From assembly GCF_011043775.1 (NCBI RefSeq), contig NZ_JAAKXY010000002.1:62001-126000 (forward strand): 64,000 bases of DNA. Direction: 5' to 3'. Below are positions 1 through 64,000 of this stretch, piece after piece (the stretch's first letter is position 1; each line of letters opens with the position of its first letter). The stretch is from Natronolimnobius sp. AArcel1 (lineage in GTDB: Archaea > Halobacteriota > Halobacteria > Halobacteriales > Natrialbaceae). A program made the translations under genes and the position numbers. The notes beneath the pieces are model-generated. The model was not told where the DNA came from. It ran no database searches and saw only the letters and a program-made list of their open reading frames with translations.

Positions 1-340
1 CCGCCTTGGCGCGGTAGGTTGCCTCCGACTCGTCGATTGCACCCGGTCGTCCGTAGCCTGACTCGAGGTCGAGATCATCGTAGTTCAGCCGCTCGTGGAC
101 GCGCGTGACGAACTCAGTGAAATCGAACTGCTGGCCGTGGTCGGCCGCGAGCAGGTAGCGGTCGACCTCCATCGGGAGCGGGCTCGCGATATCGGTTGCG
201 CCACCCTCGTTGACCCGTTCGCCGAGGGTTACGAGGACCGCGCGTGTCGTTCGAACGGCTTCGGCCTGCGTGCCGGCTTCGATGCGATGCTGTACCTCGC
301 CCATGAAATCAGTGTAGCTCGTGCTCGTGTCTGTGCCCAT
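1..340 (-). CDS. DUF2267 domain protein (partial, runs off the left edge)
   Basis: The first 113 codons of a minus-strand gene are visible, starting at the ATG at 338-340. The segment GGTGAG four bases upstream can serve as a ribosome binding site and supports this start. The translation contains EAVRTTRAVLVTLGERV, then PLPMEVDRYLL and FTEFVTRVHERL, which is the pattern of DUF2267 proteins: helical, cytoplasmic proteins of unknown function that are common in haloarchaea. The 3' end lies outside the window, so length and any second domain copy cannot be judged. The family assignment is by recognition of the repeated TRAVLxTLGER-like helix; the function is unknown. Confidence 0.75.
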   Translation of the reverse strand, partial: MGTDTSTSYTDFMGEVQHRIEAGTQAEAVRTTRAVLVTLGERVNEGGATDIASPLPMEVDRYLLAADHGQQFDFTEFVTRVHERLNYDDLDLESGYGRPGAIDESEATYRAKA

Positions 341-442
341 CTGACTCACCAAGACGTACCCGACTGTGATGGGTCCAGGCGACAAAGGCCCAGCACCCGA
401 ATTCGCAAGCGTCCCGTCGACGGTCGCCACAGCGACCTGCGG

Positions 443-1189
443 CTACAGCAACAGTGCAACGCCGAGTACGACCGCAAGCAGCCCACCGGCCAGCCAGAGT
501 GCAGCCGGTTTCGCCAGCAGTCGAGCCGCGCCATCCTGACACGAATCGCCGATGACGAAGACGGGCGTCTCCGGCCCGTCTTCGATAACCGCGCTCACGT
601 CACGCATTGTCTCGCGTGCGTCCACATCGTAGCGCGATTGGCCGAGTACGTACACGTCTCCGCCCGGCTCGAGGCGGCGCTCGTAGTATCGGCGGTCGTT
701 GCCAGTCGCAATCTCGACGACGTGTAGGTCGACACTCGTGTTTTCGGACTCGAGATCGGAGTGGTGCTCGAGAAACTCCCGAACCCGGTCGGGTTCGGCC
801 TCGCCACCATCGACGTCGATCCGGTCGACCGTCGAGAGTGCGAACTCGCCTGCGGAGGGGTTGACCCGAATACTTGCAGTGTCGTCCTCGAGTCGAAACG
901 GAACCCCGCCGGCTCCCTCGTCGACGGTGTTCCACGAGGAGTTCTTCCCGCTCGACTGGAGTTCTTCAACTTCGTACTCGTAGACCAGACACGGCTTTCC
1001 GGTCAGTGGACCCTCACTCGGGCTGGTAATCGGTGTTGCCGTCCCCTCGAGTTCGACTGGCCCCTCAGCGCGTTCGACCGAGAGAACATCGTCGGTGTCG
1101 CCGCGATAGACGTGGTAGGCGGGACGGAGACGAAATCCGCCGTAGATCATTGCACAAAGACCGAGGAGGACGAACAGGGAACCAGCCAT
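443..1189 (-). CDS. GIDE-like membrane protein
   Basis: A 248-residue protein with a hydrophobic segment at the N terminus (about residues 2-20) and another at the extreme C terminus (about 224-248). The soluble part between them carries VELEGTATPI near residue 45 and CLVYEYEVEE near residue 67, typical of the GIDE domain (the part of mammalian MUL1/MAPL between its membrane helices). No RING finger is present, as is usual for archaeal members. The soluble domain probably lies on one side of the membrane between the two anchors. The role in archaea is not known. It is transcribed away from the amidohydrolase gene end by 50 bases and could share its transcript. Confidence 0.65.
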   Translation of the reverse strand: MAGSLFVLLGLCAMIYGGFRLRPAYHVYRGDTDDVLSVERAEGPVELEGTATPITSPSEGPLTGKPCLVYEYEVEELQSSGKNSSWNTVDEGAGGVPFRLEDDTASIRVNPSAGEFALSTVDRIDVDGGEAEPDRVREFLEHHSDLESENTSVDLHVVEIATGNDRRYYERRLEPGGDVYVLGQSRYDVDARETMRDVSAVIEDGPETPVFVIGDSCQDGAARLLAKPAALWLAGGLLAVVLGVALLL

Positions 1190-1239
1190 CGCCCACTAGT
1201 TGAAATATTGATGCGATAAGCGTGACGGTTCGAAATTCG

Positions 1240-2856
1240 CTACTCGCGCTCGAAAACGACCTCGCCGTCGACAGCTGTCAGTGCCACATCGATGTCCTCG
1301 ATTCGCTCCGGCTGATCCCACGGTGACGTCTCGAGGACGACGAAATCGGCTCGTTTGCCGACTTCGAGCGTCCCCAGTCGGTCCTCATCGAATCCGGCGT
1401 AGGCTGCACCACGAGTGTACGCACGCAGCGCCTCAGTCACCGACAGTCGCTGGTCTTCAGACGGCGCGTTGACGGCGTGGTGGACGCCAAACAGCGGGCC
1501 GAGTGGCATCCCATCCGAGCCAAACGCCAGCGGCACGCCGGCCTCGAGCACGCGCCCGAGTGGATTTGATTGCTCGCGGCGCTCGCGGCCGAGTCGCTGA
1601 TCGTACAGCCCGCCCTCGTCCGCCCAGCGGTGGAAGTTCGGCTGCATCGAGGCGACGATTCCTGCGTCGGCCATGCGCTCGAGTTGGTCGTCCGTCACGA
1701 GTTCGGCGTGTTCGATCCGGTGGCGACTCTCTGCAGGGTTGGCGGTGTCCTCGAGCGCCGAGAGCGTCTCCTCGATTGCCTCGTCGCCGATGGCGTGGAC
1801 GGAGAGCTGATAGCCCGCGTTGTCAGCTTGGTCGACGATAGTGGAGAGTTCCGTGGGGTCGACGACCCACTGGCCGGTCGTCGGTTCACCGTCGTCCGAA
1901 TTGGAGTTTCCATCCGCATCCGTATTCGCGTCTATGTACGGTTCGCGGAGTTTCGCCGTCCGGCTCCCGATGCTGCCATCCGAGAAGGACTTGATCGCAC
2001 CCGTCTGGACGCGGCCGTTGCCCGCGTTCGTGACGAGTCCCGCTTTTGAGAGCGCCTCGAGATAGTCGCTCCAGTAGTCGATTCGGACGCGAATCGGCAA
2101 CTCGCCAGCGGCCGCGAGTTCGCGGTAGACGCGCGGGCTCGTGTCGCTTCGAACCTTGTCGTGGACGCCGGTGACGCCGCGTTCGAGGGCGTACTCGGCC
2201 GCAGCTGAGAGCAGGTCGCGCATCTGCTCGCGGTCGGCTGCCACCTCGCGGCGAACGACTTCCGCGGCGTCTTCGACCGCGATGCCAACCGGCTCGCCGT
2301 CTTCGTAGGCGAGATCCGAGTCGGGAAGGTCGTCGTCGAGTCGCTCGAGTGCGACCGAGTTCAACGAGACGGTGTGGAGATCGACGCGCAGGGCAGCCAC
2401 CGGGCGCGTCTCGCTGACAGCATCGAGGTCGACGCGTGTGAGTCGATGGCCATGGCCGTCCCAGGCGCTCTCGTCGTAGCCAAAGCCGATGATCCAGTCG
2501 TCGGGACTCTCGTCGGTGTCAGCGTCAGCCCCAGCCGCATTCGCCGTCCGGTCGGCTTCTGCAGCGAGCAACTCGAGACAGTCGTCTGCGCTTGTCGCGG
2601 CCGACAGGTCGGCGTGAACGAGGTGCTGACCCAACTGCTCCATGTGGGTATGGGCGTCGATAAATCCCGGGAGGACGACGCGCCCGCCGCAGTCGATTAC
2701 GTCAGTCTCGACGCCGTTGAGAAACTCGAGTTCGAAGGCGTCGCCGAGACGGACAATCTCGCCATCGCGGATGGCCATCGCCTCGAAGACCGTGTCGGGG
2801 TCGCTCAGCGTGTGAATCTCGGCGTTCGTCACCAGCCGGTCGGCGGCCGCAGTCAT
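1240..2856 (-). CDS. Amidohydrolase family 3 (YtcJ-like) protein
   Basis: A 538-residue metal-dependent hydrolase of the YtcJ/AepA type, which removes amide or related groups from unknown substrates in the cytoplasm. After a short beta domain the metal-binding HxH motif appears in PGFIDAHTHMEQ (about residues 63-74). Further metal-site segments are HAIGDEAIEE and HRIEHAELV in the second half, and FGSDGMPLGP near the C terminus. The reading frame stays open 75 codons further upstream, but that extension is basic and serine-rich, unlike a haloarchaeal protein; the ATG at 2854-2856, giving MTAAADRLVTNAEI, matches the family's usual N terminus. The gene is divergent from the small membrane protein at 2975. 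The substrate cannot be told from sequence. Confidence 0.85.
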   Translation of the reverse strand: MTAAADRLVTNAEIHTLSDPDTVFEAMAIRDGEIVRLGDAFELEFLNGVETDVIDCGGRVVLPGFIDAHTHMEQLGQHLVHADLSAATSADDCLELLAAEADRTANAAGADADTDESPDDWIIGFGYDESAWDGHGHRLTRVDLDAVSETRPVAALRVDLHTVSLNSVALERLDDDLPDSDLAYEDGEPVGIAVEDAAEVVRREVAADREQMRDLLSAAAEYALERGVTGVHDKVRSDTSPRVYRELAAAGELPIRVRIDYWSDYLEALSKAGLVTNAGNGRVQTGAIKSFSDGSIGSRTAKLREPYIDANTDADGNSNSDDGEPTTGQWVVDPTELSTIVDQADNAGYQLSVHAIGDEAIEETLSALEDTANPAESRHRIEHAELVTDDQLERMADAGIVASMQPNFHRWADEGGLYDQRLGRERREQSNPLGRVLEAGVPLAFGSDGMPLGPLFGVHHAVNAPSEDQRLSVTEALRAYTRGAAYAGFDEDRLGTLEVGKRADFVVLETSPWDQPERIEDIDVALTAVDGEVVFERE

Positions 2857-2974
2857 ACCCGAACAGGCTCGCTCGAGGGGCAAAATCGTTCGGTTCGCCA
2901 CCGTGTGAATCGACCCTCGCTGCGCTCGAGTGCTGGGAGAAAGACAGATACGACAGCTGTGCGAACAGTTTCGT

Positions 2975-3400
2975 ATGTCTGCTCGTGAAAATCTCGTTAT
3001 TCTCAGCTCACTCGCCCTCCTCGTTGTGCTCGTGCTCGTTGGGCTCCCGCTGCTCGAGGACATGACTGGGTTTTCCATCAACGCCTACCCGCTTCCGGGA
3101 TTCCTCCTTGTGACCGGGCTCGCCATTGTCCTGCCACAGCTGTATCTGGCCAGCACCGACACTGCGGTCTCTCCTCGGAGCAGGGTCCGGTTCGCCGTCA
3201 TCGCGACCGGCATCTTCGCACTGGGGTTCGCCGGCGGGACGTACCCCGAAGCAGCGCTCGAGGCTCCACTCGAGAATCTCGAGTCGCTACAGGGGCTGGT
3301 GATTCTCGTGATCGGCGCTGGCGCGTTTCTGGGGCTGGTCTGCTACGAGTTCCTCGCCGGTTTTCGGTCCGAGTCCACCGATGGCGACTCGAGTGCGTAA
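2975..3400 (+). CDS. Four-helix membrane protein, unknown
   Basis: A 141-residue protein with four predicted membrane segments (about residues 5-25, 35-55, 68-88 and 103-128) and a short serine- and acid-rich tail. I do not recognise the family. The frame is open 15 codons upstream, but MSARENLVIL directly precedes the first helix and is the more natural start. It lies 75 bases ahead of hmgA on the same strand, although hmgA seems to have its own TATA box, so co-transcription is not required. Nothing indicates a transported substrate or an enzyme activity. Confidence 0.7.
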   Translation: MSARENLVILSSLALLVVLVLVGLPLLEDMTGFSINAYPLPGFLLVTGLAIVLPQLYLASTDTAVSPRSRVRFAVIATGIFALGFAGGTYPEAALEAPLENLESLQGLVILVIGAGAFLGLVCYEFLAGFRSESTDGDSSA

Positions 3401-3443
3401 CGAGTCGAACAGTCGCGGGCGTACTCTCGAGACTGATCAGCAA

Positions 3444-3452
3444 CGCTTAGGG
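3444..3452 (+). promoter_or_regulatory. TATA-like box ahead of hmgA
   Basis: The sequence CGCTTAGGG is centred about 28 bases before the hmgA ATG. That is the distance expected between an archaeal TATA box and a start site lying at the initiation codon, so hmgA would be leaderless. Called by position and AT content only. Confidence 0.4.
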
Positions 3453-3475
3453 ACGGCCACTGTGTCCCTCGAACC

Positions 3476-4702
3476 ATGACTAGCGCTACGGATCTCGCCG
3501 ACAAGTTACAGGACGGCGACCTTCGACTCTACGAACTCGAGGAACACACCGACGCGGACACGGCGGCCGAGGCGCGCCGCCTGTTCGTCGAGCGCGAGAC
3601 GGGAACCGACCTCGAGGCAGTGGGCGACTACACGTTCCCCGCCGAGCAGGCCGAACCGAACATCGAGAACATGATCGGCGCGGCGCAGGTGCCGATGGGC
3701 GTCGTCGGCCCCGTCGCAGTCGATGGCAGCGCGGCCGATGGCGACCACTACCTGCCGCTTGCGACGACCGAGGGCGCGCTCTTGGCCTCCGTCAATCGAG
3801 GACTCTCAGTGATCCGCTCGTCGGGCGGCGCAGACGCCCGCGTGACGAAAAACGGGATGACACGCGCGCCTGTCTTCCGCGTCGACGGCGTGGCTGAAGC
3901 CGCCGAGGTCGTCGAGTGGGTTGAAGACAACCTCGAGACGCTGCGCGAGGCCGCCGAATCGACGACCAGCCACGGCGAGTTGCTCGGCGTCGAACCCTAC
4001 GTCGTCGGCGACTCGGTCTACCTGCGATTCGCCTACGACACGAAGGACGCGATGGGAATGAACATGGTCACTATCGCGACCGGCGCGGCCTGCGAGGTCG
4101 TCGAGCAGGAGACGCCAGCCGACCTCGTCGCCCTTTCTGGAAACCTCTGTTCCGATAAGAAACCCGCTGCCGTCAACGCCGTCGAAGGCCGCGGGCGCTC
4201 CGTGACGGCCGATGTGGTGATTCCGGGCGAACTGCTCGAGGAGCGACTCCACACGACCGCCGAGGCCATCGTCGAGGCCAACACGCGCAAGAACCTCACG
4301 GGCAGCGCCAAAGCCGGCAGTCTCGGCTTCAACGCGCACGCGGCAAATGTCGTCGCCGCTGCCTTCCTCGCGACCGGCCAGGACGAAGCTCAGGTCGTCG
4401 AAGGCGCGAACGCGATTACGACGATGGATACACGCGAGGGAGAAAACGGTGCGACCGACCTCTACGCCAGTGTCTCAATCGCCTCGCTCGAGGTCGGGAC
4501 CGTCGGCGGCGGGACGAAACTACCGACACAAGCCGAAGCACTCGACGTCCTCGGACTGCGCGGTGGCGGCGATCCAGCGGGCTCGAACGCCGACGCACTG
4601 GCCGAGATCATCACCGTGGGCGCACTCGCGGGCGAACTGTCCTTGCTCGCGGCGCTCTCGTCGCGACACCTGGCCAGCGCTCACGAAGATCTCGGACGCT
4701 GA
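3476..4702 (+). CDS. hmgA: 3-hydroxy-3-methylglutaryl-CoA reductase (class I)
   Basis: A 408-residue enzyme that reduces HMG-CoA to mevalonate with NADPH, the committed step towards the isoprenoid ether lipids of archaea, and the target of statins used as selection in haloarchaea. Visible motifs are ENMIGAAQVPMGVVGPV (about residues 64-80), the catalytic glutamate in TTEGALLASVNRG (Glu99), the NADPH-binding DAMGMNMVTIATG (Asp191 onward), the lysine in CSDKKPA (about 226-232), and the catalytic histidine in the C-terminal SAHEDLGR (His403). Length and lack of membrane helices fit archaeal class-I enzymes. Its stop codon abuts the stop of the convergent gene at 4703 with no base between them. 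Confidence 0.97.
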   Translation: MTSATDLADKLQDGDLRLYELEEHTDADTAAEARRLFVERETGTDLEAVGDYTFPAEQAEPNIENMIGAAQVPMGVVGPVAVDGSAADGDHYLPLATTEGALLASVNRGLSVIRSSGGADARVTKNGMTRAPVFRVDGVAEAAEVVEWVEDNLETLREAAESTTSHGELLGVEPYVVGDSVYLRFAYDTKDAMGMNMVTIATGAACEVVEQETPADLVALSGNLCSDKKPAAVNAVEGRGRSVTADVVIPGELLEERLHTTAEAIVEANTRKNLTGSAKAGSLGFNAHAANVVAAAFLATGQDEAQVVEGANAITTMDTREGENGATDLYASVSIASLEVGTVGGGTKLPTQAEALDVLGLRGGGDPAGSNADALAEIITVGALAGELSLLAALSSRHLASAHEDLGR

Positions 4703-5059
4703 TCAGGTCGCTGCTGACTCCCGTTCGTTGCCCGCCCGGATCGTCAGTACGGCAATCGTAATGCCACTGCCCATCAGTACGAGCAAGCCAACGAGCGCCT
4801 GAAACCCGTCCGTTGCGAGCAAAAAGACCGACAGTCCGACCGCGGCACCGCCATGAGCGAGTGCGAACGGTCGCCGGCCGTATGCACCGTGAAGGAGTGC
4901 CACGGCGGCGAACGTCCCCGCAAAGACCCACATTGCAAGTGTCGTCGCCTCGAGTCCGAAAATTGTCTGGTTAATAAAGATGCCGTAGCCATAGAGTGCG
5001 AACGCGATCACCGATCCGACGCCGATTGTCTCCGCCTGAACATCCACCACTTCGGCCAT
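4703..5059 (-). CDS. Small four-helix membrane protein
   Basis: A 118-residue, strongly hydrophobic protein with four likely membrane helices (about 12-30, 36-55, 66-84 and 88-107) and a short charged C terminus. It looks like one of the small haloarchaea-only membrane families of unknown function. It is the last gene of a minus-strand run that continues upstream through the zinc-ribbon protein (68-base gap) and the histidine kinase. Its stop codon touches the stop of hmgA, so the two transcripts must overlap. Confidence 0.7.
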   Translation of the reverse strand: MAEVVDVQAETIGVGSVIAFALYGYGIFINQTIFGLEATTLAMWVFAGTFAAVALLHGAYGRRPFALAHGGAAVGLSVFLLATDGFQALVGLLVLMGSGITIAVLTIRAGNERESAAT

Positions 5060-5127
5060 TGCGCCGCTATTCTGGCGCTCGAGGCAAAGTGTTACCGTTC
5101 GCTCGTCGGCTCGTCGGCTGGCCCCAT

Positions 5128-5652
5128 TCAGAGCAATCGATACCGACCGCGGCTCTCACTGGCCTCACCGCGTCGTGTGAGTTTCTCGAGGCCGTCTTGC
5201 ACGTCGTCCGCGGAGACACCGCGCTCGCCCGCGTACTCGATCACCTCGGCTTCGGTCGGGCGCTCGAGGTCTCGCAGTGCTTGCTGGATGATCTCTTTCT
5301 TGCTGCCACTTCGGGTTGGCCCGCGTGGGTCGCGTTCGCCTGCGGCATCGACTTCATTTACGTCGAGACCAGACTCCTCGAGATATTCGTCATCGTCGAT
5401 CACGCCATCAGAAACGTCGTCCTCGAGCGTCCCGAACGAATCGAGTTCGGCGAAGGCATCGCCGTGGCCCTGCCGATTGGCGAGCATCGAGGCGCGGACG
5501 TCTCGAGCGTGGTCGGCGTCCTCGGTCTCGACGAACTTCTTGCGTCTCTTATAAGGGCGTCGCGAGCCACAGCGAGGGCACTGTGTGGTCTCCGAACGGC
5601 CCTCGATAATCCAGAGATTTGAACACTCGCTACAGCCGACGACGGCGTACAT
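5128..5652 (-). CDS. Zinc-ribbon and winged-helix protein (DUF5817-like)
   Basis: A 174-residue protein. The N terminus has two cysteine pairs, CSEC (about residues 7-10) and CPRC (about 25-28), forming a zinc ribbon, followed by a basic KRRKKF stretch. A long acidic linker leads to a C-terminal helical part (about 115-174) with IIQQALRDLERPTEAEVIEY and a TRRGEASESRGRYRLL wing, which reads as a winged helix. This combination matches haloarchaeal DUF5817 proteins. A nucleic-acid-binding role is likely from the two domains, but no target is known. It follows the histidine kinase by 27 bases on the same strand and may be co-transcribed. Confidence 0.75.
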   Translation of the reverse strand: MYAVVGCSECSNLWIIEGRSETTQCPRCGSRRPYKRRKKFVETEDADHARDVRASMLANRQGHGDAFAELDSFGTLEDDVSDGVIDDDEYLEESGLDVNEVDAAGERDPRGPTRSGSKKEIIQQALRDLERPTEAEVIEYAGERGVSADDVQDGLEKLTRRGEASESRGRYRLL

Positions 5653-5679
5653 GCTCGCACGATACGTCCGAATCGATGT

Positions 5680-7662
5680 TCACGTTTCGGTCTCGACTGA
5701 CGGTGTCGTGGAAACAACCGGGAGTTCAATTCGGAAGATGCTTCCCGTCGGATGGTTGTCCTGAATCTCGATCTCGCCGTCGAACTGGTCGACTAACGTC
5801 TGGACGAGGTGCAACCCCAGTCCAGTTCCAGGGCTCTCGAGTCCCTTTTCGCCGCGGCCAAACACGTCGTCCTTGCGAGCATCAGGAATGCCTGGCCCGT
5901 TGTCCGCAACGCTAATCATGACGGTTTCGCTATCATGGTTGATTGAAACCTCAACATCTGGCAGGTCAGAATCGTTGTGGACAACGGCGTTCTCGAGGAG
6001 GTTACGAATCACTGACTCGAGCATGTCGTTTGCGAGTACGTGTGGCGCTGTGGCAAGCCCGTAGACCGTAATTGCGGCTGAGTCGTACCGTGAGCGGACG
6101 GTTTCGACTGCCGACGTGACGACCTGTTTGATCGAGACAAGTTGCTGATTGTTGCCACGCCCGAGCATCGCCTCTGTAAGGCTGCGTGCGGTTTCAGTCA
6201 GTTCGATGGCATCACTGGCCGAACCGTGGATCTCGTTGAGATGGTATGCCCCTTCTGAATCAACGTGGTCCTCGAGCAAGCGGGCGCGACCGCGGACGAC
6301 TTGCATATCGTTTCGCAGATCGTGGCGAACGACCTGATTCAGGATCTCGAGTTTGTCCCGTGTCTCTTGGAGGTCTCGGTTGTGGTCCCGCTGATCGGTG
6401 ACGTCTCGTGCGGAAACGACCATCGAGGTCGGCGCACCCGAATCGTCGGTCACGGGTCGAATCGTCCCGCTAACGCGTCTCGTCTCGCCATTGCCGATTG
6501 GATTGTCGACCACATACTCAACGTACTCGCCCCCTGCGGCCCGTTCGACCCACTCTTTGACTCGCGCTTGCATGTCATCTGACCACCACGGCGTCTCCCA
6601 AAACGGCGTGTCGACAACCTCCTCGTGTGTCACATTGACGTACTTGAGAGCGGCCTGATTTGCCTGCAGTAACGTGCCATCAAGTTCGAGCAGGCCAACG
6701 AGCATTTCTGGGTCCTCGAAGACGGCTTCGAATCGGCGCTGATTCCGCCGAAGCCGTAATTGGCGTCCACGTCGCTCAGTGACATCGGTGAAGAATCCCT
6801 CGAGCGCCTCGAGACTTCCGTCCTCGGCGTAAATGCCCTGTCCGCGTTCCCAGATCCACTTTGTCGCACCTGTTTTCGTTTCGATCCGATAGGAGACTTC
6901 GTAGGGTTCGCCCGACTCGAGTGCGGTCTGGACGTCATCCCAAGCAGACTCGCGGTCAGCCGGATGGATCAAGTCCTCGCCGACGACGACTTCACCGCTT
7001 TCGAGTTGGGCGCCGGTGTAGCCGGTGATTTCCTCGCAGGTCCCTTCGACAACCTCCATCGGCCAGGCCGAGTCATTCCGACAGCGATAGACTACGCCGG
7101 GAAGGTTGTCGATCAATGTGTCCTGGCGGACGTTCTGGCCACCGTCTGCTTGCGGCGTGTCTGGTACCGAGTCCCGGTAAATTGATCCAGGAGCGTGTGG
7201 CGACAGGATAGTCCGATACTGTGTCGGTGTCGCCGCGTTTCGGTGCTGGGTGAGCGCCCCCTGAATCCGACTCGAGAGCACATCGAAATGAATACTAGAC
7301 GCTGCATCTACAGCGTCGTCATCATCTGGAGCGCCGTCCCAGTGGAGAGAGTCCGCTACGCCCGCCTCGAGTGCAGTTTCGACCGCATCGGAGCCATTGG
7401 TACGCGTAAGTAACACCGTCGGAATCTGAGCGGCGGCCTCGACGACTGGACGCACATCCTCACCACCACACGCCAACAGCGTCTCGTCAGTTCCGAGCAG
7501 GCAGTCGATAGTGTGACTCTCCTGCAGTCGCTCGAGCACCGCTGCTTCGTCGTGTTCGATGACGACAACAAACTGAGTGTTTGTCCGCCTGAGTCGTGTC
7601 GCGATCGCTTCCCCCAGTACAGTTGGCGCGAAGAGAAGAATATGAATCGATGACCGCACCAT
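5680..7662 (-). CDS. Cytoplasmic PAS-domain sensor histidine kinase with receiver-like N terminus
   Basis: A 660-residue kinase without membrane helices. Order: a receiver-like domain (about 1-130), a PAS/PAC unit (about 182-300, beginning TLIDNLPGVVYRC), a second PAS unit (about 305-425), a HisKA dimerisation helix with the phospho-accepting histidine in VVRHDLRNDMQVV, and a HATPase domain with N box VIRNLLENAVVH, G1 box VADNGPGIP and G2 box SPGTGLGLHLV. The receiver-like domain has Thr58 where the phospho-accepting aspartate should be (IDCLLGTDE), so it probably senses or binds rather than accepting phosphate. It lies 88 bases downstream of the HTR-like and receiver-GAF genes on the same strand and ahead of the zinc-ribbon gene. 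The signal is unknown. Confidence 0.9.
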   Translation of the reverse strand: MVRSSIHILLFAPTVLGEAIATRLRRTNTQFVVVIEHDEAAVLERLQESHTIDCLLGTDETLLACGGEDVRPVVEAAAQIPTVLLTRTNGSDAVETALEAGVADSLHWDGAPDDDDAVDAASSIHFDVLSSRIQGALTQHRNAATPTQYRTILSPHAPGSIYRDSVPDTPQADGGQNVRQDTLIDNLPGVVYRCRNDSAWPMEVVEGTCEEITGYTGAQLESGEVVVGEDLIHPADRESAWDDVQTALESGEPYEVSYRIETKTGATKWIWERGQGIYAEDGSLEALEGFFTDVTERRGRQLRLRRNQRRFEAVFEDPEMLVGLLELDGTLLQANQAALKYVNVTHEEVVDTPFWETPWWSDDMQARVKEWVERAAGGEYVEYVVDNPIGNGETRRVSGTIRPVTDDSGAPTSMVVSARDVTDQRDHNRDLQETRDKLEILNQVVRHDLRNDMQVVRGRARLLEDHVDSEGAYHLNEIHGSASDAIELTETARSLTEAMLGRGNNQQLVSIKQVVTSAVETVRSRYDSAAITVYGLATAPHVLANDMLESVIRNLLENAVVHNDSDLPDVEVSINHDSETVMISVADNGPGIPDARKDDVFGRGEKGLESPGTGLGLHLVQTLVDQFDGEIEIQDNHPTGSIFRIELPVVSTTPSVETET

Positions 7663-7750
7663 TCACAGTGTATTCACTGCGCTTTTGATATTAGTCTTAT
7701 TGCTAACACTGTTTTCTCCACAGTAGACAGATGGTTGGCGCGAACGTATA

Positions 7751-8407
7751 TTAGAGTGACACGTCAAGCGACGAATCGATACCAGACAGGCCAGTCGTCT
7801 GTAACGTTGCCGTCGAACGGGTCACCGATTCGATATCAATGCGGCCGGTGAACGACGTTTCCATTCCAGCCAGCATACTGTCGATATCCGTCTCGAGGTC
7901 GGCACTGGTGTCGAACGCACAGACACCGATGCCGTCACCGCGCCGGAGTTCGGTCAAGAAATTCGAGTTGAGGAATCGATAGACCGAGCGGGCGTCTTCG
8001 ACCTCGTCACACAGCGTCGAGCAGAAGACGATTCCAGTTCGGAATCGGTCGACTGACTGCTGTGCTGTCGCGACCATCGTCGACAGTTCCATCCCGACCG
8101 CTGTCAGATCGCTAAGTGTATCAACAACCTGCAACTCATCGCCGTTGCCACGTCCCTCTGCGGCCAGCACCGACGTGCGTGATCCAGCACCAGTCTTGAC
8201 CGCATCGAGCCCTCGCCGGGCAGCGTGGCCCCGCTGATCCGTCGCGAGGACGACGCTGTGTTCATCTTCCTCGGCGGCCACCAGTCGGGCGAACACCGTT
8301 TTGAGCGCCTTGTGGTCGTCACCAGTGAGCAAAATCGAGGTGCCGCTCTCGAGGCCATCAATCGGCATCGACTCAACGCCAAACGTGTGTGAATTACTGA
8401 GACTCAT
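7751..8407 (-). CDS. HTR-like protein with degenerate RecA-type fold (DUF7504-like)
   Basis: A 218-residue protein of the haloarchaeal HTR-like group, which descends from RecA/KaiC-type ATPases. The strand-loop where a Walker A motif should be reads SILLTGDDHKALKTVF (about residues 24-39) and lacks the GK[ST] triad, so ATP hydrolysis is unlikely. Later strands VVLATDQRG, GIVFCSTLCDEV and GIGVCAFDT match the core strands of that fold. Its ATG overlaps the stop codon of the receiver-GAF gene by four bases, so the two are translationally coupled and probably act in one signalling pathway. Function unknown. Confidence 0.7.
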   Translation of the reverse strand: MSLSNSHTFGVESMPIDGLESGTSILLTGDDHKALKTVFARLVAAEEDEHSVVLATDQRGHAARRGLDAVKTGAGSRTSVLAAEGRGNGDELQVVDTLSDLTAVGMELSTMVATAQQSVDRFRTGIVFCSTLCDEVEDARSVYRFLNSNFLTELRRGDGIGVCAFDTSADLETDIDSMLAGMETSFTGRIDIESVTRSTATLQTTGLSGIDSSLDVSL

Positions 8408-9321
8408 TGTTCCTCCGCGTAGGTAACGGTCGCCTCAGTGGCTGGCTCACGCGCTTCCAGCAATGACTGGCGCAATTCGAGAATTTCCATCGCCGTCTCG
8501 GCATACTGCTCGAGTGTCTCCTGCTCAGCCCCAGAGTACCCGCGGGCTTCGTGGTCGAGGACGCACACCTGTCCGATCACCTGCCCGTTCGGCGCGGTCA
8601 TATTCGCGCCGGCATACGAGACGATGCCGAGATTCTCGAGTTGGTCGTTGCGATTGAATCGACTGTCGTCGGCGATATCCTCGACGACCATCACGTCCTC
8701 TTGTAACATACTGTGAGTACACATGGTGTCTTCGCGAGTCAGCGAGTCCCAGTCCGCACCGGTACACGCGAGGAAGTTCTCCTCGTCTTCTTCGATCAAG
8801 CCGATGAACGAAACCGCGACATCGAAGTGATCGGCGATCAGGTCAGTCAGGCGGTCGAAGCTCTCCTCGATCGGGAGTTCCTCGATATCGTACGCCGCAA
8901 GCGTCTCGAGGCGTTCGTCCTCGTCATCGGGTGCGAGAAAGCCAACCTGGGCGCTGTGGTCGATGATGTCGTTGACGATGAACCCAAGCCGGTCGTCTGC
9001 GTCCGGCAGGTCGCGATTGAGATATTCGACGATCAACTCTTCGAACGACGCGGTGTTAATCTCCCCCGGTGAAACGTCGGTAAAGAGCACACACGGCGTC
9101 TGTGGAGCCTGCTCTCGAAGGAGTTTGACGATGTCTAATCCGGTTCCATCGGTCAGTTCGTACGCGGTGACGACGCCGACGACTGGCTCGCGCTCGAGTG
9201 TCGCAGCGGCTTGCTCGAGTGATGTGGCTTCGACTGCGGTGAGTTTGTCGTCGGCATCGATTGTCGATGCGACGGACGACACACGGCGGTCAGTATCAAC
9301 ACAAAGGACAGTCCGACTCAT
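8404..9321 (-). CDS. Receiver-like and GAF domain protein
   Basis: A 305-residue protein. Residues 1-120 have the receiver fold pattern (TVLCVDTDRR, then VVGVVTAYELTDGTGLDIV), and about 155-295 form a GAF domain with AYDIEELPIEESFDRLTDLI, a conserved THSMLQED and GQVIGQVCVLDHE. The phospho-acceptor position in the receiver is Ala53 (VVTAYEL instead of the usual D), and no KP motif follows, so it cannot be phosphorylated in the normal way. The GAF domain could bind a small ligand or chromophore. It is the first gene of the signalling run 9321 to 4703 and is divergent from the GH15 gene. Confidence 0.85.
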   Translation of the reverse strand: MSRTVLCVDTDRRVSSVASTIDADDKLTAVEATSLEQAAATLEREPVVGVVTAYELTDGTGLDIVKLLREQAPQTPCVLFTDVSPGEINTASFEELIVEYLNRDLPDADDRLGFIVNDIIDHSAQVGFLAPDDEDERLETLAAYDIEELPIEESFDRLTDLIADHFDVAVSFIGLIEEDEENFLACTGADWDSLTREDTMCTHSMLQEDVMVVEDIADDSRFNRNDQLENLGIVSYAGANMTAPNGQVIGQVCVLDHEARGYSGAEQETLEQYAETAMEILELRQSLLEAREPATEATVTYAEEQ

Positions 9322-9514
9322 TGGTAGGTGCTCTCTGCAGTATTCTTAAAAAGCGTCTGCCCAACGGTGTCAGTACCCGTGAGTGATCCGCCGCGAGCAA
9401 AACTAGTCCGGCTATTGCACCGCATATTCTTTTGACGGAGTCCGTTGAACGACGCGTATCGAACGCACCGGACACGCGCGGGCGTGTTTGACGTGCGATA
9501 CACATCCTGTTCAC

Positions 9515-11590
9515 ATGGACGACGACTACATCCCAATCGAGGCGTACGGAGTCATCGGCAACAACGACCGCTGTGCCCTCGTCGGGAACAACGGCTCAGT
9601 CGATTGGTGTTGTTTCCCCCACCTCGAGTCGCCGAGCGTGTTCGCGGCGATACTCGACGCTGACGACGGCGGGCGGTTCGCAATTCGCCCGACTAAAGAG
9701 TACGACACGACCCAGACCTACGTCGATCGGACGAACGTCTTGGAGACAACGTTCGAAACCGACAGCGGCAGCGCCAGGGTGACGGATTTCATGCCGGTCC
9801 GCGGTGACGAGGAACACGATATTGCAACCGAACAGAACGCGAGACGCGACGACAGCGAACCCGAGTTGGACGACGACGCTGAAACCAGGAGCAGTGACAA
9901 TCGATTCCAGCAAGCGATCTATCGCACTATCGAAGGCGTTGCAGGAACGGTCGACCTCGAGGTCGTCTTCGAACCGCGCTTCGATTATGCCCGCTCCACA
10001 ACGACGCTTGAGCACGGTGAGACGGGAGAAGTCCGTGCGGCCGAAGCGAACGAGGCGGAAAATCACAGCGTCAACGGCGACGTGACCGACGACCAGCGGC
10101 CTGCCGACGAGCAGCGTCACCAGAGCGACGAACAGGGCCACCTCTCGTTGCGGACCGATACTGACCTCGAGTTTGCGATTGACGACGCGGAGACAGTCGC
10201 AACTGCACCGCTGACGGTCACCGAAGACGAGCAGTGCTGGTTCCACCTGCAGTATGGCGATCCGGAGCACACGCTCGAGACCGACTATCAGCAGTGTCTC
10301 GAGGAGACGATTACCTACTGGCAGACGTGGCTCGAGAGCTGTGAAGAGGCCGCGACCGATATATTCACCTTCAGAGACGACTGGCATGACGCACTCGTTC
10401 GCTCGACGCTCGTGCTCAAACTCCTGATTCACGACGAGACGGGCTCGATTCCGGCAGCGGCGACGACATCGCTGCCCGAGGAAATCGGCGGCGAACTCAA
10501 CTGGGACTACCGTTACAACTGGATTCGCGACGCGAAGTTCACGATTCAGGCGCTTCACAGCGTCGGCCAGTCCCAAGAGGCCCACGAGTACTTCGAGTGG
10601 TTCCGAGAGATTGGCCACGAATCACCCGAGGACATCCGGCCGCTGTACGGTCTCCACGGCGAAACCGACCTCGAGGAAGAATTTCTCGAGCACCTCTCGG
10701 GCTACCGGGACTCACAGCCGGTCAGAATCGGCAACGCCGCCGCAGATCAGGTCCAACTCGACATGTATGGGACAATCGTCCAGGGGATCTACGAGACGAT
10801 TCGCTACGAGGACGGTCTCAGCGAGTACGACTGGGAGTCAGTTTGCGCGCTGGCGAATCACGTCTGTGATCATTGGGAGGAACGCGGCAAAGGCATCTGG
10901 GAATTTCGCGACCTCGAGGAACACTTCGTCCACTCGAAACTGTTGTGCTGGGTTGCTCTCGATCGAGCCATCAGACTGGGCGGTGAGTACGACTACGACG
11001 GCCCCTTCACGAAGTGGGATCGCGAGCGCGAAGCCATCAGAGAGGCAATCGAAGCGCGCGGCTACAACGAGGAGAAAGGCAGCTTCATGCAGTTTTTCGG
11101 TGCCGAGGACGCACTCGATGCGACCGCGCTCCTCATCCCGCTGTATGACTTCCTGCCCGCAGACGACGAGCGCGTCCAGAACACCATCGATACGATTCTC
11201 GAGGAGGCGGCAACCGACGACGGCCTCGTGTTTCGCTTTACCGACAGCCCTGCGCGACCGACCGAATCCGGCGGCTTCGTGCTCTGTTCGTGCTGGCTCG
11301 TCGATGCGCTCGTCCTCTCGGGTCGGATCGAGGAAGCGACCGACATCTTCGAGAACCTGCTCGAGTACGCCTCTCCACTTGGGCTGCTCTCGGAGATGAT
11401 CCACGCCGAAGACGGCACGCTGCTGGGGAACTTCCCGCAGGCCTTTAGCCACATCGGCTTACTCAACAGCGCGATTTATCTCGCGAGCGCGGACGACGCC
11501 GAGCAGTTACCACCCGAGGAACTCGCTGGCGGGGCTGCCGCGCCGCTTTTCACCCAGCACGGCCCGGACGCAGAGAGCAACGACGGATAA
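9515..11590 (+). CDS. Glycoside hydrolase family 15 protein (glucoamylase/trehalase-like)
   Basis: A 691-residue enzyme expected to release glucose from alpha-glucans or trehalose. An N-terminal beta-sandwich begins with YIPIEAYGVIGNND and NGSVDWCCFPH. The catalytic alpha-toroid begins about residue 285 with ELNWDYRYNWIRDAKFTI, the family hallmark, and continues with LGLLSEMIHAED, which holds the catalytic base glutamate, and LLGNFPQAFSH. There is no signal peptide, so it is cytoplasmic. Two acidic, low-complexity inserts sit in the N-terminal domain (about residues 107-130 and 176-220). The ATG at 9515 is preferred over the TTG nine codons earlier, because family members begin with this Asp-rich segment. 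Glucoamylase versus trehalase cannot be decided. Confidence 0.9.
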   Translation: MDDDYIPIEAYGVIGNNDRCALVGNNGSVDWCCFPHLESPSVFAAILDADDGGRFAIRPTKEYDTTQTYVDRTNVLETTFETDSGSARVTDFMPVRGDEEHDIATEQNARRDDSEPELDDDAETRSSDNRFQQAIYRTIEGVAGTVDLEVVFEPRFDYARSTTTLEHGETGEVRAAEANEAENHSVNGDVTDDQRPADEQRHQSDEQGHLSLRTDTDLEFAIDDAETVATAPLTVTEDEQCWFHLQYGDPEHTLETDYQQCLEETITYWQTWLESCEEAATDIFTFRDDWHDALVRSTLVLKLLIHDETGSIPAAATTSLPEEIGGELNWDYRYNWIRDAKFTIQALHSVGQSQEAHEYFEWFREIGHESPEDIRPLYGLHGETDLEEEFLEHLSGYRDSQPVRIGNAAADQVQLDMYGTIVQGIYETIRYEDGLSEYDWESVCALANHVCDHWEERGKGIWEFRDLEEHFVHSKLLCWVALDRAIRLGGEYDYDGPFTKWDREREAIREAIEARGYNEEKGSFMQFFGAEDALDATALLIPLYDFLPADDERVQNTIDTILEEAATDDGLVFRFTDSPARPTESGGFVLCSCWLVDALVLSGRIEEATDIFENLLEYASPLGLLSEMIHAEDGTLLGNFPQAFSHIGLLNSAIYLASADDAEQLPPEELAGGAAAPLFTQHGPDAESNDG

Positions 11591-11719
11591 GCGAGTCAGC
11601 GACAGCCATCTGGCACACTAACGCCGCAAAACTAAGTGCGCATTCGTGGAGAAATCGACCGTGCTGACGCTATTCGTCCTCGAGACGACCCACTCGAGTC
11701 GATCCTCGGGTGATCACCG

Positions 11720-12685
11720 ATGACCGACTTCGGCTACCACGTCTCACACGAACAGTTCGCCCCGAGTGCCGCACTCGAGTACGCGGAACTCGCCGACGAG
11801 GTCGGGTTCGACCACGCCCTCGCCTCGGACCACTTCCATCCCTGGAGCGAACAGCAAGGCGAGTCAGGACTCGTCTGGTCCTGGCTCGGCTCCGCACTCG
11901 AGGCGACCGACCTCACCTTCGGGACGGTCAACGCGCCGGGCTATCGCTACCACCCCGCGATCATCGCCCAGGGCGCGGCGACGCTGCGGGAGATGTACCC
12001 CGAGCGCTTCTGGTTGGCCGTCGGCAGCGGCCAACTGCTCAACGAAGGCATTACGGGCACCGACTGGCCCGTCAAACGCGAGCGAAACGCCCGCCTCGAG
12101 GAGTGTGCCGACGTGATGCGCCGGCTCTGGGATGGCGAAGAGGTAACCCATCACGGCCGAATCGACGTCGAACAGGCCCAACTGTACTCCCGGCCCGACA
12201 CCGCGCCGCCGCTGATCGGCGCGGCACTCTCCGAAGAAACCGCCGCGTGGCTCGCCGAGTGGGCCGATGGCATGATCACCATCGCCACGCCGGACCACGA
12301 GGCCGACGCCGCCCGTGTCGAGGCCTTCCGCGAAAACGCGCCGGAGAAACCGGTCTTTCTCAAAGCCCAACACGCCTACGCCGACAGCGACAAGGCTGCT
12401 CTCGAGGGGGCCTACGAGCAGTGGCACACGAACTGCGTGCCCGGCCCAGTCACCCAGGAACTGCGAACGCCCGAGCAGTTCGATGACCTCTCTGAAACTG
12501 TCGACGAGGAGCAGGTCGCCGAAAACGTCCGCTGTTCGGCCGCCCTCGAGGATCACATCGACTGGCTCGAGCAAGATGCCTCTCTGGACGTTGATCGAGT
12601 CTTCATCCACAACGTCCCGACGAATCAGAAGGCGTTTCTCGAGGCGTTCGGCGACGAGGTACTGCCGGCGCTCGAGTCAGCGTAA
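11720..12685 (+). CDS. LLM-class F420-dependent oxidoreductase
   Basis: A 321-residue TIM-barrel protein of the luciferase-like monooxygenase superfamily, in the branch related to F420-dependent glucose-6-phosphate dehydrogenase. Seen: FGYHVSHEQFAP at the N terminus, the ASDHFHPWSEQQG segment (residues about 36-48), FGTVNAPGYRYHPAIIAQ and the phosphate-binding FWLAVGSGQLLNEG. These are the substrate and F420-contacting regions of the family. Coenzyme F420 as cofactor is inferred from the family and fits the presence of cofC and cofG at 34 kb. The substrate is unknown. It follows the GH15 gene by 129 bases on the same strand, which may or may not be a shared transcript. Confidence 0.85.
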   Translation: MTDFGYHVSHEQFAPSAALEYAELADEVGFDHALASDHFHPWSEQQGESGLVWSWLGSALEATDLTFGTVNAPGYRYHPAIIAQGAATLREMYPERFWLAVGSGQLLNEGITGTDWPVKRERNARLEECADVMRRLWDGEEVTHHGRIDVEQAQLYSRPDTAPPLIGAALSEETAAWLAEWADGMITIATPDHEADAARVEAFRENAPEKPVFLKAQHAYADSDKAALEGAYEQWHTNCVPGPVTQELRTPEQFDDLSETVDEEQVAENVRCSAALEDHIDWLEQDASLDVDRVFIHNVPTNQKAFLEAFGDEVLPALESA

Positions 12686-12733
12686 TCGGGTACACTCAGT
12701 AAAATACGACGCCCGGAACCGTCGATTTCGCCG

Positions 12734-13177
12734 CTACTCCTCTCCCGTAGGACGTGGCATCGTCTCGATATCGCGAATCCGTGGCGTTTTCTCGACGGAT
12801 TGGTACTGACGCATCCAGGCGTCCTCGGGGAACAACCCGTTCCGGTCGAACAGCGTACGGGCGTCGTCGGTGAGTTCGAAGAACTGGTAGGGAAACTCCC
12901 GCATCCGTTCGCCCGGCTCGAGTTCGCGTCGCTCAACAACGCCCACGGTTCGGAGCGTGTTGAGATGGCGGCGAATCGCATCACCGCTCAGCCGGGGATT
13001 CATGTACTCGAGTTCTTCGACGGTTGGCGCTCCTTCGGGGTGGCCGACGATATCGGCGATGAGGTTGGCTCGTTTTGTGTCGGTCGCCTTCTGGAGAGCC
13101 ATCCAGGCGTCGAATCCGGTCCCGGTAGCGGCACCAGATCCTGCGTCGTTCGCCACTGTCTCCGTTCCGGGTTTCAT
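12734..13177 (-). CDS. Winged-helix transcriptional regulator (ArsR-like)
   Basis: A 147-residue protein with a DNA-binding winged helix. KRANLIADIVGHPEGAPTVE is helix 1 and 2, LEYMNPRLSGDAIRRHLNTL the recognition part, and GVVERRELEPGERMRE the wing; a C-terminal FFELTDDARTLFD helix and a tail follow. The start at 13175-13177 is chosen because a strong ribosome binding site, GGAGGG, sits four bases before it, while the longer frame begins with unrelated residues. The gene faces the LLM oxidoreductase end-to-end and is divergent from the gene at 13315. The regulated target is not evident. Confidence 0.8.
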   Translation of the reverse strand: MKPGTETVANDAGSGAATGTGFDAWMALQKATDTKRANLIADIVGHPEGAPTVEELEYMNPRLSGDAIRRHLNTLRTVGVVERRELEPGERMREFPYQFFELTDDARTLFDRNGLFPEDAWMRQYQSVEKTPRIRDIETMPRPTGEE

Positions 13178-13314
13178 ACTCCCTCCTTCGAGGGCGAGCA
13201 CATTAAACATTCGCACTCAACTGAGACTGGTTCCGCAACTGGTCTCTCGGCAGTACTCAATTGCATCGTCGATAATCACGTAATTATTAGTCGATCAGGA
13301 CGCACCACTCGGTG

Positions 13315-13917
13315 ATGGATCCTGACGACCGCGAAGATAGCCCTCGAGAGAGTGACCGCTCGACGGTTCCGTCCGAGGACGAGGTCATAGATGAGTTAAC
13401 GGACGTCAGCCTCACGCCGACGGAACACCAGCGGATCAAAGACCTGGTGAATCAGGATCTGGCCACGATCACAAGCTACGACCGGCGGTATCTCAGCGTC
13501 GGCGCTGGTGGGACGACAGGTGCGGCGGCTCGCCGGAAACTCGTTTACGACCGCTTGGATGAGCGAACGGATCCACCCGCGGTCGCCTTTCGACTCGAGG
13601 ACTACGGCCTGACACCCGATGAGATTCGGCTCTGGGCTCGAGCGTTCGATATCCTTTGTGGACGAGCCACACAGATTGTCGCGGTGATTGAAGACTTCGA
13701 TGGCGGCTACGTCTGGGAACTGGGACTGCTGTTTGCCCCGCCGTATCGAGAAAAAGTGTGGGTCCTGAAGCGAGCGTACGATGACCCCCAGACCGAGCGC
13801 GAGAAGTACGAAAACGGGATGGCTGCCTCACACGTCGAACTGCTCCTGAGTGGCCCCCGCTGTCACGAATGGGACGATTCGGACAAGCTTCGAGCCTCCG
13901 TGGACGAAATCCCCTGA
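13315..13917 (+). CDS. Hypothetical protein, possibly nucleotide-processing (DUF7509-like)
   Basis: A 200-residue soluble protein from the ATG at 13315 (a GTG lies one codon earlier). The first 30 residues are charged and probably disordered. The core runs YLSVGAGG, VAFRLEDYG, QIVAVIEDFDGGYVWELGLL and KVWVLKRAYD, an alternating strand-helix pattern. The segment ending GGYVWELGLL resembles the conserved GxxxExG segment of nucleoside 2-deoxyribosyltransferase-like and TIR-like folds, where the glutamate is catalytic. That similarity is my inference from the pattern, not an identified family match. It is a single gene with its own divergent promoter region and no effector partner next to it. Confidence 0.6.
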   Translation: MDPDDREDSPRESDRSTVPSEDEVIDELTDVSLTPTEHQRIKDLVNQDLATITSYDRRYLSVGAGGTTGAAARRKLVYDRLDERTDPPAVAFRLEDYGLTPDEIRLWARAFDILCGRATQIVAVIEDFDGGYVWELGLLFAPPYREKVWVLKRAYDDPQTEREKYENGMAASHVELLLSGPRCHEWDDSDKLRASVDEIP

Positions 13918-14165
13918 TACGGATTGCTGTACCGATGTACCGGCGGTGAGTCGAACCGTGTGAGACGAGTCTCGGTGGAGGAGTGCAGCGAGTCCACCGT
14001 TGCAACCGCTGGCCGGGTCGCGGTTGCACCGGACATGACGTACAGTAAACCGTCTGACGGTCAGCGGACGCCGCGCGACGGCAACGCTCGAGTGAGTGAC
14101 TCACTACACTCGAGCGCCTGCGCGTACAGGCCCCCGTGTTTTCCGCCTCTCCGTCGTCGAATGCA
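13918..14165 (+). other. Hairpin-rich leader ahead of the transducer-like operon
   Basis: The 248 bases before the operon contain no convincing gene but several inverted repeats. There is a 7-bp stem (13973-13979 with 13993-13999), a 9-bp stem (14001-14009 with 14020-14028), and a 10-bp stem (14085-14094 with 14107-14116) whose loop is itself palindromic (14095-14105). They may form leader RNA structure or be relics of the palindromic elements seen elsewhere in the window. Confidence 0.5.
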
Positions 14166-14552
14166 ATGATGACTGGCAAACGTACGTGGGCGATTCCGGA
14201 GGGGTACATTCCCGCGGAAAGCACCGGCCCCGAACCGGAGCTGACCAGCCACGAGACGATCTGCGTGCTCAATACGACCGACGAGGAAGCGACCCTCGAG
14301 ATCACGATCTACTTCCCGGATTGCGACCCCGTCGGCCCCTACGAGAAGACCGTGCCACCAGCACGGACCACACACTTTCGCTTCAACGAATTCGACGACC
14401 CCGAGGAGATTCCGAAAGGCGAACCGTTCGCGAGCGTCCTCGAGTCGGACGTGCCCGTCGTCTGTCAGCACACGCGACTGGATTCCCGGCAGGCCGAAAA
14501 CGCCCTGCTCTCGACGATGGCGTATCCGGCGGCCTCGGAATCGGGTGAGTAA
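14166..14552 (+). CDS. Sensory rhodopsin transducer-like protein (ASRT family), copy 1
   Basis: A 128-residue protein of the family of the Anabaena sensory rhodopsin transducer, a small all-beta cytoplasmic protein that forms tetramers. The family pattern is clear: WAIPEGYIPAESTGPEPEL, then HETICVLNT, GPYEKTVPPARTTHFRFNE, DVPVVCQHTRLDSRQAENA and LLSTMAY. Members are also thought to bind sugars or act in sugar metabolism. ATG codons at 14166 and 14169 are both possible starts. Its stop codon is two bases before the GTG of the oxidase gene, so the two are one operon. No rhodopsin gene is in the window. Confidence 0.88.
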   Translation: MMTGKRTWAIPEGYIPAESTGPEPELTSHETICVLNTTDEEATLEITIYFPDCDPVGPYEKTVPPARTTHFRFNEFDDPEEIPKGEPFASVLESDVPVVCQHTRLDSRQAENALLSTMAYPAASESGE

Positions 14553-14554
14553 CC

Positions 14555-15814
14555 GTGACACAAGATATTCTCGACGAAGACGACCACGAGGAGGCGGGCT
14601 GGGAAAACTGGTCCGGGAGCATTACCGCCGACCCGGACGAGATTCTCGAGCCGGAAACCGAGTCCGAACTACAGGATATCGTCCGTCGCTGTGCCGACGA
14701 CGGCACGACCGTCCGCGTCGCCGGTGCAGGCCACTCGTGGACGCCAGTCGTCGAAACAGATGGCGTAATCGTCTCGCTTGCGAACATGACCGGGCTCGTC
14801 GATCACGACCCTGACGCGGGGACGGCGACGCTGTACGCGGGCACGACGCTCGAGGAGGCTGGCACTGAACTGCACACACGCGGGCTTGCCTTCCCGAATC
14901 TCGGCGACGTGTCGATGCAGACCGTCGCGGGCGCGTTCGGGACGGGCACCCACGGCACCGGCCCCGAGTTCGGAAACCTCTCGAGCGTGCTCACCGGTGG
15001 ACGGCTGGTCACCGGCACGGGAGAGATTCGAGAGTTCAACGCCGAGGATAATCCGGACCTCCTGCGAGCCGCGAAAGTCTCGCTCGGAACGCTCGGGATC
15101 TTCACCGAAATCGAACTCGACCTGCAGGATACGTACAAAATCCAGCGGCGCGAGTACTGTACGAACTGGCGCGAGTGCAAGGAGCACATTCCCAACCTGA
15201 TCGAGGAGAATCGCAACTTCGATTTCTACTGGTATCCCCGCTCGGACGAGGTCAAACTCCGCTTGCTCAACGGCCCCGGCGGTGGGACCGACCACGACGA
15301 TCTCGAGTATGCGACGCTCGTCGAGAACCAGACCGGCTGGTGGCAAGAGACGATTCCAGCACACGACGACATCGGCCGCGAGTTCGACGAGATGGAGTAC
15401 GCCGTCGCCCGTGAGAACGGCCTCGAGTGCTTCGAGAAAGCCAGAGAACGAGTGCGAGAAAACTGGCGCAAAGACGTCGGCTGGCGCATGCTCGTCCGAA
15501 CCATCGCTCCCGACGAGGCCATGCTTTCGACGGAGTACGACCGCGAGGCGATGACCATCTCGTGCATCCAGAACGCCGACCTCGAGCACTGGCCCTACTT
15601 CACCGATATGGAGCCGCTCTTTCGGGAGTACGACGGCCGCCCGCACTGGGGCAAAAAGCACACGCTCCGCGCTGCGGAGTTAGAGGAGTTGTACCCCGAG
15701 TGGGAGCACTTCCAAGAGATTCGGCGCGACCTCGACCCCGAGGGCGTGTTCATGACCGACTACCTCGAGGCCCTGCTCGAGGATGGCTCGAGCAGCGAGG
15801 TGGAGCCGACATGA
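14555..15814 (+). CDS. FAD-binding sugar-lactone oxidase (ALO/gulonolactone oxidase family)
   Basis: A 419-residue flavoenzyme beginning at GTG 14555. The FAD-binding PCMH part has LQDIVRRCADDGTTVRVAG followed by GHSWTPV (about residues 40-70) and GTGTHGTGPEFGNLSS. The C-terminal ALO domain ends with GRPHWGKKHT, the HWGK motif of D-arabinono-1,4-lactone and L-gulono-1,4-lactone oxidases. It should oxidise a sugar lactone or an alditol in the cytoplasm, passing electrons to oxygen or another acceptor. It sits between two transducer-like genes, with a 2-base gap before and a 4-base overlap after, so all three are probably made together. The actual substrate is unknown. Confidence 0.88.
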   Translation: MTQDILDEDDHEEAGWENWSGSITADPDEILEPETESELQDIVRRCADDGTTVRVAGAGHSWTPVVETDGVIVSLANMTGLVDHDPDAGTATLYAGTTLEEAGTELHTRGLAFPNLGDVSMQTVAGAFGTGTHGTGPEFGNLSSVLTGGRLVTGTGEIREFNAEDNPDLLRAAKVSLGTLGIFTEIELDLQDTYKIQRREYCTNWRECKEHIPNLIEENRNFDFYWYPRSDEVKLRLLNGPGGGTDHDDLEYATLVENQTGWWQETIPAHDDIGREFDEMEYAVARENGLECFEKARERVRENWRKDVGWRMLVRTIAPDEAMLSTEYDREAMTISCIQNADLEHWPYFTDMEPLFREYDGRPHWGKKHTLRAAELEELYPEWEHFQEIRRDLDPEGVFMTDYLEALLEDGSSSEVEPT

Positions 15815-16209
15815 CGGACAGCGACTCGGAGACGGACGAGACGCCAATCGGCGAAACTCGCTGGGTGATTCCGGGCGGTCACGTCCCAACCGGCAGCACG
15901 GGGCCGGAACCCGAGATGGTCAGTCACGACAAACTCTGTGTGCTCAACACCGGACCGGAGATGGCCACGCTCGAGGTCACGCTCCGCTATGGTGACGGCC
16001 ACGAGGCAGGGCCGTATCCGCTGTCGGTAGCTTCAGAACGTGTTCGTCACATCCGGATCAACGACCTGATCGACCCGTACGCGCCGCCGCTCGGCCGAGA
16101 CTATGCGATTGTGGTCGAATCGAACGTCCCCGTCGTCGTCCAGTTCAGTCGCCAGGATACCCGCCAGGCTGAAAACGCGACGCTGTCGACGATGGGCTAC
16201 GGTGAATAG
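15811..16209 (+). CDS. Sensory rhodopsin transducer-like protein (ASRT family), copy 2
   Basis: A 132-residue second member of the family, starting at the ATG at 15811 that overlaps the oxidase stop codon (ATGA). It shares with copy 1 the segments PGGHVPTGSTGPEPEM, HDKLCVLNT, GPYPLSVASERVRHIRIND and SRQDTRQAENA, plus LSTMGYG at the end. The two copies differ enough in between that they are not a recent duplication. Such a pair could form a mixed oligomer around, or with, the flavoenzyme. It ends 11 bases before the convergent herA stop. Confidence 0.88.
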   Translation: MTDSDSETDETPIGETRWVIPGGHVPTGSTGPEPEMVSHDKLCVLNTGPEMATLEVTLRYGDGHEAGPYPLSVASERVRHIRINDLIDPYAPPLGRDYAIVVESNVPVVVQFSRQDTRQAENATLSTMGYGE

Positions 16210-16220
16210 TTACAAATGGC

Positions 16221-18095
16221 TCAGTCCCGGCCGTGTCGGGTCAGACATTTCGGCAGGCCGATCAGTTCCACGGGTTCGGAGTTATCGGGCGAGTAGACGA
16301 CCATCTGGCCTTTCTCCATGTAGGGGACTTTGGACTCGAGGTTACTCGGAATATTGACGCTCTTGATGGCGTCCTCGTCGCCCAGATTCAACACGACGGT
16401 CGTATTAATCTGCTTGAAGACCGCGTCGTCGATGTCCTGGGGATCCTGTGTGATGAGAAAGAGCCCGAGTCGCTCCTTGCGGCCCTGTTTGGCGGCTTCG
16501 GTGAACTTTTTGATGACCTTGCCCGCCTGCACGCTGTCTGCGTCGGTGAGGAAGTTGTGGGCCTCGTCCATCCCGAGCACGAGCGGTGTCTCCTTGATCC
16601 GGTCGTAGGTCGGGTCGTTCGAGAGTTTCTGGTCGATCAGCAGCGAGGAGAGCGCGAGCACAACGGCCTCAGCGGCCCGCGTATCGTTGATGTGGTAGGT
16701 TGGGACGACCGAGAGGCCACCCGGACGAACGAAGTCGTGAATCAGATCCGTAATCGGCCGCGCATCCTGATCGAAGATGTGACCGAATCCGAGGACACGC
16801 CGCCGGACGGCGTCGAACGTGGCCTCGTGGACGCGCCCGGATTCGTCTAACTCCTCGCGCAGCGCCGGGTCGTCGAGGAAGGTCGTGAACTCGTCGTAGG
16901 TCGCGTCTCCACCGTACTGCTTACGGAATCTGGGCAACAGGACACTCACGAGTGCGCCGTACTGGTTGTCGTTCAACCCGCTGCCGGCGACCAGCCACGG
17001 GTTTTCGTGAACCATCGCAAACGGAATCGTGAACTCGACTTGCTCCGCGCGGTGGTGACCCGCCGCGTACGAGGCCGAGCCGACTTTCGGGATAAACGCC
17101 GTCGTGTCGTCGATGCCGCCGTAGGCGACCCCCTCGCGCTCGAGGCGGCGTGCGAACTCGCTGTCCAGATCGGGATTGTCGTCGTGCATCTGGGCGTACT
17201 CGTCTTGCGGGTCGAACTGGACGACCGCGGGCTGGACGGAGCGGCCGTCTTCCATCGGGTAGGTTCGCTCCTCGGCGAGATACTGGCGCAGAATGTTCTT
17301 CGCGCCGTGGGTCTTGCCCGACCCCGTCCCGCCGGCGATCAGCGAGTGGCGGAAGACGAGCGGGTCGCCCGAGTCGTAGTCGTCTTTGAGTCGGTAGTCG
17401 ATAGTTGGGGGCGACGCAGCGGTTCGGACCTTCTCGCCACCGACGGAAAGGTGACCCAGAAAAACGCCCTCTTCGGGCATCTTGAGGCCTGTTTTGATCT
17501 GCTCGCTATCGGTCGCCTGCTGGACGACAGTCTGGGGTTTCGGGACTCGGTCGGTCATGCGGCGCTTGAGTTCGCCATCATCGTCGTAGAGAACAGCGAC
17601 AGGCTCGAGTTCGGCGACGAACTTGTAATCGGCTTCCTCGACGCCCTCGGTTCGCATCGCGCGCCGAGCGTGGATCTCCGTCGCGTCGTCAGCGTGGTAC
17701 TGCTGGGCGTACTCGAGGCCGATGATTCGGCAGAACAGTGTTTCACCATCGGGATACGGCGCGACGAGGTAGCTCCCGATGCGGATCGAGGAGCGATTCC
17801 CGCGCGTGATGTAGGCTCGCAGCGTCGTCTCGTCGCCGTCTTCGGCGACGCGAAGTCCCTGAGAAACGCAGACGGCACCGATGCCAACGTCATCGCCGCG
17901 GGGGTCGACTGCGGTCGTCTCGAACGCGTCGGTCGTCTCCTCCGTTGCCGAGTCCGTGTCTCCGCTCGAGGAGGTAGATTCTGCGGGGGTCGCAGTTGCC
18001 GACGGATCGGCCGAATGTCCGGCGTCGACGTCGTCTGCGCCGGAATCGGACGCCGGGTCGGCGTCGTACTCGCCGAAGTCTCCCAGATCAGTCAT
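16221..18095 (-). CDS. herA: HerA-type DNA translocase/helicase
   Basis: A 624-residue hexameric ATPase. The N terminus is a long acidic, disordered tail (about 1-70), then a HAS-barrel (about 75-165), then the RecA-like motor with Walker A GGTGSGKTHGAKN (near residue 255), Walker B LVLGMDEAHNFL and a later arginine-bearing LFLITQDPQDIDDAV segment. HerA works with the NurA nuclease to resect DNA ends for recombinational repair. The start at 18093-18095 is chosen over a GTG 29 codons upstream, because the upstream part is unlike the family. nurA lies 2.4 kb away on the same strand rather than adjacent. Assignment as NurA's partner is inference from the family. Confidence 0.85.
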   Translation of the reverse strand: MTDLGDFGEYDADPASDSGADDVDAGHSADPSATATPAESTSSSGDTDSATEETTDAFETTAVDPRGDDVGIGAVCVSQGLRVAEDGDETTLRAYITRGNRSSIRIGSYLVAPYPDGETLFCRIIGLEYAQQYHADDATEIHARRAMRTEGVEEADYKFVAELEPVAVLYDDDGELKRRMTDRVPKPQTVVQQATDSEQIKTGLKMPEEGVFLGHLSVGGEKVRTAASPPTIDYRLKDDYDSGDPLVFRHSLIAGGTGSGKTHGAKNILRQYLAEERTYPMEDGRSVQPAVVQFDPQDEYAQMHDDNPDLDSEFARRLEREGVAYGGIDDTTAFIPKVGSASYAAGHHRAEQVEFTIPFAMVHENPWLVAGSGLNDNQYGALVSVLLPRFRKQYGGDATYDEFTTFLDDPALREELDESGRVHEATFDAVRRRVLGFGHIFDQDARPITDLIHDFVRPGGLSVVPTYHINDTRAAEAVVLALSSLLIDQKLSNDPTYDRIKETPLVLGMDEAHNFLTDADSVQAGKVIKKFTEAAKQGRKERLGLFLITQDPQDIDDAVFKQINTTVVLNLGDEDAIKSVNIPSNLESKVPYMEKGQMVVYSPDNSEPVELIGLPKCLTRHGRD

Positions 18096-18215
18096 ATCAG
18101 TCCCATCCGTCCCAGTCCTCAAACACGTTTCCCTCCAGTCGCGGTGAGTGTCACCCTGGGATATTGACTCGAGATCGGTCACGAGTGACCGAATACGGGA
18201 CTCGCAAGCACAGCA

Positions 18216-18992
18216 TCAGGACCGATAACGGCGAGCGACGACCACGGCACCGAGTGCAATAGCGAAGGCACCGACGCTTGCGCCCAGTAGTGGCGGCCAA
18301 CTCGAGTCGAACCGGTCAGCCCCGTCGGTCGACGATGGATTGCCGACTCCCTCCTCGAGGTCGAACTCGCCTGGATCTGGGTGGTCAAACGGCTCGCGGT
18401 CCTTGTCAGTTTCCTCGCCGTCAACCGTCACCGTTGGCGAGTCATCGACGACGGCGATTGGCCAGTCATCCTCGAGAGCGGCATCGCTGTCGCCGAAGGC
18501 GATTGATGTCGTCGTCGCTGGGGCATCCTCGGCAACGTCGACAGTGAGCGTTGCGAGCGTGTCGACGCCGGTTGCGCCACCGCTGTCGCGTGTCTGCTCG
18601 AGGATGACCGTCCCGCTCTCGTTTTCGATCGTGCCCGCAGTCTCGACGTTGGCTCCGTCCTCGCCCTCGAGCCACGGGCCGCGTTCGACTGCTGTGACCT
18701 CGAGAATTTCGGGATCGAACTGCCCGACGAGTGTGACGCCATCGAGTCCGGTGTCGCCGTGGCCGCCCTCACTCTGGAGGACGACCTCGAGTTCGATCGT
18801 CTCACCGGGTTCGACCGTCTGTTCTTCGGGTTCGGCCCAGATGATCGCAACCTGATCGGCACCGCTTGCCGGGCCGACCCCAACGCCAGCGAGGCCGACG
18901 ATCAGTCCACAGATGAGGACGCTGACGAGTAGCCCAGCGCGTTGGCTGGACCCAGTGCTCGAGGAGACGGTGCGTTCGCTTGAGCGGGTCAT
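18216..18992 (-). CDS. Exported cohesin-domain protein with C-terminal membrane anchor
   Basis: A 258-residue protein. A signal-like hydrophobic stretch (about residues 17-45, GLLVSVLICGLIVGLAG) is followed by a beta-rich domain (about 50-185) with VEPGETIELEVVL, LVGQFDPEILEV and LATLTVDVAEDAP, the pattern of cohesin-type domains. A Pro/Asp-rich linker precedes a C-terminal helix, LLGASVGAFAIALGAVVVA, ending in basic RRYRS, so the domain is displayed outside the cell. In haloarchaea such domains are thought to mediate surface protein contacts; no dockerin partner is seen here. The start at 18990-18992 puts the signal sequence at the N terminus. Confidence 0.75.
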   Translation of the reverse strand: MTRSSERTVSSSTGSSQRAGLLVSVLICGLIVGLAGVGVGPASGADQVAIIWAEPEEQTVEPGETIELEVVLQSEGGHGDTGLDGVTLVGQFDPEILEVTAVERGPWLEGEDGANVETAGTIENESGTVILEQTRDSGGATGVDTLATLTVDVAEDAPATTTSIAFGDSDAALEDDWPIAVVDDSPTVTVDGEETDKDREPFDHPDPGEFDLEEGVGNPSSTDGADRFDSSWPPLLGASVGAFAIALGAVVVARRYRS

Positions 18993-19147
18993 CGACGGTG
19001 ACACCTCAGTACTGTGTCGGTGACGTGGAGAGAACACCGCAAATTTGGGTGTCGAGCTGCCGACTCCATTATTAATACTCGGCGCTGGATCTCCTTCAGT
19101 GTCTCGAGACAACTACAAAACAAGAGAACGCGGCGGTACGCGGGGAG

Positions 19148-19777
19148 TTATCGGACGAGTGCGATCGGTTCGGTTTTCTCGGTTGGGAAGACAGTGTGTT
19201 GCTCGTAGTCGTACTCGATTGCACCGACATCAGCGAGTGCGGGCAGGTGCGAGTGGTGGAGTTCGATTGTAACCTGCTCGATATTCGAGGGGAACGCCGG
19301 AGCCTGTCCAGCGAGTTCCGTCGCGATTTCGGTCAGTGACTGCGTGGACTCGGCGGCTGCAAGCGACTCGAGCAGGTGCAATCGACCGGGGTGGACGACA
19401 CGCTCTAAGAGTTGTTCCTCGTCGGCAGCCGTCTCGAGAACTGCCGTAAGCGCGGCTGGATCGAGGATGGGGTCATCGACGAGCGTGACGCCGTCATCAT
19501 GGCCCCAGTCGATGAGGCCAGCCGCTGCCATCCGTGGAAGGTGGTTGTGCACCAACGAGATGCGAACGTTGTGACGGGCCTCACCGTCAGAAACGTCGGT
19601 CGATTCATGCTCGAGGACTGCCGTCGTCAGTTCAGTGAGCGATAGCCGCGTCTCAGGTGAGAGTTGCTCGAGGAGACGAACGCGGCGTGGGTGACGGAGC
19701 ACGTCGTACTGATCGGTCGACACGTCACCGAGTGGGCCGGGTTCGTTTGAACCGCCGCGATGAACGTCCGAACTCAT
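19148..19777 (-). CDS. Regulator with two DUF7344-like winged-helix domains
   Basis: A 209-residue protein with two similar halves. Each begins with a helix of the form YDVLRHPRRVRLLEQL or LERVVHPGRLHLLESL and contains a histidine-rich turn, VRISLVHNHLPRMAAAGLI in the first half and VTIELHHSHLPALADVGAI in the second. This matches the haloarchaeal DUF7344 winged-helix domain, here duplicated. A DNA-binding regulatory role is likely. The start at 19775-19777 is preferred because the 48-codon upstream extension is hydrophobic and unrelated. It is divergent from the gene at 20142 across 364 bases. The target is unknown. Confidence 0.75.
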   Translation of the reverse strand: MSSDVHRGGSNEPGPLGDVSTDQYDVLRHPRRVRLLEQLSPETRLSLTELTTAVLEHESTDVSDGEARHNVRISLVHNHLPRMAAAGLIDWGHDDGVTLVDDPILDPAALTAVLETAADEEQLLERVVHPGRLHLLESLAAAESTQSLTEIATELAGQAPAFPSNIEQVTIELHHSHLPALADVGAIEYDYEQHTVFPTEKTEPIALVR

Positions 19778-20141
19778 TATACCTGCCAAAGATACCAATG
19801 GGCATAAGACCGGTTCCAAAACGATTTGGGTCTTAGAGATGATAGTACTCGTGTACGTGACTATCCTGAGAGTCAACTGACGAAAGAAACCCTGGAATAC
19901 TGGTTCGTAAGGCGGTGACACTCAAGTATACGTTTTACGTGTCAATAGAACTAGCAAGTTTTGCCGACCGGGTTACACCTGCCAGCGTGAGCCAGAACAA
20001 TGTCCCTTGCCCACTGATCCTGCCGCCTCACCAACTGCACTCATGGATGAACTCTGAACTATTGGTATGGAACTAGTGAGTTGTATGACGACTGTTGACA
20101 TGGTCGCGGCATTTTTGGCACCACACGTCCTCTCTAGACGC
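19778..20141. other. Divergent intergenic region
   Basis: 364 bases between the duplicated winged-helix regulator and the DUF7113-like gene, noticeably AT-richer than the genes around it. I see no RNA gene. A run CATTTTTGG at about 20109-20117 lies about 30 bases before the downstream ATG and is a candidate TATA box; the rest shows nothing I can name. Confidence 0.5.
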
Positions 20142-20516
20142 ATGCACATAGTGCGCGGTCAGGCCGGCGGGACTGAACTCACCGGAACGCTGTACGAACG
20201 GGGTGAACAGGCCCCCTCGTTCAGCGGTGCACCGGATCAAGACGCCGCGTACGTCTGGATCTGCGACGAGTTCTACGAAGTCGACAGCGGTGGCTCGATC
20301 CAGCAACTTGAGGACCGCGAGATCAATCTCGCGTTCGAATCACCGCTCCCACGAGGGTTCGACACGAAAGAACAAGCGCTCGAGTGTGCCAAAGAGCACA
20401 TCCGCACCCAGTTCGCTCGAATCGGCATCAATCCGTCGGACGTCGAACTCGAGGTTGAGACCGACGCCGACACCGAATCGGCGACCGATCCCGACGAACA
20501 GTCGGTCGAACGATAG
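20142..20516 (+). CDS. DUF7113-like haloarchaeal protein
   Basis: A 124-residue soluble protein starting MHIVRGQAGGTELTGTLYE. It continues with YVWICDEFYEVDSGG and ESPLPRGFDTKEQALECAKE, and ends in a low-complexity acidic tail. The pattern matches a small haloarchaea-only family (DUF7113) of unknown function. The frame is open 25 codons upstream, but a TATA-like run about 30 bases before 20142 and the family's usual N terminus favour this start, which would make the mRNA leaderless. It faces nurA end-to-end with 23 bases between. Confidence 0.75.
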   Translation: MHIVRGQAGGTELTGTLYERGEQAPSFSGAPDQDAAYVWICDEFYEVDSGGSIQQLEDREINLAFESPLPRGFDTKEQALECAKEHIRTQFARIGINPSDVELEVETDADTESATDPDEQSVER

Positions 20517-20539
20517 TAGCGTTTCAGTGCCAAACAGTA

Positions 20540-21826
20540 CTAGTACTGTTCAGCCGAGTCCGCCCACCGATGGTCGTCGTAGCTGCGGTCCTGACTCGTG
20601 TCGAACTGCTCTTCGAAGGACTCACAGAGTGACCGCTTCTCGGGGTTGCGAATCCGGGCGAGTTCGTCTGCCTTCTCGATGATCGTCGGCGGGCCGTGAG
20701 CGATTGCTACGTCCTGTAACACCTGCATCGTCAGCGCCTCGCGAATCTCCTCGTCACGGGTGAACGCGTACGGCGCTTCGACTCGATAGCACAGATCATC
20801 GCGCGGATCGTAGACGACGAAGAAGGTGACTTCGTACGCCTCGAGATCGCGTTCACGCTCGACGCCGAGTGCGTTGCCGGTTCGGGACATCACCCCGTCG
20901 ACGCCGCCGCGAGAACGGAACCAGTTCGTATAGGTTAGCGCGGACGTGTCCCGTTCCCAGCGTTGTCCATCGACATCATCGACGTACTCGCCGCGCTCGA
21001 GCAATCGAGTAAAGAGCGCCGCGTCGTTGGCCCAGGGAACGCTGAGTTCTGCCTTACGCTTCTGTTTGAGCGTACGCGTAATGACACCAGTTGCAGGATT
21101 CTTCACGAATCCGATCAATGGCACCTCGCGGTCGACGAACTCCTCGACCAGCCGCACGTAGTTCTCGAGCACTGTCGTCGGCCGCGGGTCCTCGAGCAGG
21201 AAGTCCGCGAGATCGGGGTGCTGGTCGGCCCAGCGAAGCAACCCGCGCGGGTAGAGTGGCCCATCGAGGACGAGCAAATCCTCGACCTCGTCGGCATGAT
21301 CGCGGGCGTGCGTACTCTCGGCGAGATAGAGTGCGAGCGCGTGAACAACGCCCTCGGCAAACCGCGGCAGCGGCGGGATTTTCACGGCTCGGCTGCGGCT
21401 GAAGCCCTCATCAAATTTGCCCCAGGTTTCGTCGACGGCCATCGTCTCGTCGTTCGAGTGGACCGTCGCGACAACGGTTCTCGAGCGGTGCAAGTCGAGA
21501 TCCGAGGGCGTGGCGCTCATCGCCGCCTGCGCGATGTCGATGACCAGCCCGTTCTTGAACGTCGTCGGGTTGATCGTCCCCGCGTCGAGGCCGTGTTGGG
21601 TCGGAAACTCTCGGTCCCGCAGCGCCACATCCTCGCAGTCGACCAGCCGAAGCGACTGCTCACCGATGGGGTTGACGATTGTCCGCCCATCTCGAGCGAT
21701 GAGCGGGTCGAGGAACTGCTCCCAGACGGTTTCAGCAAAGGCGCGGCGGTCGCTCGCATCGGCACCGTGATCGATCCGTCCCGCGAGTTGGGCGATGCCG
21801 TCGAAGTGAACCGGATCGAGCGTCAT
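20540..21826 (-). CDS. nurA: NurA 5'-3' nuclease
   Basis: A 428-residue nuclease of the NurA family, which with HerA degrades the 5' strand at double-strand breaks. Seen are MAVDETWGKFDEGFSRSRA and LYLAEST in the middle, then LVLDGPLYPRGLLRWA (the aspartate is a metal ligand), and VPLIGFVKNPATGVITRTL, which are family-typical. The haloarchaeal form is longer than the crenarchaeal one. The ATG at 21824-21826 is preferred to the GTG two codons before. herA is 2.4 kb downstream on the same strand with three genes between. It lies 103 bases downstream of the M48 protease gene. Confidence 0.85.
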   Translation of the reverse strand: MTLDPVHFDGIAQLAGRIDHGADASDRRAFAETVWEQFLDPLIARDGRTIVNPIGEQSLRLVDCEDVALRDREFPTQHGLDAGTINPTTFKNGLVIDIAQAAMSATPSDLDLHRSRTVVATVHSNDETMAVDETWGKFDEGFSRSRAVKIPPLPRFAEGVVHALALYLAESTHARDHADEVEDLLVLDGPLYPRGLLRWADQHPDLADFLLEDPRPTTVLENYVRLVEEFVDREVPLIGFVKNPATGVITRTLKQKRKAELSVPWANDAALFTRLLERGEYVDDVDGQRWERDTSALTYTNWFRSRGGVDGVMSRTGNALGVERERDLEAYEVTFFVVYDPRDDLCYRVEAPYAFTRDEEIREALTMQVLQDVAIAHGPPTIIEKADELARIRNPEKRSLCESFEEQFDTSQDRSYDDHRWADSAEQY

Positions 21827-21929
21827 ACACACTGGCGCTCAGTCCACTCGCAAAAAGTCAGCGGTCAGCGGTCGGTCGCCGGTGGTCGATGGTCAGCGGT
21901 CGACTATTGACACCCGACTCGCCACGTAC

Positions 21930-23099
21930 TTACCGCGAGTTGGCGGCTGTCGCCCGCAACTGCTCGATTCGGCGCTCGAGCGAGGGGTGATCGACGGCCG
22001 CTCCCGCAGCACTGGCCGAGGATTGTGCGCCCCACTCGAGGACGTCCGCGACCGGCGCAAAGAGCGTGCTCTCGTGGATGCAGCCGATGAGCCAGACCTG
22101 ATCGAGGAGGCGAACGGAGAGATGGCGCTCCGGTCGCGAGACGAGGTCGGTCGCATACGGCAGGAACGAGACGGCCAAGACGCCGTGATTGCGCGCCCGG
22201 GCGTCGACATCGGTTGGCGAGCGATCAGACAGCGTCTCGAGGGCGCTCGCAAGCGGTGCGGCTGTCCCAATGAGTTCGACCGCGCCACGGTCGGCAGCGA
22301 GTTCCCGGTCGCGCGTGAGCGGGGCCGTCACCGCACCCATCGTGAACTGGAAGAGAGCGACCGCGAGGGTACACAGCCAAAGCGAGAGGACGAGGGCGAC
22401 GAAGACGAGGACCGAGAACGACTCGCCGAAGGCAAGAAACGAGATGCCGGCGGCAGCCAGCCCGTACGTTGCGAGCACGCCAGCCTCGACGTTGATCGGC
22501 TTCGCGCCAAACGTCGGCAAGGCCAGCAACAGGAGCTGAAAGAGGACGTTGTTGAGCACGAACACGCCACAGATGACTGTCATCAGCGTGCTATCCCGAT
22601 TGCTCGCGTGGGCGAGTTCGTGGGCCAACACGGCCTCGAGTTCGTCGTCTGCGAGCGCATCACGAAGCCCCGTCGTTACGACGAGGACGGCATTGCTCGA
22701 GCGGCCAACGAGAAACGAGTTCGGCACCGACGCCTCGGCGAGGACGACATCCGGTGCAGGCACGTCGGCCTGTTTCGCAAGCCGTGTCACGCGCGCCTCA
22801 AGGTCGGGATCGCGACTGGCCAGGTCCTCGTCGAGGAACTCGCGTGGATCGAGCCAGCGCCGCGAGAGGCTGTACGTTCCGGCGATCAAAAGCGGCGTGA
22901 GCACGCCGATCCAGACGAGCCACGGGACGGCGAGCAGGGAGTTTGCAGCCGAGAGGCCAAGGCCAGCAAACAGATGAGAGACGGCGCGAATCGCAGCGGT
23001 GATACCAGCGGCAAGGACCGCGTACGGGCCGAGGATGAGACACAGCCCGAGCGCGAGTCGGAGCTGCAGGCGACGGCCCGGCGAGAGTAGACGACTCAT
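21930..23099 (-). CDS. HtpX-like M48 zinc metalloprotease
   Basis: A 389-residue membrane protease. Two N-terminal hydrophobic segments (about residues 10-35 and 40-75) precede the zinc motif in VLAHELAHASNRD (HExxH), with AEASVPNSFLVG upstream as in HtpX. Two more helices follow in the middle (about 165-240), and RELAADRGAVELIG carries the third zinc ligand. The active site faces the cytoplasm in this family, and substrates are usually misfolded membrane proteins. The start at 23097-23099 gives MSRLLSPGRR. A second, shorter M48 protease is encoded at 42214. It is divergent from gpmI. Confidence 0.85.
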   Translation of the reverse strand: MSRLLSPGRRLQLRLALGLCLILGPYAVLAAGITAAIRAVSHLFAGLGLSAANSLLAVPWLVWIGVLTPLLIAGTYSLSRRWLDPREFLDEDLASRDPDLEARVTRLAKQADVPAPDVVLAEASVPNSFLVGRSSNAVLVVTTGLRDALADDELEAVLAHELAHASNRDSTLMTVICGVFVLNNVLFQLLLLALPTFGAKPINVEAGVLATYGLAAAGISFLAFGESFSVLVFVALVLSLWLCTLAVALFQFTMGAVTAPLTRDRELAADRGAVELIGTAAPLASALETLSDRSPTDVDARARNHGVLAVSFLPYATDLVSRPERHLSVRLLDQVWLIGCIHESTLFAPVADVLEWGAQSSASAAGAAVDHPSLERRIEQLRATAANSR

Positions 23100-23253
23100 T
23101 GGTGCATGCATTCAGCGCGAAGACTTAGAAGGCACCGATACCGCAGTCCGTGATTCTTGCGCGCACCGCAAGTCGAGTCTGCGATCCTAACGTGTGCGCG
23201 CTCGAGCGCAGCACAACGACAGTTAGTTACGAGCGGCCGGCAACCCGTCGCAT

Positions 23254-24777
23254 ATGAACGCTGCGCTGATTATCCTCGACGGCTGGGGACTCGGCGACGG
23301 GACGAGCAGAGACGCAGTTGCTGCTGCCGAAACGCCCACCTTCGACCGCCTCGCCGCCGCCGGTGCCGAAGGCTCACTCGAGGTCGCCGGCCGTCGCGTC
23401 GGCCTGCCGGACGGACAGATGGGAAACAGCGAGGTCGGCCACCTGAATATCGGGGCCGGCCGCGTCGTCTACCAGGAGTACACCCGCATCGCGGACTCGA
23501 TTGCAGACGGGTCGTTCCGCGAGAACGACGCGATCAACACGGCCTTCGAGAACGCCCGTGAGAACGGTGGTCGCGTACACTTCATTGGCCTCGTTAGCGA
23601 CGGCGGCGTCCACGCCGATCAGGAACACCTCCACGGGCTGATTGAACTCGCCGCCGACCGCGGCGTCGAAGCCGTCACCCACGCGATTACGGACGGCCGG
23701 GACACCTCGCCCACGGGCGGGCGCGAGTACCTCGCCGCACTCGAGGATGTCGTCGCCGAAAACGGAACTGGCCACGTCGCGACCGTCTCCGGGCGCTACT
23801 ACGCAATGGACCGCGACCAGAACTGGGAGCGGACGAAACGCGCCTACGACGCCATCGTCGAGCGCGAGGCAACGTACGAAGCCGACTCCGCACTCGAGGC
23901 CGTCGAACAGTCCTACGAGCGCGACGAGACCGACGAGTTCGTCGAGCCGACGACGATTCGTGGCCAGCCCGCGCTGCAAGATGGCGATTCAGTCGTCTGG
24001 TTCAACTTCCGCTCCGACCGCGCGCGACAGCTGACCCGAATGCTGGCCGATATTCGACCCGAAGACTGGGCGGACGCCCTCGAGACCGAACCGCCGGATG
24101 CGGAGGTCGTGATGATGACCCAGTACGACAAGACGTTCGACCTGCCGATTGCGTACCCGCCGAACCAGCCCGAACAGGTGCTTGGCGAGGTGCTCGCCGA
24201 CGCGGGCAAAACGCAGTTGCGGATCGCCGAATCCGAGAAGTACGCCCACGTCACCTACTTCCTCAATGGTGGCCGCGAGATCGAGTTTGATGGCGAACTC
24301 CGCCAGATCGTCGAAAGTCCCGACGTGCCGACCTACGATCGCCAGCCGGAGATGAGTGCCCCCGAGGTGACGGACACGGCGATTGAACACATCGAAGCCG
24401 ACGATCCGGATACGCTCGTGCTCAACTACGCCAACCCCGATATGGTCGGTCACACCGGCGACTACGAAGCTGCAATCGAGGCCGTCGAAGCCGTCGACAC
24501 CCAGTTGGGACGCCTCGTCGATGCACTCGAGGACGCGGGCGCACACGTTCTCATCACCGCCGACCACGGCAACGCCGACGATATGGGAACCGAGGAGAAC
24601 CCGCACACGGCCCACACGTACAACAAGGTGCCGCTCGTGTATCTGGCACCCGACGGCACTGACGGCGGCCGAACCATCCGCGAGGGCGGCACCCTGGCGG
24701 ATATTGCGCCGACGATGCTCGAGTTGCTCGATATTTCCCAGCCGCCGGAGATGACCGGGGAACTGCTGCTCGAGTAG
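23254..24777 (+). CDS. gpmI: 2,3-bisphosphoglycerate-independent phosphoglycerate mutase
   Basis: A 507-residue enzyme that interconverts 3- and 2-phosphoglycerate in lower glycolysis and gluconeogenesis. It starts MNAALIILDGWGLGDG with the first metal-binding aspartate. The phosphoserine site is in GQMGNSEVGHLNIGAG (about residues 55-70), the substrate-binding AITDGRDTSPTGG and VSGRYYAMDRD follow, and the alkaline-phosphatase-like metal sites appear in NYANPDMVGHTGD and LITADHGNADDM. Length is normal for the family. It is divergent from the M48 protease and 83 bases ahead of metY. Confidence 0.97.
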   Translation: MNAALIILDGWGLGDGTSRDAVAAAETPTFDRLAAAGAEGSLEVAGRRVGLPDGQMGNSEVGHLNIGAGRVVYQEYTRIADSIADGSFRENDAINTAFENARENGGRVHFIGLVSDGGVHADQEHLHGLIELAADRGVEAVTHAITDGRDTSPTGGREYLAALEDVVAENGTGHVATVSGRYYAMDRDQNWERTKRAYDAIVEREATYEADSALEAVEQSYERDETDEFVEPTTIRGQPALQDGDSVVWFNFRSDRARQLTRMLADIRPEDWADALETEPPDAEVVMMTQYDKTFDLPIAYPPNQPEQVLGEVLADAGKTQLRIAESEKYAHVTYFLNGGREIEFDGELRQIVESPDVPTYDRQPEMSAPEVTDTAIEHIEADDPDTLVLNYANPDMVGHTGDYEAAIEAVEAVDTQLGRLVDALEDAGAHVLITADHGNADDMGTEENPHTAHTYNKVPLVYLAPDGTDGGRTIREGGTLADIAPTMLELLDISQPPEMTGELLLE

Positions 24778-24825
24778 CAGGATCGAACACCCGGCATACC
24801 CCCAGCCGGTGGCAAGTTTCGCCAA

Positions 24826-24834
24826 CACTTATGC
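24826..24834 (+). promoter_or_regulatory. TATA-like box ahead of metY
   Basis: CACTTATGC is centred about 31 bases before the ATG at 24861. This spacing supports that ATG over the GTG codons 12-15 bases upstream and predicts a leaderless or nearly leaderless transcript. Confidence 0.45.
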
Positions 24835-24860
24835 TGTTCTGACGTGTGGTGACCGATCAC

Positions 24861-26156
24861 ATGAGCGACGATTCCGAAGAGCCAACGCGCGAGTTCGCCA
24901 CGAACAGCATTCACGCCGGCCAGGAGCCAGATCCGACGACCGGCGCGCGTGCGCCGCCGCTGTATCAGACCACGTCCTATCAGTTCGAGGATACCGAGCA
25001 CGCGGCCGCGCTGTTCGGCTTAGAGGAAACCGGGAACATCTACTCGCGGATCATGAACCCGACGAACGCGATGTTAGAAGAGCGCATCGCGACGCTCGAG
25101 GGCGGCGTCGGCGCACTCGCCACGTCCTCCGGGATGGCCGCGTTTGACCTCGCGACGTTCATTTTGGCGGACGTAGGCGACAACATCGTCTCCTCGTCGT
25201 CACTGTATGGTGGCACGTACACCTACCTCACCCATACCGTCGAAAAGCGTGGCGTCGAGACGAAGTTCGTCGACACGCTCGATTACGACGCCTACGAGGA
25301 GGCCATCGACGATGACACCGCGTTCGTTCACCTCGAGACAATCGGCAACCCTGCACTCGTCACGCCCGACCTCGAGCGCATCGCGGATATCGCCCACGAC
25401 CACGACGTACCGCTGTTCGTGGACAACACCTTCGCGACGCCGTCTCTGTGCCGCCCGCTCGAGCACGGCGCGGACCTGGTCTGGCACTCGACCACGAAGT
25501 GGCTCCACGGCGCTGGCTCGACCGTCGGTGGCGTGCTGGTTGATGGCGGCTCGTTTGCGTGGGATGAGGGCGACTACCCCGAAATTACGGAGCCGAACCC
25601 GGCCTATCACGGGATCAACTTTTACGAGACGTTCGGCGACATGGCATTCTCCGTCGTCGCCCGCACGCGCGGTCTGCGCGATCTGGGTAACCAGCAGTCG
25701 CCCTTTGACGCCTGGGTCACGCTCCAGAAACTCGAGTCACTCCCACTCCGAATGGAGAAACATTGCGAGAACGCGCTGGTTGTTGCCGAGTATCTCGAAG
25801 ATCACGACAAGGTCTCGTGGGTCACCTATCCCGGCCTCGAGAGCCACGAAACGCATGACGAAGCCAGCGAGTATCTCGATGGGGGCTACGGCGGGATGAT
25901 TACCTTCGGCCTCGAGGGCGGCTACGATGCTGCAGAGACGGTCTGTAACGAGGTCGACCTGTTCAGTCTGCTCGCGAACGTCGGTGACGCGAAGTCGCTG
26001 ATCATCCATCCCGCGAGTACGACCCACCAGCAACTCTCCGAGGAGGAGAAACTCGCAAGCGGCGTTAGCAACGACCTAGTACGGCTCTCTGTCGGCATCG
26101 AGGATCCCGCCGACGTGATCGCTGATCTCGAGGCCGCACTCGAGCAGACGGAGTGA
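24861..26156 (+). CDS. metY: O-acetylhomoserine sulfhydrylase (PLP enzyme)
   Basis: A 431-residue pyridoxal-phosphate enzyme of the Cys/Met metabolism family, which makes homocysteine from O-acetylhomoserine and sulfide. Seen: [20 protein letters not shown] at the N terminus, [20 protein letters not shown] around the PLP phosphate site, [14 protein letters not shown] with the PLP-binding aspartate, and [18 protein letters not shown] with the Schiff-base lysine. Length (about 430) favours O-acetylhomoserine sulfhydrylase over cystathionine synthases (about 390). It is downstream of gpmI on the same strand but has its own TATA-like box. Confidence 0.92.
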
Positions 26157-26228
26157 GGCGCTTTCGGTTTGTTTCAGTGGGTAGCACCAGCCCCCGTCAT
26201 TAAGACGGTTGGCTTCGATGGGGCCAGT

Positions 26229-26624
26229 ATGGCCACTGGGCTACTCACGTCCGAACGGGCAGAACAGATCGTCACGACCTGTCGAACGGCCGTCGGCGAC
26301 AGTCTCCGGTCAGTCACGTACTTTACGCGTGATGACTTCGAGCAAGTGTACCTGCGTGAGGACCTCGAGCGAGACGCCGACCTCTCGACGTTTATCGGTC
26401 ACGAGTGGCGCGGCTTCAAAACGGCCCAGACCGCCTATGAAGGGTCGGAGCTGGGCGATTACAACTACACGATTCGGGTGTTCGACAACGGATTTTTGAT
26501 TCGCGTCACCACCGACACCGATGGCGTGTTCGTCACGACTGACGGACTAACGATGAAAGATTTTGAAGAAGTTGCAACCGCGTTGCGGGCGTTCCTCACC
26601 GAACGTAACGACTCTAACGCCTGA
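26229..26624 (+). CDS. Small haloarchaeal protein (DUF7522-like)
   Basis: A 131-residue soluble protein starting MATGLLTSERAEQIV. It contains VGDSLRSVTYFTRDDFEQVY and the paired segments NYTIRVFDNGFLIRV and GVFVTTDGLTM, which resemble a haloarchaea-only family provisionally like DUF7522. Function unknown. The frame is open 20 codons upstream, but those residues are hydrophobic and unlike the family, so the ATG at 26229 is preferred. It lies 72 bases after metY and is convergent with the small gene at 26698. Confidence 0.7.
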   Translation: MATGLLTSERAEQIVTTCRTAVGDSLRSVTYFTRDDFEQVYLREDLERDADLSTFIGHEWRGFKTAQTAYEGSELGDYNYTIRVFDNGFLIRVTTDTDGVFVTTDGLTMKDFEEVATALRAFLTERNDSNA

Positions 26625-26697
26625 TTCGGGGCCTCAAAACCACCGTCTCCACGTAAGTGCAAGCGTTCTGCACCCGAACTGGAGAGCGCAGACCGTC

Positions 26698-26967
26698 TCA
26701 ATCAGCACCGAGCGACTGCGTTTCGTCCGGGTCGATGTCGGGTTCGTACTCCCTGGCAATCTCGGGTTCGAACCCATCAGTCTCACTCGAGGGCGGAGCG
26801 CCGTCGTCGTGGTCCGTGGTGGGTCGGTGCTCACGATGTGGTTCCTGTAGCTGATGATGTCGGTCGTCGCCGCTGGTCGTCATCGGAAGTCCAGAACCGA
26901 GTTCGCCATCGACACCGAGAAGACGAGCAAATCGACGCCGTTCAGCAGCACGTTTATCGAGAGACAT
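26698..26967 (-). CDS. Small acidic hypothetical protein
   Basis: An 89-residue protein starting MSLDKRAAERRRFARLLGV, a basic helix, then a charged, histidine- and aspartate-rich low-complexity tail. I recognise no family. ATG codons further upstream (26982 and beyond) are possible, but the residues they add are cysteine- and hydrophobic-rich, unlike the rest. The gene is convergent with the one at 26229 and is preceded by the inverted-repeat element at 27056-27141. It could be a real small gene or a chance frame. Confidence 0.45.
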   Translation of the reverse strand: MSLDKRAAERRRFARLLGVDGELGSGLPMTTSGDDRHHQLQEPHREHRPTTDHDDGAPPSSETDGFEPEIAREYEPDIDPDETQSLGAD

Positions 26968-27055
26968 ACCGACAAAACACATCGGTATCCGTTGTAGTAA
27001 TGGGGTGCATTTGAGGACGAAACCGGTGACTTCGTCGCCGGAAGTGAGTGAAACG

Positions 27056-27141
27056 ATATAGTAACAACTGCAACTATTCACACACTGATCGCCGACCTGT
27101 CTGGCGATCAGGTGTGCATTGACTTGCAGTGGCTACTATAG
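27056..27141. mobile_element. MITE-like element: two near-identical inverted arms
   Basis: An 86-base imperfect palindrome. The left arm (27056-27093) and the reverse complement of the right arm (27103-27141) share TATAGTA, ACTGCAA, CACAC and CTGATCGCC in the same order, with a 9-base loop. There is no coding capacity. The outer end, TATAGTA followed by a C/A-rich ACTG, resembles the solo sequence CTATAGTAGCAACTG at 46177. It looks like a miniature inverted-repeat element or the two joined ends of a lost transposon. I see no clear target-site duplication. Confidence 0.6.
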
Positions 27142-27205
27142 CCAACACGTAGTTCCACTCATCCAAAACTCATAACAGACACATCTGCCACCACACAGCG
27201 TAACG

Positions 27206-27214
27206 CCCTTTTTC
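27206..27214 (+). promoter_or_regulatory. TATA-like box ahead of the DUF5813 gene
   Basis: CCCTTTTTC is centred about 27 bases before the ATG at 27237, matching a leaderless archaeal promoter. Confidence 0.4.
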
Positions 27215-27236
27215 GCGACGCCCGTTACAGTCGATA

Positions 27237-27824
27237 ATGACTGCCTGCCCCGACCCCATCAGCGACGAACTCGAGTCCCACGACGCGTTCGAACCGACAG
27301 ACGCAGACGGCACCTACCGGCTGACGACGACCGTCTTCGAGACGGCCATCACGGCCAGCGATGCCGAGGGCAGACGTGACGGCGAATTCACCGTCACCGT
27401 CACCCTCCCAACGCTCGATGCCGCCGTTGCAAACGAAGCCGTCGCTGCCGTCGTCGAAGACGGCTGGTTCGAAACCCTCGAGCGCCGACTCGAGGACGTC
27501 TTCACTGTTGCCCATACGAGCACGCACGACGATCCCGTCGTCGAGCGCGACGCCGAATCAGTCACTGTCACGCTCAAGTATCTTGCGTGGGACGCTACCG
27601 AGGGCGTCGACGACGCCAAGGCACTCATCGAGTATGTCGAAGGAACCTATGCACAGGGAATTATTCCCGGCTACGAATATCGCGGGCCGGCGGCAACGCT
27701 CCTCGAGACTGCCAAAAGTCGCGGCCAGCAAGCAGCTGATGGCAACGGCTCCGAGAACGGCTCCGAGAACGGCTCCGAGAACGGCCCTGGCGGCCCTGGT
27801 GGCAGTGGCGGCATGCCGATGTAG
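27237..27824 (+). CDS. DUF5813-like haloarchaeal protein with NGSE repeat
   Basis: A 195-residue soluble protein with DAFEPTDADGTYRLTTTVFE near the N terminus, FTVTVTLPTLDAAV in the middle and VEGTYAQGIIPGYEYRGPAA near residue 150, which fits the haloarchaeal DUF5813 family of unknown function. The C-terminal tail is low complexity: three NGSE repeats, then Gly/Pro-rich residues. The repeats come from a perfect 12-base tandem repeat at 27744-27779 and can be expected to vary in number between strains. It is convergent with the RAM-domain gene at 27854. Confidence 0.8.
   Translation: MTACPDPISDELESHDAFEPTDADGTYRLTTTVFETAITASDAEGRRDGEFTVTVTLPTLDAAVANEAVAAVVEDGWFETLERRLEDVFTVAHTSTHDDPVVERDAESVTVTLKYLAWDATEGVDDAKALIEYVEGTYAQGIIPGYEYRGPAATLLETAKSRGQQAADGNGSENGSENGSENGPGGPGGSGGMPM
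27744..27779 (+). repeat. Three perfect 12-base tandem units
   Basis: The unit AACGGCTCCGAG occurs three times without a mismatch, in frame, and codes for NGSE each time. A fourth partial unit follows. Such short identical units usually arise by slippage. Confidence 0.85.
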
Positions 27825-27853
27825 CCTCTCGCGACGCACCGAAAAAGGTGGTT

Positions 27854-28084
27854 CTAATCCATCGCGATATACGTCTGCGTGTCTTCGATCCCCTCGATAG
27901 ACTGAATCTGTGTCGCCGCGATCTCTTTGACTTCGGCGGGTGTCTCGACACGTGCTTTCGCGATAATATCGACGTCACCGGCGACGATATGCGCCGATTC
28001 GACGCCCTCGATTTCGGTGATATCATCTCGTAGTCGATCCGCCTCGCCCGTATTCGCCTTGATCATGACAAATGCAGTAACCAT
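27854..28084 (-). CDS. Free-standing Lrp/AsnC ligand-binding (RAM) domain protein, copy 1
   Basis: A 76-residue protein that is only the effector-binding domain of Lrp/AsnC regulators. It starts MVTAFVMIKANTGEADRL and contains ESAHIVAGDVDIIAKARV and IEDTQTYIAMD at the end, the beta-alpha-beta-beta-alpha-beta pattern of the RAM fold. There is no helix-turn-helix. Such domains form dimers and higher rings that bind amino acids. The ATG overlaps the stop codon of the TrkA-like gene by one base (TAATG), so translation is coupled, which suggests the two proteins act together. Confidence 0.85.
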   Translation of the reverse strand: MVTAFVMIKANTGEADRLRDDITEIEGVESAHIVAGDVDIIAKARVETPAEVKEIAATQIQSIEGIEDTQTYIAMD

Positions 28085-28833
28085 TAGTTGACACCCTCGT
28101 TAGACTGGTCCGTCTTATCCGCCGTCTCCGTATCTGCGTCCGCCTCGAGCGCCGCGTTCGTCGCCGCCTCGTGTGTGGATTCACCGACCAGGAGCTGTCG
28201 GACGTCGCTCAGCACGTCGAAATCGGCAAGTACGACGACTCGATCACCGACCTCGAGTGATTCGTCATCGTCTGGCAGTGCCAGTTCACCCTCGCGCTTG
28301 CCGAACGCGAGCACGCGCGAGTCGGCAGGCAACTCGAGTTCGGTGATTGTGTAGCCGTTGACCGGCGCATCGTCAGTGATGGTCAGTTCGACAACCTGGA
28401 GATGCTGGGCGATGTCAGCGATTGCGCGAATCGTCCCGCCGAGTAAGGCGTTTTTCGCGCCGATTGCGCCCAGTCGCTCGGGATAGATGATCTCGTCGAC
28501 TTCTGCGGCGTACTTGCGGTAAATGCCCTCTCGGTAGGCTTCGTCGATCCGCATCACAGTCCGACAGCCGTAGTGTTTCGCGATCATACACGCGGTGAAG
28601 TTGACGTTCAGATCGCCGGTCAGCGCGCCGAATGCATTGGCTTCGGCGATGCCTGCTTCCTCGAGGAGATCCTCTCGAGAGCCGTCGCCCTCGATGACGG
28701 AAAATCCCTCGTTGCGAGCGCGTCGACATTTCGGCTCGTCACGCTCGACGAGCGTTACATCGTGGCCCTCCTCACGTAAGACACGCGCCGTACGTAACCC
28801 GACTCGTCCAGCGCCAATGATCACGAACCGCAT
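28084..28833 (-). CDS. TrkA-like potassium transport regulator (RCK N and C domains)
   Basis: A 249-residue cytoplasmic protein. Residues 1-125 form the Rossmann-type RCK-N domain, with the nucleotide motif MRFVIIGAGRVGLRTARVL, LVERDEPKCRRARNEGFSV and EGDGSREDLLEEAGI. The second part (about 140-225) is an RCK-C domain with TITDDAPVNGYTITEL and EVGDRVVVLADF. Such proteins gate Trk/Ktr-type potassium channels in response to NAD(H) or ATP; the transporter itself is not next door. The start at 28831-28833 is chosen because the Rossmann strand begins right there. Potassium homeostasis matters greatly in these salt-in organisms. Confidence 0.88.
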   Translation of the reverse strand: MRFVIIGAGRVGLRTARVLREEGHDVTLVERDEPKCRRARNEGFSVIEGDGSREDLLEEAGIAEANAFGALTGDLNVNFTACMIAKHYGCRTVMRIDEAYREGIYRKYAAEVDEIIYPERLGAIGAKNALLGGTIRAIADIAQHLQVVELTITDDAPVNGYTITELELPADSRVLAFGKREGELALPDDDESLEVGDRVVVLADFDVLSDVRQLLVGESTHEAATNAALEADADTETADKTDQSNEGVN

Positions 28834-28967
28834 ACCCTGTGGTACGCTCGCCCCCGTCAATAACTTTGCCCTGCGTTACCACACCATACCGAAATTGGGC
28901 TCCGGATCGCGGTTGAGCCGTGAGTACCTCGGCCGAAATAGGCCACACTCGAGACCCACCGTGCAAA

Positions 28968-28977
28968 CGTTTTAGTC
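28968..28977 (+). promoter_or_regulatory. TATA-like box ahead of RAM copy 2
   Basis: CGTTTTAGTC is centred about 29 bases before the ATG at 29002, as for a leaderless archaeal promoter. Confidence 0.4.
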
Positions 28978-29001
28978 GTGTCATGAAGTACCACACGGTA
29001 G

Positions 29002-29232
29002 ATGGTTCACGCGTTTATCATGGTCAAGACAGCCGCCGGGAAGTCCGAGGGACTCCTCGCCAATATCAGGGACTTCGACCGCGCCAGCGACGCTCACATT
29101 GTCGCCGGAACCTACGACATCATCGTCGAAGTCGACGCCGAGGAAGTCTATGACATCCTCGAGACCGTCTCCTCGAATATCCAGGGTCTCGAAGGGGTGA
29201 CCGAGACAAAGACGTATATTGCGATGGACTAA
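29002..29232 (+). CDS. Free-standing Lrp/AsnC ligand-binding (RAM) domain protein, copy 2
   Basis: A second 76-residue RAM-only protein, with MVHAFIMVKTAAGKSEGLL, SDAHIVAGTYDIIVEVDAEE and VTETKTYIAMD. It has the same length as copy 1, the same AHIVAG motif and the same TYIAMD ending, so the two are paralogues. It is transcribed divergently from the TrkA-like gene, so one TrkA-like gene is flanked by both copies. It has no DNA-binding part; it may combine with copy 1 or with full-length Lrp proteins. The hairpin array begins 19 bases after its stop codon. Confidence 0.85.
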   Translation: MVHAFIMVKTAAGKSEGLLANIRDFDRASDAHIVAGTYDIIVEVDAEEVYDILETVSSNIQGLEGVTETKTYIAMD

Positions 29233-29251
29233 GAACGAAGTTTTGCGCTGC

Positions 29252-29388
29252 GGGTGCGCTACAGGCGCACCCTCGGCAAAATCTTCAAAAGAGCGCACCG
29301 CGCTCTTTTGGACTGGGCGATTCCTTCGGAATCGCTTGCAGTCGGGCGGCGCTGCCGCCCGACGACCTCGCGGGATCTTCGATCCCGC
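29252..29388 (+). repeat. Array of five consecutive perfect hairpins
   Basis: Five inverted repeats without a mismatch stand in a row: 29252-29272 (8-bp stem, 5-base loop), 29286-29310 (11 bp, loop ACC), 29317-29335 (8 bp, loop TTC), 29341-29363 (10 bp, loop GCT) and 29370-29388 (8 bp, loop TTC). Spacers are 13, 6, 5 and 6 bases. The stem sequences are unrelated to one another. It follows the RAM gene and faces the E1-alpha gene, so it could also act as a bidirectional terminator, but one hairpin would do for that. Confidence 0.85.
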
Positions 29389-29595
29389 TCAGATTCGATT
29401 AAAAGCACTCCTCCTCCCTTCGCTCCGTTCCGTCGCTCACATCAGTCGTCGGCCCGCTCGCTCCCCGTGGTCGCTCGCGGTCGGGAACGGTGTAATAGCC
29501 TGCCCTCCCCCGGATCGTGCGCCGCTCGAGATGCTCGCGGCGCACTTACGGCCAGTCTCTTCGACGACTGTCGCTGATAGTCCCTGGTTGGAGGC
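29389..29595. other. Non-coding remainder between the hairpin array and the E1-alpha gene
   Basis: About 200 bases of C-rich, purine-poor sequence on the plus strand with no good reading frame. One weaker inverted repeat, 29519-29525 with 29537-29543, has a 7-bp stem and an 11-base loop. The base composition (repeated CGCTC, CCTCC) looks unlike coding sequence here and may be decayed element material. Confidence 0.4.
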
Positions 29596-30654
29596 TCAGT
29601 ACTCGAGATCGCGAACCTCTGTTCCTGACGCGAACGCCTCGAGCCACGCGCGCTGTTCCGCGAGTCGCGGCGGCATGTCCTCGTAGACGGACTCAAACAC
29701 GTCATCTGGGTCAGGCAGCGGCGCTGATTCTACTTCGTCGACTGCGTCCTCGAGTTCCGCGTTGGCGTCGGCAACCAGGTTCTCGCGCAGGGCGTCGTCA
29801 AGGACGCCCTGATCGCGGAGATAGGTCTCGAATCGCTCGAGCGGATCTGCAGTGCGCCAGTCGGGGAGGTCGGGCGCGTCGTCTCGATAGCGGGATGGAT
29901 CGTCGCTCGTCGTGTGTGCCCCCTGTCGGTACGTCAGGCTCTCGACGAGGACTGGGTCACCGTTTCGGGCGGCCTCGAGGGCCTCGAGCATGACCGCCTG
30001 TACTGCGAGCGGGTCGTTGCCGTCGACGCGGACGCCCTCGAAGCCGTAGGCCTCGGCCTTCTGCGCTAAGGTGGCACTCGCCGTCTGGCGCTCGCGGGGC
30101 ATCGAAATCGCCCAGCCGTTGTTCTCACAGAAAAAGACGACTGGAGCGTCGAACACCCCCGCGAAATTGAGTCCCTCGTGGAAGTCTCCCTCGGAGGTCG
30201 CGCCATCACCAAGATAACAACAGACCGCTGGCGTTTCACCGTCGGGTTCGCTGTCGTACTCGAGTGCCATACCCAACCCAACGGCGTGTGGAATCTGCGT
30301 CGCAATCGGCACCGCCTGCGGGAACACGTTCAGGTCGTGCTCGGAGGTGTACTCCGGGTAGCCCCGGCGAAAGCGAAAAATATCGGCCATCGGGACGCCA
30401 TGGGCCAGTTGCATCGCATTCGAGCGATAGGTCGGCACCAGCCAGTCCGACTCGAGCAAGGCGTGTGCTGCCCCGACCTGCGAGGCTTCCTGTCCACGGA
30501 AGGGAGGATAGCCGCTCATCCAGCCACGGCGCTGGAGGGCAACCGCTCGGTCGTCGAACTGGCGGGCACGAACCATATCGCGAAAACACGCGAGCGCGTC
30601 GTCGGCGTCGAACCGAGTTGCAGAGAGGTCACGGTCGGCGATAACGCGGTGCAT
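29596..30654 (-). CDS. 2-oxoacid dehydrogenase E1 component, alpha subunit (orphan)
   Basis: A 352-residue thiamine-diphosphate enzyme subunit of the pyruvate or branched-chain 2-oxoacid dehydrogenase type. Seen: GWMSGYPPFRGQEASQVGAA, VPTYRSNAMQLAHG, and the ThDP/magnesium motif LGDGATSEGDFHEGLNF through FCENNGWAIS (about residues 145-185), then YRQGAHTTSDDPSRYR of the phosphorylation-loop region. In most haloarchaea E1-alpha is followed by E1-beta, E2 and E3 genes; none of these is present here. It lies 53 bases downstream of tmk. The substrate cannot be told; it must take its beta subunit from elsewhere. Confidence 0.88.
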   Translation of the reverse strand: MHRVIADRDLSATRFDADDALACFRDMVRARQFDDRAVALQRRGWMSGYPPFRGQEASQVGAAHALLESDWLVPTYRSNAMQLAHGVPMADIFRFRRGYPEYTSEHDLNVFPQAVPIATQIPHAVGLGMALEYDSEPDGETPAVCCYLGDGATSEGDFHEGLNFAGVFDAPVVFFCENNGWAISMPRERQTASATLAQKAEAYGFEGVRVDGNDPLAVQAVMLEALEAARNGDPVLVESLTYRQGAHTTSDDPSRYRDDAPDLPDWRTADPLERFETYLRDQGVLDDALRENLVADANAELEDAVDEVESAPLPDPDDVFESVYEDMPPRLAEQRAWLEAFASGTEVRDLEY

Positions 30655-30707
30655 GCCGGCCTGTCACCGGCTGTCGTGAAAGCCGTTTGGCCGGCCGGGT
30701 GGAGCGA

Positions 30708-31310
30708 TTACTCTGTGAGTTGCGCAGCCAGTACCTCCTTGACCGACTCGAGGACGGCGTCCGGTTCCTGTGTCGCATCGATGCGGACGAAGCGCTCTGG
30801 GTCGTTCTCACGGAGACGTTCGTAGTTGGCCCGCACGTCCGCGAGGTAGTCTGCGTGTTCGAACTTGTTCGTCGCGCCAGCGCGTTCGGCGCCGCGTTCG
30901 GGCTCGAGGTCGAGGTAGATCGTCAGATCGGGCGTGATCGAGAACGGCTCGTGGACATCGACGACGTACTGCAGCGGGTCGTCGAGGCCGTAGTCGTTGG
31001 CAGCGCGCTCGAGGGTCGCGCCCTGATAGGCAAAGCGAGAATCCGAGTAGCGATCTGAAATCACGACCTCGTCGCGTTCAAGGGCGGGTTTGATGACGCG
31101 CTCGAGGTGGGCGGCGTGGTCTGCGGTATAGAGAAAGAGCTCCGCAAGCGAGTCAGCGTCGTCGTCTTTGATCGAGCGATAGACTGCGTCGCCGTACCAC
31201 GAGTCATTCGTCGGTTCGCGCGTAAAGACTGCCTCGGGATAACGCTCCCGCAAAGCCTCCCAGACCGTCGTTTTGCCGCTACCGTCGAGTCCCTCGAGCG
31301 TCACGAGCAT
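30708..31310 (-). CDS. tmk: Thymidylate kinase
   Basis: A 200-residue enzyme that phosphorylates dTMP to dTDP for DNA synthesis. The P-loop is at the N terminus, [20 protein letters not shown]. The DRY-type motif [19 protein letters not shown] follows near residue 88, and [18 protein letters not shown] contains the LID arginines. Length is typical. The start at 31308-31310 gives MLVTLEG; a GTG two codons earlier is possible. It is divergent from the epimerase-like gene and upstream of the E1-alpha gene on the same strand. Confidence 0.92.
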
Positions 31311-31397
31311 GTCCACACGTCCGGGCGGGTGATATTAATGGACTGCTGTTCTGCCCGACTCGCTCGAGGCGTCCAGCCAAACGACGTAGCCGATCAG

Positions 31398-31407
31398 CTA
31401 TTTATCG
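31398..31407 (+). promoter_or_regulatory. TATA-like box ahead of the epimerase-like gene
   Basis: CTATTTATCG is centred about 27 bases before the ATG at 31429, which fits a leaderless transcript. Confidence 0.45.
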
Positions 31408-31428
31408 CTACGGCTGTATGTTGGTGGT

Positions 31429-32316
31429 ATGAAGGTCCTCGTCGCTGGCGGTGCCGGCTTCATTGGAACGGCGCTGTGTACGGAACTGCTCGAGCGCGGT
31501 CACGAGGTGACGGCACTGTCACGCAATCCTGACAGTGACGACCTCCCGGTGGACATCGACCTCGCGGTCGGCGACGTCAGCGCATACGATTCGATCGAAA
31601 GCGCTGTCGACGGCCACGACGCCATCATCAACCTTGTCTCGCCCTCACCGTTGTTTCAGCCCGACGATGATGACCTCTACGAGCGTGTTCACCTCGGCGG
31701 CACCGCAAACCTCGTCCGCGCGGCCGAGGATCACGAAGTACCTCGATTCGTTCAGATCAGCGCACTCGGGGCCGATCCCGACGGTCCGACCGATTACATC
31801 CGCGCGAAAGGACGGGCTGAAGACGTCGTCACTGACTCCGACCTCTCGTGGACCATCGTTCGCCCCTCGATCGTGTTCGGCGACGGCGCGGAGTTCCTCG
31901 AGTTCACAAAGCAGGTGACAACGCCGTACGTAACCGGCCTACCGGGTGGTGGCAAGACGCGTTTCCAGCCAATCTGGGTCGAAGATTTCGTCCCACTGCT
32001 TGCCGAGACGCTCGAGGACGACGCCCATATCGGTGAAATACACGAGATCGGTGGCCCACAGATCGTCACGCTCGCGGACGCGACGGAACTCGCGTACGCG
32101 GCCGAGGGAAAATCCGTGACGATCGTCCCAATTCCACTCCCAGTGACGAAACTTGGCCTGACTGCGGTCGGTCCCGTTCCATTTGTCCCCTTCGGCCCGG
32201 ATCAGGCCCGCTCGCTCGAGTTCGATAACACAGTCGCGGACAACGACGTGGGCACGTTCGGTGTCGACGAAACGGAACTACAAACACTCAGTTCGTATCT
32301 CGGTGTCTGGGAATAG
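31429..32316 (+). CDS. NAD(P)-binding extended-SDR protein, complex-I 39-kDa-subunit-like
   Basis: A 295-residue Rossmann-fold protein of the atypical SDR group related to the NDUFA9 subunit of complex I and to UDP-glucose epimerases. The nucleotide motif is MKVLVAGGAGFIGTALCTEL. Later segments are VDGHDAIINLVSPSP, VPRFVQISALGADPDGPTDY and KGRAEDVVTDSDLSWTIVRP. The YxxxK pair appears as Y at DYIRAK (about residue 122), which keeps the lysine. The C-terminal part, LPVTKLGLTAVGPVPF, resembles the quinone-side region of NDUFA9-like proteins. The precise substrate is unknown. Confidence 0.85.
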   Translation: MKVLVAGGAGFIGTALCTELLERGHEVTALSRNPDSDDLPVDIDLAVGDVSAYDSIESAVDGHDAIINLVSPSPLFQPDDDDLYERVHLGGTANLVRAAEDHEVPRFVQISALGADPDGPTDYIRAKGRAEDVVTDSDLSWTIVRPSIVFGDGAEFLEFTKQVTTPYVTGLPGGGKTRFQPIWVEDFVPLLAETLEDDAHIGEIHEIGGPQIVTLADATELAYAAEGKSVTIVPIPLPVTKLGLTAVGPVPFVPFGPDQARSLEFDNTVADNDVGTFGVDETELQTLSSYLGVWE

Positions 32317-32667
32317 ACTGTTCGTTCCTCCTGCCCACAGTGGCGGTTACGTACTCGAGACGACACAACTCGAGTGGGTCTCGCGCGCAGTTGCTAGAAC
32401 CAGCGGTAGATCCCATGAAACAAACAATTCATCAGTTTGGTAAGGACATGTTACCGGCAGATAACAGCGTCTTCTCGGTAGAACCAGATTATAAAAGTCG
32501 GATGGAGACGACCGCTGTGAGTTCCGATCAACTCACAAAATTGCGGCGGAAATCATCGCTGGCAGCCTATTATGGGAAATAGTACATTGTGTAAGAAATT
32601 CAGATCATAGAAAGACTTATGCCCTTCATCACTCTGGTACCAATTCAACGGAGCCCCCTGACAAACA
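32317..32667 (+). other. AT-rich region upstream of cetZ
   Basis: 351 bases of lower-GC sequence between the epimerase-like gene and cetZ. It holds a doubtful small reading frame (32415-32582), a TATA-like TTATAAAAG near 32489, and a second AT-rich stretch at about 32610-32625 that may serve cetZ. No RNA gene is recognisable. Confidence 0.45.
32415..32582 (+). CDS. Possible small protein upstream of cetZ
   Basis: A 55-residue reading frame starting MKQTIHQFGKDM and ending KSSLAAYYGK. It is lysine-rich and AT-rich, unlike the acidic proteins around it, and I recognise no family. The TATAAAAG motif lies inside the frame, so a shorter product starting at the internal METTAVSSDQL (26 residues) is another reading. 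It may be no gene at all. Confidence 0.2.
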   Translation: MKQTIHQFGKDMLPADNSVFSVEPDYKSRMETTAVSSDQLTKLRRKSSLAAYYGK

Positions 32668-33849
32668 ATGAAGTTGGCGATGATCGGATTCGGACAGGCC
32701 GGTGGCAAAATCGTCGATCGATTCCTCGATTACGACGATCGAACGAACAGCGGAATCGTCCGTGCGGCGGTCGCTGTTAACTCCGCGAAAGCGGACCTCA
32801 TCGGGCTGGACAACATTCCACAGGAGAATAGAGTACTCATCGGGCAGGCCCGCGTCAAGGGCCATGGGGTGGGTGCAGACAACGAGCTCGGCGCGGAAGT
32901 CGCCGAAGAGGATATCGACGAGGTCCAGAACGCAATCGACCAGATTCCGACGCACGAAGTCGACGCGTTCCTCGTCGTTGCCGGGATGGGTGGCGGTACC
33001 GGATCCGGTGGTGCACCCGTCCTCGCGAAACATCTCAAACGGATCTATACGATCCCAGTCTACGGGCTTGGCGTCCTGCCGGGCACGGACGAAGGTGGGA
33101 TTTACACGCTCAACGCGGCCCGATCCTTCCAGACGTTCGTCCGCGAAGTGGACAACCTGATGGTCTTCGACAACGACTCCTGGCGACAAACCGGTGAGTC
33201 CGTCGAAGGCGGCTACGACCAGATTAACGAGGAAATCGTCCGCCGATTCGGCATCCTCTTCGGTGCTGGTGAGGTCGGCGAAGGCGAAGAGGTCGCCGAA
33301 AGCGTCGTCGACTCCTCCGAGATTATCAACACCCTCTCGGGTGGCGGTGTCTCGACCGTTGGCTTTGCCAGCGAAGAAGTCGAGTTGAACAGCGGCGGCG
33401 GTCTCCTCTCACGATTCACCGGCGATGGAGGCGGGAGCGGCGACAATCTCGACGCTGCAAACACGACCAACCGCATTACGAGTCTCGTTCGCAAGGCCGC
33501 ACTCGGCCGTCTCACACTCCCGTGTGAGATTGAAGGCACCGAGCGCGCGCTGCTCGTCCTCTCTGGCCCCTCGGAGTACCTGAACCGGAAAGGCATCGAA
33601 CGCGGGCGGAAATGGCTCGAGGAGGAAACGGGAAGCATGGAAGTCCGTGGTGGCGACTATCCGCGCGACGAGCCGGAAGTCGCAGCCGCCATCCTGCTGT
33701 CGGGAGTCACCAACGTCCCGCGCATCAAGCGTCTCCAGCAGGTTGCAATCGAAGCACAGGACAACATCGACGATATCCAACAGGAAAGCGAGGAGAACCT
33801 GGAAGAACTCGTCGAAGACGACGAAGACGAACTCGAGCCGCTGTTCTAG
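32668..33849 (+). CDS. cetZ1: CetZ tubulin-superfamily cytoskeletal protein
   Basis: A 393-residue GTPase of the CetZ group, which in haloarchaea controls cell shape and the rod form needed for swimming. The start is MKLAMIGFGQAGGKIVDRF. The nucleotide signature is AGMGGGTGSGGAPVLAKHL (about residues 106-124), and PGTDEGGIYTLNAARSF and VEGGYDQINEEIVRRFG, the catalytic loop region, follow. The C terminus is highly acidic (EDDEDELEPLF). The sequence, including the ENRVLIGQARVKGHGVGADN segment, is typical of the conserved CetZ1 type; the number is an inference. It has a 5' region of its own with AT-rich stretches. Confidence 0.9.
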   Translation: MKLAMIGFGQAGGKIVDRFLDYDDRTNSGIVRAAVAVNSAKADLIGLDNIPQENRVLIGQARVKGHGVGADNELGAEVAEEDIDEVQNAIDQIPTHEVDAFLVVAGMGGGTGSGGAPVLAKHLKRIYTIPVYGLGVLPGTDEGGIYTLNAARSFQTFVREVDNLMVFDNDSWRQTGESVEGGYDQINEEIVRRFGILFGAGEVGEGEEVAESVVDSSEIINTLSGGGVSTVGFASEEVELNSGGGLLSRFTGDGGGSGDNLDAANTTNRITSLVRKAALGRLTLPCEIEGTERALLVLSGPSEYLNRKGIERGRKWLEEETGSMEVRGGDYPRDEPEVAAAILLSGVTNVPRIKRLQQVAIEAQDNIDDIQQESEENLEELVEDDEDELEPLF

Positions 33850-34005
33850 GCGGCCTCGAGTCGAGGGCGGCACGTGGCACACCCACGTGAGAGGCGAGAG
33901 GAGGTTCGTGTCGGGGGGCACGCGCTACGCTGTGGTGTCGGCGTTTGCGATCGGTTGCACCCGGTTCGACGTTCTTTTGAGGGCAGACTGTGTTCCACGC
34001 AACGA
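33850..34005 (+). promoter_or_regulatory. cetZ-cofC gap with TATA-like box
   Basis: The 156 bases hold no gene. GTTCTTTTGA at 33971-33980 is centred about 30 bases before the ATG at 34006, which supports that start for cofC and a leaderless message. Confidence 0.45.
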
Positions 34006-34683
34006 ATGCGCATCGTCGTGCCGTTCGCTGCAAGCACTCCGAAAACCCGGCTGCAGCCCGTGCTCTCGCCGGCTGAGCGCTCGACGTTTGCAAAGGCAAT
34101 GCTCGGTGACGTACTCACCGCGCTCACCGACGCCGGTTACGACCCAACGGTACTCGCGACGACGCCACTCGACCTCGAGGCCGAGGCATACAGCCTCGAG
34201 TCCGGCGTGCTCGAGGCAGTTTCGGTTGCTGTCGATGAGCGTCCACTCACTGAAGCGGTCAACGCACGGCTTGGCGCAAGCGCGTCCGACCCCGTTGCCG
34301 TCGTGATGGCAGATCTTGCGCTTGCGACGCCAGATGCACTCGAGCGACTCTTTGCGACTGACGCAGACGTTGCTATCACACCAGGTCGCGGCAGCGGGAC
34401 GAACGCACTCGTTGTGCGCCATCCGGACGTTCGAGTCGACTACCATGGCACGTCCTATCTCGATCACTGTGAGAATGCACAAGACGTGGGGGCCAGCCTC
34501 GAGATGGTTGATTCGTTTCGGCTGGCGACGGATATCGACGAGCCCGCAGATCTCGTTGAGGTGTTGGTTCACGGTGAAGATGACGCTCGTGCACCAGCCG
34601 CGCTTCGAGAGTTCGGATTCGAACTCGCTGAAACGGACGGACGCGTTACGGTCACTCGCCGTGAGTCGCCAGCGTCGAAGTGA
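34006..34683 (+). CDS. cofC: 2-phospho-L-lactate guanylyltransferase
   Basis: A 225-residue nucleotidyltransferase that makes the guanylylated lactyl (or related) donor for coenzyme F420. The N terminus is MRIVVPFAASTPKTRLQPVL, with the KTRL nucleotide-binding segment; VAVVMADLALATPDAL carries the metal-binding aspartate, and ITPGRGSGTNALVVRHP is the family-typical loop. The reading frame stays open upstream, but the TATA-like box and the family's N terminus place the start at 34006. It is 69 bases ahead of cofG, so both could be transcribed together to supply F420. Confidence 0.92.
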   Translation: MRIVVPFAASTPKTRLQPVLSPAERSTFAKAMLGDVLTALTDAGYDPTVLATTPLDLEAEAYSLESGVLEAVSVAVDERPLTEAVNARLGASASDPVAVVMADLALATPDALERLFATDADVAITPGRGSGTNALVVRHPDVRVDYHGTSYLDHCENAQDVGASLEMVDSFRLATDIDEPADLVEVLVHGEDDARAPAALREFGFELAETDGRVTVTRRESPASK

Positions 34684-34752
34684 GCAGAGTCTACAGTCGG
34701 TGTCGGCCCCGAAGTGAAGCGCTTATGTGCGACGCGAGGACACTCCGAGGTA

Positions 34753-35928
34753 ATGATTCCCGGGGCACGCGAGTACGGCGTCGAGATCGAAATCGACGAC
34801 AGCGCCATCGATGAGGTGCTCGCAGTGACGCCAGCCGATGTCGAGGCCCCGGCGGCGCTGACGTTCGCACGAAACGTATTCATCCCGCTGACGACTGCGT
34901 GTCGCTACACCTGTACGTACTGTACCTACTTTGACGCGCCAGGACAGGCCTCGTTGCTCTCGCTCGAGGAGGTTCGCGAAATCTGTGCCCGCGGCGCTGC
35001 TGCAGGCTGTACGGAGGCGCTGTTCACCTTCGGTGACGACCCGGATGAGCGCTATACGGAGATTCACGAGCAACTCGAAGCATGGGGCCACGACTCGATT
35101 CATACCTACCTGCGCGAGGCCTGCGAGGTCGCCCTCGAGGAAGGACTGCTTCCCCACGCCAATCCCGGTGACCAGACGCGCGAGCAGATGGCAACCGTCG
35201 CCGACGTCAACGCGAGTATGGGCGTGATGCTCGAGTCGACTGCCGAAGTCGACGCTCACGCAGGCCCCCGAAAAAAAGAGCCGGGCCAGCGTCTGCGGAC
35301 CATCAAAAACGCAGGTGAACTCGACGTGGCCTTCACAACGGGCATTCTGGTCGGCATCGGAGAATCCTGGCGCGACCGCGCCGAGAGCCTGCTCGCGATT
35401 GCCGAGATGCACGCCCGCTATGATCACATTCAGGAGGTCATCGTCCAGCCAGTCGCAAACAACGAGCGCTGGTCCGAGGGGTCGCCCGACCTCGAGACCA
35501 TGCGCCGGGTGACGGCAATGGCTCGGGCCGCGTTACCCGAGGAAATTTCGGTGCAGGTGCCGCCGAATCTCGCACCTGCCCGCGAGTTGATCGACTGTGG
35601 CGTCGATGATCTTGGGGGTGTCTCGCCGATCACGGACGATCACATCAATCCCGACTACAAGTGGCCCGCACTGCGCGAACTCGAGGAGATTGCGGCAAGC
35701 GCGGACCTACCACTCGGCGAGCGACTGCCGGTCTACGAGCGATTCCTTCCCGAGGACCTGCGAACGAATGGATTCGACGGCGTGGCTGCGGATGGGACTG
35801 CGGGCGCAACGGACGGCCGTGACCCGACAACAGAGCGCATGTGGATCTCGCCCGTGATCCGGGAGGCCATCGCGGCCGACGATACGGCGGGAGAGCGGTA
35901 TCGGGACGTCCTCGAGTCAACCCCATAA
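34753..35928 (+). CDS. cofG: 7,8-didemethyl-8-hydroxy-5-deazariboflavin synthase subunit 1
   Basis: A 391-residue radical SAM enzyme which, with CofH, makes the deazaflavin core (FO) of F420 from the pyrimidine product of riboflavin synthesis and tyrosine. The radical SAM cysteines are in CRYTCTYCTYF, followed by SLLSLEEVREICARGAA and EALFTFGDDPDERY, typical of CofG. PPNLAPARELIDCGVDDLGG lies in the C-terminal half. The start at 34753 gives MIPGAREYGV; the upstream 13 codons are unlikely. A stretch with many Asp, Gly and Thr residues near 350 is an ordinary acidic loop. cofH is not in the window. Confidence 0.93.
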   Translation: MIPGAREYGVEIEIDDSAIDEVLAVTPADVEAPAALTFARNVFIPLTTACRYTCTYCTYFDAPGQASLLSLEEVREICARGAAAGCTEALFTFGDDPDERYTEIHEQLEAWGHDSIHTYLREACEVALEEGLLPHANPGDQTREQMATVADVNASMGVMLESTAEVDAHAGPRKKEPGQRLRTIKNAGELDVAFTTGILVGIGESWRDRAESLLAIAEMHARYDHIQEVIVQPVANNERWSEGSPDLETMRRVTAMARAALPEEISVQVPPNLAPARELIDCGVDDLGGVSPITDDHINPDYKWPALRELEEIAASADLPLGERLPVYERFLPEDLRTNGFDGVAADGTAGATDGRDPTTERMWISPVIREAIAADDTAGERYRDVLESTP

Positions 35929-35986
35929 TTTCACCCCCGTACTGTTTGTCGGTAGATATACAATCACGTAGGTTCCGGTACCTGAT

Positions 35987-36955
35987 ATGTCAGTCCCCGA
36001 CGCCGCTGCAACTGCCGACGACGTTATCGACGAAATCCTCTCCGCTGTCGTCGCCGACCGAGCCATTTTCGAAGAGGTCACCGCTGGCTTGCTGGCACGC
36101 GGACACGTCCTGCTCGAGGACGTTCCCGGTACCGGTAAAACGCTAACCGCCCGTTCGTTCGCGACCGCACTCGGCCTCGAGTTCTCCCGTATTCAGTTTA
36201 CGCCCGATCTGATGCCCGCCGACGTGACCGGGTCGTACGTGTTCGAGGAAGAAACCGGCGAGTTCCACTTTACGCCAGGGCCGGTCTTCGCGAACGTCGT
36301 GCTGGCTGACGAGATCAATCGTGCGCCACCGAAAACGCAATCTGCCCTGCTCGAGGCAATGGCCGAAGGGCAGGTCACCGTCGATGGAGAAACCCACGAG
36401 TTGCCGGAGCCGTTCATCGTCATCGCGACGCAGAATCCGGTTGAACAGGAAGGAACGTTTGAACTCCCAGAAGCCCAACGCGATCGATTTATGATTAAAA
36501 CCTCGCTTGGGTATCCCGACGCCGCGGGGACGCGCGAACTGATCGACCGCCGCGCCGACCGTGACGTGCCGGACCCAACCGTCGAGCCTGTCATCGGTCG
36601 GGAGGCCGTTCGAGAGCTACAGACAGTTCCCGAAATGGTTACCGTCGAGGATCCGATTCGCGACTATATCGCTGCGATCTGTCGGCAAACGCGACTCGAC
36701 GGGCGCGTCGATGTCGGTGTCTCCCCGCGAGGCGTCCAGCGCCTGTTCGAAGTCGCTCGCGCTCGAGCCGTCCTCGAGGGTCGTGACTACGTCGTTCCGG
36801 ATGATGTCAAACACATCGCGCCCGCGTCGCTCGCGCATCGACTCGTGTTGACGCCGGAAGCGAGCGTCGAAGGCGCATCCAGACGCCGCGTTATTGACTC
36901 CGTCCTCGAGGATGTCGATGTCCCTGCGATGGACCCCGAATCAACGGAACAGTAG
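35987..36955 (+). CDS. MoxR-type AAA+ ATPase
   Basis: A 322-residue AAA+ protein of the MoxR group, chaperones that insert metals or mature partner proteins bearing von Willebrand-type domains. Walker A is LEDVPGTGKTLTARSF (about residues 43-58), Walker B is VVLADEINRAPPKTQSALLE, sensor-type FIVIATQNPVEQEGTFELP follows, and the C-terminal lid has GVSPRGVQRLFEVARARA. It faces the five-gene DUF58/DUF4129 operon and overlaps its last gene by 15 bases at the 3' ends. In many genomes MoxR is co-directional with DUF58; here it is convergent. Confidence 0.92.
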   Translation: MSVPDAAATADDVIDEILSAVVADRAIFEEVTAGLLARGHVLLEDVPGTGKTLTARSFATALGLEFSRIQFTPDLMPADVTGSYVFEEETGEFHFTPGPVFANVVLADEINRAPPKTQSALLEAMAEGQVTVDGETHELPEPFIVIATQNPVEQEGTFELPEAQRDRFMIKTSLGYPDAAGTRELIDRRADRDVPDPTVEPVIGREAVRELQTVPEMVTVEDPIRDYIAAICRQTRLDGRVDVGVSPRGVQRLFEVARARAVLEGRDYVVPDDVKHIAPASLAHRLVLTPEASVEGASRRRVIDSVLEDVDVPAMDPESTEQ

Positions 36956-38317
36956 CCGAGAGCCGACCACGACCGCGCCGAGGGCAACAACCAATGCGGC
37001 AGTCGCTGGCACCGAAAGCGTCGGCGCGAACAGCGTCGCGAACGCGAGCCCAAACATGGCAACGGGGACACCAAACCCGGCAACCAGCGCGCTCCAGCCG
37101 GCGCGAACGAACTGCGGGCGCTGTGAGGCGACAGGGCCAATATCTCGAGCCAGTGTCCGGCCGTAGCGGCTGAGATTGGAGGCGAATAGCCCTGTCGCGA
37201 TCATGATGAACGAGACTGCTGCGGTGTGTGCCGAGCCAAGCGACCGGACGGTCTCGATGCTCGCACCAGCGATGATACCGCCGCTAAGGAGTCCTACGGC
37301 GAGAACCGACGCACTGGCGGTGTTGGGCTGGCGATCAACCCATTTTCCAGCCTGTGAGACGAGCCAGCCGACACCGAGAACAACCGAACCGATCCCAAAG
37401 ATCGGACTCACGGACTCGAGTGTGCCCCCGCTGATGGTGAGGACGACTGGGAAGGTAGCGAGCGTGCCAAGCGATGCCCCGATAAGGATCGGGACCGCGG
37501 CGTTCTGTCGCGATTCGACGGTGAGCCACGAGTGGCGAACACTGATTGCAAACACAACGCCGAGGACGCCAACTGCGGTGATGGCTGCGCCAGCCCCACG
37601 AACGGCCGAGCTAGTCGCAAGTGACTCGAGGGTGCCACGAAGCGCCGGGACGTACCACGACGCGACATGGATGGCAGCGACACCGACGCCAGCAAGGACA
37701 ACACCGACTGCGAGGAGGACGAGCAGACCGGTTCGTGCGCGGAGATACGACTCGTGTTCTGTCGGCGAGACGAACGCCCCCGGTGGGAAGACGGTAATTG
37801 CACAGGCGAGTGCAAGCGTGCCAGCGACAGCCCAGAGGGCAATCCCCCACAGTCCCGGACCGGTGAGCCACAGCGTTGCCTCGAGTAACGGCTGCCAGCC
37901 ACCGATGTCGGCGACCAACAGGGCACCGAGACCGAGGAGACCAGCCGTGAATCCGGCAGTTATCGATGCGCCGCCGACCTGATTGAGCGCATGATTAGAG
38001 AGTGGTCCCGAAACAATTCGTCCAGTCGAGAGCGCGATGACGGCGACAACGATAGTCAGCCCAGTGATAAGCAGTTGTGAGCCCGTCGCAATCGTGGTGA
38101 TCCCGCCGAGGACGGCAAGTGGCAACAGCCCCGCAGCCAGCGCAATGCGCCAGTACGACCCGTCGAATCCCGCAAACACTGCTGCGAGGCTGATGCCAAA
38201 CACCGCACCGAGTGCGACTGCCGGCTCGAGCGTTACTGCGGCAAGCACGCCACCGATACCGGCGAGTGCGAGCAACCACGCGGTCGTTGACGGAAGTCCG
38301 GTGGATCGAGTCGTCAT
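36941..38317 (-). CDS. Polytopic membrane protein of the MoxR/DUF58 cassette (DUF7519-like)
   Basis: A 458-residue, strongly hydrophobic protein with roughly twelve membrane segments and short loops. The N terminus is soluble and short (MTTRSTGLPSTTAWLL). No catalytic motif is recognisable. It is the last gene of the ATGA-linked operon that begins at 43323, and such a large membrane protein is a regular member of haloarchaeal MoxR-DUF58 cassettes (DUF7519). Its stop codon lies inside the end of moxR. The function is unknown; it may be a membrane scaffold or permease-like partner. Confidence 0.75.
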   Translation of the reverse strand: MTTRSTGLPSTTAWLLALAGIGGVLAAVTLEPAVALGAVFGISLAAVFAGFDGSYWRIALAAGLLPLAVLGGITTIATGSQLLITGLTIVVAVIALSTGRIVSGPLSNHALNQVGGASITAGFTAGLLGLGALLVADIGGWQPLLEATLWLTGPGLWGIALWAVAGTLALACAITVFPPGAFVSPTEHESYLRARTGLLVLLAVGVVLAGVGVAAIHVASWYVPALRGTLESLATSSAVRGAGAAITAVGVLGVVFAISVRHSWLTVESRQNAAVPILIGASLGTLATFPVVLTISGGTLESVSPIFGIGSVVLGVGWLVSQAGKWVDRQPNTASASVLAVGLLSGGIIAGASIETVRSLGSAHTAAVSFIMIATGLFASNLSRYGRTLARDIGPVASQRPQFVRAGWSALVAGFGVPVAMFGLAFATLFAPTLSVPATAALVVALGAVVVGSRLLFR

Positions 38318-39657
38318 CGGTGTTTCACCTCCCCAATAGCGTCAGCGAGAACGAGTCGCAGCGGCCGCTCGAGTGACCAGTCGACGACGCGAGCGCCGGT
38401 CGCTCGGGCGCGAGCCAGTCGCGTGTCACGATCGAGCCCCTCAAGTTTGGTTGCGGAATCGTCGCCATCAGTGACGTCGGGTGAGATGATGCGAACGGGA
38501 TAGCCCCGGGTGCAAAGCCCCTCGATGAGCTCGAGCGGCTCGTCGTCGACGAACGAGGAGAACAGATAGACCTGTGCCTCGCCGGGAAGTGACGTAATGA
38601 GCTCTGCCGCGGAGTTGTTCGAAGACGTTCGTGTGTAGTAGCGCATCTGTTTGTTCGAGTTCGAAATCGACTCGAGCAGTCGCGTGGCTCGTTCAGCCGT
38701 CTCGGGGCCGGTTCCCGGTGGGATCGTTTCGATAGCACCCGATCCGAGTCTGGCAACGCCCGTCGGGTGGCCGGCGTCGACGAGCGTCTCGAACGCGCGC
38801 TCGGCGGCGTCAACCGAGAGATCGATCGCTGGCAACTGTTCGGTGGTCGCCGCACGGAACTGGCTCGGACGCGAGTCGACGACACAGACGACGTGTGTCG
38901 AGCGTTCGGCACGATATTCGACGGTCGCAAGCTCGCGACTCCCAGCATACCGTCGCCAATCGATTGCGTTGACCGGGTCGCTTGGCTCGTACTCCCGAAC
39001 CGAGTGGAACTCGATGCCTGCGCCGCCTTCGTCAGTCGGGACAGCACCCGTATGCTCGGTCGTCGCCGTCCCAAGCGCCACGGACTCGACGCTCGGCGTA
39101 CACTGAAGTTCGGTCTGTCCCTCGACCGGCTCGGCCCACGTCTCGGTGACGGTAGCGCTTACGTCCCGCGCTCGAACCGTCGCCGCGTCGAATACATACT
39201 CGCCCCGTTGGAGCGAGAGTGTGTACTCGAGTGTCACCGTCTCGAGTGGCTCGAGCGTCACGCAGGCTCGTGGCGAACCCGCAGTAACGGACAGTTCTTC
39301 GGGAACACCGTCGATAACGCGGAGGTCGATGATCGGCTCGGAGCCGGTGTTTTGGATCGTCGTTCGGACGCTGACGTGCTGGCCCGGATTGCCCGAAACG
39401 GCTGTTTCGTCGTCAGATCGGCCGCCATCTGTGACGGTTCCGCCGTCGTCGTCGATTGACAGCGTTCGGCTAAGACGAACCGTCGCGTTCGGTGGCGTCC
39501 CGAAAATGGCCGCACCAACGTACAAAAGCGGGAGCGTTGCCGCGGCGACGAGCACCTGACTGCCGACTGTGAGTCCAAGACCCGCCAGCAACAGCGCGAC
39601 GACGATAGCCCACTCGCCTTGATCGATGCGCTCGACGGTTCTGTCAGCGTCGGTCAT
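38314..39657 (-). CDS. DUF58 domain membrane protein
   Basis: A 447-residue protein with two hydrophobic segments near the N terminus (about residues 14-45), then a beta-sandwich (about 80-200), then the DUF58 core. The DUF58 hallmark appears as FHSVREYEPSDPVNAIDWRR followed by SRELATVEYRAE. The last 150 residues resemble a degenerate von Willebrand A domain with VVDSRPSQFRAATTEQL and VYLFSSFVDDEPLELIEG. DUF58 proteins act with MoxR ATPases on cell-envelope functions. It overlaps both neighbours by four bases. Confidence 0.88.
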   Translation of the reverse strand: MTDADRTVERIDQGEWAIVVALLLAGLGLTVGSQVLVAAATLPLLYVGAAIFGTPPNATVRLSRTLSIDDDGGTVTDGGRSDDETAVSGNPGQHVSVRTTIQNTGSEPIIDLRVIDGVPEELSVTAGSPRACVTLEPLETVTLEYTLSLQRGEYVFDAATVRARDVSATVTETWAEPVEGQTELQCTPSVESVALGTATTEHTGAVPTDEGGAGIEFHSVREYEPSDPVNAIDWRRYAGSRELATVEYRAERSTHVVCVVDSRPSQFRAATTEQLPAIDLSVDAAERAFETLVDAGHPTGVARLGSGAIETIPPGTGPETAERATRLLESISNSNKQMRYYTRTSSNNSAAELITSLPGEAQVYLFSSFVDDEPLELIEGLCTRGYPVRIISPDVTDGDDSATKLEGLDRDTRLARARATGARVVDWSLERPLRLVLADAIGEVKHR

Positions 39658-40496
39658 CGAGCCACCTCCTGTACCGATTCGCTCGAGTGAGGTGACGTAT
39701 TGGCCGTCCTCGAGTCTCCAGCAGTCGAATCGCTCGAGTCAATCGAATCGGTGGCTGGCGCGCTGGGTGAGTGACTCTCTTCGGTCTCGTTTGTGAGTGA
39801 CGCTGAATCAGTACTCTCAGACGCTGCTTCGGTTGCAGTCGGTGGTTGCCACCGCGGGTTGTCGTCGATCGTCTCGATTGCAGCCAGCGTTCGTCGGAGT
39901 CGCCGGTCGAACGCTGCGCCGGGATCAAGGAATCCGCGAAGCCGTTCGCCGATCGGCTGTGACTGGTCGTCCGCAAGAAACGCACTCGCGACGCGGTCGT
40001 CTGTCCACGTCCCCGATTGAACCGCCTCGCGGGCACGAGTCTCCTCGAGGCCGCCTTTCGACCGAAGGGTGCGAACGACGCCGTCTGTAAGCTGTTCGTG
40101 GATCTCGGCAGTCGCTCCCTCGTTACGACAGTGATACCAGTTCGAGGTCGCCCGCTCGAGCGTCCAGATAGTTTCGCGTGCAACGGGCTGATTCGTCCGA
40201 GTTTCGCCCTGTTCAGGTGGCTCTGCAGCTGCCAATGGAGGTTCGGCTGGCTCGAGTGTGGAGAGCCCCCACCATAGCGCGCCTGCAGCGAGTAAAACGC
40301 CAACAACGGGCAGGACCGTTGCAAGCGTATAGAGGACGGCGATGATCCCCGAGCCGAACTGCACGAAGCCACCGAGCGTAATCACTGCAAGCGTAAAGAG
40401 GACACTCCCTGCAATCACAGCGAGTGCGAGACGCTCCGAGTCGGCAGTTCGCACCCAGGCGATCGGCTGGAACACCGAAATCGAGCGGTCGCTCAT
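39654..40496 (-). CDS. DUF7269-like membrane protein of the MoxR/DUF58 cassette
   Basis: A 280-residue protein with two adjacent membrane helices near the N terminus (about residues 24-46 and 52-75), then a soluble part with WYHCRNEGATAEIHEQLTDG and RTLRSKGGLEETRAREAV, and a Ser/Thr/Glu-rich disordered tail (about 225-280). The segment pattern fits the DUF7269 family, found next to DUF58 genes in haloarchaea. Function unknown. It overlaps both neighbouring genes by four bases, so it is made together with them. Confidence 0.75.
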   Translation of the reverse strand: MSDRSISVFQPIAWVRTADSERLALAVIAGSVLFTLAVITLGGFVQFGSGIIAVLYTLATVLPVVGVLLAAGALWWGLSTLEPAEPPLAAAEPPEQGETRTNQPVARETIWTLERATSNWYHCRNEGATAEIHEQLTDGVVRTLRSKGGLEETRAREAVQSGTWTDDRVASAFLADDQSQPIGERLRGFLDPGAAFDRRLRRTLAAIETIDDNPRWQPPTATEAASESTDSASLTNETEESHSPSAPATDSIDSSDSTAGDSRTANTSPHSSESVQEVAR

Positions 40497-42217
40497 TCGT
40501 CGCCCTCCGTCTCGTCGTCCTCGTGATCGTACTCGAGGAGATCGTTCGTCGTGGTACGCGCAGTACGGACCCGTTCGCCGGATGCCGTTCGGCTGCCGTA
40601 CTCGACATCGCGAACGATCCTAACGAGCCTCGAGACCTGTTCGGCGGGGTAACCAACCGAGAGGGCGTATCTAGCGGCCTGGCCGGGCGTTAGCGTCTCT
40701 CGATTCGAGATGCCAACCCGATCGAGGAACACGTGCCAGGTCGCTCGAATGTCCCGGCGCGGATCCTGTGGGCCAAGCGGTTCATCCGCGAGCGCAGGTT
40801 GTTCTGGGCCGACGGGTGCACCGTCTGCTGTCTCGCTGTCGTCCGTCTGTCGTCCGAACAGCGAGCGAAGAGATGACTCCGCCCCATCGTCCTCGCGCCG
40901 ACTCGAGTTGGCAAATAGCGAGCCAAGCGACGGGAACGCACCGAATATCGAGCCAACTGACACGAGTGCGGGGCCAATCGATGGCAGGCCGAAACTGAAT
41001 CCTCCCGCCCTCGAGGCCTGCCCGGGTTGCCGACCGCGCAGTACGGAGAGTGATGGCAGACGCAGGCGGCGAACGCGCGACCCGAGCCCGAACAGATTGT
41101 CGGCGGCACTCGAGACGAGCGACCCACTCTGCTTGATGGCGCTTGACGCGCCACCGAATAGGTCTGCGAGACCGACGAACAGGTCCGGTACCCCGGAGTT
41201 AGGCGGCAATGTGTCACCATCGCGATCACGGCGAGCGATAATGCGGACGTAGGTGACAAACAGCCCGATCACGAATCCAGAGCCGAGGATGGCGAGTGCG
41301 GCCAGTCGGAGATAGAGGTCGTCGACGGTTGCGGTTGCAGACTCCGCGCCCGCAGTCGCGGTTACAGTCGCCGTGTCGTCGATCGGCAACCAAACGCGTG
41401 CCTGTCCATCGGCCCCAGTTGTATCCGATCCGCCGTCGGCAAGCGATACCGTTGCCCCCTCAACTGGCTCGCCATCTGCGGTCACCGAAACTGGTGCCGG
41501 CGAACCCGGGAACAAAAACGGCGACGCGAACGAGACGTCTGGTTCTGGAACGTCGATCGTTCGCTCACCCGAAACCGTCGCGCGCTCGGCGCGGATGTCG
41601 GTCGGACCGGCCGTCTCCGGCAGTTGGACCGCAGTCTGGCCGTCTTCATCCGTCATTCCGGCCGCCTCACCATCGACGAACACCGTGGCGTTCGGGACCG
41701 ACGTCGACCCAGCGTCCACCGAAACATCGAGCGTCGAGTTCGGTGCCGGACCGTTCACAGTGCTGATCGTTGCATCCGTCTCGACGGAGAACGTCTGGGA
41801 CGTATCGTCCTCGGGGACAGTGACAGTCATCTCCTCGGCGTACGGCACGGTTGTCGTGATCTCGCCCCAGTCAGTCGTTCCAATTGACTCGTTGTTGACC
41901 GCAATATCGCGTTCGTTGAACGGACCGTCGGTATCGATCGAGATCATGACCTCGTTACCGGGTTCGATCTGCCCGTCGACCTCGATATCGTCTGTTTCGG
42001 TCGTATCCGAGTCGTCGCTGGCGTCAGTTTCGTTGTCCGTTTCACCCTCGCTAAGGTTGATTCCAGTCGCGTCAAGCGCGTCCCACTCGCCAGCAATCGA
42101 TGTCTCGTCGTCGCCTGCCGGATCAATCCGCGGGTCGGCCGCGGGCATCGTGCTTGCGACAACGAGTAAGCAGACGATACAGCCGACCACAAACAGGAGT
42201 TGACGCGCTCCGCTCAC
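40493..42217 (-). CDS. DUF4129-type membrane protein with Ig-like domains
   Basis: A 574-residue exported protein. A signal-like hydrophobic segment (about residues 6-27) is followed by an acidic Thr/Asp region, then beta-rich domains with GNEVMISIDTDGPFNERD, ATISTVNGPAPNSTLDVSVD and VSVTADGEPVEGATVSLADG, of carboxypeptidase-regulatory or Ig-like type. A membrane helix is at about 305-330. The cytoplasmic C terminus carries a DUF4129 core with WHVFLDRVGISNRETLTPGQ and YPAEQVSRLVRIVRDVEYG. DUF4129 is usually fused to transglutaminases; no transglutaminase domain is seen here. It belongs to the ATGA-linked operon. Confidence 0.82.
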   Translation of the reverse strand: MSGARQLLFVVGCIVCLLVVASTMPAADPRIDPAGDDETSIAGEWDALDATGINLSEGETDNETDASDDSDTTETDDIEVDGQIEPGNEVMISIDTDGPFNERDIAVNNESIGTTDWGEITTTVPYAEEMTVTVPEDDTSQTFSVETDATISTVNGPAPNSTLDVSVDAGSTSVPNATVFVDGEAAGMTDEDGQTAVQLPETAGPTDIRAERATVSGERTIDVPEPDVSFASPFLFPGSPAPVSVTADGEPVEGATVSLADGGSDTTGADGQARVWLPIDDTATVTATAGAESATATVDDLYLRLAALAILGSGFVIGLFVTYVRIIARRDRDGDTLPPNSGVPDLFVGLADLFGGASSAIKQSGSLVSSAADNLFGLGSRVRRLRLPSLSVLRGRQPGQASRAGGFSFGLPSIGPALVSVGSIFGAFPSLGSLFANSSRREDDGAESSLRSLFGRQTDDSETADGAPVGPEQPALADEPLGPQDPRRDIRATWHVFLDRVGISNRETLTPGQAARYALSVGYPAEQVSRLVRIVRDVEYGSRTASGERVRTARTTTNDLLEYDHEDDETEGDE

Positions 42218-43323
42218 GTCGATTCACCCCGCTCGAGGGCGCCGGCAAGGTCCTGCAATCGCATGACTCGCCGTTTGACCGGCGGATGCGTTCCAGTTCC
42301 GAGAGCCGCCCCACCAGTTGTCGCCGGCGTCTCGCCTTCGAGCCACGTTCGCACCTGCTCGCGTCGCTGCGCAGCCGTCGGGTTGTCGGCGCCGTCCGCC
42401 GCTGGCACCGCACTCGAGGCAGCATCGATGCTGGTGCCGGTGACGAGTTTCGTCGGGACGATACAGAGCGCCTGCGTTTTGGCGACGCGGAGATCGGTCG
42501 TCGGGGCCGTTGTTTCGCCTGCAAGCGTCGTCAGGGCGGTTGCAAGCGCGAGTGGCGATCCGGTCATCCGGGCGGCTCCCGCATCAGCAGCGTACTCGCG
42601 AGCGTGTGAAAGCGTCCGCGTCGCCCAGTCGGCAATCGTTGGAAATACCCACAACAGCGGTGCGACGAAGACGTAGGTTAGTGCAACGAGTGGGAGGAAC
42701 CACGTCACCGCAGCACGGCCTTCGGCGGAAAGATTTCCAGGGTTCGTAATTGCCCGCCGTGCTAACTGTGCGCTGTGATAGGCTCGGTCTGCAATCTCGA
42801 CGAACAGCGTCGTAATCGTCATCAGCGTCACGTCACGGTTCGCGATGTGGGCCACCTCGTGTGCAAGGACGGCCTCAAGTTCGTCTCGGTCGAGTTGCTC
42901 GAGGAGGCCACTCGAGACGACGATTGTCGCGTCAGTGAACCGGCCAACGGTGTAACAGCTCGGTTCCTCGGCGTCGACCAATCGGACGGTGGGTTCGGGA
43001 ACGTCTGCGGTCATCGCCAGTCGCCGGACGATGCGGGCGGCTTCGTGGTCAGCGTCGCCGCGGGTCGTCCCCGAGAGGACGCGCCGATAGCCGTAGTAAA
43101 TCTGTGCGGCCAAAAAGAGTCCAACCAGTATCGCCACGGTAGACCACGAGACGGGTAGCTGGAGGATATCGACCGAGGCTGTGCCGTGCTGGAGAAATAC
43201 AATGGTCCCGGCGACGACCGCCGGGACGACGACGCCGTAGGCCCAGAGCAACGAAACGACGAACAACGCATTGAGCGCGACGAGAACAGCGAGGACACCA
43301 CAGATTCGAAGGCGGAAACTCAT
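42214..43323 (-). CDS. M48-type zinc metalloprotease (first gene of the MoxR-cassette operon)
   Basis: A 369-residue membrane protease. Two N-terminal hydrophobic segments (about residues 7-48) and one at about 65-85 precede the zinc site in LEAVLAHEVAHIANRDVTL (HExxH). The segment SCYTVGRFTDATIVVSSGLL before it is typical of HtpX-like enzymes, and HAREYAADAGAARMTGS carries the third ligand. The start at 43321-43323 gives MSFRLRICGVL. It heads the five-gene operon of 4-base overlaps that runs to 36941. Its presence suggests maturation or quality control of the exported operon products. It is the second M48 gene in the window. Confidence 0.85.
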   Translation of the reverse strand: MSFRLRICGVLAVLVALNALFVVSLLWAYGVVVPAVVAGTIVFLQHGTASVDILQLPVSWSTVAILVGLFLAAQIYYGYRRVLSGTTRGDADHEAARIVRRLAMTADVPEPTVRLVDAEEPSCYTVGRFTDATIVVSSGLLEQLDRDELEAVLAHEVAHIANRDVTLMTITTLFVEIADRAYHSAQLARRAITNPGNLSAEGRAAVTWFLPLVALTYVFVAPLLWVFPTIADWATRTLSHAREYAADAGAARMTGSPLALATALTTLAGETTAPTTDLRVAKTQALCIVPTKLVTGTSIDAASSAVPAADGADNPTAAQRREQVRTWLEGETPATTGGAALGTGTHPPVKRRVMRLQDLAGALERGEST

Positions 43324-43478
43324 GGAGGGATAGTTCACATTTTCAGCGCAGTGTCAAAAATTTTCCCCGAACATTCCGGTCCAGAGACACCCCCTCGGAG
43401 CTGTGGCGTGTGCACGCGCCACAGACGGGCGATCCGTCGGGCTTTTGACGGCGGCGGCCAGAGTATGTACGAAGACGA

Positions 43479-44732
43479 ATGGCCCGGTATCATATCGAAA
43501 CGTACGGGTGTACGTCAAATCGTGGCGAGAGTCGCGAGATCGAGCGCCGGCTCCGCGATGCCGGTCATTACCGGGTCGACGGACCGGATGATGCCGACGT
43601 GGCGATTCTTAACACCTGCACTGTCGTCGAGAAGACGGAACGAAACATGCTCCACCGCGCCGAGGAACTCTCCGAGGAGACGGCAGACCTCTTCATTACG
43701 GGCTGTATGGCACTCGCACAGGGCGAAGAGTTCGCCCAGGCCGACGTCGACGGACAGGTGCTTCACTGGGACGAGGTACCCGAAGCCGTCACAAACGGCG
43801 AGTGCCCGACGACGACACCCGACGCCGAACCCATTCTGGATGGCGTCGTCGGCATCCTCCCCATCGCGCGGGGCTGTATGTCCGATTGTTCGTACTGCAT
43901 CACCAAACACGCCACCGGCAAGATCGACTCGCCGCCGATCGAGGAAAACGTCGAAAAAGCCCGCGCGTTGATCCACGCCGGTGCAAAGGAGATTCGGATC
44001 ACTGGCCAGGACACCGGCGTCTACGGCTGGGACGAAGGTGAGCGCAAACTGCATCGCCTCCTCGAGGAAATCTGCGATATTGACGGTGACTTCCGCGTCC
44101 GCGTCGGCATGGCGAACCCGAAAGGTGTCCACGGCATCCGCGAGGAACTCGCCGATGTCTTCGCCGCAAACGAGGAACTCTATAACTTTCTGCACGCGCC
44201 CGTCCAGTCGGGGAGTAACGACGTCCTCGGCGATATGCGCCGCCAGCATCAAGTCAGTGAGTATCTCGAGGTCATCGACACCTTCGACAACGCGCTCGAG
44301 TACTGGACGCTCTCGACGGACTTCATCGTCGGCTTCCCGACTGAAACCGACCACGATCACGAGCAGTCGATGGCACTGCTGCGCGAGACACGCCCGGAGA
44401 AGGTCAACGTCACGCGGTTTTCGAAGCGCCCGGGAACGGACGCCGCCGATATGAAGGGCCTCGGTGGAACGATCAAGAAGGAGCGCTCGAAGGAGATGAG
44501 CGCAGCAAAGCGCGAAATCGTCGGCGACGCCTACGAGTCGATGGTCGGCGAGACGCGCAAGGACGTGCTGGTTGTCGAGGACGGAACCGCCGACTCGGTG
44601 AAGTGCCGTGACTCTGCGTACCGCCAGATCATCGTCCAGAACGCAAGCGACCACGGCCTCAAGCCCGGCGACTTCGTCGACCTCGAAGTCACGGCCCACG
44701 AGACGATGTATGCGTTCGGGAAGCCGGTGTGA
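43479..44732 (+). CDS. tRNA N6-threonylcarbamoyladenosine (t6A37) methylthiotransferase, eMtaB type
   Basis: A 417-residue radical SAM enzyme that adds a methylthio group to t6A37 of ANN-decoding tRNAs. Three parts are seen: the N-terminal MTTase domain starting MARYHIETYGCTSNRGES with its cysteines (ILNTCTVVE, FITGCMALAQG), the radical SAM domain with cysteines in RGCMSDCSYCITKHATG, and the C-terminal TRAM domain ending LEVTAHETMYAFGKPV. The archaeal/eukaryal eMtaB (CDKAL1) branch is the natural fit. ATG codons upstream at 43466 are not in frame. It is divergent from the M48 protease. Confidence 0.92.
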   Translation: MARYHIETYGCTSNRGESREIERRLRDAGHYRVDGPDDADVAILNTCTVVEKTERNMLHRAEELSEETADLFITGCMALAQGEEFAQADVDGQVLHWDEVPEAVTNGECPTTTPDAEPILDGVVGILPIARGCMSDCSYCITKHATGKIDSPPIEENVEKARALIHAGAKEIRITGQDTGVYGWDEGERKLHRLLEEICDIDGDFRVRVGMANPKGVHGIREELADVFAANEELYNFLHAPVQSGSNDVLGDMRRQHQVSEYLEVIDTFDNALEYWTLSTDFIVGFPTETDHDHEQSMALLRETRPEKVNVTRFSKRPGTDAADMKGLGGTIKKERSKEMSAAKREIVGDAYESMVGETRKDVLVVEDGTADSVKCRDSAYRQIIVQNASDHGLKPGDFVDLEVTAHETMYAFGKPV

Positions 44733-44874
44733 CACTGTCGGCTGGTTTTCGATCGGGAACAGATAGCCACGCTGTCAAAACCACGGATAGCAGTCAGACA
44801 AGCAAACGGGTGTGACAACGGTCGACGCATGGATGTATCAAGCCGATCCCCGTACTGTAGGAATGGTCTCGAGT

Positions 44875-44883
44875 CACTATAGG
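44875..44883 (+). promoter_or_regulatory. TATA-like box ahead of the HTH regulator
   Basis: CACTATAGG is centred 27 bases before the ATG at 44906, fitting a leaderless archaeal promoter. Confidence 0.4.
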
Positions 44884-44905
44884 CGATTGCTCGGTACCCG
44901 TTTGT

Positions 44906-45280
44906 ATGGGTGAAACAGCCGACCAGTCGACAGTCTGTACGTGGAACGACACTGGCCACGATGGCGCTGGTGGCTGTGTGCCACAGCAACTGCTCGAGGC
45001 GCTCACGGACGAGACAGCGCGTAAGATCTATCTGTCGCTCGAGGAACCAGCAACCGTCAGCGAGATTTGCGAGACGTGTGACGTGTCCCAATCAACGGCA
45101 TACCGAAAGATCACCGAGTTACACGAGGCAGGACTGATACTACGATTTGATCACCGCTCCGGTGGCGTTGCCACACAGTACGTTCAGTCGATGGATCGCG
45201 TCGTCGTCACCTACGGCAATCCGATACAGATCGAGTGTGTCGTACAGGGACTCTCGATGCATTGTGAACTCGAACCGTGA
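44906..45280 (+). CDS. Winged-helix transcriptional regulator
   Basis: A 124-residue protein with a DNA-binding domain at about residues 28-85: PQQLLEALTDETARKIYLSL, then TVSEICETCDVSQSTAYRKI as the helix-turn-helix and LHEAGLILRFDHRSG as the wing. The C-terminal forty residues form a small effector or dimer part with VVVTYGNPIQIECVV. It resembles the ArsR-like regulators that haloarchaea carry in large numbers. An N-terminal CTWNDTGHDGAGGC segment could bind metal through its cysteines, but this is speculative. No target is evident. Confidence 0.8.
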   Translation: MGETADQSTVCTWNDTGHDGAGGCVPQQLLEALTDETARKIYLSLEEPATVSEICETCDVSQSTAYRKITELHEAGLILRFDHRSGGVATQYVQSMDRVVVTYGNPIQIECVVQGLSMHCELEP

Positions 45281-45329
45281 TGGCGACGCTATCCAGCACA
45301 ATTCGCCCCGAGAGGGGGCCACCGACACC

Positions 45330-45339
45330 TATTCTTTTG
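45330..45339 (+). promoter_or_regulatory. TATA-like box ahead of the glutaredoxin-like gene
   Basis: TATTCTTTTG is centred about 29 bases before the ATG at 45363 and supports that start and a leaderless message. Confidence 0.45.
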
Positions 45340-45362
45340 ATGGTTCGATCCGAACACGCGGT

Positions 45363-45599
45363 ATGGTCACACTGTACGAACTGGACGGCTGTCCCTACTG
45401 TGAAACCGTTGCCGACCGCCTCGAGGAACTGGATATCGAGTACGAAAGCGTCTGGGTCGACGCCTTACACTCTGAGCGAAACGAAGTCAAGCGCGTCTCG
45501 GGCCAGCGCGGTGTCCCCGTCATCGTCGACGACGACTACGGCGTCACGATGCCCGAATCTGCACACATCCTCGAGTATCTCGAGCAGACGTACGCCTGA
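45363..45599 (+). CDS. Glutaredoxin-like / GST N-terminal domain protein
   Basis: A 78-residue thioredoxin-fold protein with the redox motif in MVTLYELDGCPYCETVADRL (CPYC, residues 10-13), the cis-proline segment QRGVPVIVDDDYG and the terminal MPESAHILEYLEQTYA, which resembles the N-terminal domain of glutathione transferases. Haloarchaea use gamma-glutamylcysteine instead of glutathione, so the partner thiol is uncertain. The reading frame extends 72 codons upstream, but the TATA-like box fixes the start at 45363. It is convergent with the HIT gene, 14 bases apart. Confidence 0.85.
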   Translation: MVTLYELDGCPYCETVADRLEELDIEYESVWVDALHSERNEVKRVSGQRGVPVIVDDDYGVTMPESAHILEYLEQTYA

Positions 45600-45613
45600 G
45601 GCCTGACGCCTAC

Positions 45614-46153
45614 TCACTCGAAGACGACTGCGCTGTTTTCATCGGGAATCGTTGCCCCATCCTGTGTTGCAAACGCATCGTGAAGACGGTCGTAGGTCTC
45701 CTCGAGCGCCTCGACGATGACCGAGGTGTCACTGAGCACCGGCATGAAGTTGGTGTCGCCCTCCCAGCGCGGGACGACGTGCGTGTGCAAGTGATCGTCG
45801 ATTGAGCCACCCGCGCCGTCGCCGAGGTTGAGTCCTGCGTTGAACCCATCCGGTTCCATCGCCTTCTCGAGGGCGTCGAACGTGCGCTGTTTCAGTCGGG
45901 CGTGATCCAGTAGTTGATCGTCAGAGAGGGCTGTGTAGTCACCGGTGTGTGCCCGCGGGATGACCATGACGTGGCCCGGGTTGTACGGATAGTTGTTCAA
46001 TAACACGAACGCGTGCTCGCTGCGCGCGACGAGTAAGTTCTCTCTGTCAGCCGTCTGCTCGGGGAACGCACAGAACACACAGCCGTCGATATCGCCGTTT
46101 TTGTCCTCGCGTTTGATCCACTCGATCCGCCACGGCGCAAACACCTGCTCCAT
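45614..46153 (-). CDS. HIT-family nucleotide hydrolase/transferase
   Basis: A 179-residue protein with the histidine-triad signature in DDHLHTHVVPRW. Other family segments are MEQVFAPWRIEWIKRED at the N terminus, the zinc-type CVFCAFPEQ (about residues 25-33) and NNYPYNPGHVMVIPRAHTGD. It hydrolyses or transfers from AMP-linked small molecules; the exact substrate is unknown. The start at 46151-46153 is preferred because homologues begin at the MEQVFAPW segment; the extra 44 upstream codons would lie across a mobile-element-like sequence (46177). Confidence 0.9.
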   Translation of the reverse strand: MEQVFAPWRIEWIKREDKNGDIDGCVFCAFPEQTADRENLLVARSEHAFVLLNNYPYNPGHVMVIPRAHTGDYTALSDDQLLDHARLKQRTFDALEKAMEPDGFNAGLNLGDGAGGSIDDHLHTHVVPRWEGDTNFMPVLSDTSVIVEALEETYDRLHDAFATQDGATIPDENSAVVFE

Positions 46154-46176
46154 AGTCGGAGACACTCGAGGCGGTC

Positions 46177-46191
46177 CTATAGTAGCAACTG
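46177..46191 (+). repeat. Solo terminal-repeat-like sequence
   Basis: CTATAGTAGCAACTG matches the outer end of the inverted-repeat element at 27056-27141 in most positions, including TATAGTA and ACTG. No partner arm in inverted orientation follows within the 342-base gap. It may be the remnant end of a transposon. Confidence 0.4.
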
Positions 46192-46462
46192 AAACGGTAT
46201 CGTGGTTGCGTTCGCGAAACGTACCGGTGAAAGAAGTGGTTTTGACAGATCTACAACTCGTAGTGGTAGAACGCGCGCGACACACTCACCAACGGCTCAG
46301 AAGAGTGCCATATAATATCATATTACGCACTCGTAAGACGATACTAACTGATACTGAAACGCCACGAGAACCGGTCTTAAACAGTCTTGAACGATACAGA
46401 GCGATATCGGTGATACGGGGCCGTACTAGCGGGTTTCGACTCAGTTCTCGAAATGAAACGCG

Positions 46463-46470
46463 CCTTTAAG
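46463..46470 (+). promoter_or_regulatory. TATA-like box ahead of the zinc-ribbon gene
   Basis: CCTTTAAG is centred about 29 bases before the ATG at 46496, so the gene would be leaderless and the ATG start is supported. Confidence 0.5.
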
Positions 46471-46495
46471 CAACACCTACCGAAAGGTTGCGGTA

Positions 46496-46696
46496 ATGGC
46501 AACGACAGACGACTCCTTTAATGGGATGACCGAATACTGTGAATGCTGCGACCTGGAAACGCTCCACGAAGTGTCCGTCCAGATCCGAACCGAGAGCGTC
46601 AAAGAAGAGAACGCACAGTTCTCCCGCGAACCCTACCGCGTCCGCGAGTGTCAGCGGTGTGGTGACCGCTCGAGCCAGCGCATGAACAACGCGTAA
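46496..46696 (+). CDS. Small zinc-ribbon protein (DUF7835-like)
   Basis: A 66-residue protein with two cysteine pairs, CECCDLETLHEV (residues 15-18) and CQRCGDRSS (near residue 53-56), that should hold one zinc ion in a beta-ribbon. It fits the haloarchaeal family of small zinc proteins (DUF7835). Such proteins are often abundant and thought to act in biofilm or regulation, but no role is established here. It faces the map gene end-to-end. Confidence 0.85.
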   Translation: MATTDDSFNGMTEYCECCDLETLHEVSVQIRTESVKEENAQFSREPYRVRECQRCGDRSSQRMNNA

Positions 46697-46787
46697 ATCG
46701 CATACCAACGCACACAGGAACAGCTCTACAATCGGTCTCCCCCCAATACCCCCTCTCAACGAGGTCACTGCCGAACGTGGGTTCGGA

Positions 46788-47696
46788 TTATCGTGACTTC
46801 GTCGTCACCTCACAGCCATCCGGAGTGACGATGATTGTGTGTTCTTTCTGGCTAACGAGGTGTCCATCATCCTCTTTGAGCACCGGATAGCCGTGGACGA
46901 TGCTGTTTCGCTTGAGCCGGCGCAGTGCCATCTCCGGACGATCCGTCTCGAGCCAGCGCGTCGCAAACGGAAGCGTTCGGAACTCGTCGGTGATCTGGTC
47001 CAAGGCATCACGTGCCTGCCGATTTCGGACGGAACCCTCGTGCTCGAGCGCGAAAATCTCCTCGCTGGCACCCTCCGTCACCTTGCCACCACCGTCGGTT
47101 GCGAACGGCTCGATCGCGACGACATCGCCGACCTCGAGCGTCGTTCCCTGTGAGACAGCGCGGTTCGGAATGTTCGGACCCGTGTGTTGTTCCCAGTGTC
47201 CTAACCCGTGGCCAGTGAGGTTGACGACAGGGTTGTAGCCGTAGCCGTTGATCACATCCTCGATTTCCGCGCCAATATCGCCGGTGTTGACGCCCGGTTC
47301 GATCACGTCGAGTGCCGCCTCGAGGGCCTGTTCGGAAGCTTCAGCGAGTTCCGGATTCCCAGAGAGATCGACGGTAATCGCCGTATCAGCGAGCCAGCCG
47401 TCGACGTGAACACCGATATCCAGATTGATCATCTCCTCGCCGAACGTCGAGTCGTCGTCGATTGATGGCGTTGCGTGGGCGGCTTCCTCGTCAATCGAGA
47501 TGTTGACCGGGAACGCGGGTTTTCCCCCGAGTTCTCGAATCCGGTCTTCGGCGTACTCTGCGATCTCGAGGTGGCTCGCGCCGACCTCAACTCGATCAGC
47601 AGTTTCCTCGCGAACCTGGGCGAGAATCTCGCCTGCTTCGCGGTGTTTTTCGTACTGCTCGGACTCGAGGTCGACGTCTTCGTCGGATGCAGCCAT
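46788..47696 (-). CDS. map: Methionine aminopeptidase, type II
   Basis: A 302-residue metalloprotease that removes the initiator methionine from new proteins. It shows the five metal ligands of the pita-bread fold: INLDIGVHVDGWLADTAIT with two aspartates, NLTGHGLGHWEQHTGPNIPN with the histidine, VVAIEPFATDGGG and VSQKEHTIIVTPDG with two glutamates. The insert between the second and third blocks and the length mark the archaeal type II. The start is MAASDEDVDLESEQYEK. It is convergent with the zinc-ribbon gene and followed upstream by a 457-base non-coding stretch. Confidence 0.95.
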   Translation of the reverse strand: MAASDEDVDLESEQYEKHREAGEILAQVREETADRVEVGASHLEIAEYAEDRIRELGGKPAFPVNISIDEEAAHATPSIDDDSTFGEEMINLDIGVHVDGWLADTAITVDLSGNPELAEASEQALEAALDVIEPGVNTGDIGAEIEDVINGYGYNPVVNLTGHGLGHWEQHTGPNIPNRAVSQGTTLEVGDVVAIEPFATDGGGKVTEGASEEIFALEHEGSVRNRQARDALDQITDEFRTLPFATRWLETDRPEMALRRLKRNSIVHGYPVLKEDDGHLVSQKEHTIIVTPDGCEVTTKSR

Positions 47697-48153
47697 GCCA
47701 TCGGCTTGGGTCGGTCGACAAAAAGAGGTTCCGCCTCAGTCGGCCCGCAAGCCACAGCGACGCGATCACAGACCGAACGACTGCGACTCGAGTCGGAAGT
47801 CGTGACCTGAAACAGCTTCGAGAGCCACGGTGGCGTCACTAATCGAGTATTTATTCTGACGGCTGCGTCTGCAGGGCCAACTCACGACCGTGTGTGGACG
47901 ATCCGTACGCGCCGCCTGCAAGGTCGAAAACAGTCCGACAACAGCACCAACGCCAAGATTGGGTCTCGGTAGCAACGCGTGAACGCGGTCCGGACATCGA
48001 AACGGTCGGGAGCCATTATACCGCACCGTTGCATCGCCTCAGATGGCGCTCGCGCGCCAGCACTGGTCGATCTGCGACGGTCGTGAATCCACGCCGTCTC
48101 GAGACCACCACACGATGACTGCTGGTGGATCACGTACGCGGGTCTCGAGGCGG
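47697..48153. other. Long intergenic region between map and the isoaspartyl peptidase gene
   Basis: 457 bases with no gene I can support. Short frames exist in both directions, but their residues are arginine- and serine-rich and do not look haloarchaeal. I see no tRNA fold or clear palindrome. The AT-rich stretch around 47840-47860 is probably part of the map promoter, which must lie near 47720 and upstream. Confidence 0.45.
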
Positions 48154-49074
48154 TTACGTCGTTCGAGACGCCGTCTGCATTGCGTCACTATTGTACGCCG
48201 AGCCAAGCGTCCCGCGAGCGTCGAGGACGATCACGCCCGCCGTCGAACCGGTGAGTTCTGCAAATTCCTCGATTGCGAGCGAGGCGGCCGTGTCCGCCTC
48301 GAGACCGCGTTCAACGTGGCGTGCGACGCGTCTCGAGAGGGTGACACGCGCGATGTCTTCGCCAGCCCCGGTCGCGCTCACCGCCGCCGCGGGCGAACAG
48401 TAAAAGCCCGCACCGACCTGTGGCACGTCGCCAACGCGACCGGCAAGCGCGAGCCAGCGCCCACCTGTCGAGGTCGCCGCAGCGAGTCTGTCGCCGTCGA
48501 ACGCGACTGCGCCGACAGTGTCGTGATCGTGTGAGTCCCGATCCGACGCGTCGCCAGACTGTTCGCCACTTCGATCTCTGCCACCCGGATCCGACGCCCC
48601 GTACCGCTCTGTGATCCACTCGAGTTCGGCCTTTGTGCCCCCAGTTGGAGCCTCGAGATCGGCCCACTTCTCGCGTGTGCGTTCCGACCAGAGATCGACA
48701 CCAGTCTCGATACCGAACGCATCGGCCAGCGAGACGGCCTGTTCGCCAGCAATGAAGCCGTGTGGTGTCTCCTCCATCACGACGCGAGCGACGCTGACCG
48801 CATGCTCGACGCCGGGCATCGAACACGCTGCCCCGACGTCCCGGTCGTCGGTCATCAGCCCTGCATCAGTGCGAATGTCGCCGTCGCTCTGGACGGCACT
48901 GCCAACGCCCGCGTTGAACCGCGGCGAGGACTCGAGGACGTGGACTGCCTGCTCGACTGCATCGACCGGGTCGACTTCGCTCGAACCAGTTTCGGCTGCG
49001 CGCTCGAGGACTTCTTGTCTTGGTTCTGGATCGTCAGGGGCGCTGCCAGCACCGCCGTGGACGAGTACCTGCAT
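48154..49074 (-). CDS. Isoaspartyl peptidase / L-asparaginase (Ntn hydrolase)
   Basis: A 306-residue plant-type asparaginase. It starts MQVLVHGGAGSAPDDPEP, has NAGVGSAVQSDGDIRTDAGL in the alpha part, and cleaves itself before the threonine in HDTVGAVAFDGDRLAAATS, which becomes the catalytic nucleophile. It removes damaged isoaspartyl residues or asparagine. Just before the cleavage site there is a long charged insert (GRDRSGEQSGDASDRDSHD), longer than usual. The start at 49072-49074 is chosen over an open frame of 44 codons. It is divergent from the TrpD2-like gene. Confidence 0.88.
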   Translation of the reverse strand: MQVLVHGGAGSAPDDPEPRQEVLERAAETGSSEVDPVDAVEQAVHVLESSPRFNAGVGSAVQSDGDIRTDAGLMTDDRDVGAACSMPGVEHAVSVARVVMEETPHGFIAGEQAVSLADAFGIETGVDLWSERTREKWADLEAPTGGTKAELEWITERYGASDPGGRDRSGEQSGDASDRDSHDHDTVGAVAFDGDRLAAATSTGGRWLALAGRVGDVPQVGAGFYCSPAAAVSATGAGEDIARVTLSRRVARHVERGLEADTAASLAIEEFAELTGSTAGVIVLDARGTLGSAYNSDAMQTASRTT

Positions 49075-49190
49075 ACAAAGTGCTGCGAGAGCGGGTTGGA
49101 TAACGGATTCGGAACGAAAGCGGTGTCTGAGCAGGCTCGAAACATCGCCGCAAACGGGAGCCTTTTGCGCCCGCCAGACACAGTCCCGAT

Positions 49191-50309
49191 ATGGCACGGA
49201 CAGCACAGGAATTCGGTGATTGGCCGCTCAAACGGCTTATGACCGAGGTCGTCGGCTCGGGGCCAAAATCGGCCGACGATATGTCTCGCGAGCAAGCACG
49301 TGAAGCGCTCCAACGAATCTTCGCCGGAGAACCCGAGGAAACGACCCTCGGTGCATTCTGGCTGGCAAATCGCTGGAAGCGAAACACGCCCGAAGAACTT
49401 GCGGGCTATACCGACGTCATGCGCGAGGAGTCGGTTATCACCGCCGAACCCGAGTGTGACCCCGTCGACTGTGGCGCGAACTACGACGGCAAACACACCT
49501 CCGCCCTCCTCGGTGTCGGGGCTGGCGTCGTCGCCGCTGCTGCAGGTACCCCCGTCGTCGTCCACTCCGGCGACGGCGTCCCGACACAGAAAGAAACCGC
49601 CTACAAACACGTCCTCGACGAACTCGGCGTCCGAATCGATCTCGAGCCCGAGGAAAGCGCCGACATGGTCGACGAGACCGGCTTCGGCTTCTACTACCAA
49701 CCAGCGTTCAACCCCGCCATCGACGACCTCTACGACCGACGCGACGAGATGGGCGTCCGAACGTTTATCAACACCATCGAAACCGTCGCCAACCCCGCCA
49801 ACGCCGACGTCCATCTCGGCTCGTTCTACCACCTCGCGTTCGCGAAGAAGTTGACCAGTCTAATCCAAGACAGCGCCGAACTCGAGTACTCCCGCGCGAT
49901 CTTTTTCCAGGGCATGGAAGGCTACGACGATATTCGCCCAGGATATACGAAAGTCGCCGAATGGAACGACAGCGAGGCGCGTAGCGCCTCGGACGATGCG
50001 AGCGGCGACGAGCCGCGAGCAGGCGACGACCTCGAGGACTTCGAAATCGAAACCGCAGACTACGGCATGGAGATGGACAGCGATGACCTCGCCGTCGACG
50101 ATGTCCGCAGCGACTCCGCGGCCATCACCGAGACCGTCCTCGCCGGCGACCGCGACGACCACTTCGCCGACGCAATCGCGCTCAACGCCGCGTTTCGGAT
50201 CTATGCCCGCGACGACGTGTCTGACCTCGAGACCGGCCTCGAGCGAGCGCGCACTGTGATTGACGATGGCAGCGCAGCGGCCGTCCTCGAGGACCTGCGC
50301 GCGTTCTGA
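49191..50309 (+). CDS. Anthranilate phosphoribosyltransferase-like protein (TrpD2/YbiB type)
   Basis: A 372-residue protein of the TrpD2 branch. It starts MARTAQEFGDWPLKRLMTEV; the glycine-rich phosphate-binding segment is CGANYDGKHTSALLGVGAG (about residues 92-110), followed by VVVHSGDGVPTQKETAYK and FGFYYQPAFNPAIDDLY. TrpD2 proteins bind nucleic acid rather than making tryptophan, so a role in tryptophan synthesis is not likely. Residues about 260-276 (SEARSASDDASGDEPRAG) look out of place: their DNA (49970-50017) holds two hairpins and appears to be an in-frame palindromic insert. It is divergent from the isoaspartyl peptidase gene. Confidence 0.85.
   Translation: MARTAQEFGDWPLKRLMTEVVGSGPKSADDMSREQAREALQRIFAGEPEETTLGAFWLANRWKRNTPEELAGYTDVMREESVITAEPECDPVDCGANYDGKHTSALLGVGAGVVAAAAGTPVVVHSGDGVPTQKETAYKHVLDELGVRIDLEPEESADMVDETGFGFYYQPAFNPAIDDLYDRRDEMGVRTFINTIETVANPANADVHLGSFYHLAFAKKLTSLIQDSAELEYSRAIFFQGMEGYDDIRPGYTKVAEWNDSEARSASDDASGDEPRAGDDLEDFEIETADYGMEMDSDDLAVDDVRSDSAAITETVLAGDRDDHFADAIALNAAFRIYARDDVSDLETGLERARTVIDDGSAAAVLEDLRAF
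49970..50017 (+). repeat. In-frame hairpin pair inside the TrpD2-like gene
   Basis: Hairpin 1: an 8-bp stem, 49973-49980 with 49984-49991, loop GTA. After 10 bases comes hairpin 2: a 5-bp stem, 50002-50006 with 50012-50016, loop GACGA. The frame stays open, and the encoded residues are Ser/Ala/Asp/Arg-rich, unlike the flanking protein. The edges are my estimate. Confidence 0.6.
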
Positions 50310-50520
50310 ATTCTGGGCGTGGTTTTGGACTATACTGTCCGTTGAGATGGTATAGCGGTGGTGAGACTCGAGGGACTCGAGCGTGCCGTGTCATGACTCC
50401 GTACCGGTCGCTCGTGGATAATTCCTGAGACGTCAGGTCGGCACGATCACTCGAGTTAGGCGTTCAGCTGTCTGCTCGCGTCTCAATTTCGAACTCGTAC
50501 TCTTGTCAACTACAAAAAGA

Positions 50521-50540
50521 GCCAACTCGGATTTGAACCA
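50521..50540 (-). repeat. Copy 1 of the tRNA-Ile 3' end
   Basis: GCCAACTCGGATTTGAACCA is identical to the 19-base 3' part (T-loop and acceptor strand) of the tRNA gene at 50786-50859, read on the opposite strand, plus one further A. It has no rest of the tRNA with it. It lies 137 bases before copy 2. Confidence 0.8.
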
Positions 50541-50654
50541 CGCGAAGACGGTCCTGCTCGTTCGTTCCACTCACTGTGCGGGCTGCGGCTTCTCTATTTC
50601 AAATCCTCGCGGCAGCACGTGCTTGCGGCTCACGAGTTTGTTCGCCGCAAGAAG

Positions 50655-50677
50655 TGGGCCAACTCGGATTTGAACCA
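50655..50677 (-). repeat. Copy 2 of the tRNA-Ile 3' end
   Basis: The 22 bases from 50655 are identical to 50786-50807, the full acceptor 3' strand and T-arm half of tRNA-Ile. It lies 131 bases before the true tRNA end and is flanked by sequence that also partly repeats next to the tRNA (CGAGTTTG followed by a GC run). Confidence 0.85.
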
Positions 50678-50785
50678 CGGTCGTTCCCGTTCGCTCGGCA
50701 GAGCCTCGCTCACCTCCCACTCCCTGATGCAAATCCGAGTTGGATCCAATTCCTGCCGCTCGCGAGTTTGCTCGCGGCGAAAATA

Positions 50786-50859
50786 TGGGCCAACTCGGAT
50801 TTGAACCGAGAGCCTCCACCTTATCAGAGTGGCGCTCAACCTGATTGAGCTATTGGCCC
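50786..50859 (-). tRNA. tRNA-Ile (anticodon GAU)
   Basis: A 74-base tRNA on the minus strand. The 7-bp acceptor stem is GGGCCAA with TTGGCCC, followed by discriminator A. The D arm has AGCTCAATCAGGTTGAGC, the anticodon arm CCACT-CTGATAA-GGTGG with anticodon GAT, and the T arm has the GGTTCAAATCC loop. The CCA end is not encoded. It lies 68 bases downstream of the FxsA gene on the same strand. Its 3' end is repeated twice more in the region behind it. Confidence 0.95.
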
Positions 50860-50927
50860 GCGTCTGCATTCAGTAGTTGCGTGGTGGTATGTTTAAGCGT
50901 TTCTTTCCGCTCTTGCTGTGGGAACCG

Positions 50928-51572
50928 CTACCGAGAAACCCCGTCGCCATCGTCCGATTCCGAATCCTCGTCTGCATCGCGTGTGCGTTCGGTCCCGAGA
51001 TCGACGCGATAGCGCTCGGTCGAGTTGCTCTCACCCTCGACAGTATAGGAATCACTGCCGAGATCATAGGTGCCGGCAGCACCGTTGCCAGCGGTTCCAG
51101 CGCTGCTCGAGCCAGCCGTACCAGTTGCGTTACCCGGGGCATCCTCATCCGGGAAGCCGTAGGTCCAGACGACGCCGCTTGCAAGGCCGTCGGTCTTCTT
51201 GTCCGCGTAGGGGACGATCACGAAGCGCTTGAGGCCGGCGCGGATCGGGATTCGGGTTATCGGGAGGACGAGCAAGAATCCAATCGCGTCGGTGACCAGC
51301 CCGGGCGTCAACAGGAACGCACCGGCGGCGATGAGTAGCCCGCCGTCGAGCAGTTCGTTCGTCGGCGGCTGGCCCTGTGCGAGCGACTGTTGCATCTTTC
51401 CGAGGGTGCGACGGCCCTCCATCCGCACGAATAACATCCCGACGAGGCCAGTCAGGACGACGAGCAAGACCATCCCAACCCAGCCGAGATACGACGTCTG
51501 GCTGACCACAATTGCCAGCAAGACGGCGTCGAGAAACGGGATGAACAACAACGCGAGGATCCACCGGAGCAT
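50928..51572 (-). CDS. FxsA-family membrane protein
   Basis: A 214-residue protein. Its first 105 residues match FxsA: MLRWILALLFIPFLDAVLLA, then VSQTSYLGWVGMVLLVVLTG, QSLAQGQPPTNELLDGGLLI and LLTPGLVTDAIGFLLVLP, with four membrane-associated segments. FxsA suppresses F-factor exclusion of phage T7 in Escherichia coli when overproduced; its normal role is unknown. The C-terminal half is a Gly/Ala/Ser- and then Asp/Glu-rich disordered tail, common in haloarchaeal membrane proteins. It lies upstream of tRNA-Ile on the same strand. Confidence 0.88.
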   Translation of the reverse strand: MLRWILALLFIPFLDAVLLAIVVSQTSYLGWVGMVLLVVLTGLVGMLFVRMEGRRTLGKMQQSLAQGQPPTNELLDGGLLIAAGAFLLTPGLVTDAIGFLLVLPITRIPIRAGLKRFVIVPYADKKTDGLASGVVWTYGFPDEDAPGNATGTAGSSSAGTAGNGAAGTYDLGSDSYTVEGESNSTERYRVDLGTERTRDADEDSESDDGDGVSR

Positions 51573-51668
51573 GCACGGATATAGCCAACGAAGGGTGAAA
51601 ACGCTTTACTCTCGTTCCAACAACTCGAATTCCGCGGCGTGAACGCTCTCTCGAGTGGCTACTGACCA

Positions 51669-52235
51669 CTATTCTGCGTCATCGTCGTCAAAGCCGTCGT
51701 ACTCGCGGTTTGTCTCCGTTACGGAATCGTCGGCCGCAGCATCGGCGTCAGCCTCAGCGTCAGTGTTGGCGTCGTCGAGCGGCAACTCCGTCGACTCGTC
51801 CTCGAGATCGAACTCGTCCGTCTCGAGTTCGTCGCCACCGACGCTGACGCTGCCGTCTTTGATTTCGATGACGACGCCGTCGTCTTCGGGGGCGCGCCCG
51901 ATGAGGCTGTTTGTCGCGGTTTCGACCTCGCGATTGACCTCCCAGGCAAAGCGCAGGACGGCCTCGAGTTCGGTGCCGGCTTGGCGGACGCTTCGCTCGG
52001 GTGAGAGTGTGCCGAGTGACTGTGCACCCTCGGGATGGAGGTACTGGATCGGATGCGTGTTTGGCACCTCGTGGAGGTCAACCTCGAACGACCAGAGATA
52101 GGGCAACGCCTGCAGTGCGTAGCCCTTCGGTTTCGGTGCTTTTCGTCCGGCAAACGAGAAGACAGTTGCCATCGCCGTCGTTCCGGTGTCCGTATCGTAG
52201 TAGACACCAGGAACCCCCGGAATTGAAACACGCAT
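51669..52235 (-). CDS. Hypothetical haloarchaeal protein with acidic tail
   Basis: A 188-residue soluble protein starting MRVSIPGVPGVYYDTDTG. It continues with FSFAGRKAPKPKGYALQALP and VPNTHPIQYLHPEGAQSLG, followed by TELEAVLRFAWEVNREVETA and a very acidic C-terminal third (about 110-188). I do not recognise the family. The tail is probably unstructured. An in-frame GTG two codons before the chosen ATG is possible. It is 96 bases downstream of FxsA and 79 bases upstream of the broken SDR gene's end, all on the minus strand. Confidence 0.65.
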   Translation of the reverse strand: MRVSIPGVPGVYYDTDTGTTAMATVFSFAGRKAPKPKGYALQALPYLWSFEVDLHEVPNTHPIQYLHPEGAQSLGTLSPERSVRQAGTELEAVLRFAWEVNREVETATNSLIGRAPEDDGVVIEIKDGSVSVGGDELETDEFDLEDESTELPLDDANTDAEADADAAADDSVTETNREYDGFDDDDAE

Positions 52236-52314
52236 ACCCACAAAAGCGTCTCTGCAGTCGTGAGTGTCACCCCGGCAAGTCCAAGCCTCAGACGTCGCCA
52301 GCTACTGGCTGCAC

Positions 52315-53133
52315 TCAGAACCCATCGGCGAACTTATCCCGGCGATTGATATCGAGTTCGCTCACACTCGAGCCCTCGTGGCTCGCCGCGAAGATGATAG
52401 CGTTTGCGACCTCTCGTGGGTCACTCGCCTCGTCCTCGTCGAATACCTCTTCGAACGTCGAGCCGTCGGTTGTCTCGAATTCCGAGCGCACTTCGGCAGG
52501 GTTGACGATAGTCACCCCGACGCCTTCGTCCCCAACCTGTGCGGCCACGCTCTTGGCGAAGCCACGGACCCACCACTTCGACGCCGTTCACGAGAGCGGA
52601 ACTCTCGTGAGCCCGCCAGAACCAGGGGTTCTGGCGACGGCATAGACGGGGTTGAACGAGCGCGGATACTGCCCCGCGAAACTGCTGACGAAAACGATGT
52701 GTCCCGCGCGCTCGCGGACGTGTGGAATCGCCGCTCGAGTCGCATAGAAGACGCCGTCCACGTTCGTTTCCTGCATCGTCTCGTACTCCTCGGTCGAGAG
52801 GTCCTCGACGTCGCTGCCACGTGAGAGGCCCGCGTTGTTCACCAGAACGTCGATCCCGCCGAACGTGTCGACGGCGTCCTCGATGAGTGAGTTGACTGCT
52901 GCCTCATCGCGGACGTTCGTCGGAATGACCAGCGTGTCAACGCCATGTTCGTCCTCGAGATCAGTCACGAGTGACTCGAGTGTGTCCTCGCTTCTGGCTG
53001 CGAGCACGACGTTCGCACCGCACTCGGCGAACCCTCGAGCGGTCGCCTCGCCGATACCGGAACTCGCGCCGGTGACCAAAAACAGATCCCGGCGCGACGG
53101 ACGCGACGGGCACGACGGGCACAACGGACGCAA
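52315..53133 (-). pseudogene. Short-chain dehydrogenase/reductase, split by a hairpin insert
   Basis: A classical SDR whose two parts stay in one frame. Part one (53133-52588) has the cofactor motif VTGASSGIGEATARG, VLVNNAGLSRG and the catalytic serine in IVFVSSFAGQ, and reaches the catalytic tyrosine in FNPVYA. There it meets an 18-codon insert with an in-frame TGA. After the insert the normal sequence resumes as ASKWWVRGFAKSVAAQVG, with the catalytic lysine, and runs to 52315. The active site would read YAASK without the insert. The apparent start is TTG, inside a 9-base tandem repeat, 17 bases after the carboxypeptidase stop. The gene is probably inactive unless the stop is read through. 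Confidence 0.88.
52586..52639 (-). repeat. 54-base hairpin-pair insert within the SDR gene
   Basis: Hairpin A has a 9-bp stem, 52615-52623 with 52627-52635, and loop AGG on the plus strand. Hairpin B has a 9-bp stem, 52588-52596 with 52602-52610, and loop CGGAA. Removal of exactly 54 bases restores the YxxxK motif and the frame. The edges can shift by one base. No target duplication longer than one base is visible. Confidence 0.8.
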
Positions 53134-53138
53134 CGGGC
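53094..53138 (-). repeat. Five 9-base tandem units at the 5' end of the SDR pseudogene
   Basis: Units of nine bases of the form GCGACGGAC/ACGACGGGC repeat five times with small differences. They code for alternating Pro-Ser/Leu and Cys/Arg residues before the first strand of the SDR, and probably replaced the original start region. Confidence 0.7.
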
Positions 53139-53150
53139 GCGTCTCCCGGG

Positions 53151-54668
53151 TTACAGGTCGTACAGCTCGCCGTACTTCGAGGTGACGTACTCGAGGAAGT
53201 AGTCAGCCGTAAAGCCCTCGCCGGTGGCGTGTTCGATCAGGTCGGGCGTGGTGAACTGTTTGCCGTGTTGGTGGATGTTCTCGCGAAGCCAACCGTTGAG
53301 TTCGTCAAATTCGCCCTCGCGGATCTGGTCGTCGAACTCCCCAAGGTCGTCCTCGGCGGCAGCGTACAGTTGGGCTGCGAGCACGGAGCCAAGCGAGTAC
53401 GTCGGGAAGTAGCCAAAGGAGCCGTGGGACCAGTGAATGTCCTGGAGGCAGCCCTCGGCGTCGGTTTCGGGGCGAACACCGAGATACTCCTCGTACTTGT
53501 CGTTCCAAACTTCGGGCACGTCGGAAACGGCGAGGTCGCCCGAGATGAGATCGCGTTCGATCTCGAAGCGGATGACGATGTGGAGGTGGTAGGTAAGTTC
53601 GTCCGCCTCGACGCGGATCAGGTTGTCGTCGTACACCTGATTTGCGGACTCGTAGGCCGCTTCGGGAGAAATCTCCTCGAGTTCGGGGAATCGCTCGCGT
53701 GCAATCGGGAGGAACTGCTCCCAGAACGGCCGCGAGCGCCCGACGTGATTTTCCCAGAGGCGCGACTGGGATTCGTGGACAGAGAGGTCTCGAGACTCAC
53801 CTAATGGCGTACCGTAGCCCTCGTCGGGCAGGCCGATGGTGTAGTTCGCGTGGCCGAACTCGTGAATGGTCGACGTAATCGAGCCGAGCAGGTCGTCTTC
53901 CTCGAATCGGGTCGTCACGCGTGCGTCGAACTGCGTCCCCGAGGAGAACGGATGCGGTGCGGTGTCGAGGCGGCCGCGCGACCAGTCGTAGCCCAGCGAA
54001 TCGAGTACGTCGCGAGCGAGTGCCTCCTGATCGTCGTCGTCGAATGTCCCCGCGAACGCGTCCGTGGTCAACTCGGTGTCACTCGCTTGAATTTCGTCGA
54101 TCAGCGGAACGAGTTCGTCACGTAGGCGTTCGAGGACCTGTTCTGCCGTCTCGAGGTCGATATAGGGTTCGTAGTCGGCGAACAGGACCGCGTAGGGGTC
54201 GGCGTCCGGATCGATGTGGTTCGCGTACTCGCGTTTGAGTTCGACGAGTTCCTCGAGAACGGGCGCAAATGCCTCGAAATCATCGTTTTCCTTGGCTTCT
54301 TTCCACTTCGGATGGGCGTTCGTCGTCGTCTCCGAGAGTTTCTCGACGAGTTCGCCGGGGACGCTCGTCTCGCGGTCGTACTGGCGACGGACCTCGCGGA
54401 CGACTGCAGCCTGCTCGTCGGAGAGATCATCGGACTCGAGTGCCTCGAGTAGCTCGCCAGTTTCCTCGGCGGTCAGCAGTTCGTGGCTGAGCGACGACAG
54501 CGTTGAGAGCTGCTGGGCCCGGGCGGGCGTCCCCGCCTCGGGCATGACGACTTCCTGATCCCAGCGCAGGATGCCGGCCGCGTTGCCGATATTAGAAATT
54601 CGTTCGACGCGCGATTCGAACTCGTCGTAGGTATCGGCCCGCTCGTCATGGGCCTGCTCACTTGCCAT
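53151..54668 (-). CDS. Carboxypeptidase Taq (M32 family)
   Basis: A 505-residue zinc carboxypeptidase that removes C-terminal residues from peptides in the cytoplasm. The zinc site is HEFGHANYTIG (HExxH, about residue 268). Family landmarks are ISNIGNAAGILRWDQEVVMP near the N terminus, LDTAPHPFSSGTQFDARVTT before the zinc site, and SVHESQSRLWENHVGRSRPF and IHWSHGSFGYFPTYSLGSVL after it. Length is typical (about 500). It is 17 bases upstream of the SDR pseudogene on the same strand, so they probably formed one transcript. Confidence 0.95.
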   Translation of the reverse strand: MASEQAHDERADTYDEFESRVERISNIGNAAGILRWDQEVVMPEAGTPARAQQLSTLSSLSHELLTAEETGELLEALESDDLSDEQAAVVREVRRQYDRETSVPGELVEKLSETTTNAHPKWKEAKENDDFEAFAPVLEELVELKREYANHIDPDADPYAVLFADYEPYIDLETAEQVLERLRDELVPLIDEIQASDTELTTDAFAGTFDDDDQEALARDVLDSLGYDWSRGRLDTAPHPFSSGTQFDARVTTRFEEDDLLGSITSTIHEFGHANYTIGLPDEGYGTPLGESRDLSVHESQSRLWENHVGRSRPFWEQFLPIARERFPELEEISPEAAYESANQVYDDNLIRVEADELTYHLHIVIRFEIERDLISGDLAVSDVPEVWNDKYEEYLGVRPETDAEGCLQDIHWSHGSFGYFPTYSLGSVLAAQLYAAAEDDLGEFDDQIREGEFDELNGWLRENIHQHGKQFTTPDLIEHATGEGFTADYFLEYVTSKYGELYDL

Positions 54669-54800
54669 GCCCGGCAGGTATGTGCGGGCGCTGTATCAAC
54701 CTCGTGGTTCCGGGTATTTCGACTCGAGGCGTGACTCGAGCAAAGGAACTCTATCTGGTCACGATAACTTCGAACGAGTGAAAATCGAGGTGCTCGAGCG

Positions 54801-55001
54801 TTAGTCTGCGCCGGCCGCACCCTCGTGGTGCGAATTGCCATTAAAAAGCGGGACGACGAAACCAGCGACGCTGAGTACCATAATAACGCCGCCAGCGCCG
54901 ATGATCAGTTCCTGGCCGCCGGTAAACACGCCACCGAGGATGACGAGGACGCCGACGAGCAATGCACCAAAGCCTGCCGTAATCGCGGTCGAACCGTCCA
55001 T
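54801..55001 (-). CDS. Small two-helix membrane protein (DUF7525-like)
   Basis: A 66-residue protein with two membrane helices, TAITAGFGALLVGVLVILGG and LIIGAGGVIMVLSVAGFVV, joined by a short turn and ending in a His/Glu-rich tail. It fits a small haloarchaea-only family. The ATG at 54999-55001 gives MDGSTAITAG; an ATG three codons upstream (55010) is also possible. Function unknown. It is downstream of nothing obvious on its strand and 132 bases ahead of the carboxypeptidase start. Confidence 0.7.
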   Translation of the reverse strand: MDGSTAITAGFGALLVGVLVILGGVFTGGQELIIGAGGVIMVLSVAGFVVPLFNGNSHHEGAAGAD

Positions 55002-55010
55002 ACATGCCAT

Positions 55011-55398
55011 TTGTTGAGACTGTCCACATAAATCGGACGAAAGTGGCAGACGATGGTGAGATCACGTATGCTCGAGCAACGACCCATCACTCAACAGCAA
55101 AGTATGGGCTGTGTCCACGGAGACAATTCGGGCTCTGTTGGACCCAAGAAGATGATCTGTGGCTGCTGATAGAGAGCATGGAGACACACGATGACCCCGT
55201 ATATTTTGCGCTGCTACGGTAAGTCACCAGTCGACTACACCTGCGAACTGAACGGCGACATATCAGTCAGTTACCGGTGATGGTTGTTCAGCCTTGGTGT
55301 ATCGTGCACTAGCGTGTCCTATTCCGGACCACTGACTATTTAAGACCCTCAAATAAGGAAGGGTGGTGCTTTTCGGTCGCAAGGTCGGAGTACACAGT
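55011..55398. other. AT-richer intergenic region before the EamA-like gene
   Basis: 388 bases of lower GC content with codon positions that do not look haloarchaeal. A plus-strand frame at 55004-55222 would code for 72 residues, but it has an unusual composition and overlaps the start of the minus-strand gene; I do not support it. The TATA-like box at 55337 lies at the end of this stretch. Confidence 0.4.
55337..55344 (+). promoter_or_regulatory. TATA-like box ahead of the EamA-like gene
   Basis: TATTTAAG lies about 58 bases before the ATG at 55399, implying a leader of about 30 bases. AAGGAAGG at about 55356-55366 is too far from the ATG to act as its ribosome binding site. Confidence 0.4.
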
Positions 55399-55824
55399 AT
55401 GGCTTTTCCAGAGATAGATTCGGCTGTGTTCTTTGGGTTACTTACAATGGTGACTTGGGGAATCTGGGTGGTCCTGGGCAACGCTGCGTCGGAGTCTATC
55501 GACCCGAGGACGGCCGCCGCAATCTCCTATCTCGTTGCGGCCCCTCTTGCACTCGGATACATCCTCGTTTCGGACGCATCACTTGCCATTACTGCGAGAG
55601 GCGGACTGCTCGCTGGTGCGGCCGGCGTGTTCACCGGAATCGGTCTCATTTCGATGTACATCGGCCTTTCTGGAGGATCAACAACCGTTGTTTCGACTCT
55701 CAGCGCGATGTATTTCGTCGTCGCGGCTCTCATCGGTGTGGCCATCCTCGGAGACGAAGTTACGATAACGAGAGTTGCTGGGATAGCGTTCGCACTTATT
55801 GGAGTTATCTTGGTTTCCCAGTAG
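55399..55824 (+). CDS. EamA/DMT-type small transporter half
   Basis: A 141-residue membrane protein with five helices, starting MAFPEIDSAVFFGLLTMVTW and containing GIWVVLGNAASESIDPRTAA, SMYIGLSGGSTTVVSTLSAM and the final VAGIAFALIGVILVSQ. This is one repeat unit of the EamA (drug/metabolite transporter) fold, which in larger members is duplicated; small ones work as dimers. Codon choice is less GC-rich at third positions than in the neighbours, which may mean recent arrival. The substrate is unknown. The frame is open 12 codons upstream of the chosen start. Confidence 0.8.
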   Translation: MAFPEIDSAVFFGLLTMVTWGIWVVLGNAASESIDPRTAAAISYLVAAPLALGYILVSDASLAITARGGLLAGAAGVFTGIGLISMYIGLSGGSTTVVSTLSAMYFVVAALIGVAILGDEVTITRVAGIAFALIGVILVSQ

Positions 55825-56140
55825 ATCTCCCCCGCAGACCACCTGGCTTCGTCTGCACTCGCCGCCGTCGCGCATTCGCGCTGTCTATTCAGCAGATGCG
55901 ATCCGAACAACCGAGTGACTGCCAAATCTGGCGTGTGCATGTAGAGCATGCGTTCAGCACGATGCCTGAAACGTATCATCAATCAACGGTTGCGCCAGAG
56001 CCACCACCCATACGCCGACGATCACCGGACTACCCCCAACTAGTGGGATCGGCTCGAGGCCGTGATAGACATTGATTTTTTTCGAGGCGGAACCCGAGAG
56101 CGGCGGTAGCGACTGGTTGTGAGAATCGAAAACGCACCGA
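55825..56140. other. Intergenic stretch between convergent EamA-like and rnhA genes
   Basis: 316 bases at the meeting point of two convergent genes. I see no gene, RNA or clear repeat. Plus-strand frames that cross it have compositions unlike genes here. A T-rich run GATTTTTTTCGAG at about 56073-56085 may serve as a terminator for the plus-strand gene. Confidence 0.4.
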
Positions 56141-56791
56141 TCACGGTCCCAGTGCCGCAATATCAGCCCCGACCGTCGCCAGCGCGTCAGCGGGATTCGG
56201 GTCGCTGTCGGCCAGATGCGTATATCGGTGGACGGGGACGCTCGAGAGTGCCGTCGAAATAGCCTCGCTGTAGGTCTCGACCCCCGGTTCTGTAGGCTCG
56301 TTGCCGCCCCAGACGTCTCGGATGACGGTCATCGAATCGATGTGGACATCCAGCGTGCGTGGCTCGTAGCGAGCGAACAGTTCGGCGAGCCCGAGTTGCA
56401 AGGCGACGTATTCGGCGGTGTTGTTCCCCGTCCGAGAGCCAACGGGACGACCGAGACGGGCGAGTTGGGTTTCTGTGGAGTCCATGATGACCGCGCCCGC
56501 ACCTGCCGGACCGGGGTTGCCACGCGAACTGCCGTCGACGTAGAGGACGAACGCATCACCCGTCGCCTCAGGAATGGACGGCCGCGAGAGGCCCGACTCG
56601 AGTACGTCCTCGAGTGCGTGGCGTAACTCACCTCGGCTGGTTTGGGGGTCGAAAAGCCCGCCGTAGCCGGGGACCGCGTCGTCGATGGCGTTGGTAGCCG
56701 CGGTGAGCTCATAACCAACAGCTGCGAGCACCTCGTCAACGCGGTCAGCAAGCGGCGACCGGTGTTCGGCCGGGAGCGGGTCGTCAGTCAT
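56141..56791 (-). CDS. rnhA: Ribonuclease HI
   Basis: A 216-residue RNase H that cuts RNA in RNA-DNA hybrids. The catalytic core lies in the second half: FVLYVDGSSRGNPGPAGAG with the first aspartate (about residue 75), GNNTAEYVALQLGLAEL with the glutamate, VHIDSMTVIRDVWGG with the second aspartate and DSDPNPADALATVG with the last. The N-terminal 65 residues are an extra helical part typical of haloarchaeal forms. The start at 56789-56791 gives MTDDPLPAEHR. It is divergent from the membrane-protein gene at 57024. Confidence 0.9.
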   Translation of the reverse strand: MTDDPLPAEHRSPLADRVDEVLAAVGYELTAATNAIDDAVPGYGGLFDPQTSRGELRHALEDVLESGLSRPSIPEATGDAFVLYVDGSSRGNPGPAGAGAVIMDSTETQLARLGRPVGSRTGNNTAEYVALQLGLAELFARYEPRTLDVHIDSMTVIRDVWGGNEPTEPGVETYSEAISTALSSVPVHRYTHLADSDPNPADALATVGADIAALGP

Positions 56792-57023
56792 GGAGTCCCC
56801 TCGAGACCGTGACATCTGATCCTAACACGCTCGCACTTGGATGACGCGGGTGGCTGCTCACACCACTGCATATCATGTCTCGGTGGCCGAACGGGATAAT
56901 TGTTCACACGGGCGACTGGAAGGCAGTATTCTCACACGCGGCGGACACGTCCCGAGTACGGTGGTAAAGTCCGAGGAAGTTGCAAGCCGTAGGTTGTTCG
57001 AACTGGCTAGTGAGACGATACGT

Positions 57024-57380
57024 ATGGTTGTTGCATCCGCAGTCGTGTTCCTCGCGAGCTTGCTCATCGGCGCACTCGGGATCTATCTCGGGGCGAGAAT
57101 CATCGTCGGCGCAGGCGATTACGACCATGCGATCGTCACCGCGTTAATCGGGGCGGTCGTCTGGGCGGTCGTCGGCTTCTTCGTCGGTTGGATTCCGCTT
57201 TTGGGGCCGGCGCTGGCGCTGCTGGCCTACATCACGGTGATTAATTTCCAGTACCCCGGCGACTGGACCGCCGCGGCCATGATCGGCCTCGTCGCCTGGG
57301 TAACCGTCCTCATTGCCCTCTACGCGCTCGCCGCAGTCGGGATCACGGGCTTCAACGCAGTCGGCGTGCCAGGGCTGTAA
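57024..57380 (+). CDS. Small four-helix membrane protein
   Basis: A 118-residue hydrophobic protein with four membrane segments: VASAVVFLASLLIGALGIYL, VTALIGAVVWAVVGFFVGWI, LLGPALALLAYITVINF and AAMIGLVAWVTVLIALYALA. I recognise no family. The reading frame is open 61 codons upstream, but that part is hydrophilic and has the composition of non-coding sequence, so the ATG just before helix one is chosen. It is convergent with the M20 peptidase gene, 16 bases apart. Function unknown. Confidence 0.7.
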   Translation: MVVASAVVFLASLLIGALGIYLGARIIVGAGDYDHAIVTALIGAVVWAVVGFFVGWIPLLGPALALLAYITVINFQYPGDWTAAAMIGLVAWVTVLIALYALAAVGITGFNAVGVPGL

Positions 57381-57396
57381 CCGGAACACAGAATCG

Positions 57397-58497
57397 TCAC
57401 ACCCACGCCTCGAGTGCCCGCCGATAGGTCTTCTGACAGCGCTCGAGCACGGCAATACTCACGCTCTCGGTTTCAGTATGCGCCTCGCCGGGTTCGGCAG
57501 GACCACAGACAACGCACTCGGTTCCGGCCTGCGAGAGCCAGCCAGCGTCGGTCGCATGGGGTTTTGTCACGAGTTCGGGTGAGCCTGACTGGGTGACGTC
57601 GGCAGCCTTGAGCACGAGGTCGGCAAAGTCGTCGTCACCGCACTGCATCGGCGGCAAGTCCTGATCGACAGTCCACTCAACGCCGGCACCCTCCTCGACG
57701 CGCTCGAGTGCAACGCGTTCACCGGGGACCGTCCGTTCGTCGACCGTGATCTCACAGCGGTCGGGAACGACATTCCAGGCTGTTCCACCCTCGATTTCGG
57801 TGACGACGACGCTGCCCGACAGCGTGTCGCCTGCGACCTCGACGGTCGGGGCCTCGAGATCCCGGACGAGGGAGACGGCGTCGGTTGCGCGATAGATTGC
57901 GTTTTCACCGGCATCGGCCTCGCTCGCGTGAGCCGCGCTGCCGTGGGCGGTGATCGTACTCCCGCGTCGTCCCTTGTGGGCGATGGCGACGTCGGTTACG
58001 CCGGGGCTCGAGTAGCCGGTCGAGCCCTCGCCAACGATGGCATAGTCCGGCGCGAATCCCTCGTCGATGGCGTGGCGTGCACCGACGCCACCGACCTCCT
58101 CGCCGACGAAACTCGCAAAGATAAGTTCGCCATCGACAGCCGACGCTGTGAGTGTCTCGACAGCATCTCGAAACGCGAGCATGGCGGCCGCGACGGCTCC
58201 TTTCATGTCGGCAGTTCCCCGGCCGTGGAGACGACCATCGCGTTCCTCGACGGCGTATTCGCCGGAATCGGTGACTTGTGCAGGAGTCGGCTCAACGACA
58301 TCGTGGTGGCCGACGAGTGCGAGTGACTCCTCGCCAGTGCCTGCGTAGGCAATTACGTTTCCGGCGTTGTCTCGAGCAACCGTGCTCGTGGTTTCGCGGC
58401 GTAGCCAGTCTTCGATGTGGTCGCCGACGGCGGTTTCGTCCTCGTCGCTTGGTATCGCGACCAGTTCGTGGGTCAGTGCAGCGACCGTGGGTGACAT
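57397..58497 (-). CDS. M20-family amidohydrolase (ArgE/DapE/LysK-like)
   Basis: A 366-residue zinc-dependent deacylase. Metal-site segments are ALVGHHDVVEPTP with the first histidine and aspartate, HGRGTADMKGAVAAAMLAF with the bridging aspartate, and ASFVGEEVGGVGA with the catalytic and ligand glutamates. The dimerisation lobe spans about residues 165-270, and KPHATDAGWLSQAGTECVVC follows. Among family members it most resembles N-acetylornithine deacetylase, the LysW-linked lysine/ornithine hydrolase LysK, or succinyl-diaminopimelate desuccinylase. No argX or lysW genes are adjacent, so the substrate stays open. Confidence 0.85.
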   Translation of the reverse strand: MSPTVAALTHELVAIPSDEDETAVGDHIEDWLRRETTSTVARDNAGNVIAYAGTGEESLALVGHHDVVEPTPAQVTDSGEYAVEERDGRLHGRGTADMKGAVAAAMLAFRDAVETLTASAVDGELIFASFVGEEVGGVGARHAIDEGFAPDYAIVGEGSTGYSSPGVTDVAIAHKGRRGSTITAHGSAAHASEADAGENAIYRATDAVSLVRDLEAPTVEVAGDTLSGSVVVTEIEGGTAWNVVPDRCEITVDERTVPGERVALERVEEGAGVEWTVDQDLPPMQCGDDDFADLVLKAADVTQSGSPELVTKPHATDAGWLSQAGTECVVCGPAEPGEAHTETESVSIAVLERCQKTYRRALEAWV

Positions 58498-58733
58498 ACA
58501 CGAATGAGAGGGCGCCAGCGCCGTGAGTGCACCGGTGGCAAGCCGAAGGCGCTAGTGATAATTAGTTGCAATCCAAGAGAAGAACTGAATGGTGGCATTC
58601 GAAACCCAGTCACACGATATGGGTACCCGCGAGGAGATCAGCCGTCTCAGACCACGTTGCTCACGATGATCGCACGGCAACACCAGCGCATGGCTGGCTC
58701 GCGACCGAGCACACACGACCTGGTGAGCAACCG

Positions 58734-60779
58734 ATGAGCGTTCTCCGTACTGATCCGAACGTCGTCGTCGGTGTCGGTGACGCAGTCCACTCTGTAGCGC
58801 TCCGTGAGTCGATATTGGCCGGCAAAGCAACCGAGTACCGCGTCTTCGAGTCAGCCGATGCTGTTCTCGAGGCGATCAGTGAGACTAACGAGATTGGTTG
58901 TGTACTTACCGATCGATCGCTGCCGGAGACGACTGGGGCCGATCTCTGTCGCAAGGTCCACAGCCACGATGAGTTGCTTCCGGTCGTGGTCTACACCGAG
59001 GCAGACGATGAGGCCAACGGGCAGGCCACAGTTCGAGACGCGCTGAATGCGGGTGTTTCGGGCTACTACACGCACGACGATTCACCCGAGGTGGTCACCC
59101 AGGCTATCGACGAGGTACTCGAGACCTACGACCAACAGCGGGATGCCCGCGAGGAACGTTCGGCGTTCGAGACGTTACTCGAGAACGGCCAGACGAACAT
59201 CTACGTCAAAGACGAGCAAGCGCGTTATCTGCGTACGGCGGCCGGTCCAGATTCGAACAATCAGGGCAAACTCGGACAGACCGATCTCGACATATACTCT
59301 GAGAGCGACCCTGAGATGGCACAACAGACGTACGAGGACGATCTTGCGGTCATCAAGTCGGGAGAGCCGATTCGCGAGCGCGAAGAGTGGTACGGCGACG
59401 GGCGGACGGCACACGTCGTCCGCACCACCAAGGTGCCGTGGACCGACGGCGAACAAACAAAGGGACTGGTCGGCATTACCACCGATATAACTGAGTTAAA
59501 ACGCAAGGAAGTCGAACTCGAGATCTTGCGCGAGCAGTTCGAGAAGTTTTCCTCGAATGTCCGTCACGAACTCAAAAACCCGCTGCAGGTTGCCATTGGC
59601 CACCTCCAACTCGCACGAGAAACCGGTGACCAACAGATGTTTGAGACGACAAGAGAGGCACTCGAGCGAATCGAGGAGATCATGACGGACCTCGAGTCGA
59701 TCGCCAAAGATGAGACGAAACGCCCAGAACACGGGCCAAATGCCCTCGGTGAGGTCGCATCGTCGGTGTGGGACATCCTCTACACGCGCGACGCAACGCT
59801 CGAGAACACCCTCGCGGATTGTGTTCGAACGTACACACCGGAACCGACGTTGCGCCCGGTGTTCGAAAATCTGTTCAAAAACGCTGTCACACACGGCGGC
59901 GATGATGTCGTCGTTCGCGTCGGAGCGCTCACTGACGGCTTTTACGTCGAAGATACGGGTACTGGGATACCGGAAGATAAGCGAAGTGCCGTCCTCGACG
60001 CCGGCTACACCACCAAGCCAACTGGCAGCGGGACCGGCCTCAGTATCGTTGCCGACGTCTGCCAGCAGCAGGGCTGGGACCTCACGATCACGGACAGCGA
60101 CGAAGGCGGTGCCCGCTTCGAGTTTACAAATTGTCCCGTAGCCGCAGCGCCGACAGCGGTCGACCGCGTCGATATCACCGACAACGAGACAGCGCTCTCG
60201 CTGAGCGAAACCGGTGACATCGGGACGCTCGAGGCGGGTGGTTCTGCGTCGTACGACGACGATAGCGACCGCTGGACGGTTACAGCGGATGGGGCGAACA
60301 TCTGGCGTCACTGGAACGATTTTTACTTCGTCTCGAGACAGGTCGAGGAACCGGTGAGTATCCGAGCGCGTGTCTCCTCGCTCGAGGAGATCGACCCGTT
60401 CAGCAAAGCTGGGATCATGATTCGAGACGAGCGCGACGAAGCCGCGACCTACGGCTACGTCGGACAGACACCGGGATTCGGGACGGAACTGCTCTGGCGG
60501 ACACGCCACGGGGACAACGGTATCAGCCAGCAACTGCGCGAAGGGTCCAGTGCGCCCTGGTTCCGCGTCGACGTACTCGAGGAATACGTCACGTGTTTCG
60601 TCTCGCAAGATGGCATCGAGTGGACGCCAGTCGATCAGCGCCCAATCGAGTACACCTCGCCGGTACAGGTCGGCCTCGTCGTCTGTAGTGTGGTCTCAGG
60701 AACGCCCTGTACCGCGACGTTCGACGACGTCTCGATTCACCGACTCGAGTCGACAGACGAAGCCCGCGCTGCAGAGTGA
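58734..60779 (+). CDS. Receiver-PAS histidine kinase with C-terminal lectin-like (DUF1349-type) domain
   Basis: A 681-residue cytoplasmic kinase. Order: receiver (about 1-130, with the phospho-accepting Asp60 in CVLTDRSLPETTG), PAS (about 145-260), HisKA with the histidine in SNVRHELKNPLQVAI, HATPase (about 365-470) with FENLFKNAVTHGG, VEDTGTGIPED and GSGTGLSIVADVC, and then an extra domain at about 495-670. That tail has WRHWNDFYFVSRQVEEPVSI, DPFSKAGIMIRDERDEAATY, LLWRTRHGD and FDDVSIHRL, the pattern of DUF1349-type concanavalin A-like folds, which elsewhere bind sugars. No membrane helix is present. The start at 58734 precedes the receiver directly. Confidence 0.85.
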   Translation: MSVLRTDPNVVVGVGDAVHSVALRESILAGKATEYRVFESADAVLEAISETNEIGCVLTDRSLPETTGADLCRKVHSHDELLPVVVYTEADDEANGQATVRDALNAGVSGYYTHDDSPEVVTQAIDEVLETYDQQRDAREERSAFETLLENGQTNIYVKDEQARYLRTAAGPDSNNQGKLGQTDLDIYSESDPEMAQQTYEDDLAVIKSGEPIREREEWYGDGRTAHVVRTTKVPWTDGEQTKGLVGITTDITELKRKEVELEILREQFEKFSSNVRHELKNPLQVAIGHLQLARETGDQQMFETTREALERIEEIMTDLESIAKDETKRPEHGPNALGEVASSVWDILYTRDATLENTLADCVRTYTPEPTLRPVFENLFKNAVTHGGDDVVVRVGALTDGFYVEDTGTGIPEDKRSAVLDAGYTTKPTGSGTGLSIVADVCQQQGWDLTITDSDEGGARFEFTNCPVAAAPTAVDRVDITDNETALSLSETGDIGTLEAGGSASYDDDSDRWTVTADGANIWRHWNDFYFVSRQVEEPVSIRARVSSLEEIDPFSKAGIMIRDERDEAATYGYVGQTPGFGTELLWRTRHGDNGISQQLREGSSAPWFRVDVLEEYVTCFVSQDGIEWTPVDQRPIEYTSPVQVGLVVCSVVSGTPCTATFDDVSIHRLESTDEARAAE

Positions 60780-61183
60780 GCGTCTGGAACCAAGTGTGGG
60801 CGCTCGAGTCGGGCAAGACTCGAACGCCGGAGTGTCAGAGGAACACGACAACCATCGAACACAGTGTCGCACACGTACGAGTACGGAACACTAGTCAGAT
60901 GTAACGCCGTGGCGCACTGATCGTTGGCTCGAAACACACCTTACCTTACCGTCTGTGTGTGCGTACACCACATGAACACGACCGGGTCGACGTACATTGA
61001 CTGAAACCAACATTTCGGCGAGCACCTTTCAAGGACAATTCGCCAGCCGGTGTGATTGCACTCATCTCGAGATCACGACATCTCTTAGTGGTGCACAAAT
61101 GCGGGGTGTGTCCGGTGATGGCGGGAACCTTCTGGCAGTTCTACCGGAAAGAATAAGACGCTGTGTCAACCAAAGATCACGTA
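60780..61183. other. Intergenic region between the kinase and HTH regulator genes
   Basis: 404 bases with no supported gene. Near its start is a 7-bp inverted repeat (60804-60810 with 60817-60823) with a 6-base loop, just after the kinase stop, perhaps a terminator hairpin. The rest has scattered AT-rich runs, including AAAGAATAAGA at about 61148-61158, about 30 bases before the ATG at 61184. Confidence 0.45.
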
Positions 61184-61963
61184 ATGGGGTACGATTGGGG
61201 CACACAGCTATTCGCCTCGTCACATCGTCTCGCGTTGCTACGAGAGCTACGCTCGAATCCGGCCGATACGAAGACGCTGACAGACACACTTTCGATCTCG
61301 CGAGTGACGGTTCAGCGCCATCTCAATCACTGCTCGAACCACGGATGGGTACAGAAAGTCAATGGCCAGTACGAGCTCACACCCGTCGGCGAGCGCGTCT
61401 GTACGGCGACAATGACGTATCTCGACCGGCTCACAGTTCTCGAGGAAAACAGCGACGTAATCGACAGTCTCGCAACAATCGATGACTCGTTCGATCCCCT
61501 GTTGCTCTCTGAGGCGACGGTCTCGGTCGCAAAGCCGACTGACCCACATGAACCAATCTATCACTATCGGAACGCAATGGCTGACACGACGAGTGAGACC
61601 GTTCGTGGTATTCTTCCCATTTTCAGTGAACTGCTCATCGAAGTCCATCGCGACCTCCTCGATGCAGGCGTCGAATCCGAACTGGTCGCACCGCGACCGG
61701 TGCTTGAGGCTGCACCAATACCAATTTCGGAGCTTCCATCACCAATATTTACGGTCTACATGCTCGAGGAGACACTCGAATTCAGCGTGACGCTGACCGA
61801 CGACCGAACGTTCGTTGGGACGTACGATACCGGGACGTTCGTCGCCTGTATCGAAAGTACAGAGCCAGCGTTTCGCGAATGGGCGACCGAGATTTACGAG
61901 CGCTATCGCCGGCACGCAACGCGCGTAGAGCCAGCAGGCGGCGACGAGTCTGACGGACCCACC
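61184..61963 (+). CDS. HTH regulator with FilR1-type C-terminal domain
   Basis: A protein of about 260 residues starting MGYDWGTQLFASSHRLALL. The winged helix lies at residues 10-75, with DTLSISRVTVQRHLNHCSNH as the helix-turn-helix and YELTPVGERVC at its end. The C-terminal part has LLSEATVSVAKPTDPHEPIY and IPISELPSPIFTVYMLEETL, the pattern of the FilR1/methanogen regulatory domain. Such proteins are common regulators of unknown signal. The ATG at 61184 is preferred to the GTG seven codons earlier because an AT-rich run sits about 30 bases before it. It ends 46 bases before the PIN-KH gene. Confidence 0.8.
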
Positions 61964-61980
61964 TGAGGCCGCGTCCCGCA

Positions 61981-61990
61981 CCCTTTTACC
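61981..61990 (+). promoter_or_regulatory. TATA-like box ahead of the PIN-KH ATPase gene
   Basis: CCCTTTTACC is centred 27 bases before the ATG at 62013, a clean leaderless-promoter arrangement. Confidence 0.5.
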
Positions 61991-62012
61991 TGCGAAGAGC
62001 GAACGCTGCGAT

Positions 62013-63893
62013 ATGAACGTCGTGCCGGATACGAGCGTGGTCATCGACGGCCGCGTCTCGGCGACGATAGATGATGGGCAGTTCGAGGGAGCGACGATTT
62101 CGGTGCCGGAAGCCGTCGTCGCAGAACTCGAGGCGCAGGCCAACGACGGCATCGAGAGCGGCTGGGATGGCCTGGAGGAACTCCAGCGTCTCGCCGACCT
62201 CGCTGACGAGGGCACGATTACCCTCGAATACGTTGGTGAGCGGCCGAACGCTATCGAGCGCGGCCACGCCTCCGAAGGCGAAATTGACGCGCTGATCCGT
62301 GACCTCGCAGAGGACCTCGAGGCGACATTCCTGACGAGCGATATCGTCCAAGCCGAAGTCGCGCAGGCGAAAGGCCTCGATGTCGAACACATTGCACCGG
62401 AGGTCCGAGAGGTCGATGTCGGGACGCTCGCTGTCGAGAACTACTTCGACGACCAGACCATGAGCGTCCACCTCCGCACGGACGCGGTGCCGAAAGCCAA
62501 GCGAGGCGAACTCGGCGAGATGCGCTACGAGCCGATTGCCGATGACCCGCTCGAGGAGTCAACCATGGACGAGTACGCCCGCGAGGTCATCGACGCCGCC
62601 AAGGAATCGTCCGATGGCTTTCTCGAGTTGTCACAGCCAGGCATGAAGATTGTCCAGTTCCGGGACTACCGGATTGCCGTCGGTCGCCCGCCGTTTTCGG
62701 ATGGCATCGAGATCACCGCCGTCCGACCAATCGCGCAAACGGATATCGACGATTACGACAACGCCGAGGAGTTGAAAGACCGACTGCTCGAGCATCAGCG
62801 TGGTGTCCTCATCTCGGGTGCGCCGGGGGCCGGGAAGTCGACGTTCGCGCAGGCGGTCGCACGCTACATTTCGAATCACGATTACTCGGTCAAGACGATG
62901 GAGAAACCGCGTGACCTGCAGGTCGGTCCCGAAATCACGCAGTACACCGAACTGGGCGGGGAGATGGCAAACACCGCAGACGCTCTCCTCATGGTTCGCC
63001 CGGATTACACCATCTACGACGAGGTCCGCAAAACAGACGACTTCGAGGTCTTTGCGGATATGCGCCTCGCAGGTGTCGGGATGATCGGTGTCGTCCACGC
63101 GACCCGAGCAATCGACGCCCTCCAGCGCCTTGTTGGCCGCGTCGAGCTCGGGATGATTCCCCAGGTTGTCGACACCGTCGTCTACATCGAGGCGGGGGAA
63201 GTCCACACCGTCTACGATGTCCGAACGGAGGTCAAAGTCCCCGCCGGACTCACCGAAGAGGACCTTGCGCGTCCCGTCATCCAGGTGACGAACTTCGAAA
63301 CTGGCGAGCCAGAGTACGAAATCTACACCTTCAACCGACAGGTCGTCACCGTCCCACTCACCGACGACGAGGGCGGCCCCGGCAACGAGTCAGGCGTCGA
63401 CCGCATCGCAAAGCAGGAAATCGAACGCGAAATTCGCTCGATCGCACGCGGCTACGTCGATGTCGAACTCAAAAGCCAGGACAAAGCCGTCGTCTACGTC
63501 GAAGAGAACGACATCTCAAGCGTCATCGGTAAAGGCGGCGGTCGAATCACGGACGTCGAGAACCGTCTCGGAATCAACATCGACGTTCGCACGCACGACG
63601 AGAATCCCAACTACGGGGCCGGCAGCGGAACGGCAAACGCCGGCGCGAGCAGCGATGGTGGCGGCCAGGCCGCCGGACAGATGGTCACCCCCGAGGTCAC
63701 CTCGAGACATATCGTGGTCCCAGTCGATGGCAACCACGGCGAGACTGTCGAGGTCCAGGCCGGTGGCGACTACCTCTTTACCGCGACGGTAAGTCGCGGG
63801 GGCGAAATTCAGGTATCTCGAGGGAGTGCGATTGCCGAGGAGTTAGAGCAGGCAATCGACCGGAAAGAGCCGGTGACGGTCGTGCCATCGTAG
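62013..63893 (+). CDS. PIN and KH domain ATPase (PilT-like)
   Basis: A 626-residue protein. The N-terminal PIN nuclease domain (about 1-135) starts MNVVPDTSVVIDGRVSATI with a metal aspartate and includes SEGEIDALIRDLAED and ATFLTSDIVQAEVA. A PilT-type ATPase follows (about 225-430), with Walker A ISGAPGAGKSTFAQAV and TIYDEVRKTDDFEVFADMRL, then a KH domain with SSVIGKGGGRITDVENRL (about 505-522) for RNA binding, and a glycine-rich linker to a last beta-domain. This architecture is conserved across archaea and is linked to RNA handling, though the substrate is not established. It has its own promoter. Confidence 0.93.
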   Translation: MNVVPDTSVVIDGRVSATIDDGQFEGATISVPEAVVAELEAQANDGIESGWDGLEELQRLADLADEGTITLEYVGERPNAIERGHASEGEIDALIRDLAEDLEATFLTSDIVQAEVAQAKGLDVEHIAPEVREVDVGTLAVENYFDDQTMSVHLRTDAVPKAKRGELGEMRYEPIADDPLEESTMDEYAREVIDAAKESSDGFLELSQPGMKIVQFRDYRIAVGRPPFSDGIEITAVRPIAQTDIDDYDNAEELKDRLLEHQRGVLISGAPGAGKSTFAQAVARYISNHDYSVKTMEKPRDLQVGPEITQYTELGGEMANTADALLMVRPDYTIYDEVRKTDDFEVFADMRLAGVGMIGVVHATRAIDALQRLVGRVELGMIPQVVDTVVYIEAGEVHTVYDVRTEVKVPAGLTEEDLARPVIQVTNFETGEPEYEIYTFNRQVVTVPLTDDEGGPGNESGVDRIAKQEIEREIRSIARGYVDVELKSQDKAVVYVEENDISSVIGKGGGRITDVENRLGINIDVRTHDENPNYGAGSGTANAGASSDGGGQAAGQMVTPEVTSRHIVVPVDGNHGETVEVQAGGDYLFTATVSRGGEIQVSRGSAIAEELEQAIDRKEPVTVVPS

Positions 63894-64000
63894 CCGTACC
63901 GCGAACAGAGTGAGCGGCCTTTTTTAGCGTAGATTTTTTCGAGAAGCGGTTCGCGAACGAAGTGAGCGAACCCGACGAGAAAAAAGGTACGTGCGCGAGA
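63894..64000 (+). terminator. Hairpin-rich 3' region after the PIN-KH gene
   Basis: The tail includes CCTTTTTT at about 63916-63923, complementary to AAAAAAGG at about 63980-63987, and an inner stem GGTTCGC with GCGAACC. A T-rich run near the stop codon followed by stem-forming sequence would suit termination. The region resembles the other hairpin stretches, and the window ends before its right edge is clear. Confidence 0.5.

Follow-up and report, generated by a model that had tools for sequence, protein, structure and literature searches.

What is a run of five perfect hairpins doing directly behind an archaeal gene, and how was it assembled there? The window, i.e. the whole 64-kb stretch of Natronolimnobius sp. 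AArcel1 DNA that was analyzed, contains five perfect inverted repeats at 29252-29388; this confirms the five mismatch-free stems that a sequence-only reading had reported, in coordinates as well as in stem and loop lengths. The array starts directly 3' of the stop codon of a small RAM gene, which has relatives at ~80 haloarchaeal loci (the nearest named ones are from Natrialbaceae), and it lies between this gene and a convergent dehydrogenase E1 gene. The locus consists of the following features:

29002..29232, plus strand: upstream gene, an ORF for a small Lrp/AsnC ligand-binding (RAM) protein (Pfam AsnC_trans_reg, E 2.9e-10)
29233..29281, plus strand: terminator-like palindrome, CGAAG-TTTTGC-GCTGC-[hairpin 1]-TCG-GCAAAA, with T-tracts on both strands
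29252-29272, plus strand: hairpin 1, the palindrome's own hairpin, stem 8 bp, loop 5 (GGGTGCGC tacag GCGCACCC)
29286-29310, plus strand: hairpin 2, stem 11 bp, loop 3 (CAAAAGAGCGC acc GCGCTCTTTTG)
29317-29335, plus strand: hairpin 3, stem 8 bp, loop 3 (GCGATTCC ttc GGAATCGC)
29341-29363, plus strand: hairpin 4, stem 10 bp, loop 3 (GTCGGGCGGC gct GCCGCCCGAC)
29370-29388, plus strand: hairpin 5, stem 8 bp, loop 3 (GCGGGATC ttc GATCCCGC)
29393..29555, no strand assigned: further conserved intergenic module, itself dispersed (ATTCGATTAAAAGCACTCC ... GTCGTCGGCCCGCTCGCTCC ... CCTGCCCTCCCCCG ... GGCCAGT)

The simplest explanation would be chance clustering of inverted repeats in GC-rich sequence, and the window does have a G+C content of 61%. 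The sequence-only reading had considered that chance would hardly produce such a run and had proposed a comparison with shuffled sequence. More than one such hairpin was found in none of 5000 dinucleotide shuffles of 29233-29420, and the 64-kb window contains four adjacent hairpin pairs (three in the array and one in an SDR gene, 52588-52636) against a mean of 0.15 per shuffled 64-kb window; both results agree with that judgment. The RNA fold of the array context (29240-29400) has an energy of -94.5 kcal/mol, whereas shuffles gave -59.6 +/- 4.3 kcal/mol (z = -8.2). Related sequence also occurs in at least 113 of 125 genomes of the family, representing 25 of 29 genera, with some matches covering the downstream module only. 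Against the shuffles and these homologous copies, the probability of chance clustering is practically nil. Protein coding of the array was rejected, as the module lengths (19, 23 and 25 nt, plus linkers) are not multiples of three and the frame is lost. Rfam searches with the array gave sub-threshold matches only, there was no phage match, and the two plasmid matches were both unannotated.

The terminator-like palindrome is not restricted to this gene. Its sequence is also located directly 3' of stop codons in many other genes, and in one relative (L197) the bare palindrome with a single hairpin occupies the 60-bp gap between convergent genes. As transcription in Haloferax terminates at hairpins and T stretches (PMC7237163), the host palindrome is probably a bidirectional transcription terminator. 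It is conceivable that the whole array, too, is an RNA structure native to the 3' UTR or terminator, selected on the transcript for termination or protection from nucleases. A same-strand gene is located upstream of 49 of 55 distinct copies, most of which start no more than ~10 nt from its stop codon and have TTTTGC just 3' of the stop (genes in the relatives were called by a simple codon-composition rule); this placement, the T-tracts, the covariation described below and the Haloferax precedent are all consistent with such a structure. The module at 29393-29555 (GTCGTCGGCCCGCTCGCTC core) occurs in many copies per relative genome, also at places where the hairpins are missing.

When arrays with and without given hairpins were compared, the hairpins were found to be present or absent pairwise. 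Placed side by side, the arrays have a fixed set of stems, linkers and order, and it is the subset that differs from copy to copy. Single units are ~50-62 bp long and consist of two perfect hairpins with a 5-7-base linker. Type A has the form CTGA[GCGnnATC hairpin]GAGGTnC[hairpin]TTGA or variants of it (96 stretches, counting those that are nested), and type B the form TsGTT[hairpin]TGATGA[hairpin]AACsA (54-62 bp, 31 examples). B units have terminal inverted repeats, TCGTTCGARA (TsGTTCGARA) at the start and its complement at the end, which are weak in A units. Two units were located in the array, the ends of several units being ambiguous by 1-3 bases:

29282..29392, minus strand: unit U3, type A reversed, TCTT[hairpin 2]GA...CCTC[hairpin 5]TCAG, 58 bp without the inner unit
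29313..29365, plus strand: unit U4, in the U3 linker GACCTC, CTGG[hairpin 3]TTGCA[hairpin 4]GA, 53 bp, register uncertain within 3 bases

The nested pair measures 111 bp. U3 was seen both with and without U4; it is uninterrupted after RAM or other genes in L022, L028, L035, L039, L238 and L270, and its empty site, GCAAAA^CTTCG, is present in L197 and L225. As read from these alignments, hairpin 1 is that of the host palindrome, hairpins 2 and 5 are one unit inserted there, and the linker of that unit has in turn received a second one, hairpins 3 and 4. At least two other copies of the stretch with hairpins 2-5 were detected in this genome (96% and 91% identity); hairpin 1 is missing from them and lies outside the stretch that they have in common. 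The idea that the array is a compound form of the element in the SDR gene was borne out in that it comprises two such two-hairpin units, nested, beside a terminator-like hairpin.

The gene end after RAM orthologues exists in several states. It has no unit in L197, L032 and L050, B only in L031, L075 and L080, B whose linker contains an A unit in L225, U3 only in L039 and L238, and U3 with U4 inside in the window. L031 and L032 are near-identical, and each represents the empty site for the other's unit. Because the sets of units differ among orthologous gene ends, transposition of the whole array as one copy was rejected. In L071, an A unit is located within a B linker (TGA^TGA) in the orientation opposite to that in L225, and insertion there therefore goes both ways. 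A further locus after a RAM gene (L066) has the first hairpin of a B unit joined to the tail of the outer A unit and no terminator hairpin. This B/U3 hybrid suggests recombination between units, and gene conversion or recombination between gene ends, of which L066 resembles a product, could explain part of the spread. Two related loci in one genome (L271 and L272 in G016) contain hairpin arrays in a common repeat context, and L272 also contains an S15-Halobacteria ribosomal leader at 1022-1087.

Units were also found within protein-coding genes. An IS200-type tnpA gene is empty in L305 (...CCGAAG^TATAGA) and contains, in three genomes (L306-L308), a single A unit of 51 bp, which adds 17 in-frame codons and no stop. 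The tnpA of L288/L304 has an additional 58-bp B unit in the hairpin loop region of the first unit (GCAAAGCGAAG^CTTTGC). The SDR gene in the window contains the following insertion:

52584..52637, minus strand: 54-bp insertion of the two-hairpin kind in the SDR gene, flanked by G and C and containing an in-frame TGA

This unit corresponds to 18 codons, and the reading frame is kept. The site is filled in G000 and in G106 (L375), where 52 bp are inserted and the loops differ, and it is empty in all 28 further genomes in which it was read. The SDR gene with the unit may be a pseudogene or a case of translational bypass. No target duplication was detected in any empty/filled pair, whether in tnpA, the SDR gene or the gene end. 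Elsewhere, a pair like that in the SDR gene is fixed within an apparent single IS605/TnpB-type element in several genomes (L277-L283). The window also has a lone C-G-closed triloop hairpin at 49973-49991 (CGAGGCGC gta GCGCCTCG), which follows GACAG, as does one array stem, and which is possibly the TrpD2-like case mentioned in the sequence-only reading.

The two unit types were traced in database scans in which few candidates were scored per genome. A 62-bp B unit used as query had matches in at least 270 of 391 Halobacteria genomes and 69 of 86 genera; these were mostly full length, and nearly all family labels of the Halobacteria sample were represented. The number of B matches per genome was at least 10 in this genome and reached at least 51 in another. 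Outside the family, the 11-bp stem of hairpin 2 is by contrast almost absent (2 of ~280 genomes, as against 28 of ~110 within it). The flanks of B units differ between sites. In the first and less biased set, G preceded the unit and C followed it in 30 of 31 cases each (in the second set, the query itself starts with G and ends with C). A units had no clear target motif. Copies at different genes of the same genome were 90% identical and those at orthologous loci in other genomes 87%, as compared with 80% for other pairs, and both excesses were significant by permutation, although copies and counts are not phylogenetically independent. Units were therefore copied within genomes, and their positions were partly inherited.

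Units are often located in terminator-like palindromes and other hairpins. An IS605-type element in this genome carries three units: one within tnpA, one at the end of tnpB, and one, a B unit, in the loop of its right-end palindrome (L287). B units were also observed within array hairpins of L328 and L331. A simple hairpin, taken as one with an outer stem of 6 bp at the junction, was the insertion site of 7 of 73 B units, against a null mean of 3.6. This is not clearly above the null, and targeting of hairpins by B is thus a tendency at most.

The stems are strongly constrained, or corrected, to pair: 98.4% of cells were paired, 12 of 35 pairs had changed on both sides, and this covariation exceeded that of all 500 shuffles and all slid versions. 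The sequence-only reading had held that structure rather than sequence is preserved, with stems that are all different and loops that are constant. It was right about the pairing and about loop length; however, stems and linkers are conserved in sequence among copies too, each of those in the array recurs nearly identical at dozens of further loci, and the letters of the loops are highly variable.

The pattern of changes also has a bearing on whether the structure is used as RNA or as DNA. Selection on a sense RNA would tolerate G.U pairs. In a set of 423 hairpins that were retrieved through their linkers alone, sense G.U mismatches (41) were as frequent as sense A.C mismatches (40), which points to a role at the DNA level and disagrees with sense-strand selection, under which G.U should be favored. 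The loops of perfect stems were GNA or TNC in 77% of cases (214 of 277 distinct loops) versus 14% in other C-G-closed triloops. C-GNA-G is known as an extra-stable mini-hairpin triloop of DNA, in contrast to RNA. GNA and TNC loops were nearly equally distributed between the strands (105 and 109), a symmetry that is again not expected of a structure selected on the transcript. When pairs with the same stem and different loops were compared within genomes, 31 of 70 had loops that were exact reverse complements (including GCT/AGC), which is above the null; in L003, from the same genome as the array, the loop of hairpin 4 is inverted to agc and that of hairpin 5 to gaa. Together, the GNA/TNC symmetry and the loop inversions suggest that the hairpins form in DNA and that loops are changed by inversion or template switching. 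It should be noted that a structure used as RNA on both strands may yield the same strand symmetries. A native RNA structure would also have to account for the units found at unrelated sites throughout the class and within the tnpA, tnpB and SDR genes, and on balance we consider it unlikely.

Alternatively, template switching or fold-back synthesis at C-GNA-G sites might have created the hairpins where they now stand, a process that would perfect stems and flip loops. The perfect stems, the inverted loops and the C-G-closed GNA/TNC loops all have the appearance of such products. However, copying from elsewhere is required by the clean empty sites and by stems and linkers that are identical among many unrelated loci, and an origin in place is very improbable. 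The same process may still have flipped loops and perfected stems once units were inserted.

We favor, with a probability of about 80%, the reading that a host gene-end palindrome was invaded by tiny, gene-less, two-hairpin mobile elements, one nested in the other, and we infer their movement from sequence comparison. The host 3' end would have started as a palindrome composed of T-tracts and a hairpin, into which U3 (hairpins 2 and 5) would have inserted, followed by U4 (hairpins 3 and 4) in the linker of U3. The units would move as single-stranded DNA folded into two hairpins, which an enzyme supplied in trans would cut and join. IS200/IS605-type Y1 transposases use single-stranded DNA hairpins as substrates and insert without duplication. 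Because of this chemistry, the Y1 transposase (TnpA) is the best candidate, with a chance of about one in three; another enzyme, an RNA intermediate or template switching during replication might be responsible instead. No transposase is linked to the units, and their ends are unlike the end palindrome of the single IS605-type element with which they were compared. The gene's 3' end would remain functional after insertion, because hairpins and T-tracts persist.

It is also possible to regard the units as minimal PATEs, in which the left and right ends of an IS200/IS605-type element are joined and the core is deleted. The units resemble the core-deleted 52-bp PATEs of Haloquadratum in having two hairpins, a length of ~52 bp and no target duplication (PMC3119063), and this genome contains IS605-type elements. 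However, B units have terminal inverted repeats (TCGTTCGARA and its complement) and PATEs do not. In L287, the IS605-type element has a palindrome at its end (CCTCGGGG...CCCCGAGG), the one such end compared, that is unlike the unit hairpins, and this element is itself a target. PATE membership was rejected on account of the terminal repeats, and an origin from PATEs appears improbable. MITEs commonly, if not universally, generate target-site duplications and have ends related to a known transposon; membership in this class was rejected as well, with a target duplication in no empty/filled pair and no kinship to the ends of the one transposon compared.

Several other families of small repeats have features in common with the units. 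REP/BIME sequences of enterobacteria form mosaic palindromic arrays with constant linkers downstream of genes, but they alternate one palindrome family, whereas in the present arrays every position carries a stem of its own and nested insertion would account for the order. Rickettsia palindromic elements are small and can be located in frame in genes, similar to the 51-bp unit of tnpA; they are longer and differ in structure and host. The literature covered, with most subscription papers outside its scope, yielded haloarchaeal relatives only in the Haloquadratum SMR/PATE paper (PMC3119063). Like the units, SMR-A of Haloquadratum walsbyi is haloarchaeal and gene-less, has terminal inverted repeats and inserts without duplication. 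SMR-A is ~110 bp long and located mostly in near-terminal PATE/IS605 palindromes (PMC3119063), a kind of site for which the right end in L287 is the one clear case among the units. The units are 50-62 bp long, consist of two perfect hairpins and are located mostly at gene ends and other intergenic sites; this separation from SMR-A (HqIRS42/43/55) is by description, not sequence.

The closest architecture is that of the DHEs of fungal mitochondrial DNA (Paquin et al. 2000, as cited in PMC10085805 and PMC2800124). DHEs are described as two adjacent hairpins, short, gene-less, thought to be mobile and variable in their loops. For the DHEs of Allomyces, no flanking duplication is reported; for the units, presence and absence at orthologous sites showed none. 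An RNA intermediate was suggested for the Allomyces elements (PMC2800124). The comparison, between fungal mitochondria and archaeal chromosomes, is one of architecture, and the units differ from the DHEs so described in forming several families with fixed linkers and in their nesting, the G^C site of B and the C-GNA-G loops.

A broader proposal is that the units represent a class-wide, previously undescribed group of the smallest mobile units, each of two perfect DNA hairpins, which move as folded single strands without duplication, insert into one another and have built many gene 3' ends; this may be so, and we hold it slightly more doubtful than not. If true, tiny non-coding DNA would be a major overlooked source of intergenic sequence across an archaeal class, and the mitochondrial DHEs, whose mobility has long been unexplained, would have a prokaryotic counterpart in hosts that can be manipulated genetically. 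Handles on the mechanism would be provided by the G^C site, the rule of C-GNA-G loops and the inversion of loops. The units would illustrate how multi-hairpin 3' regions and interrupted genes may originate, and they would serve as a warning that covarying hairpins of this kind should not be taken for RNA families.
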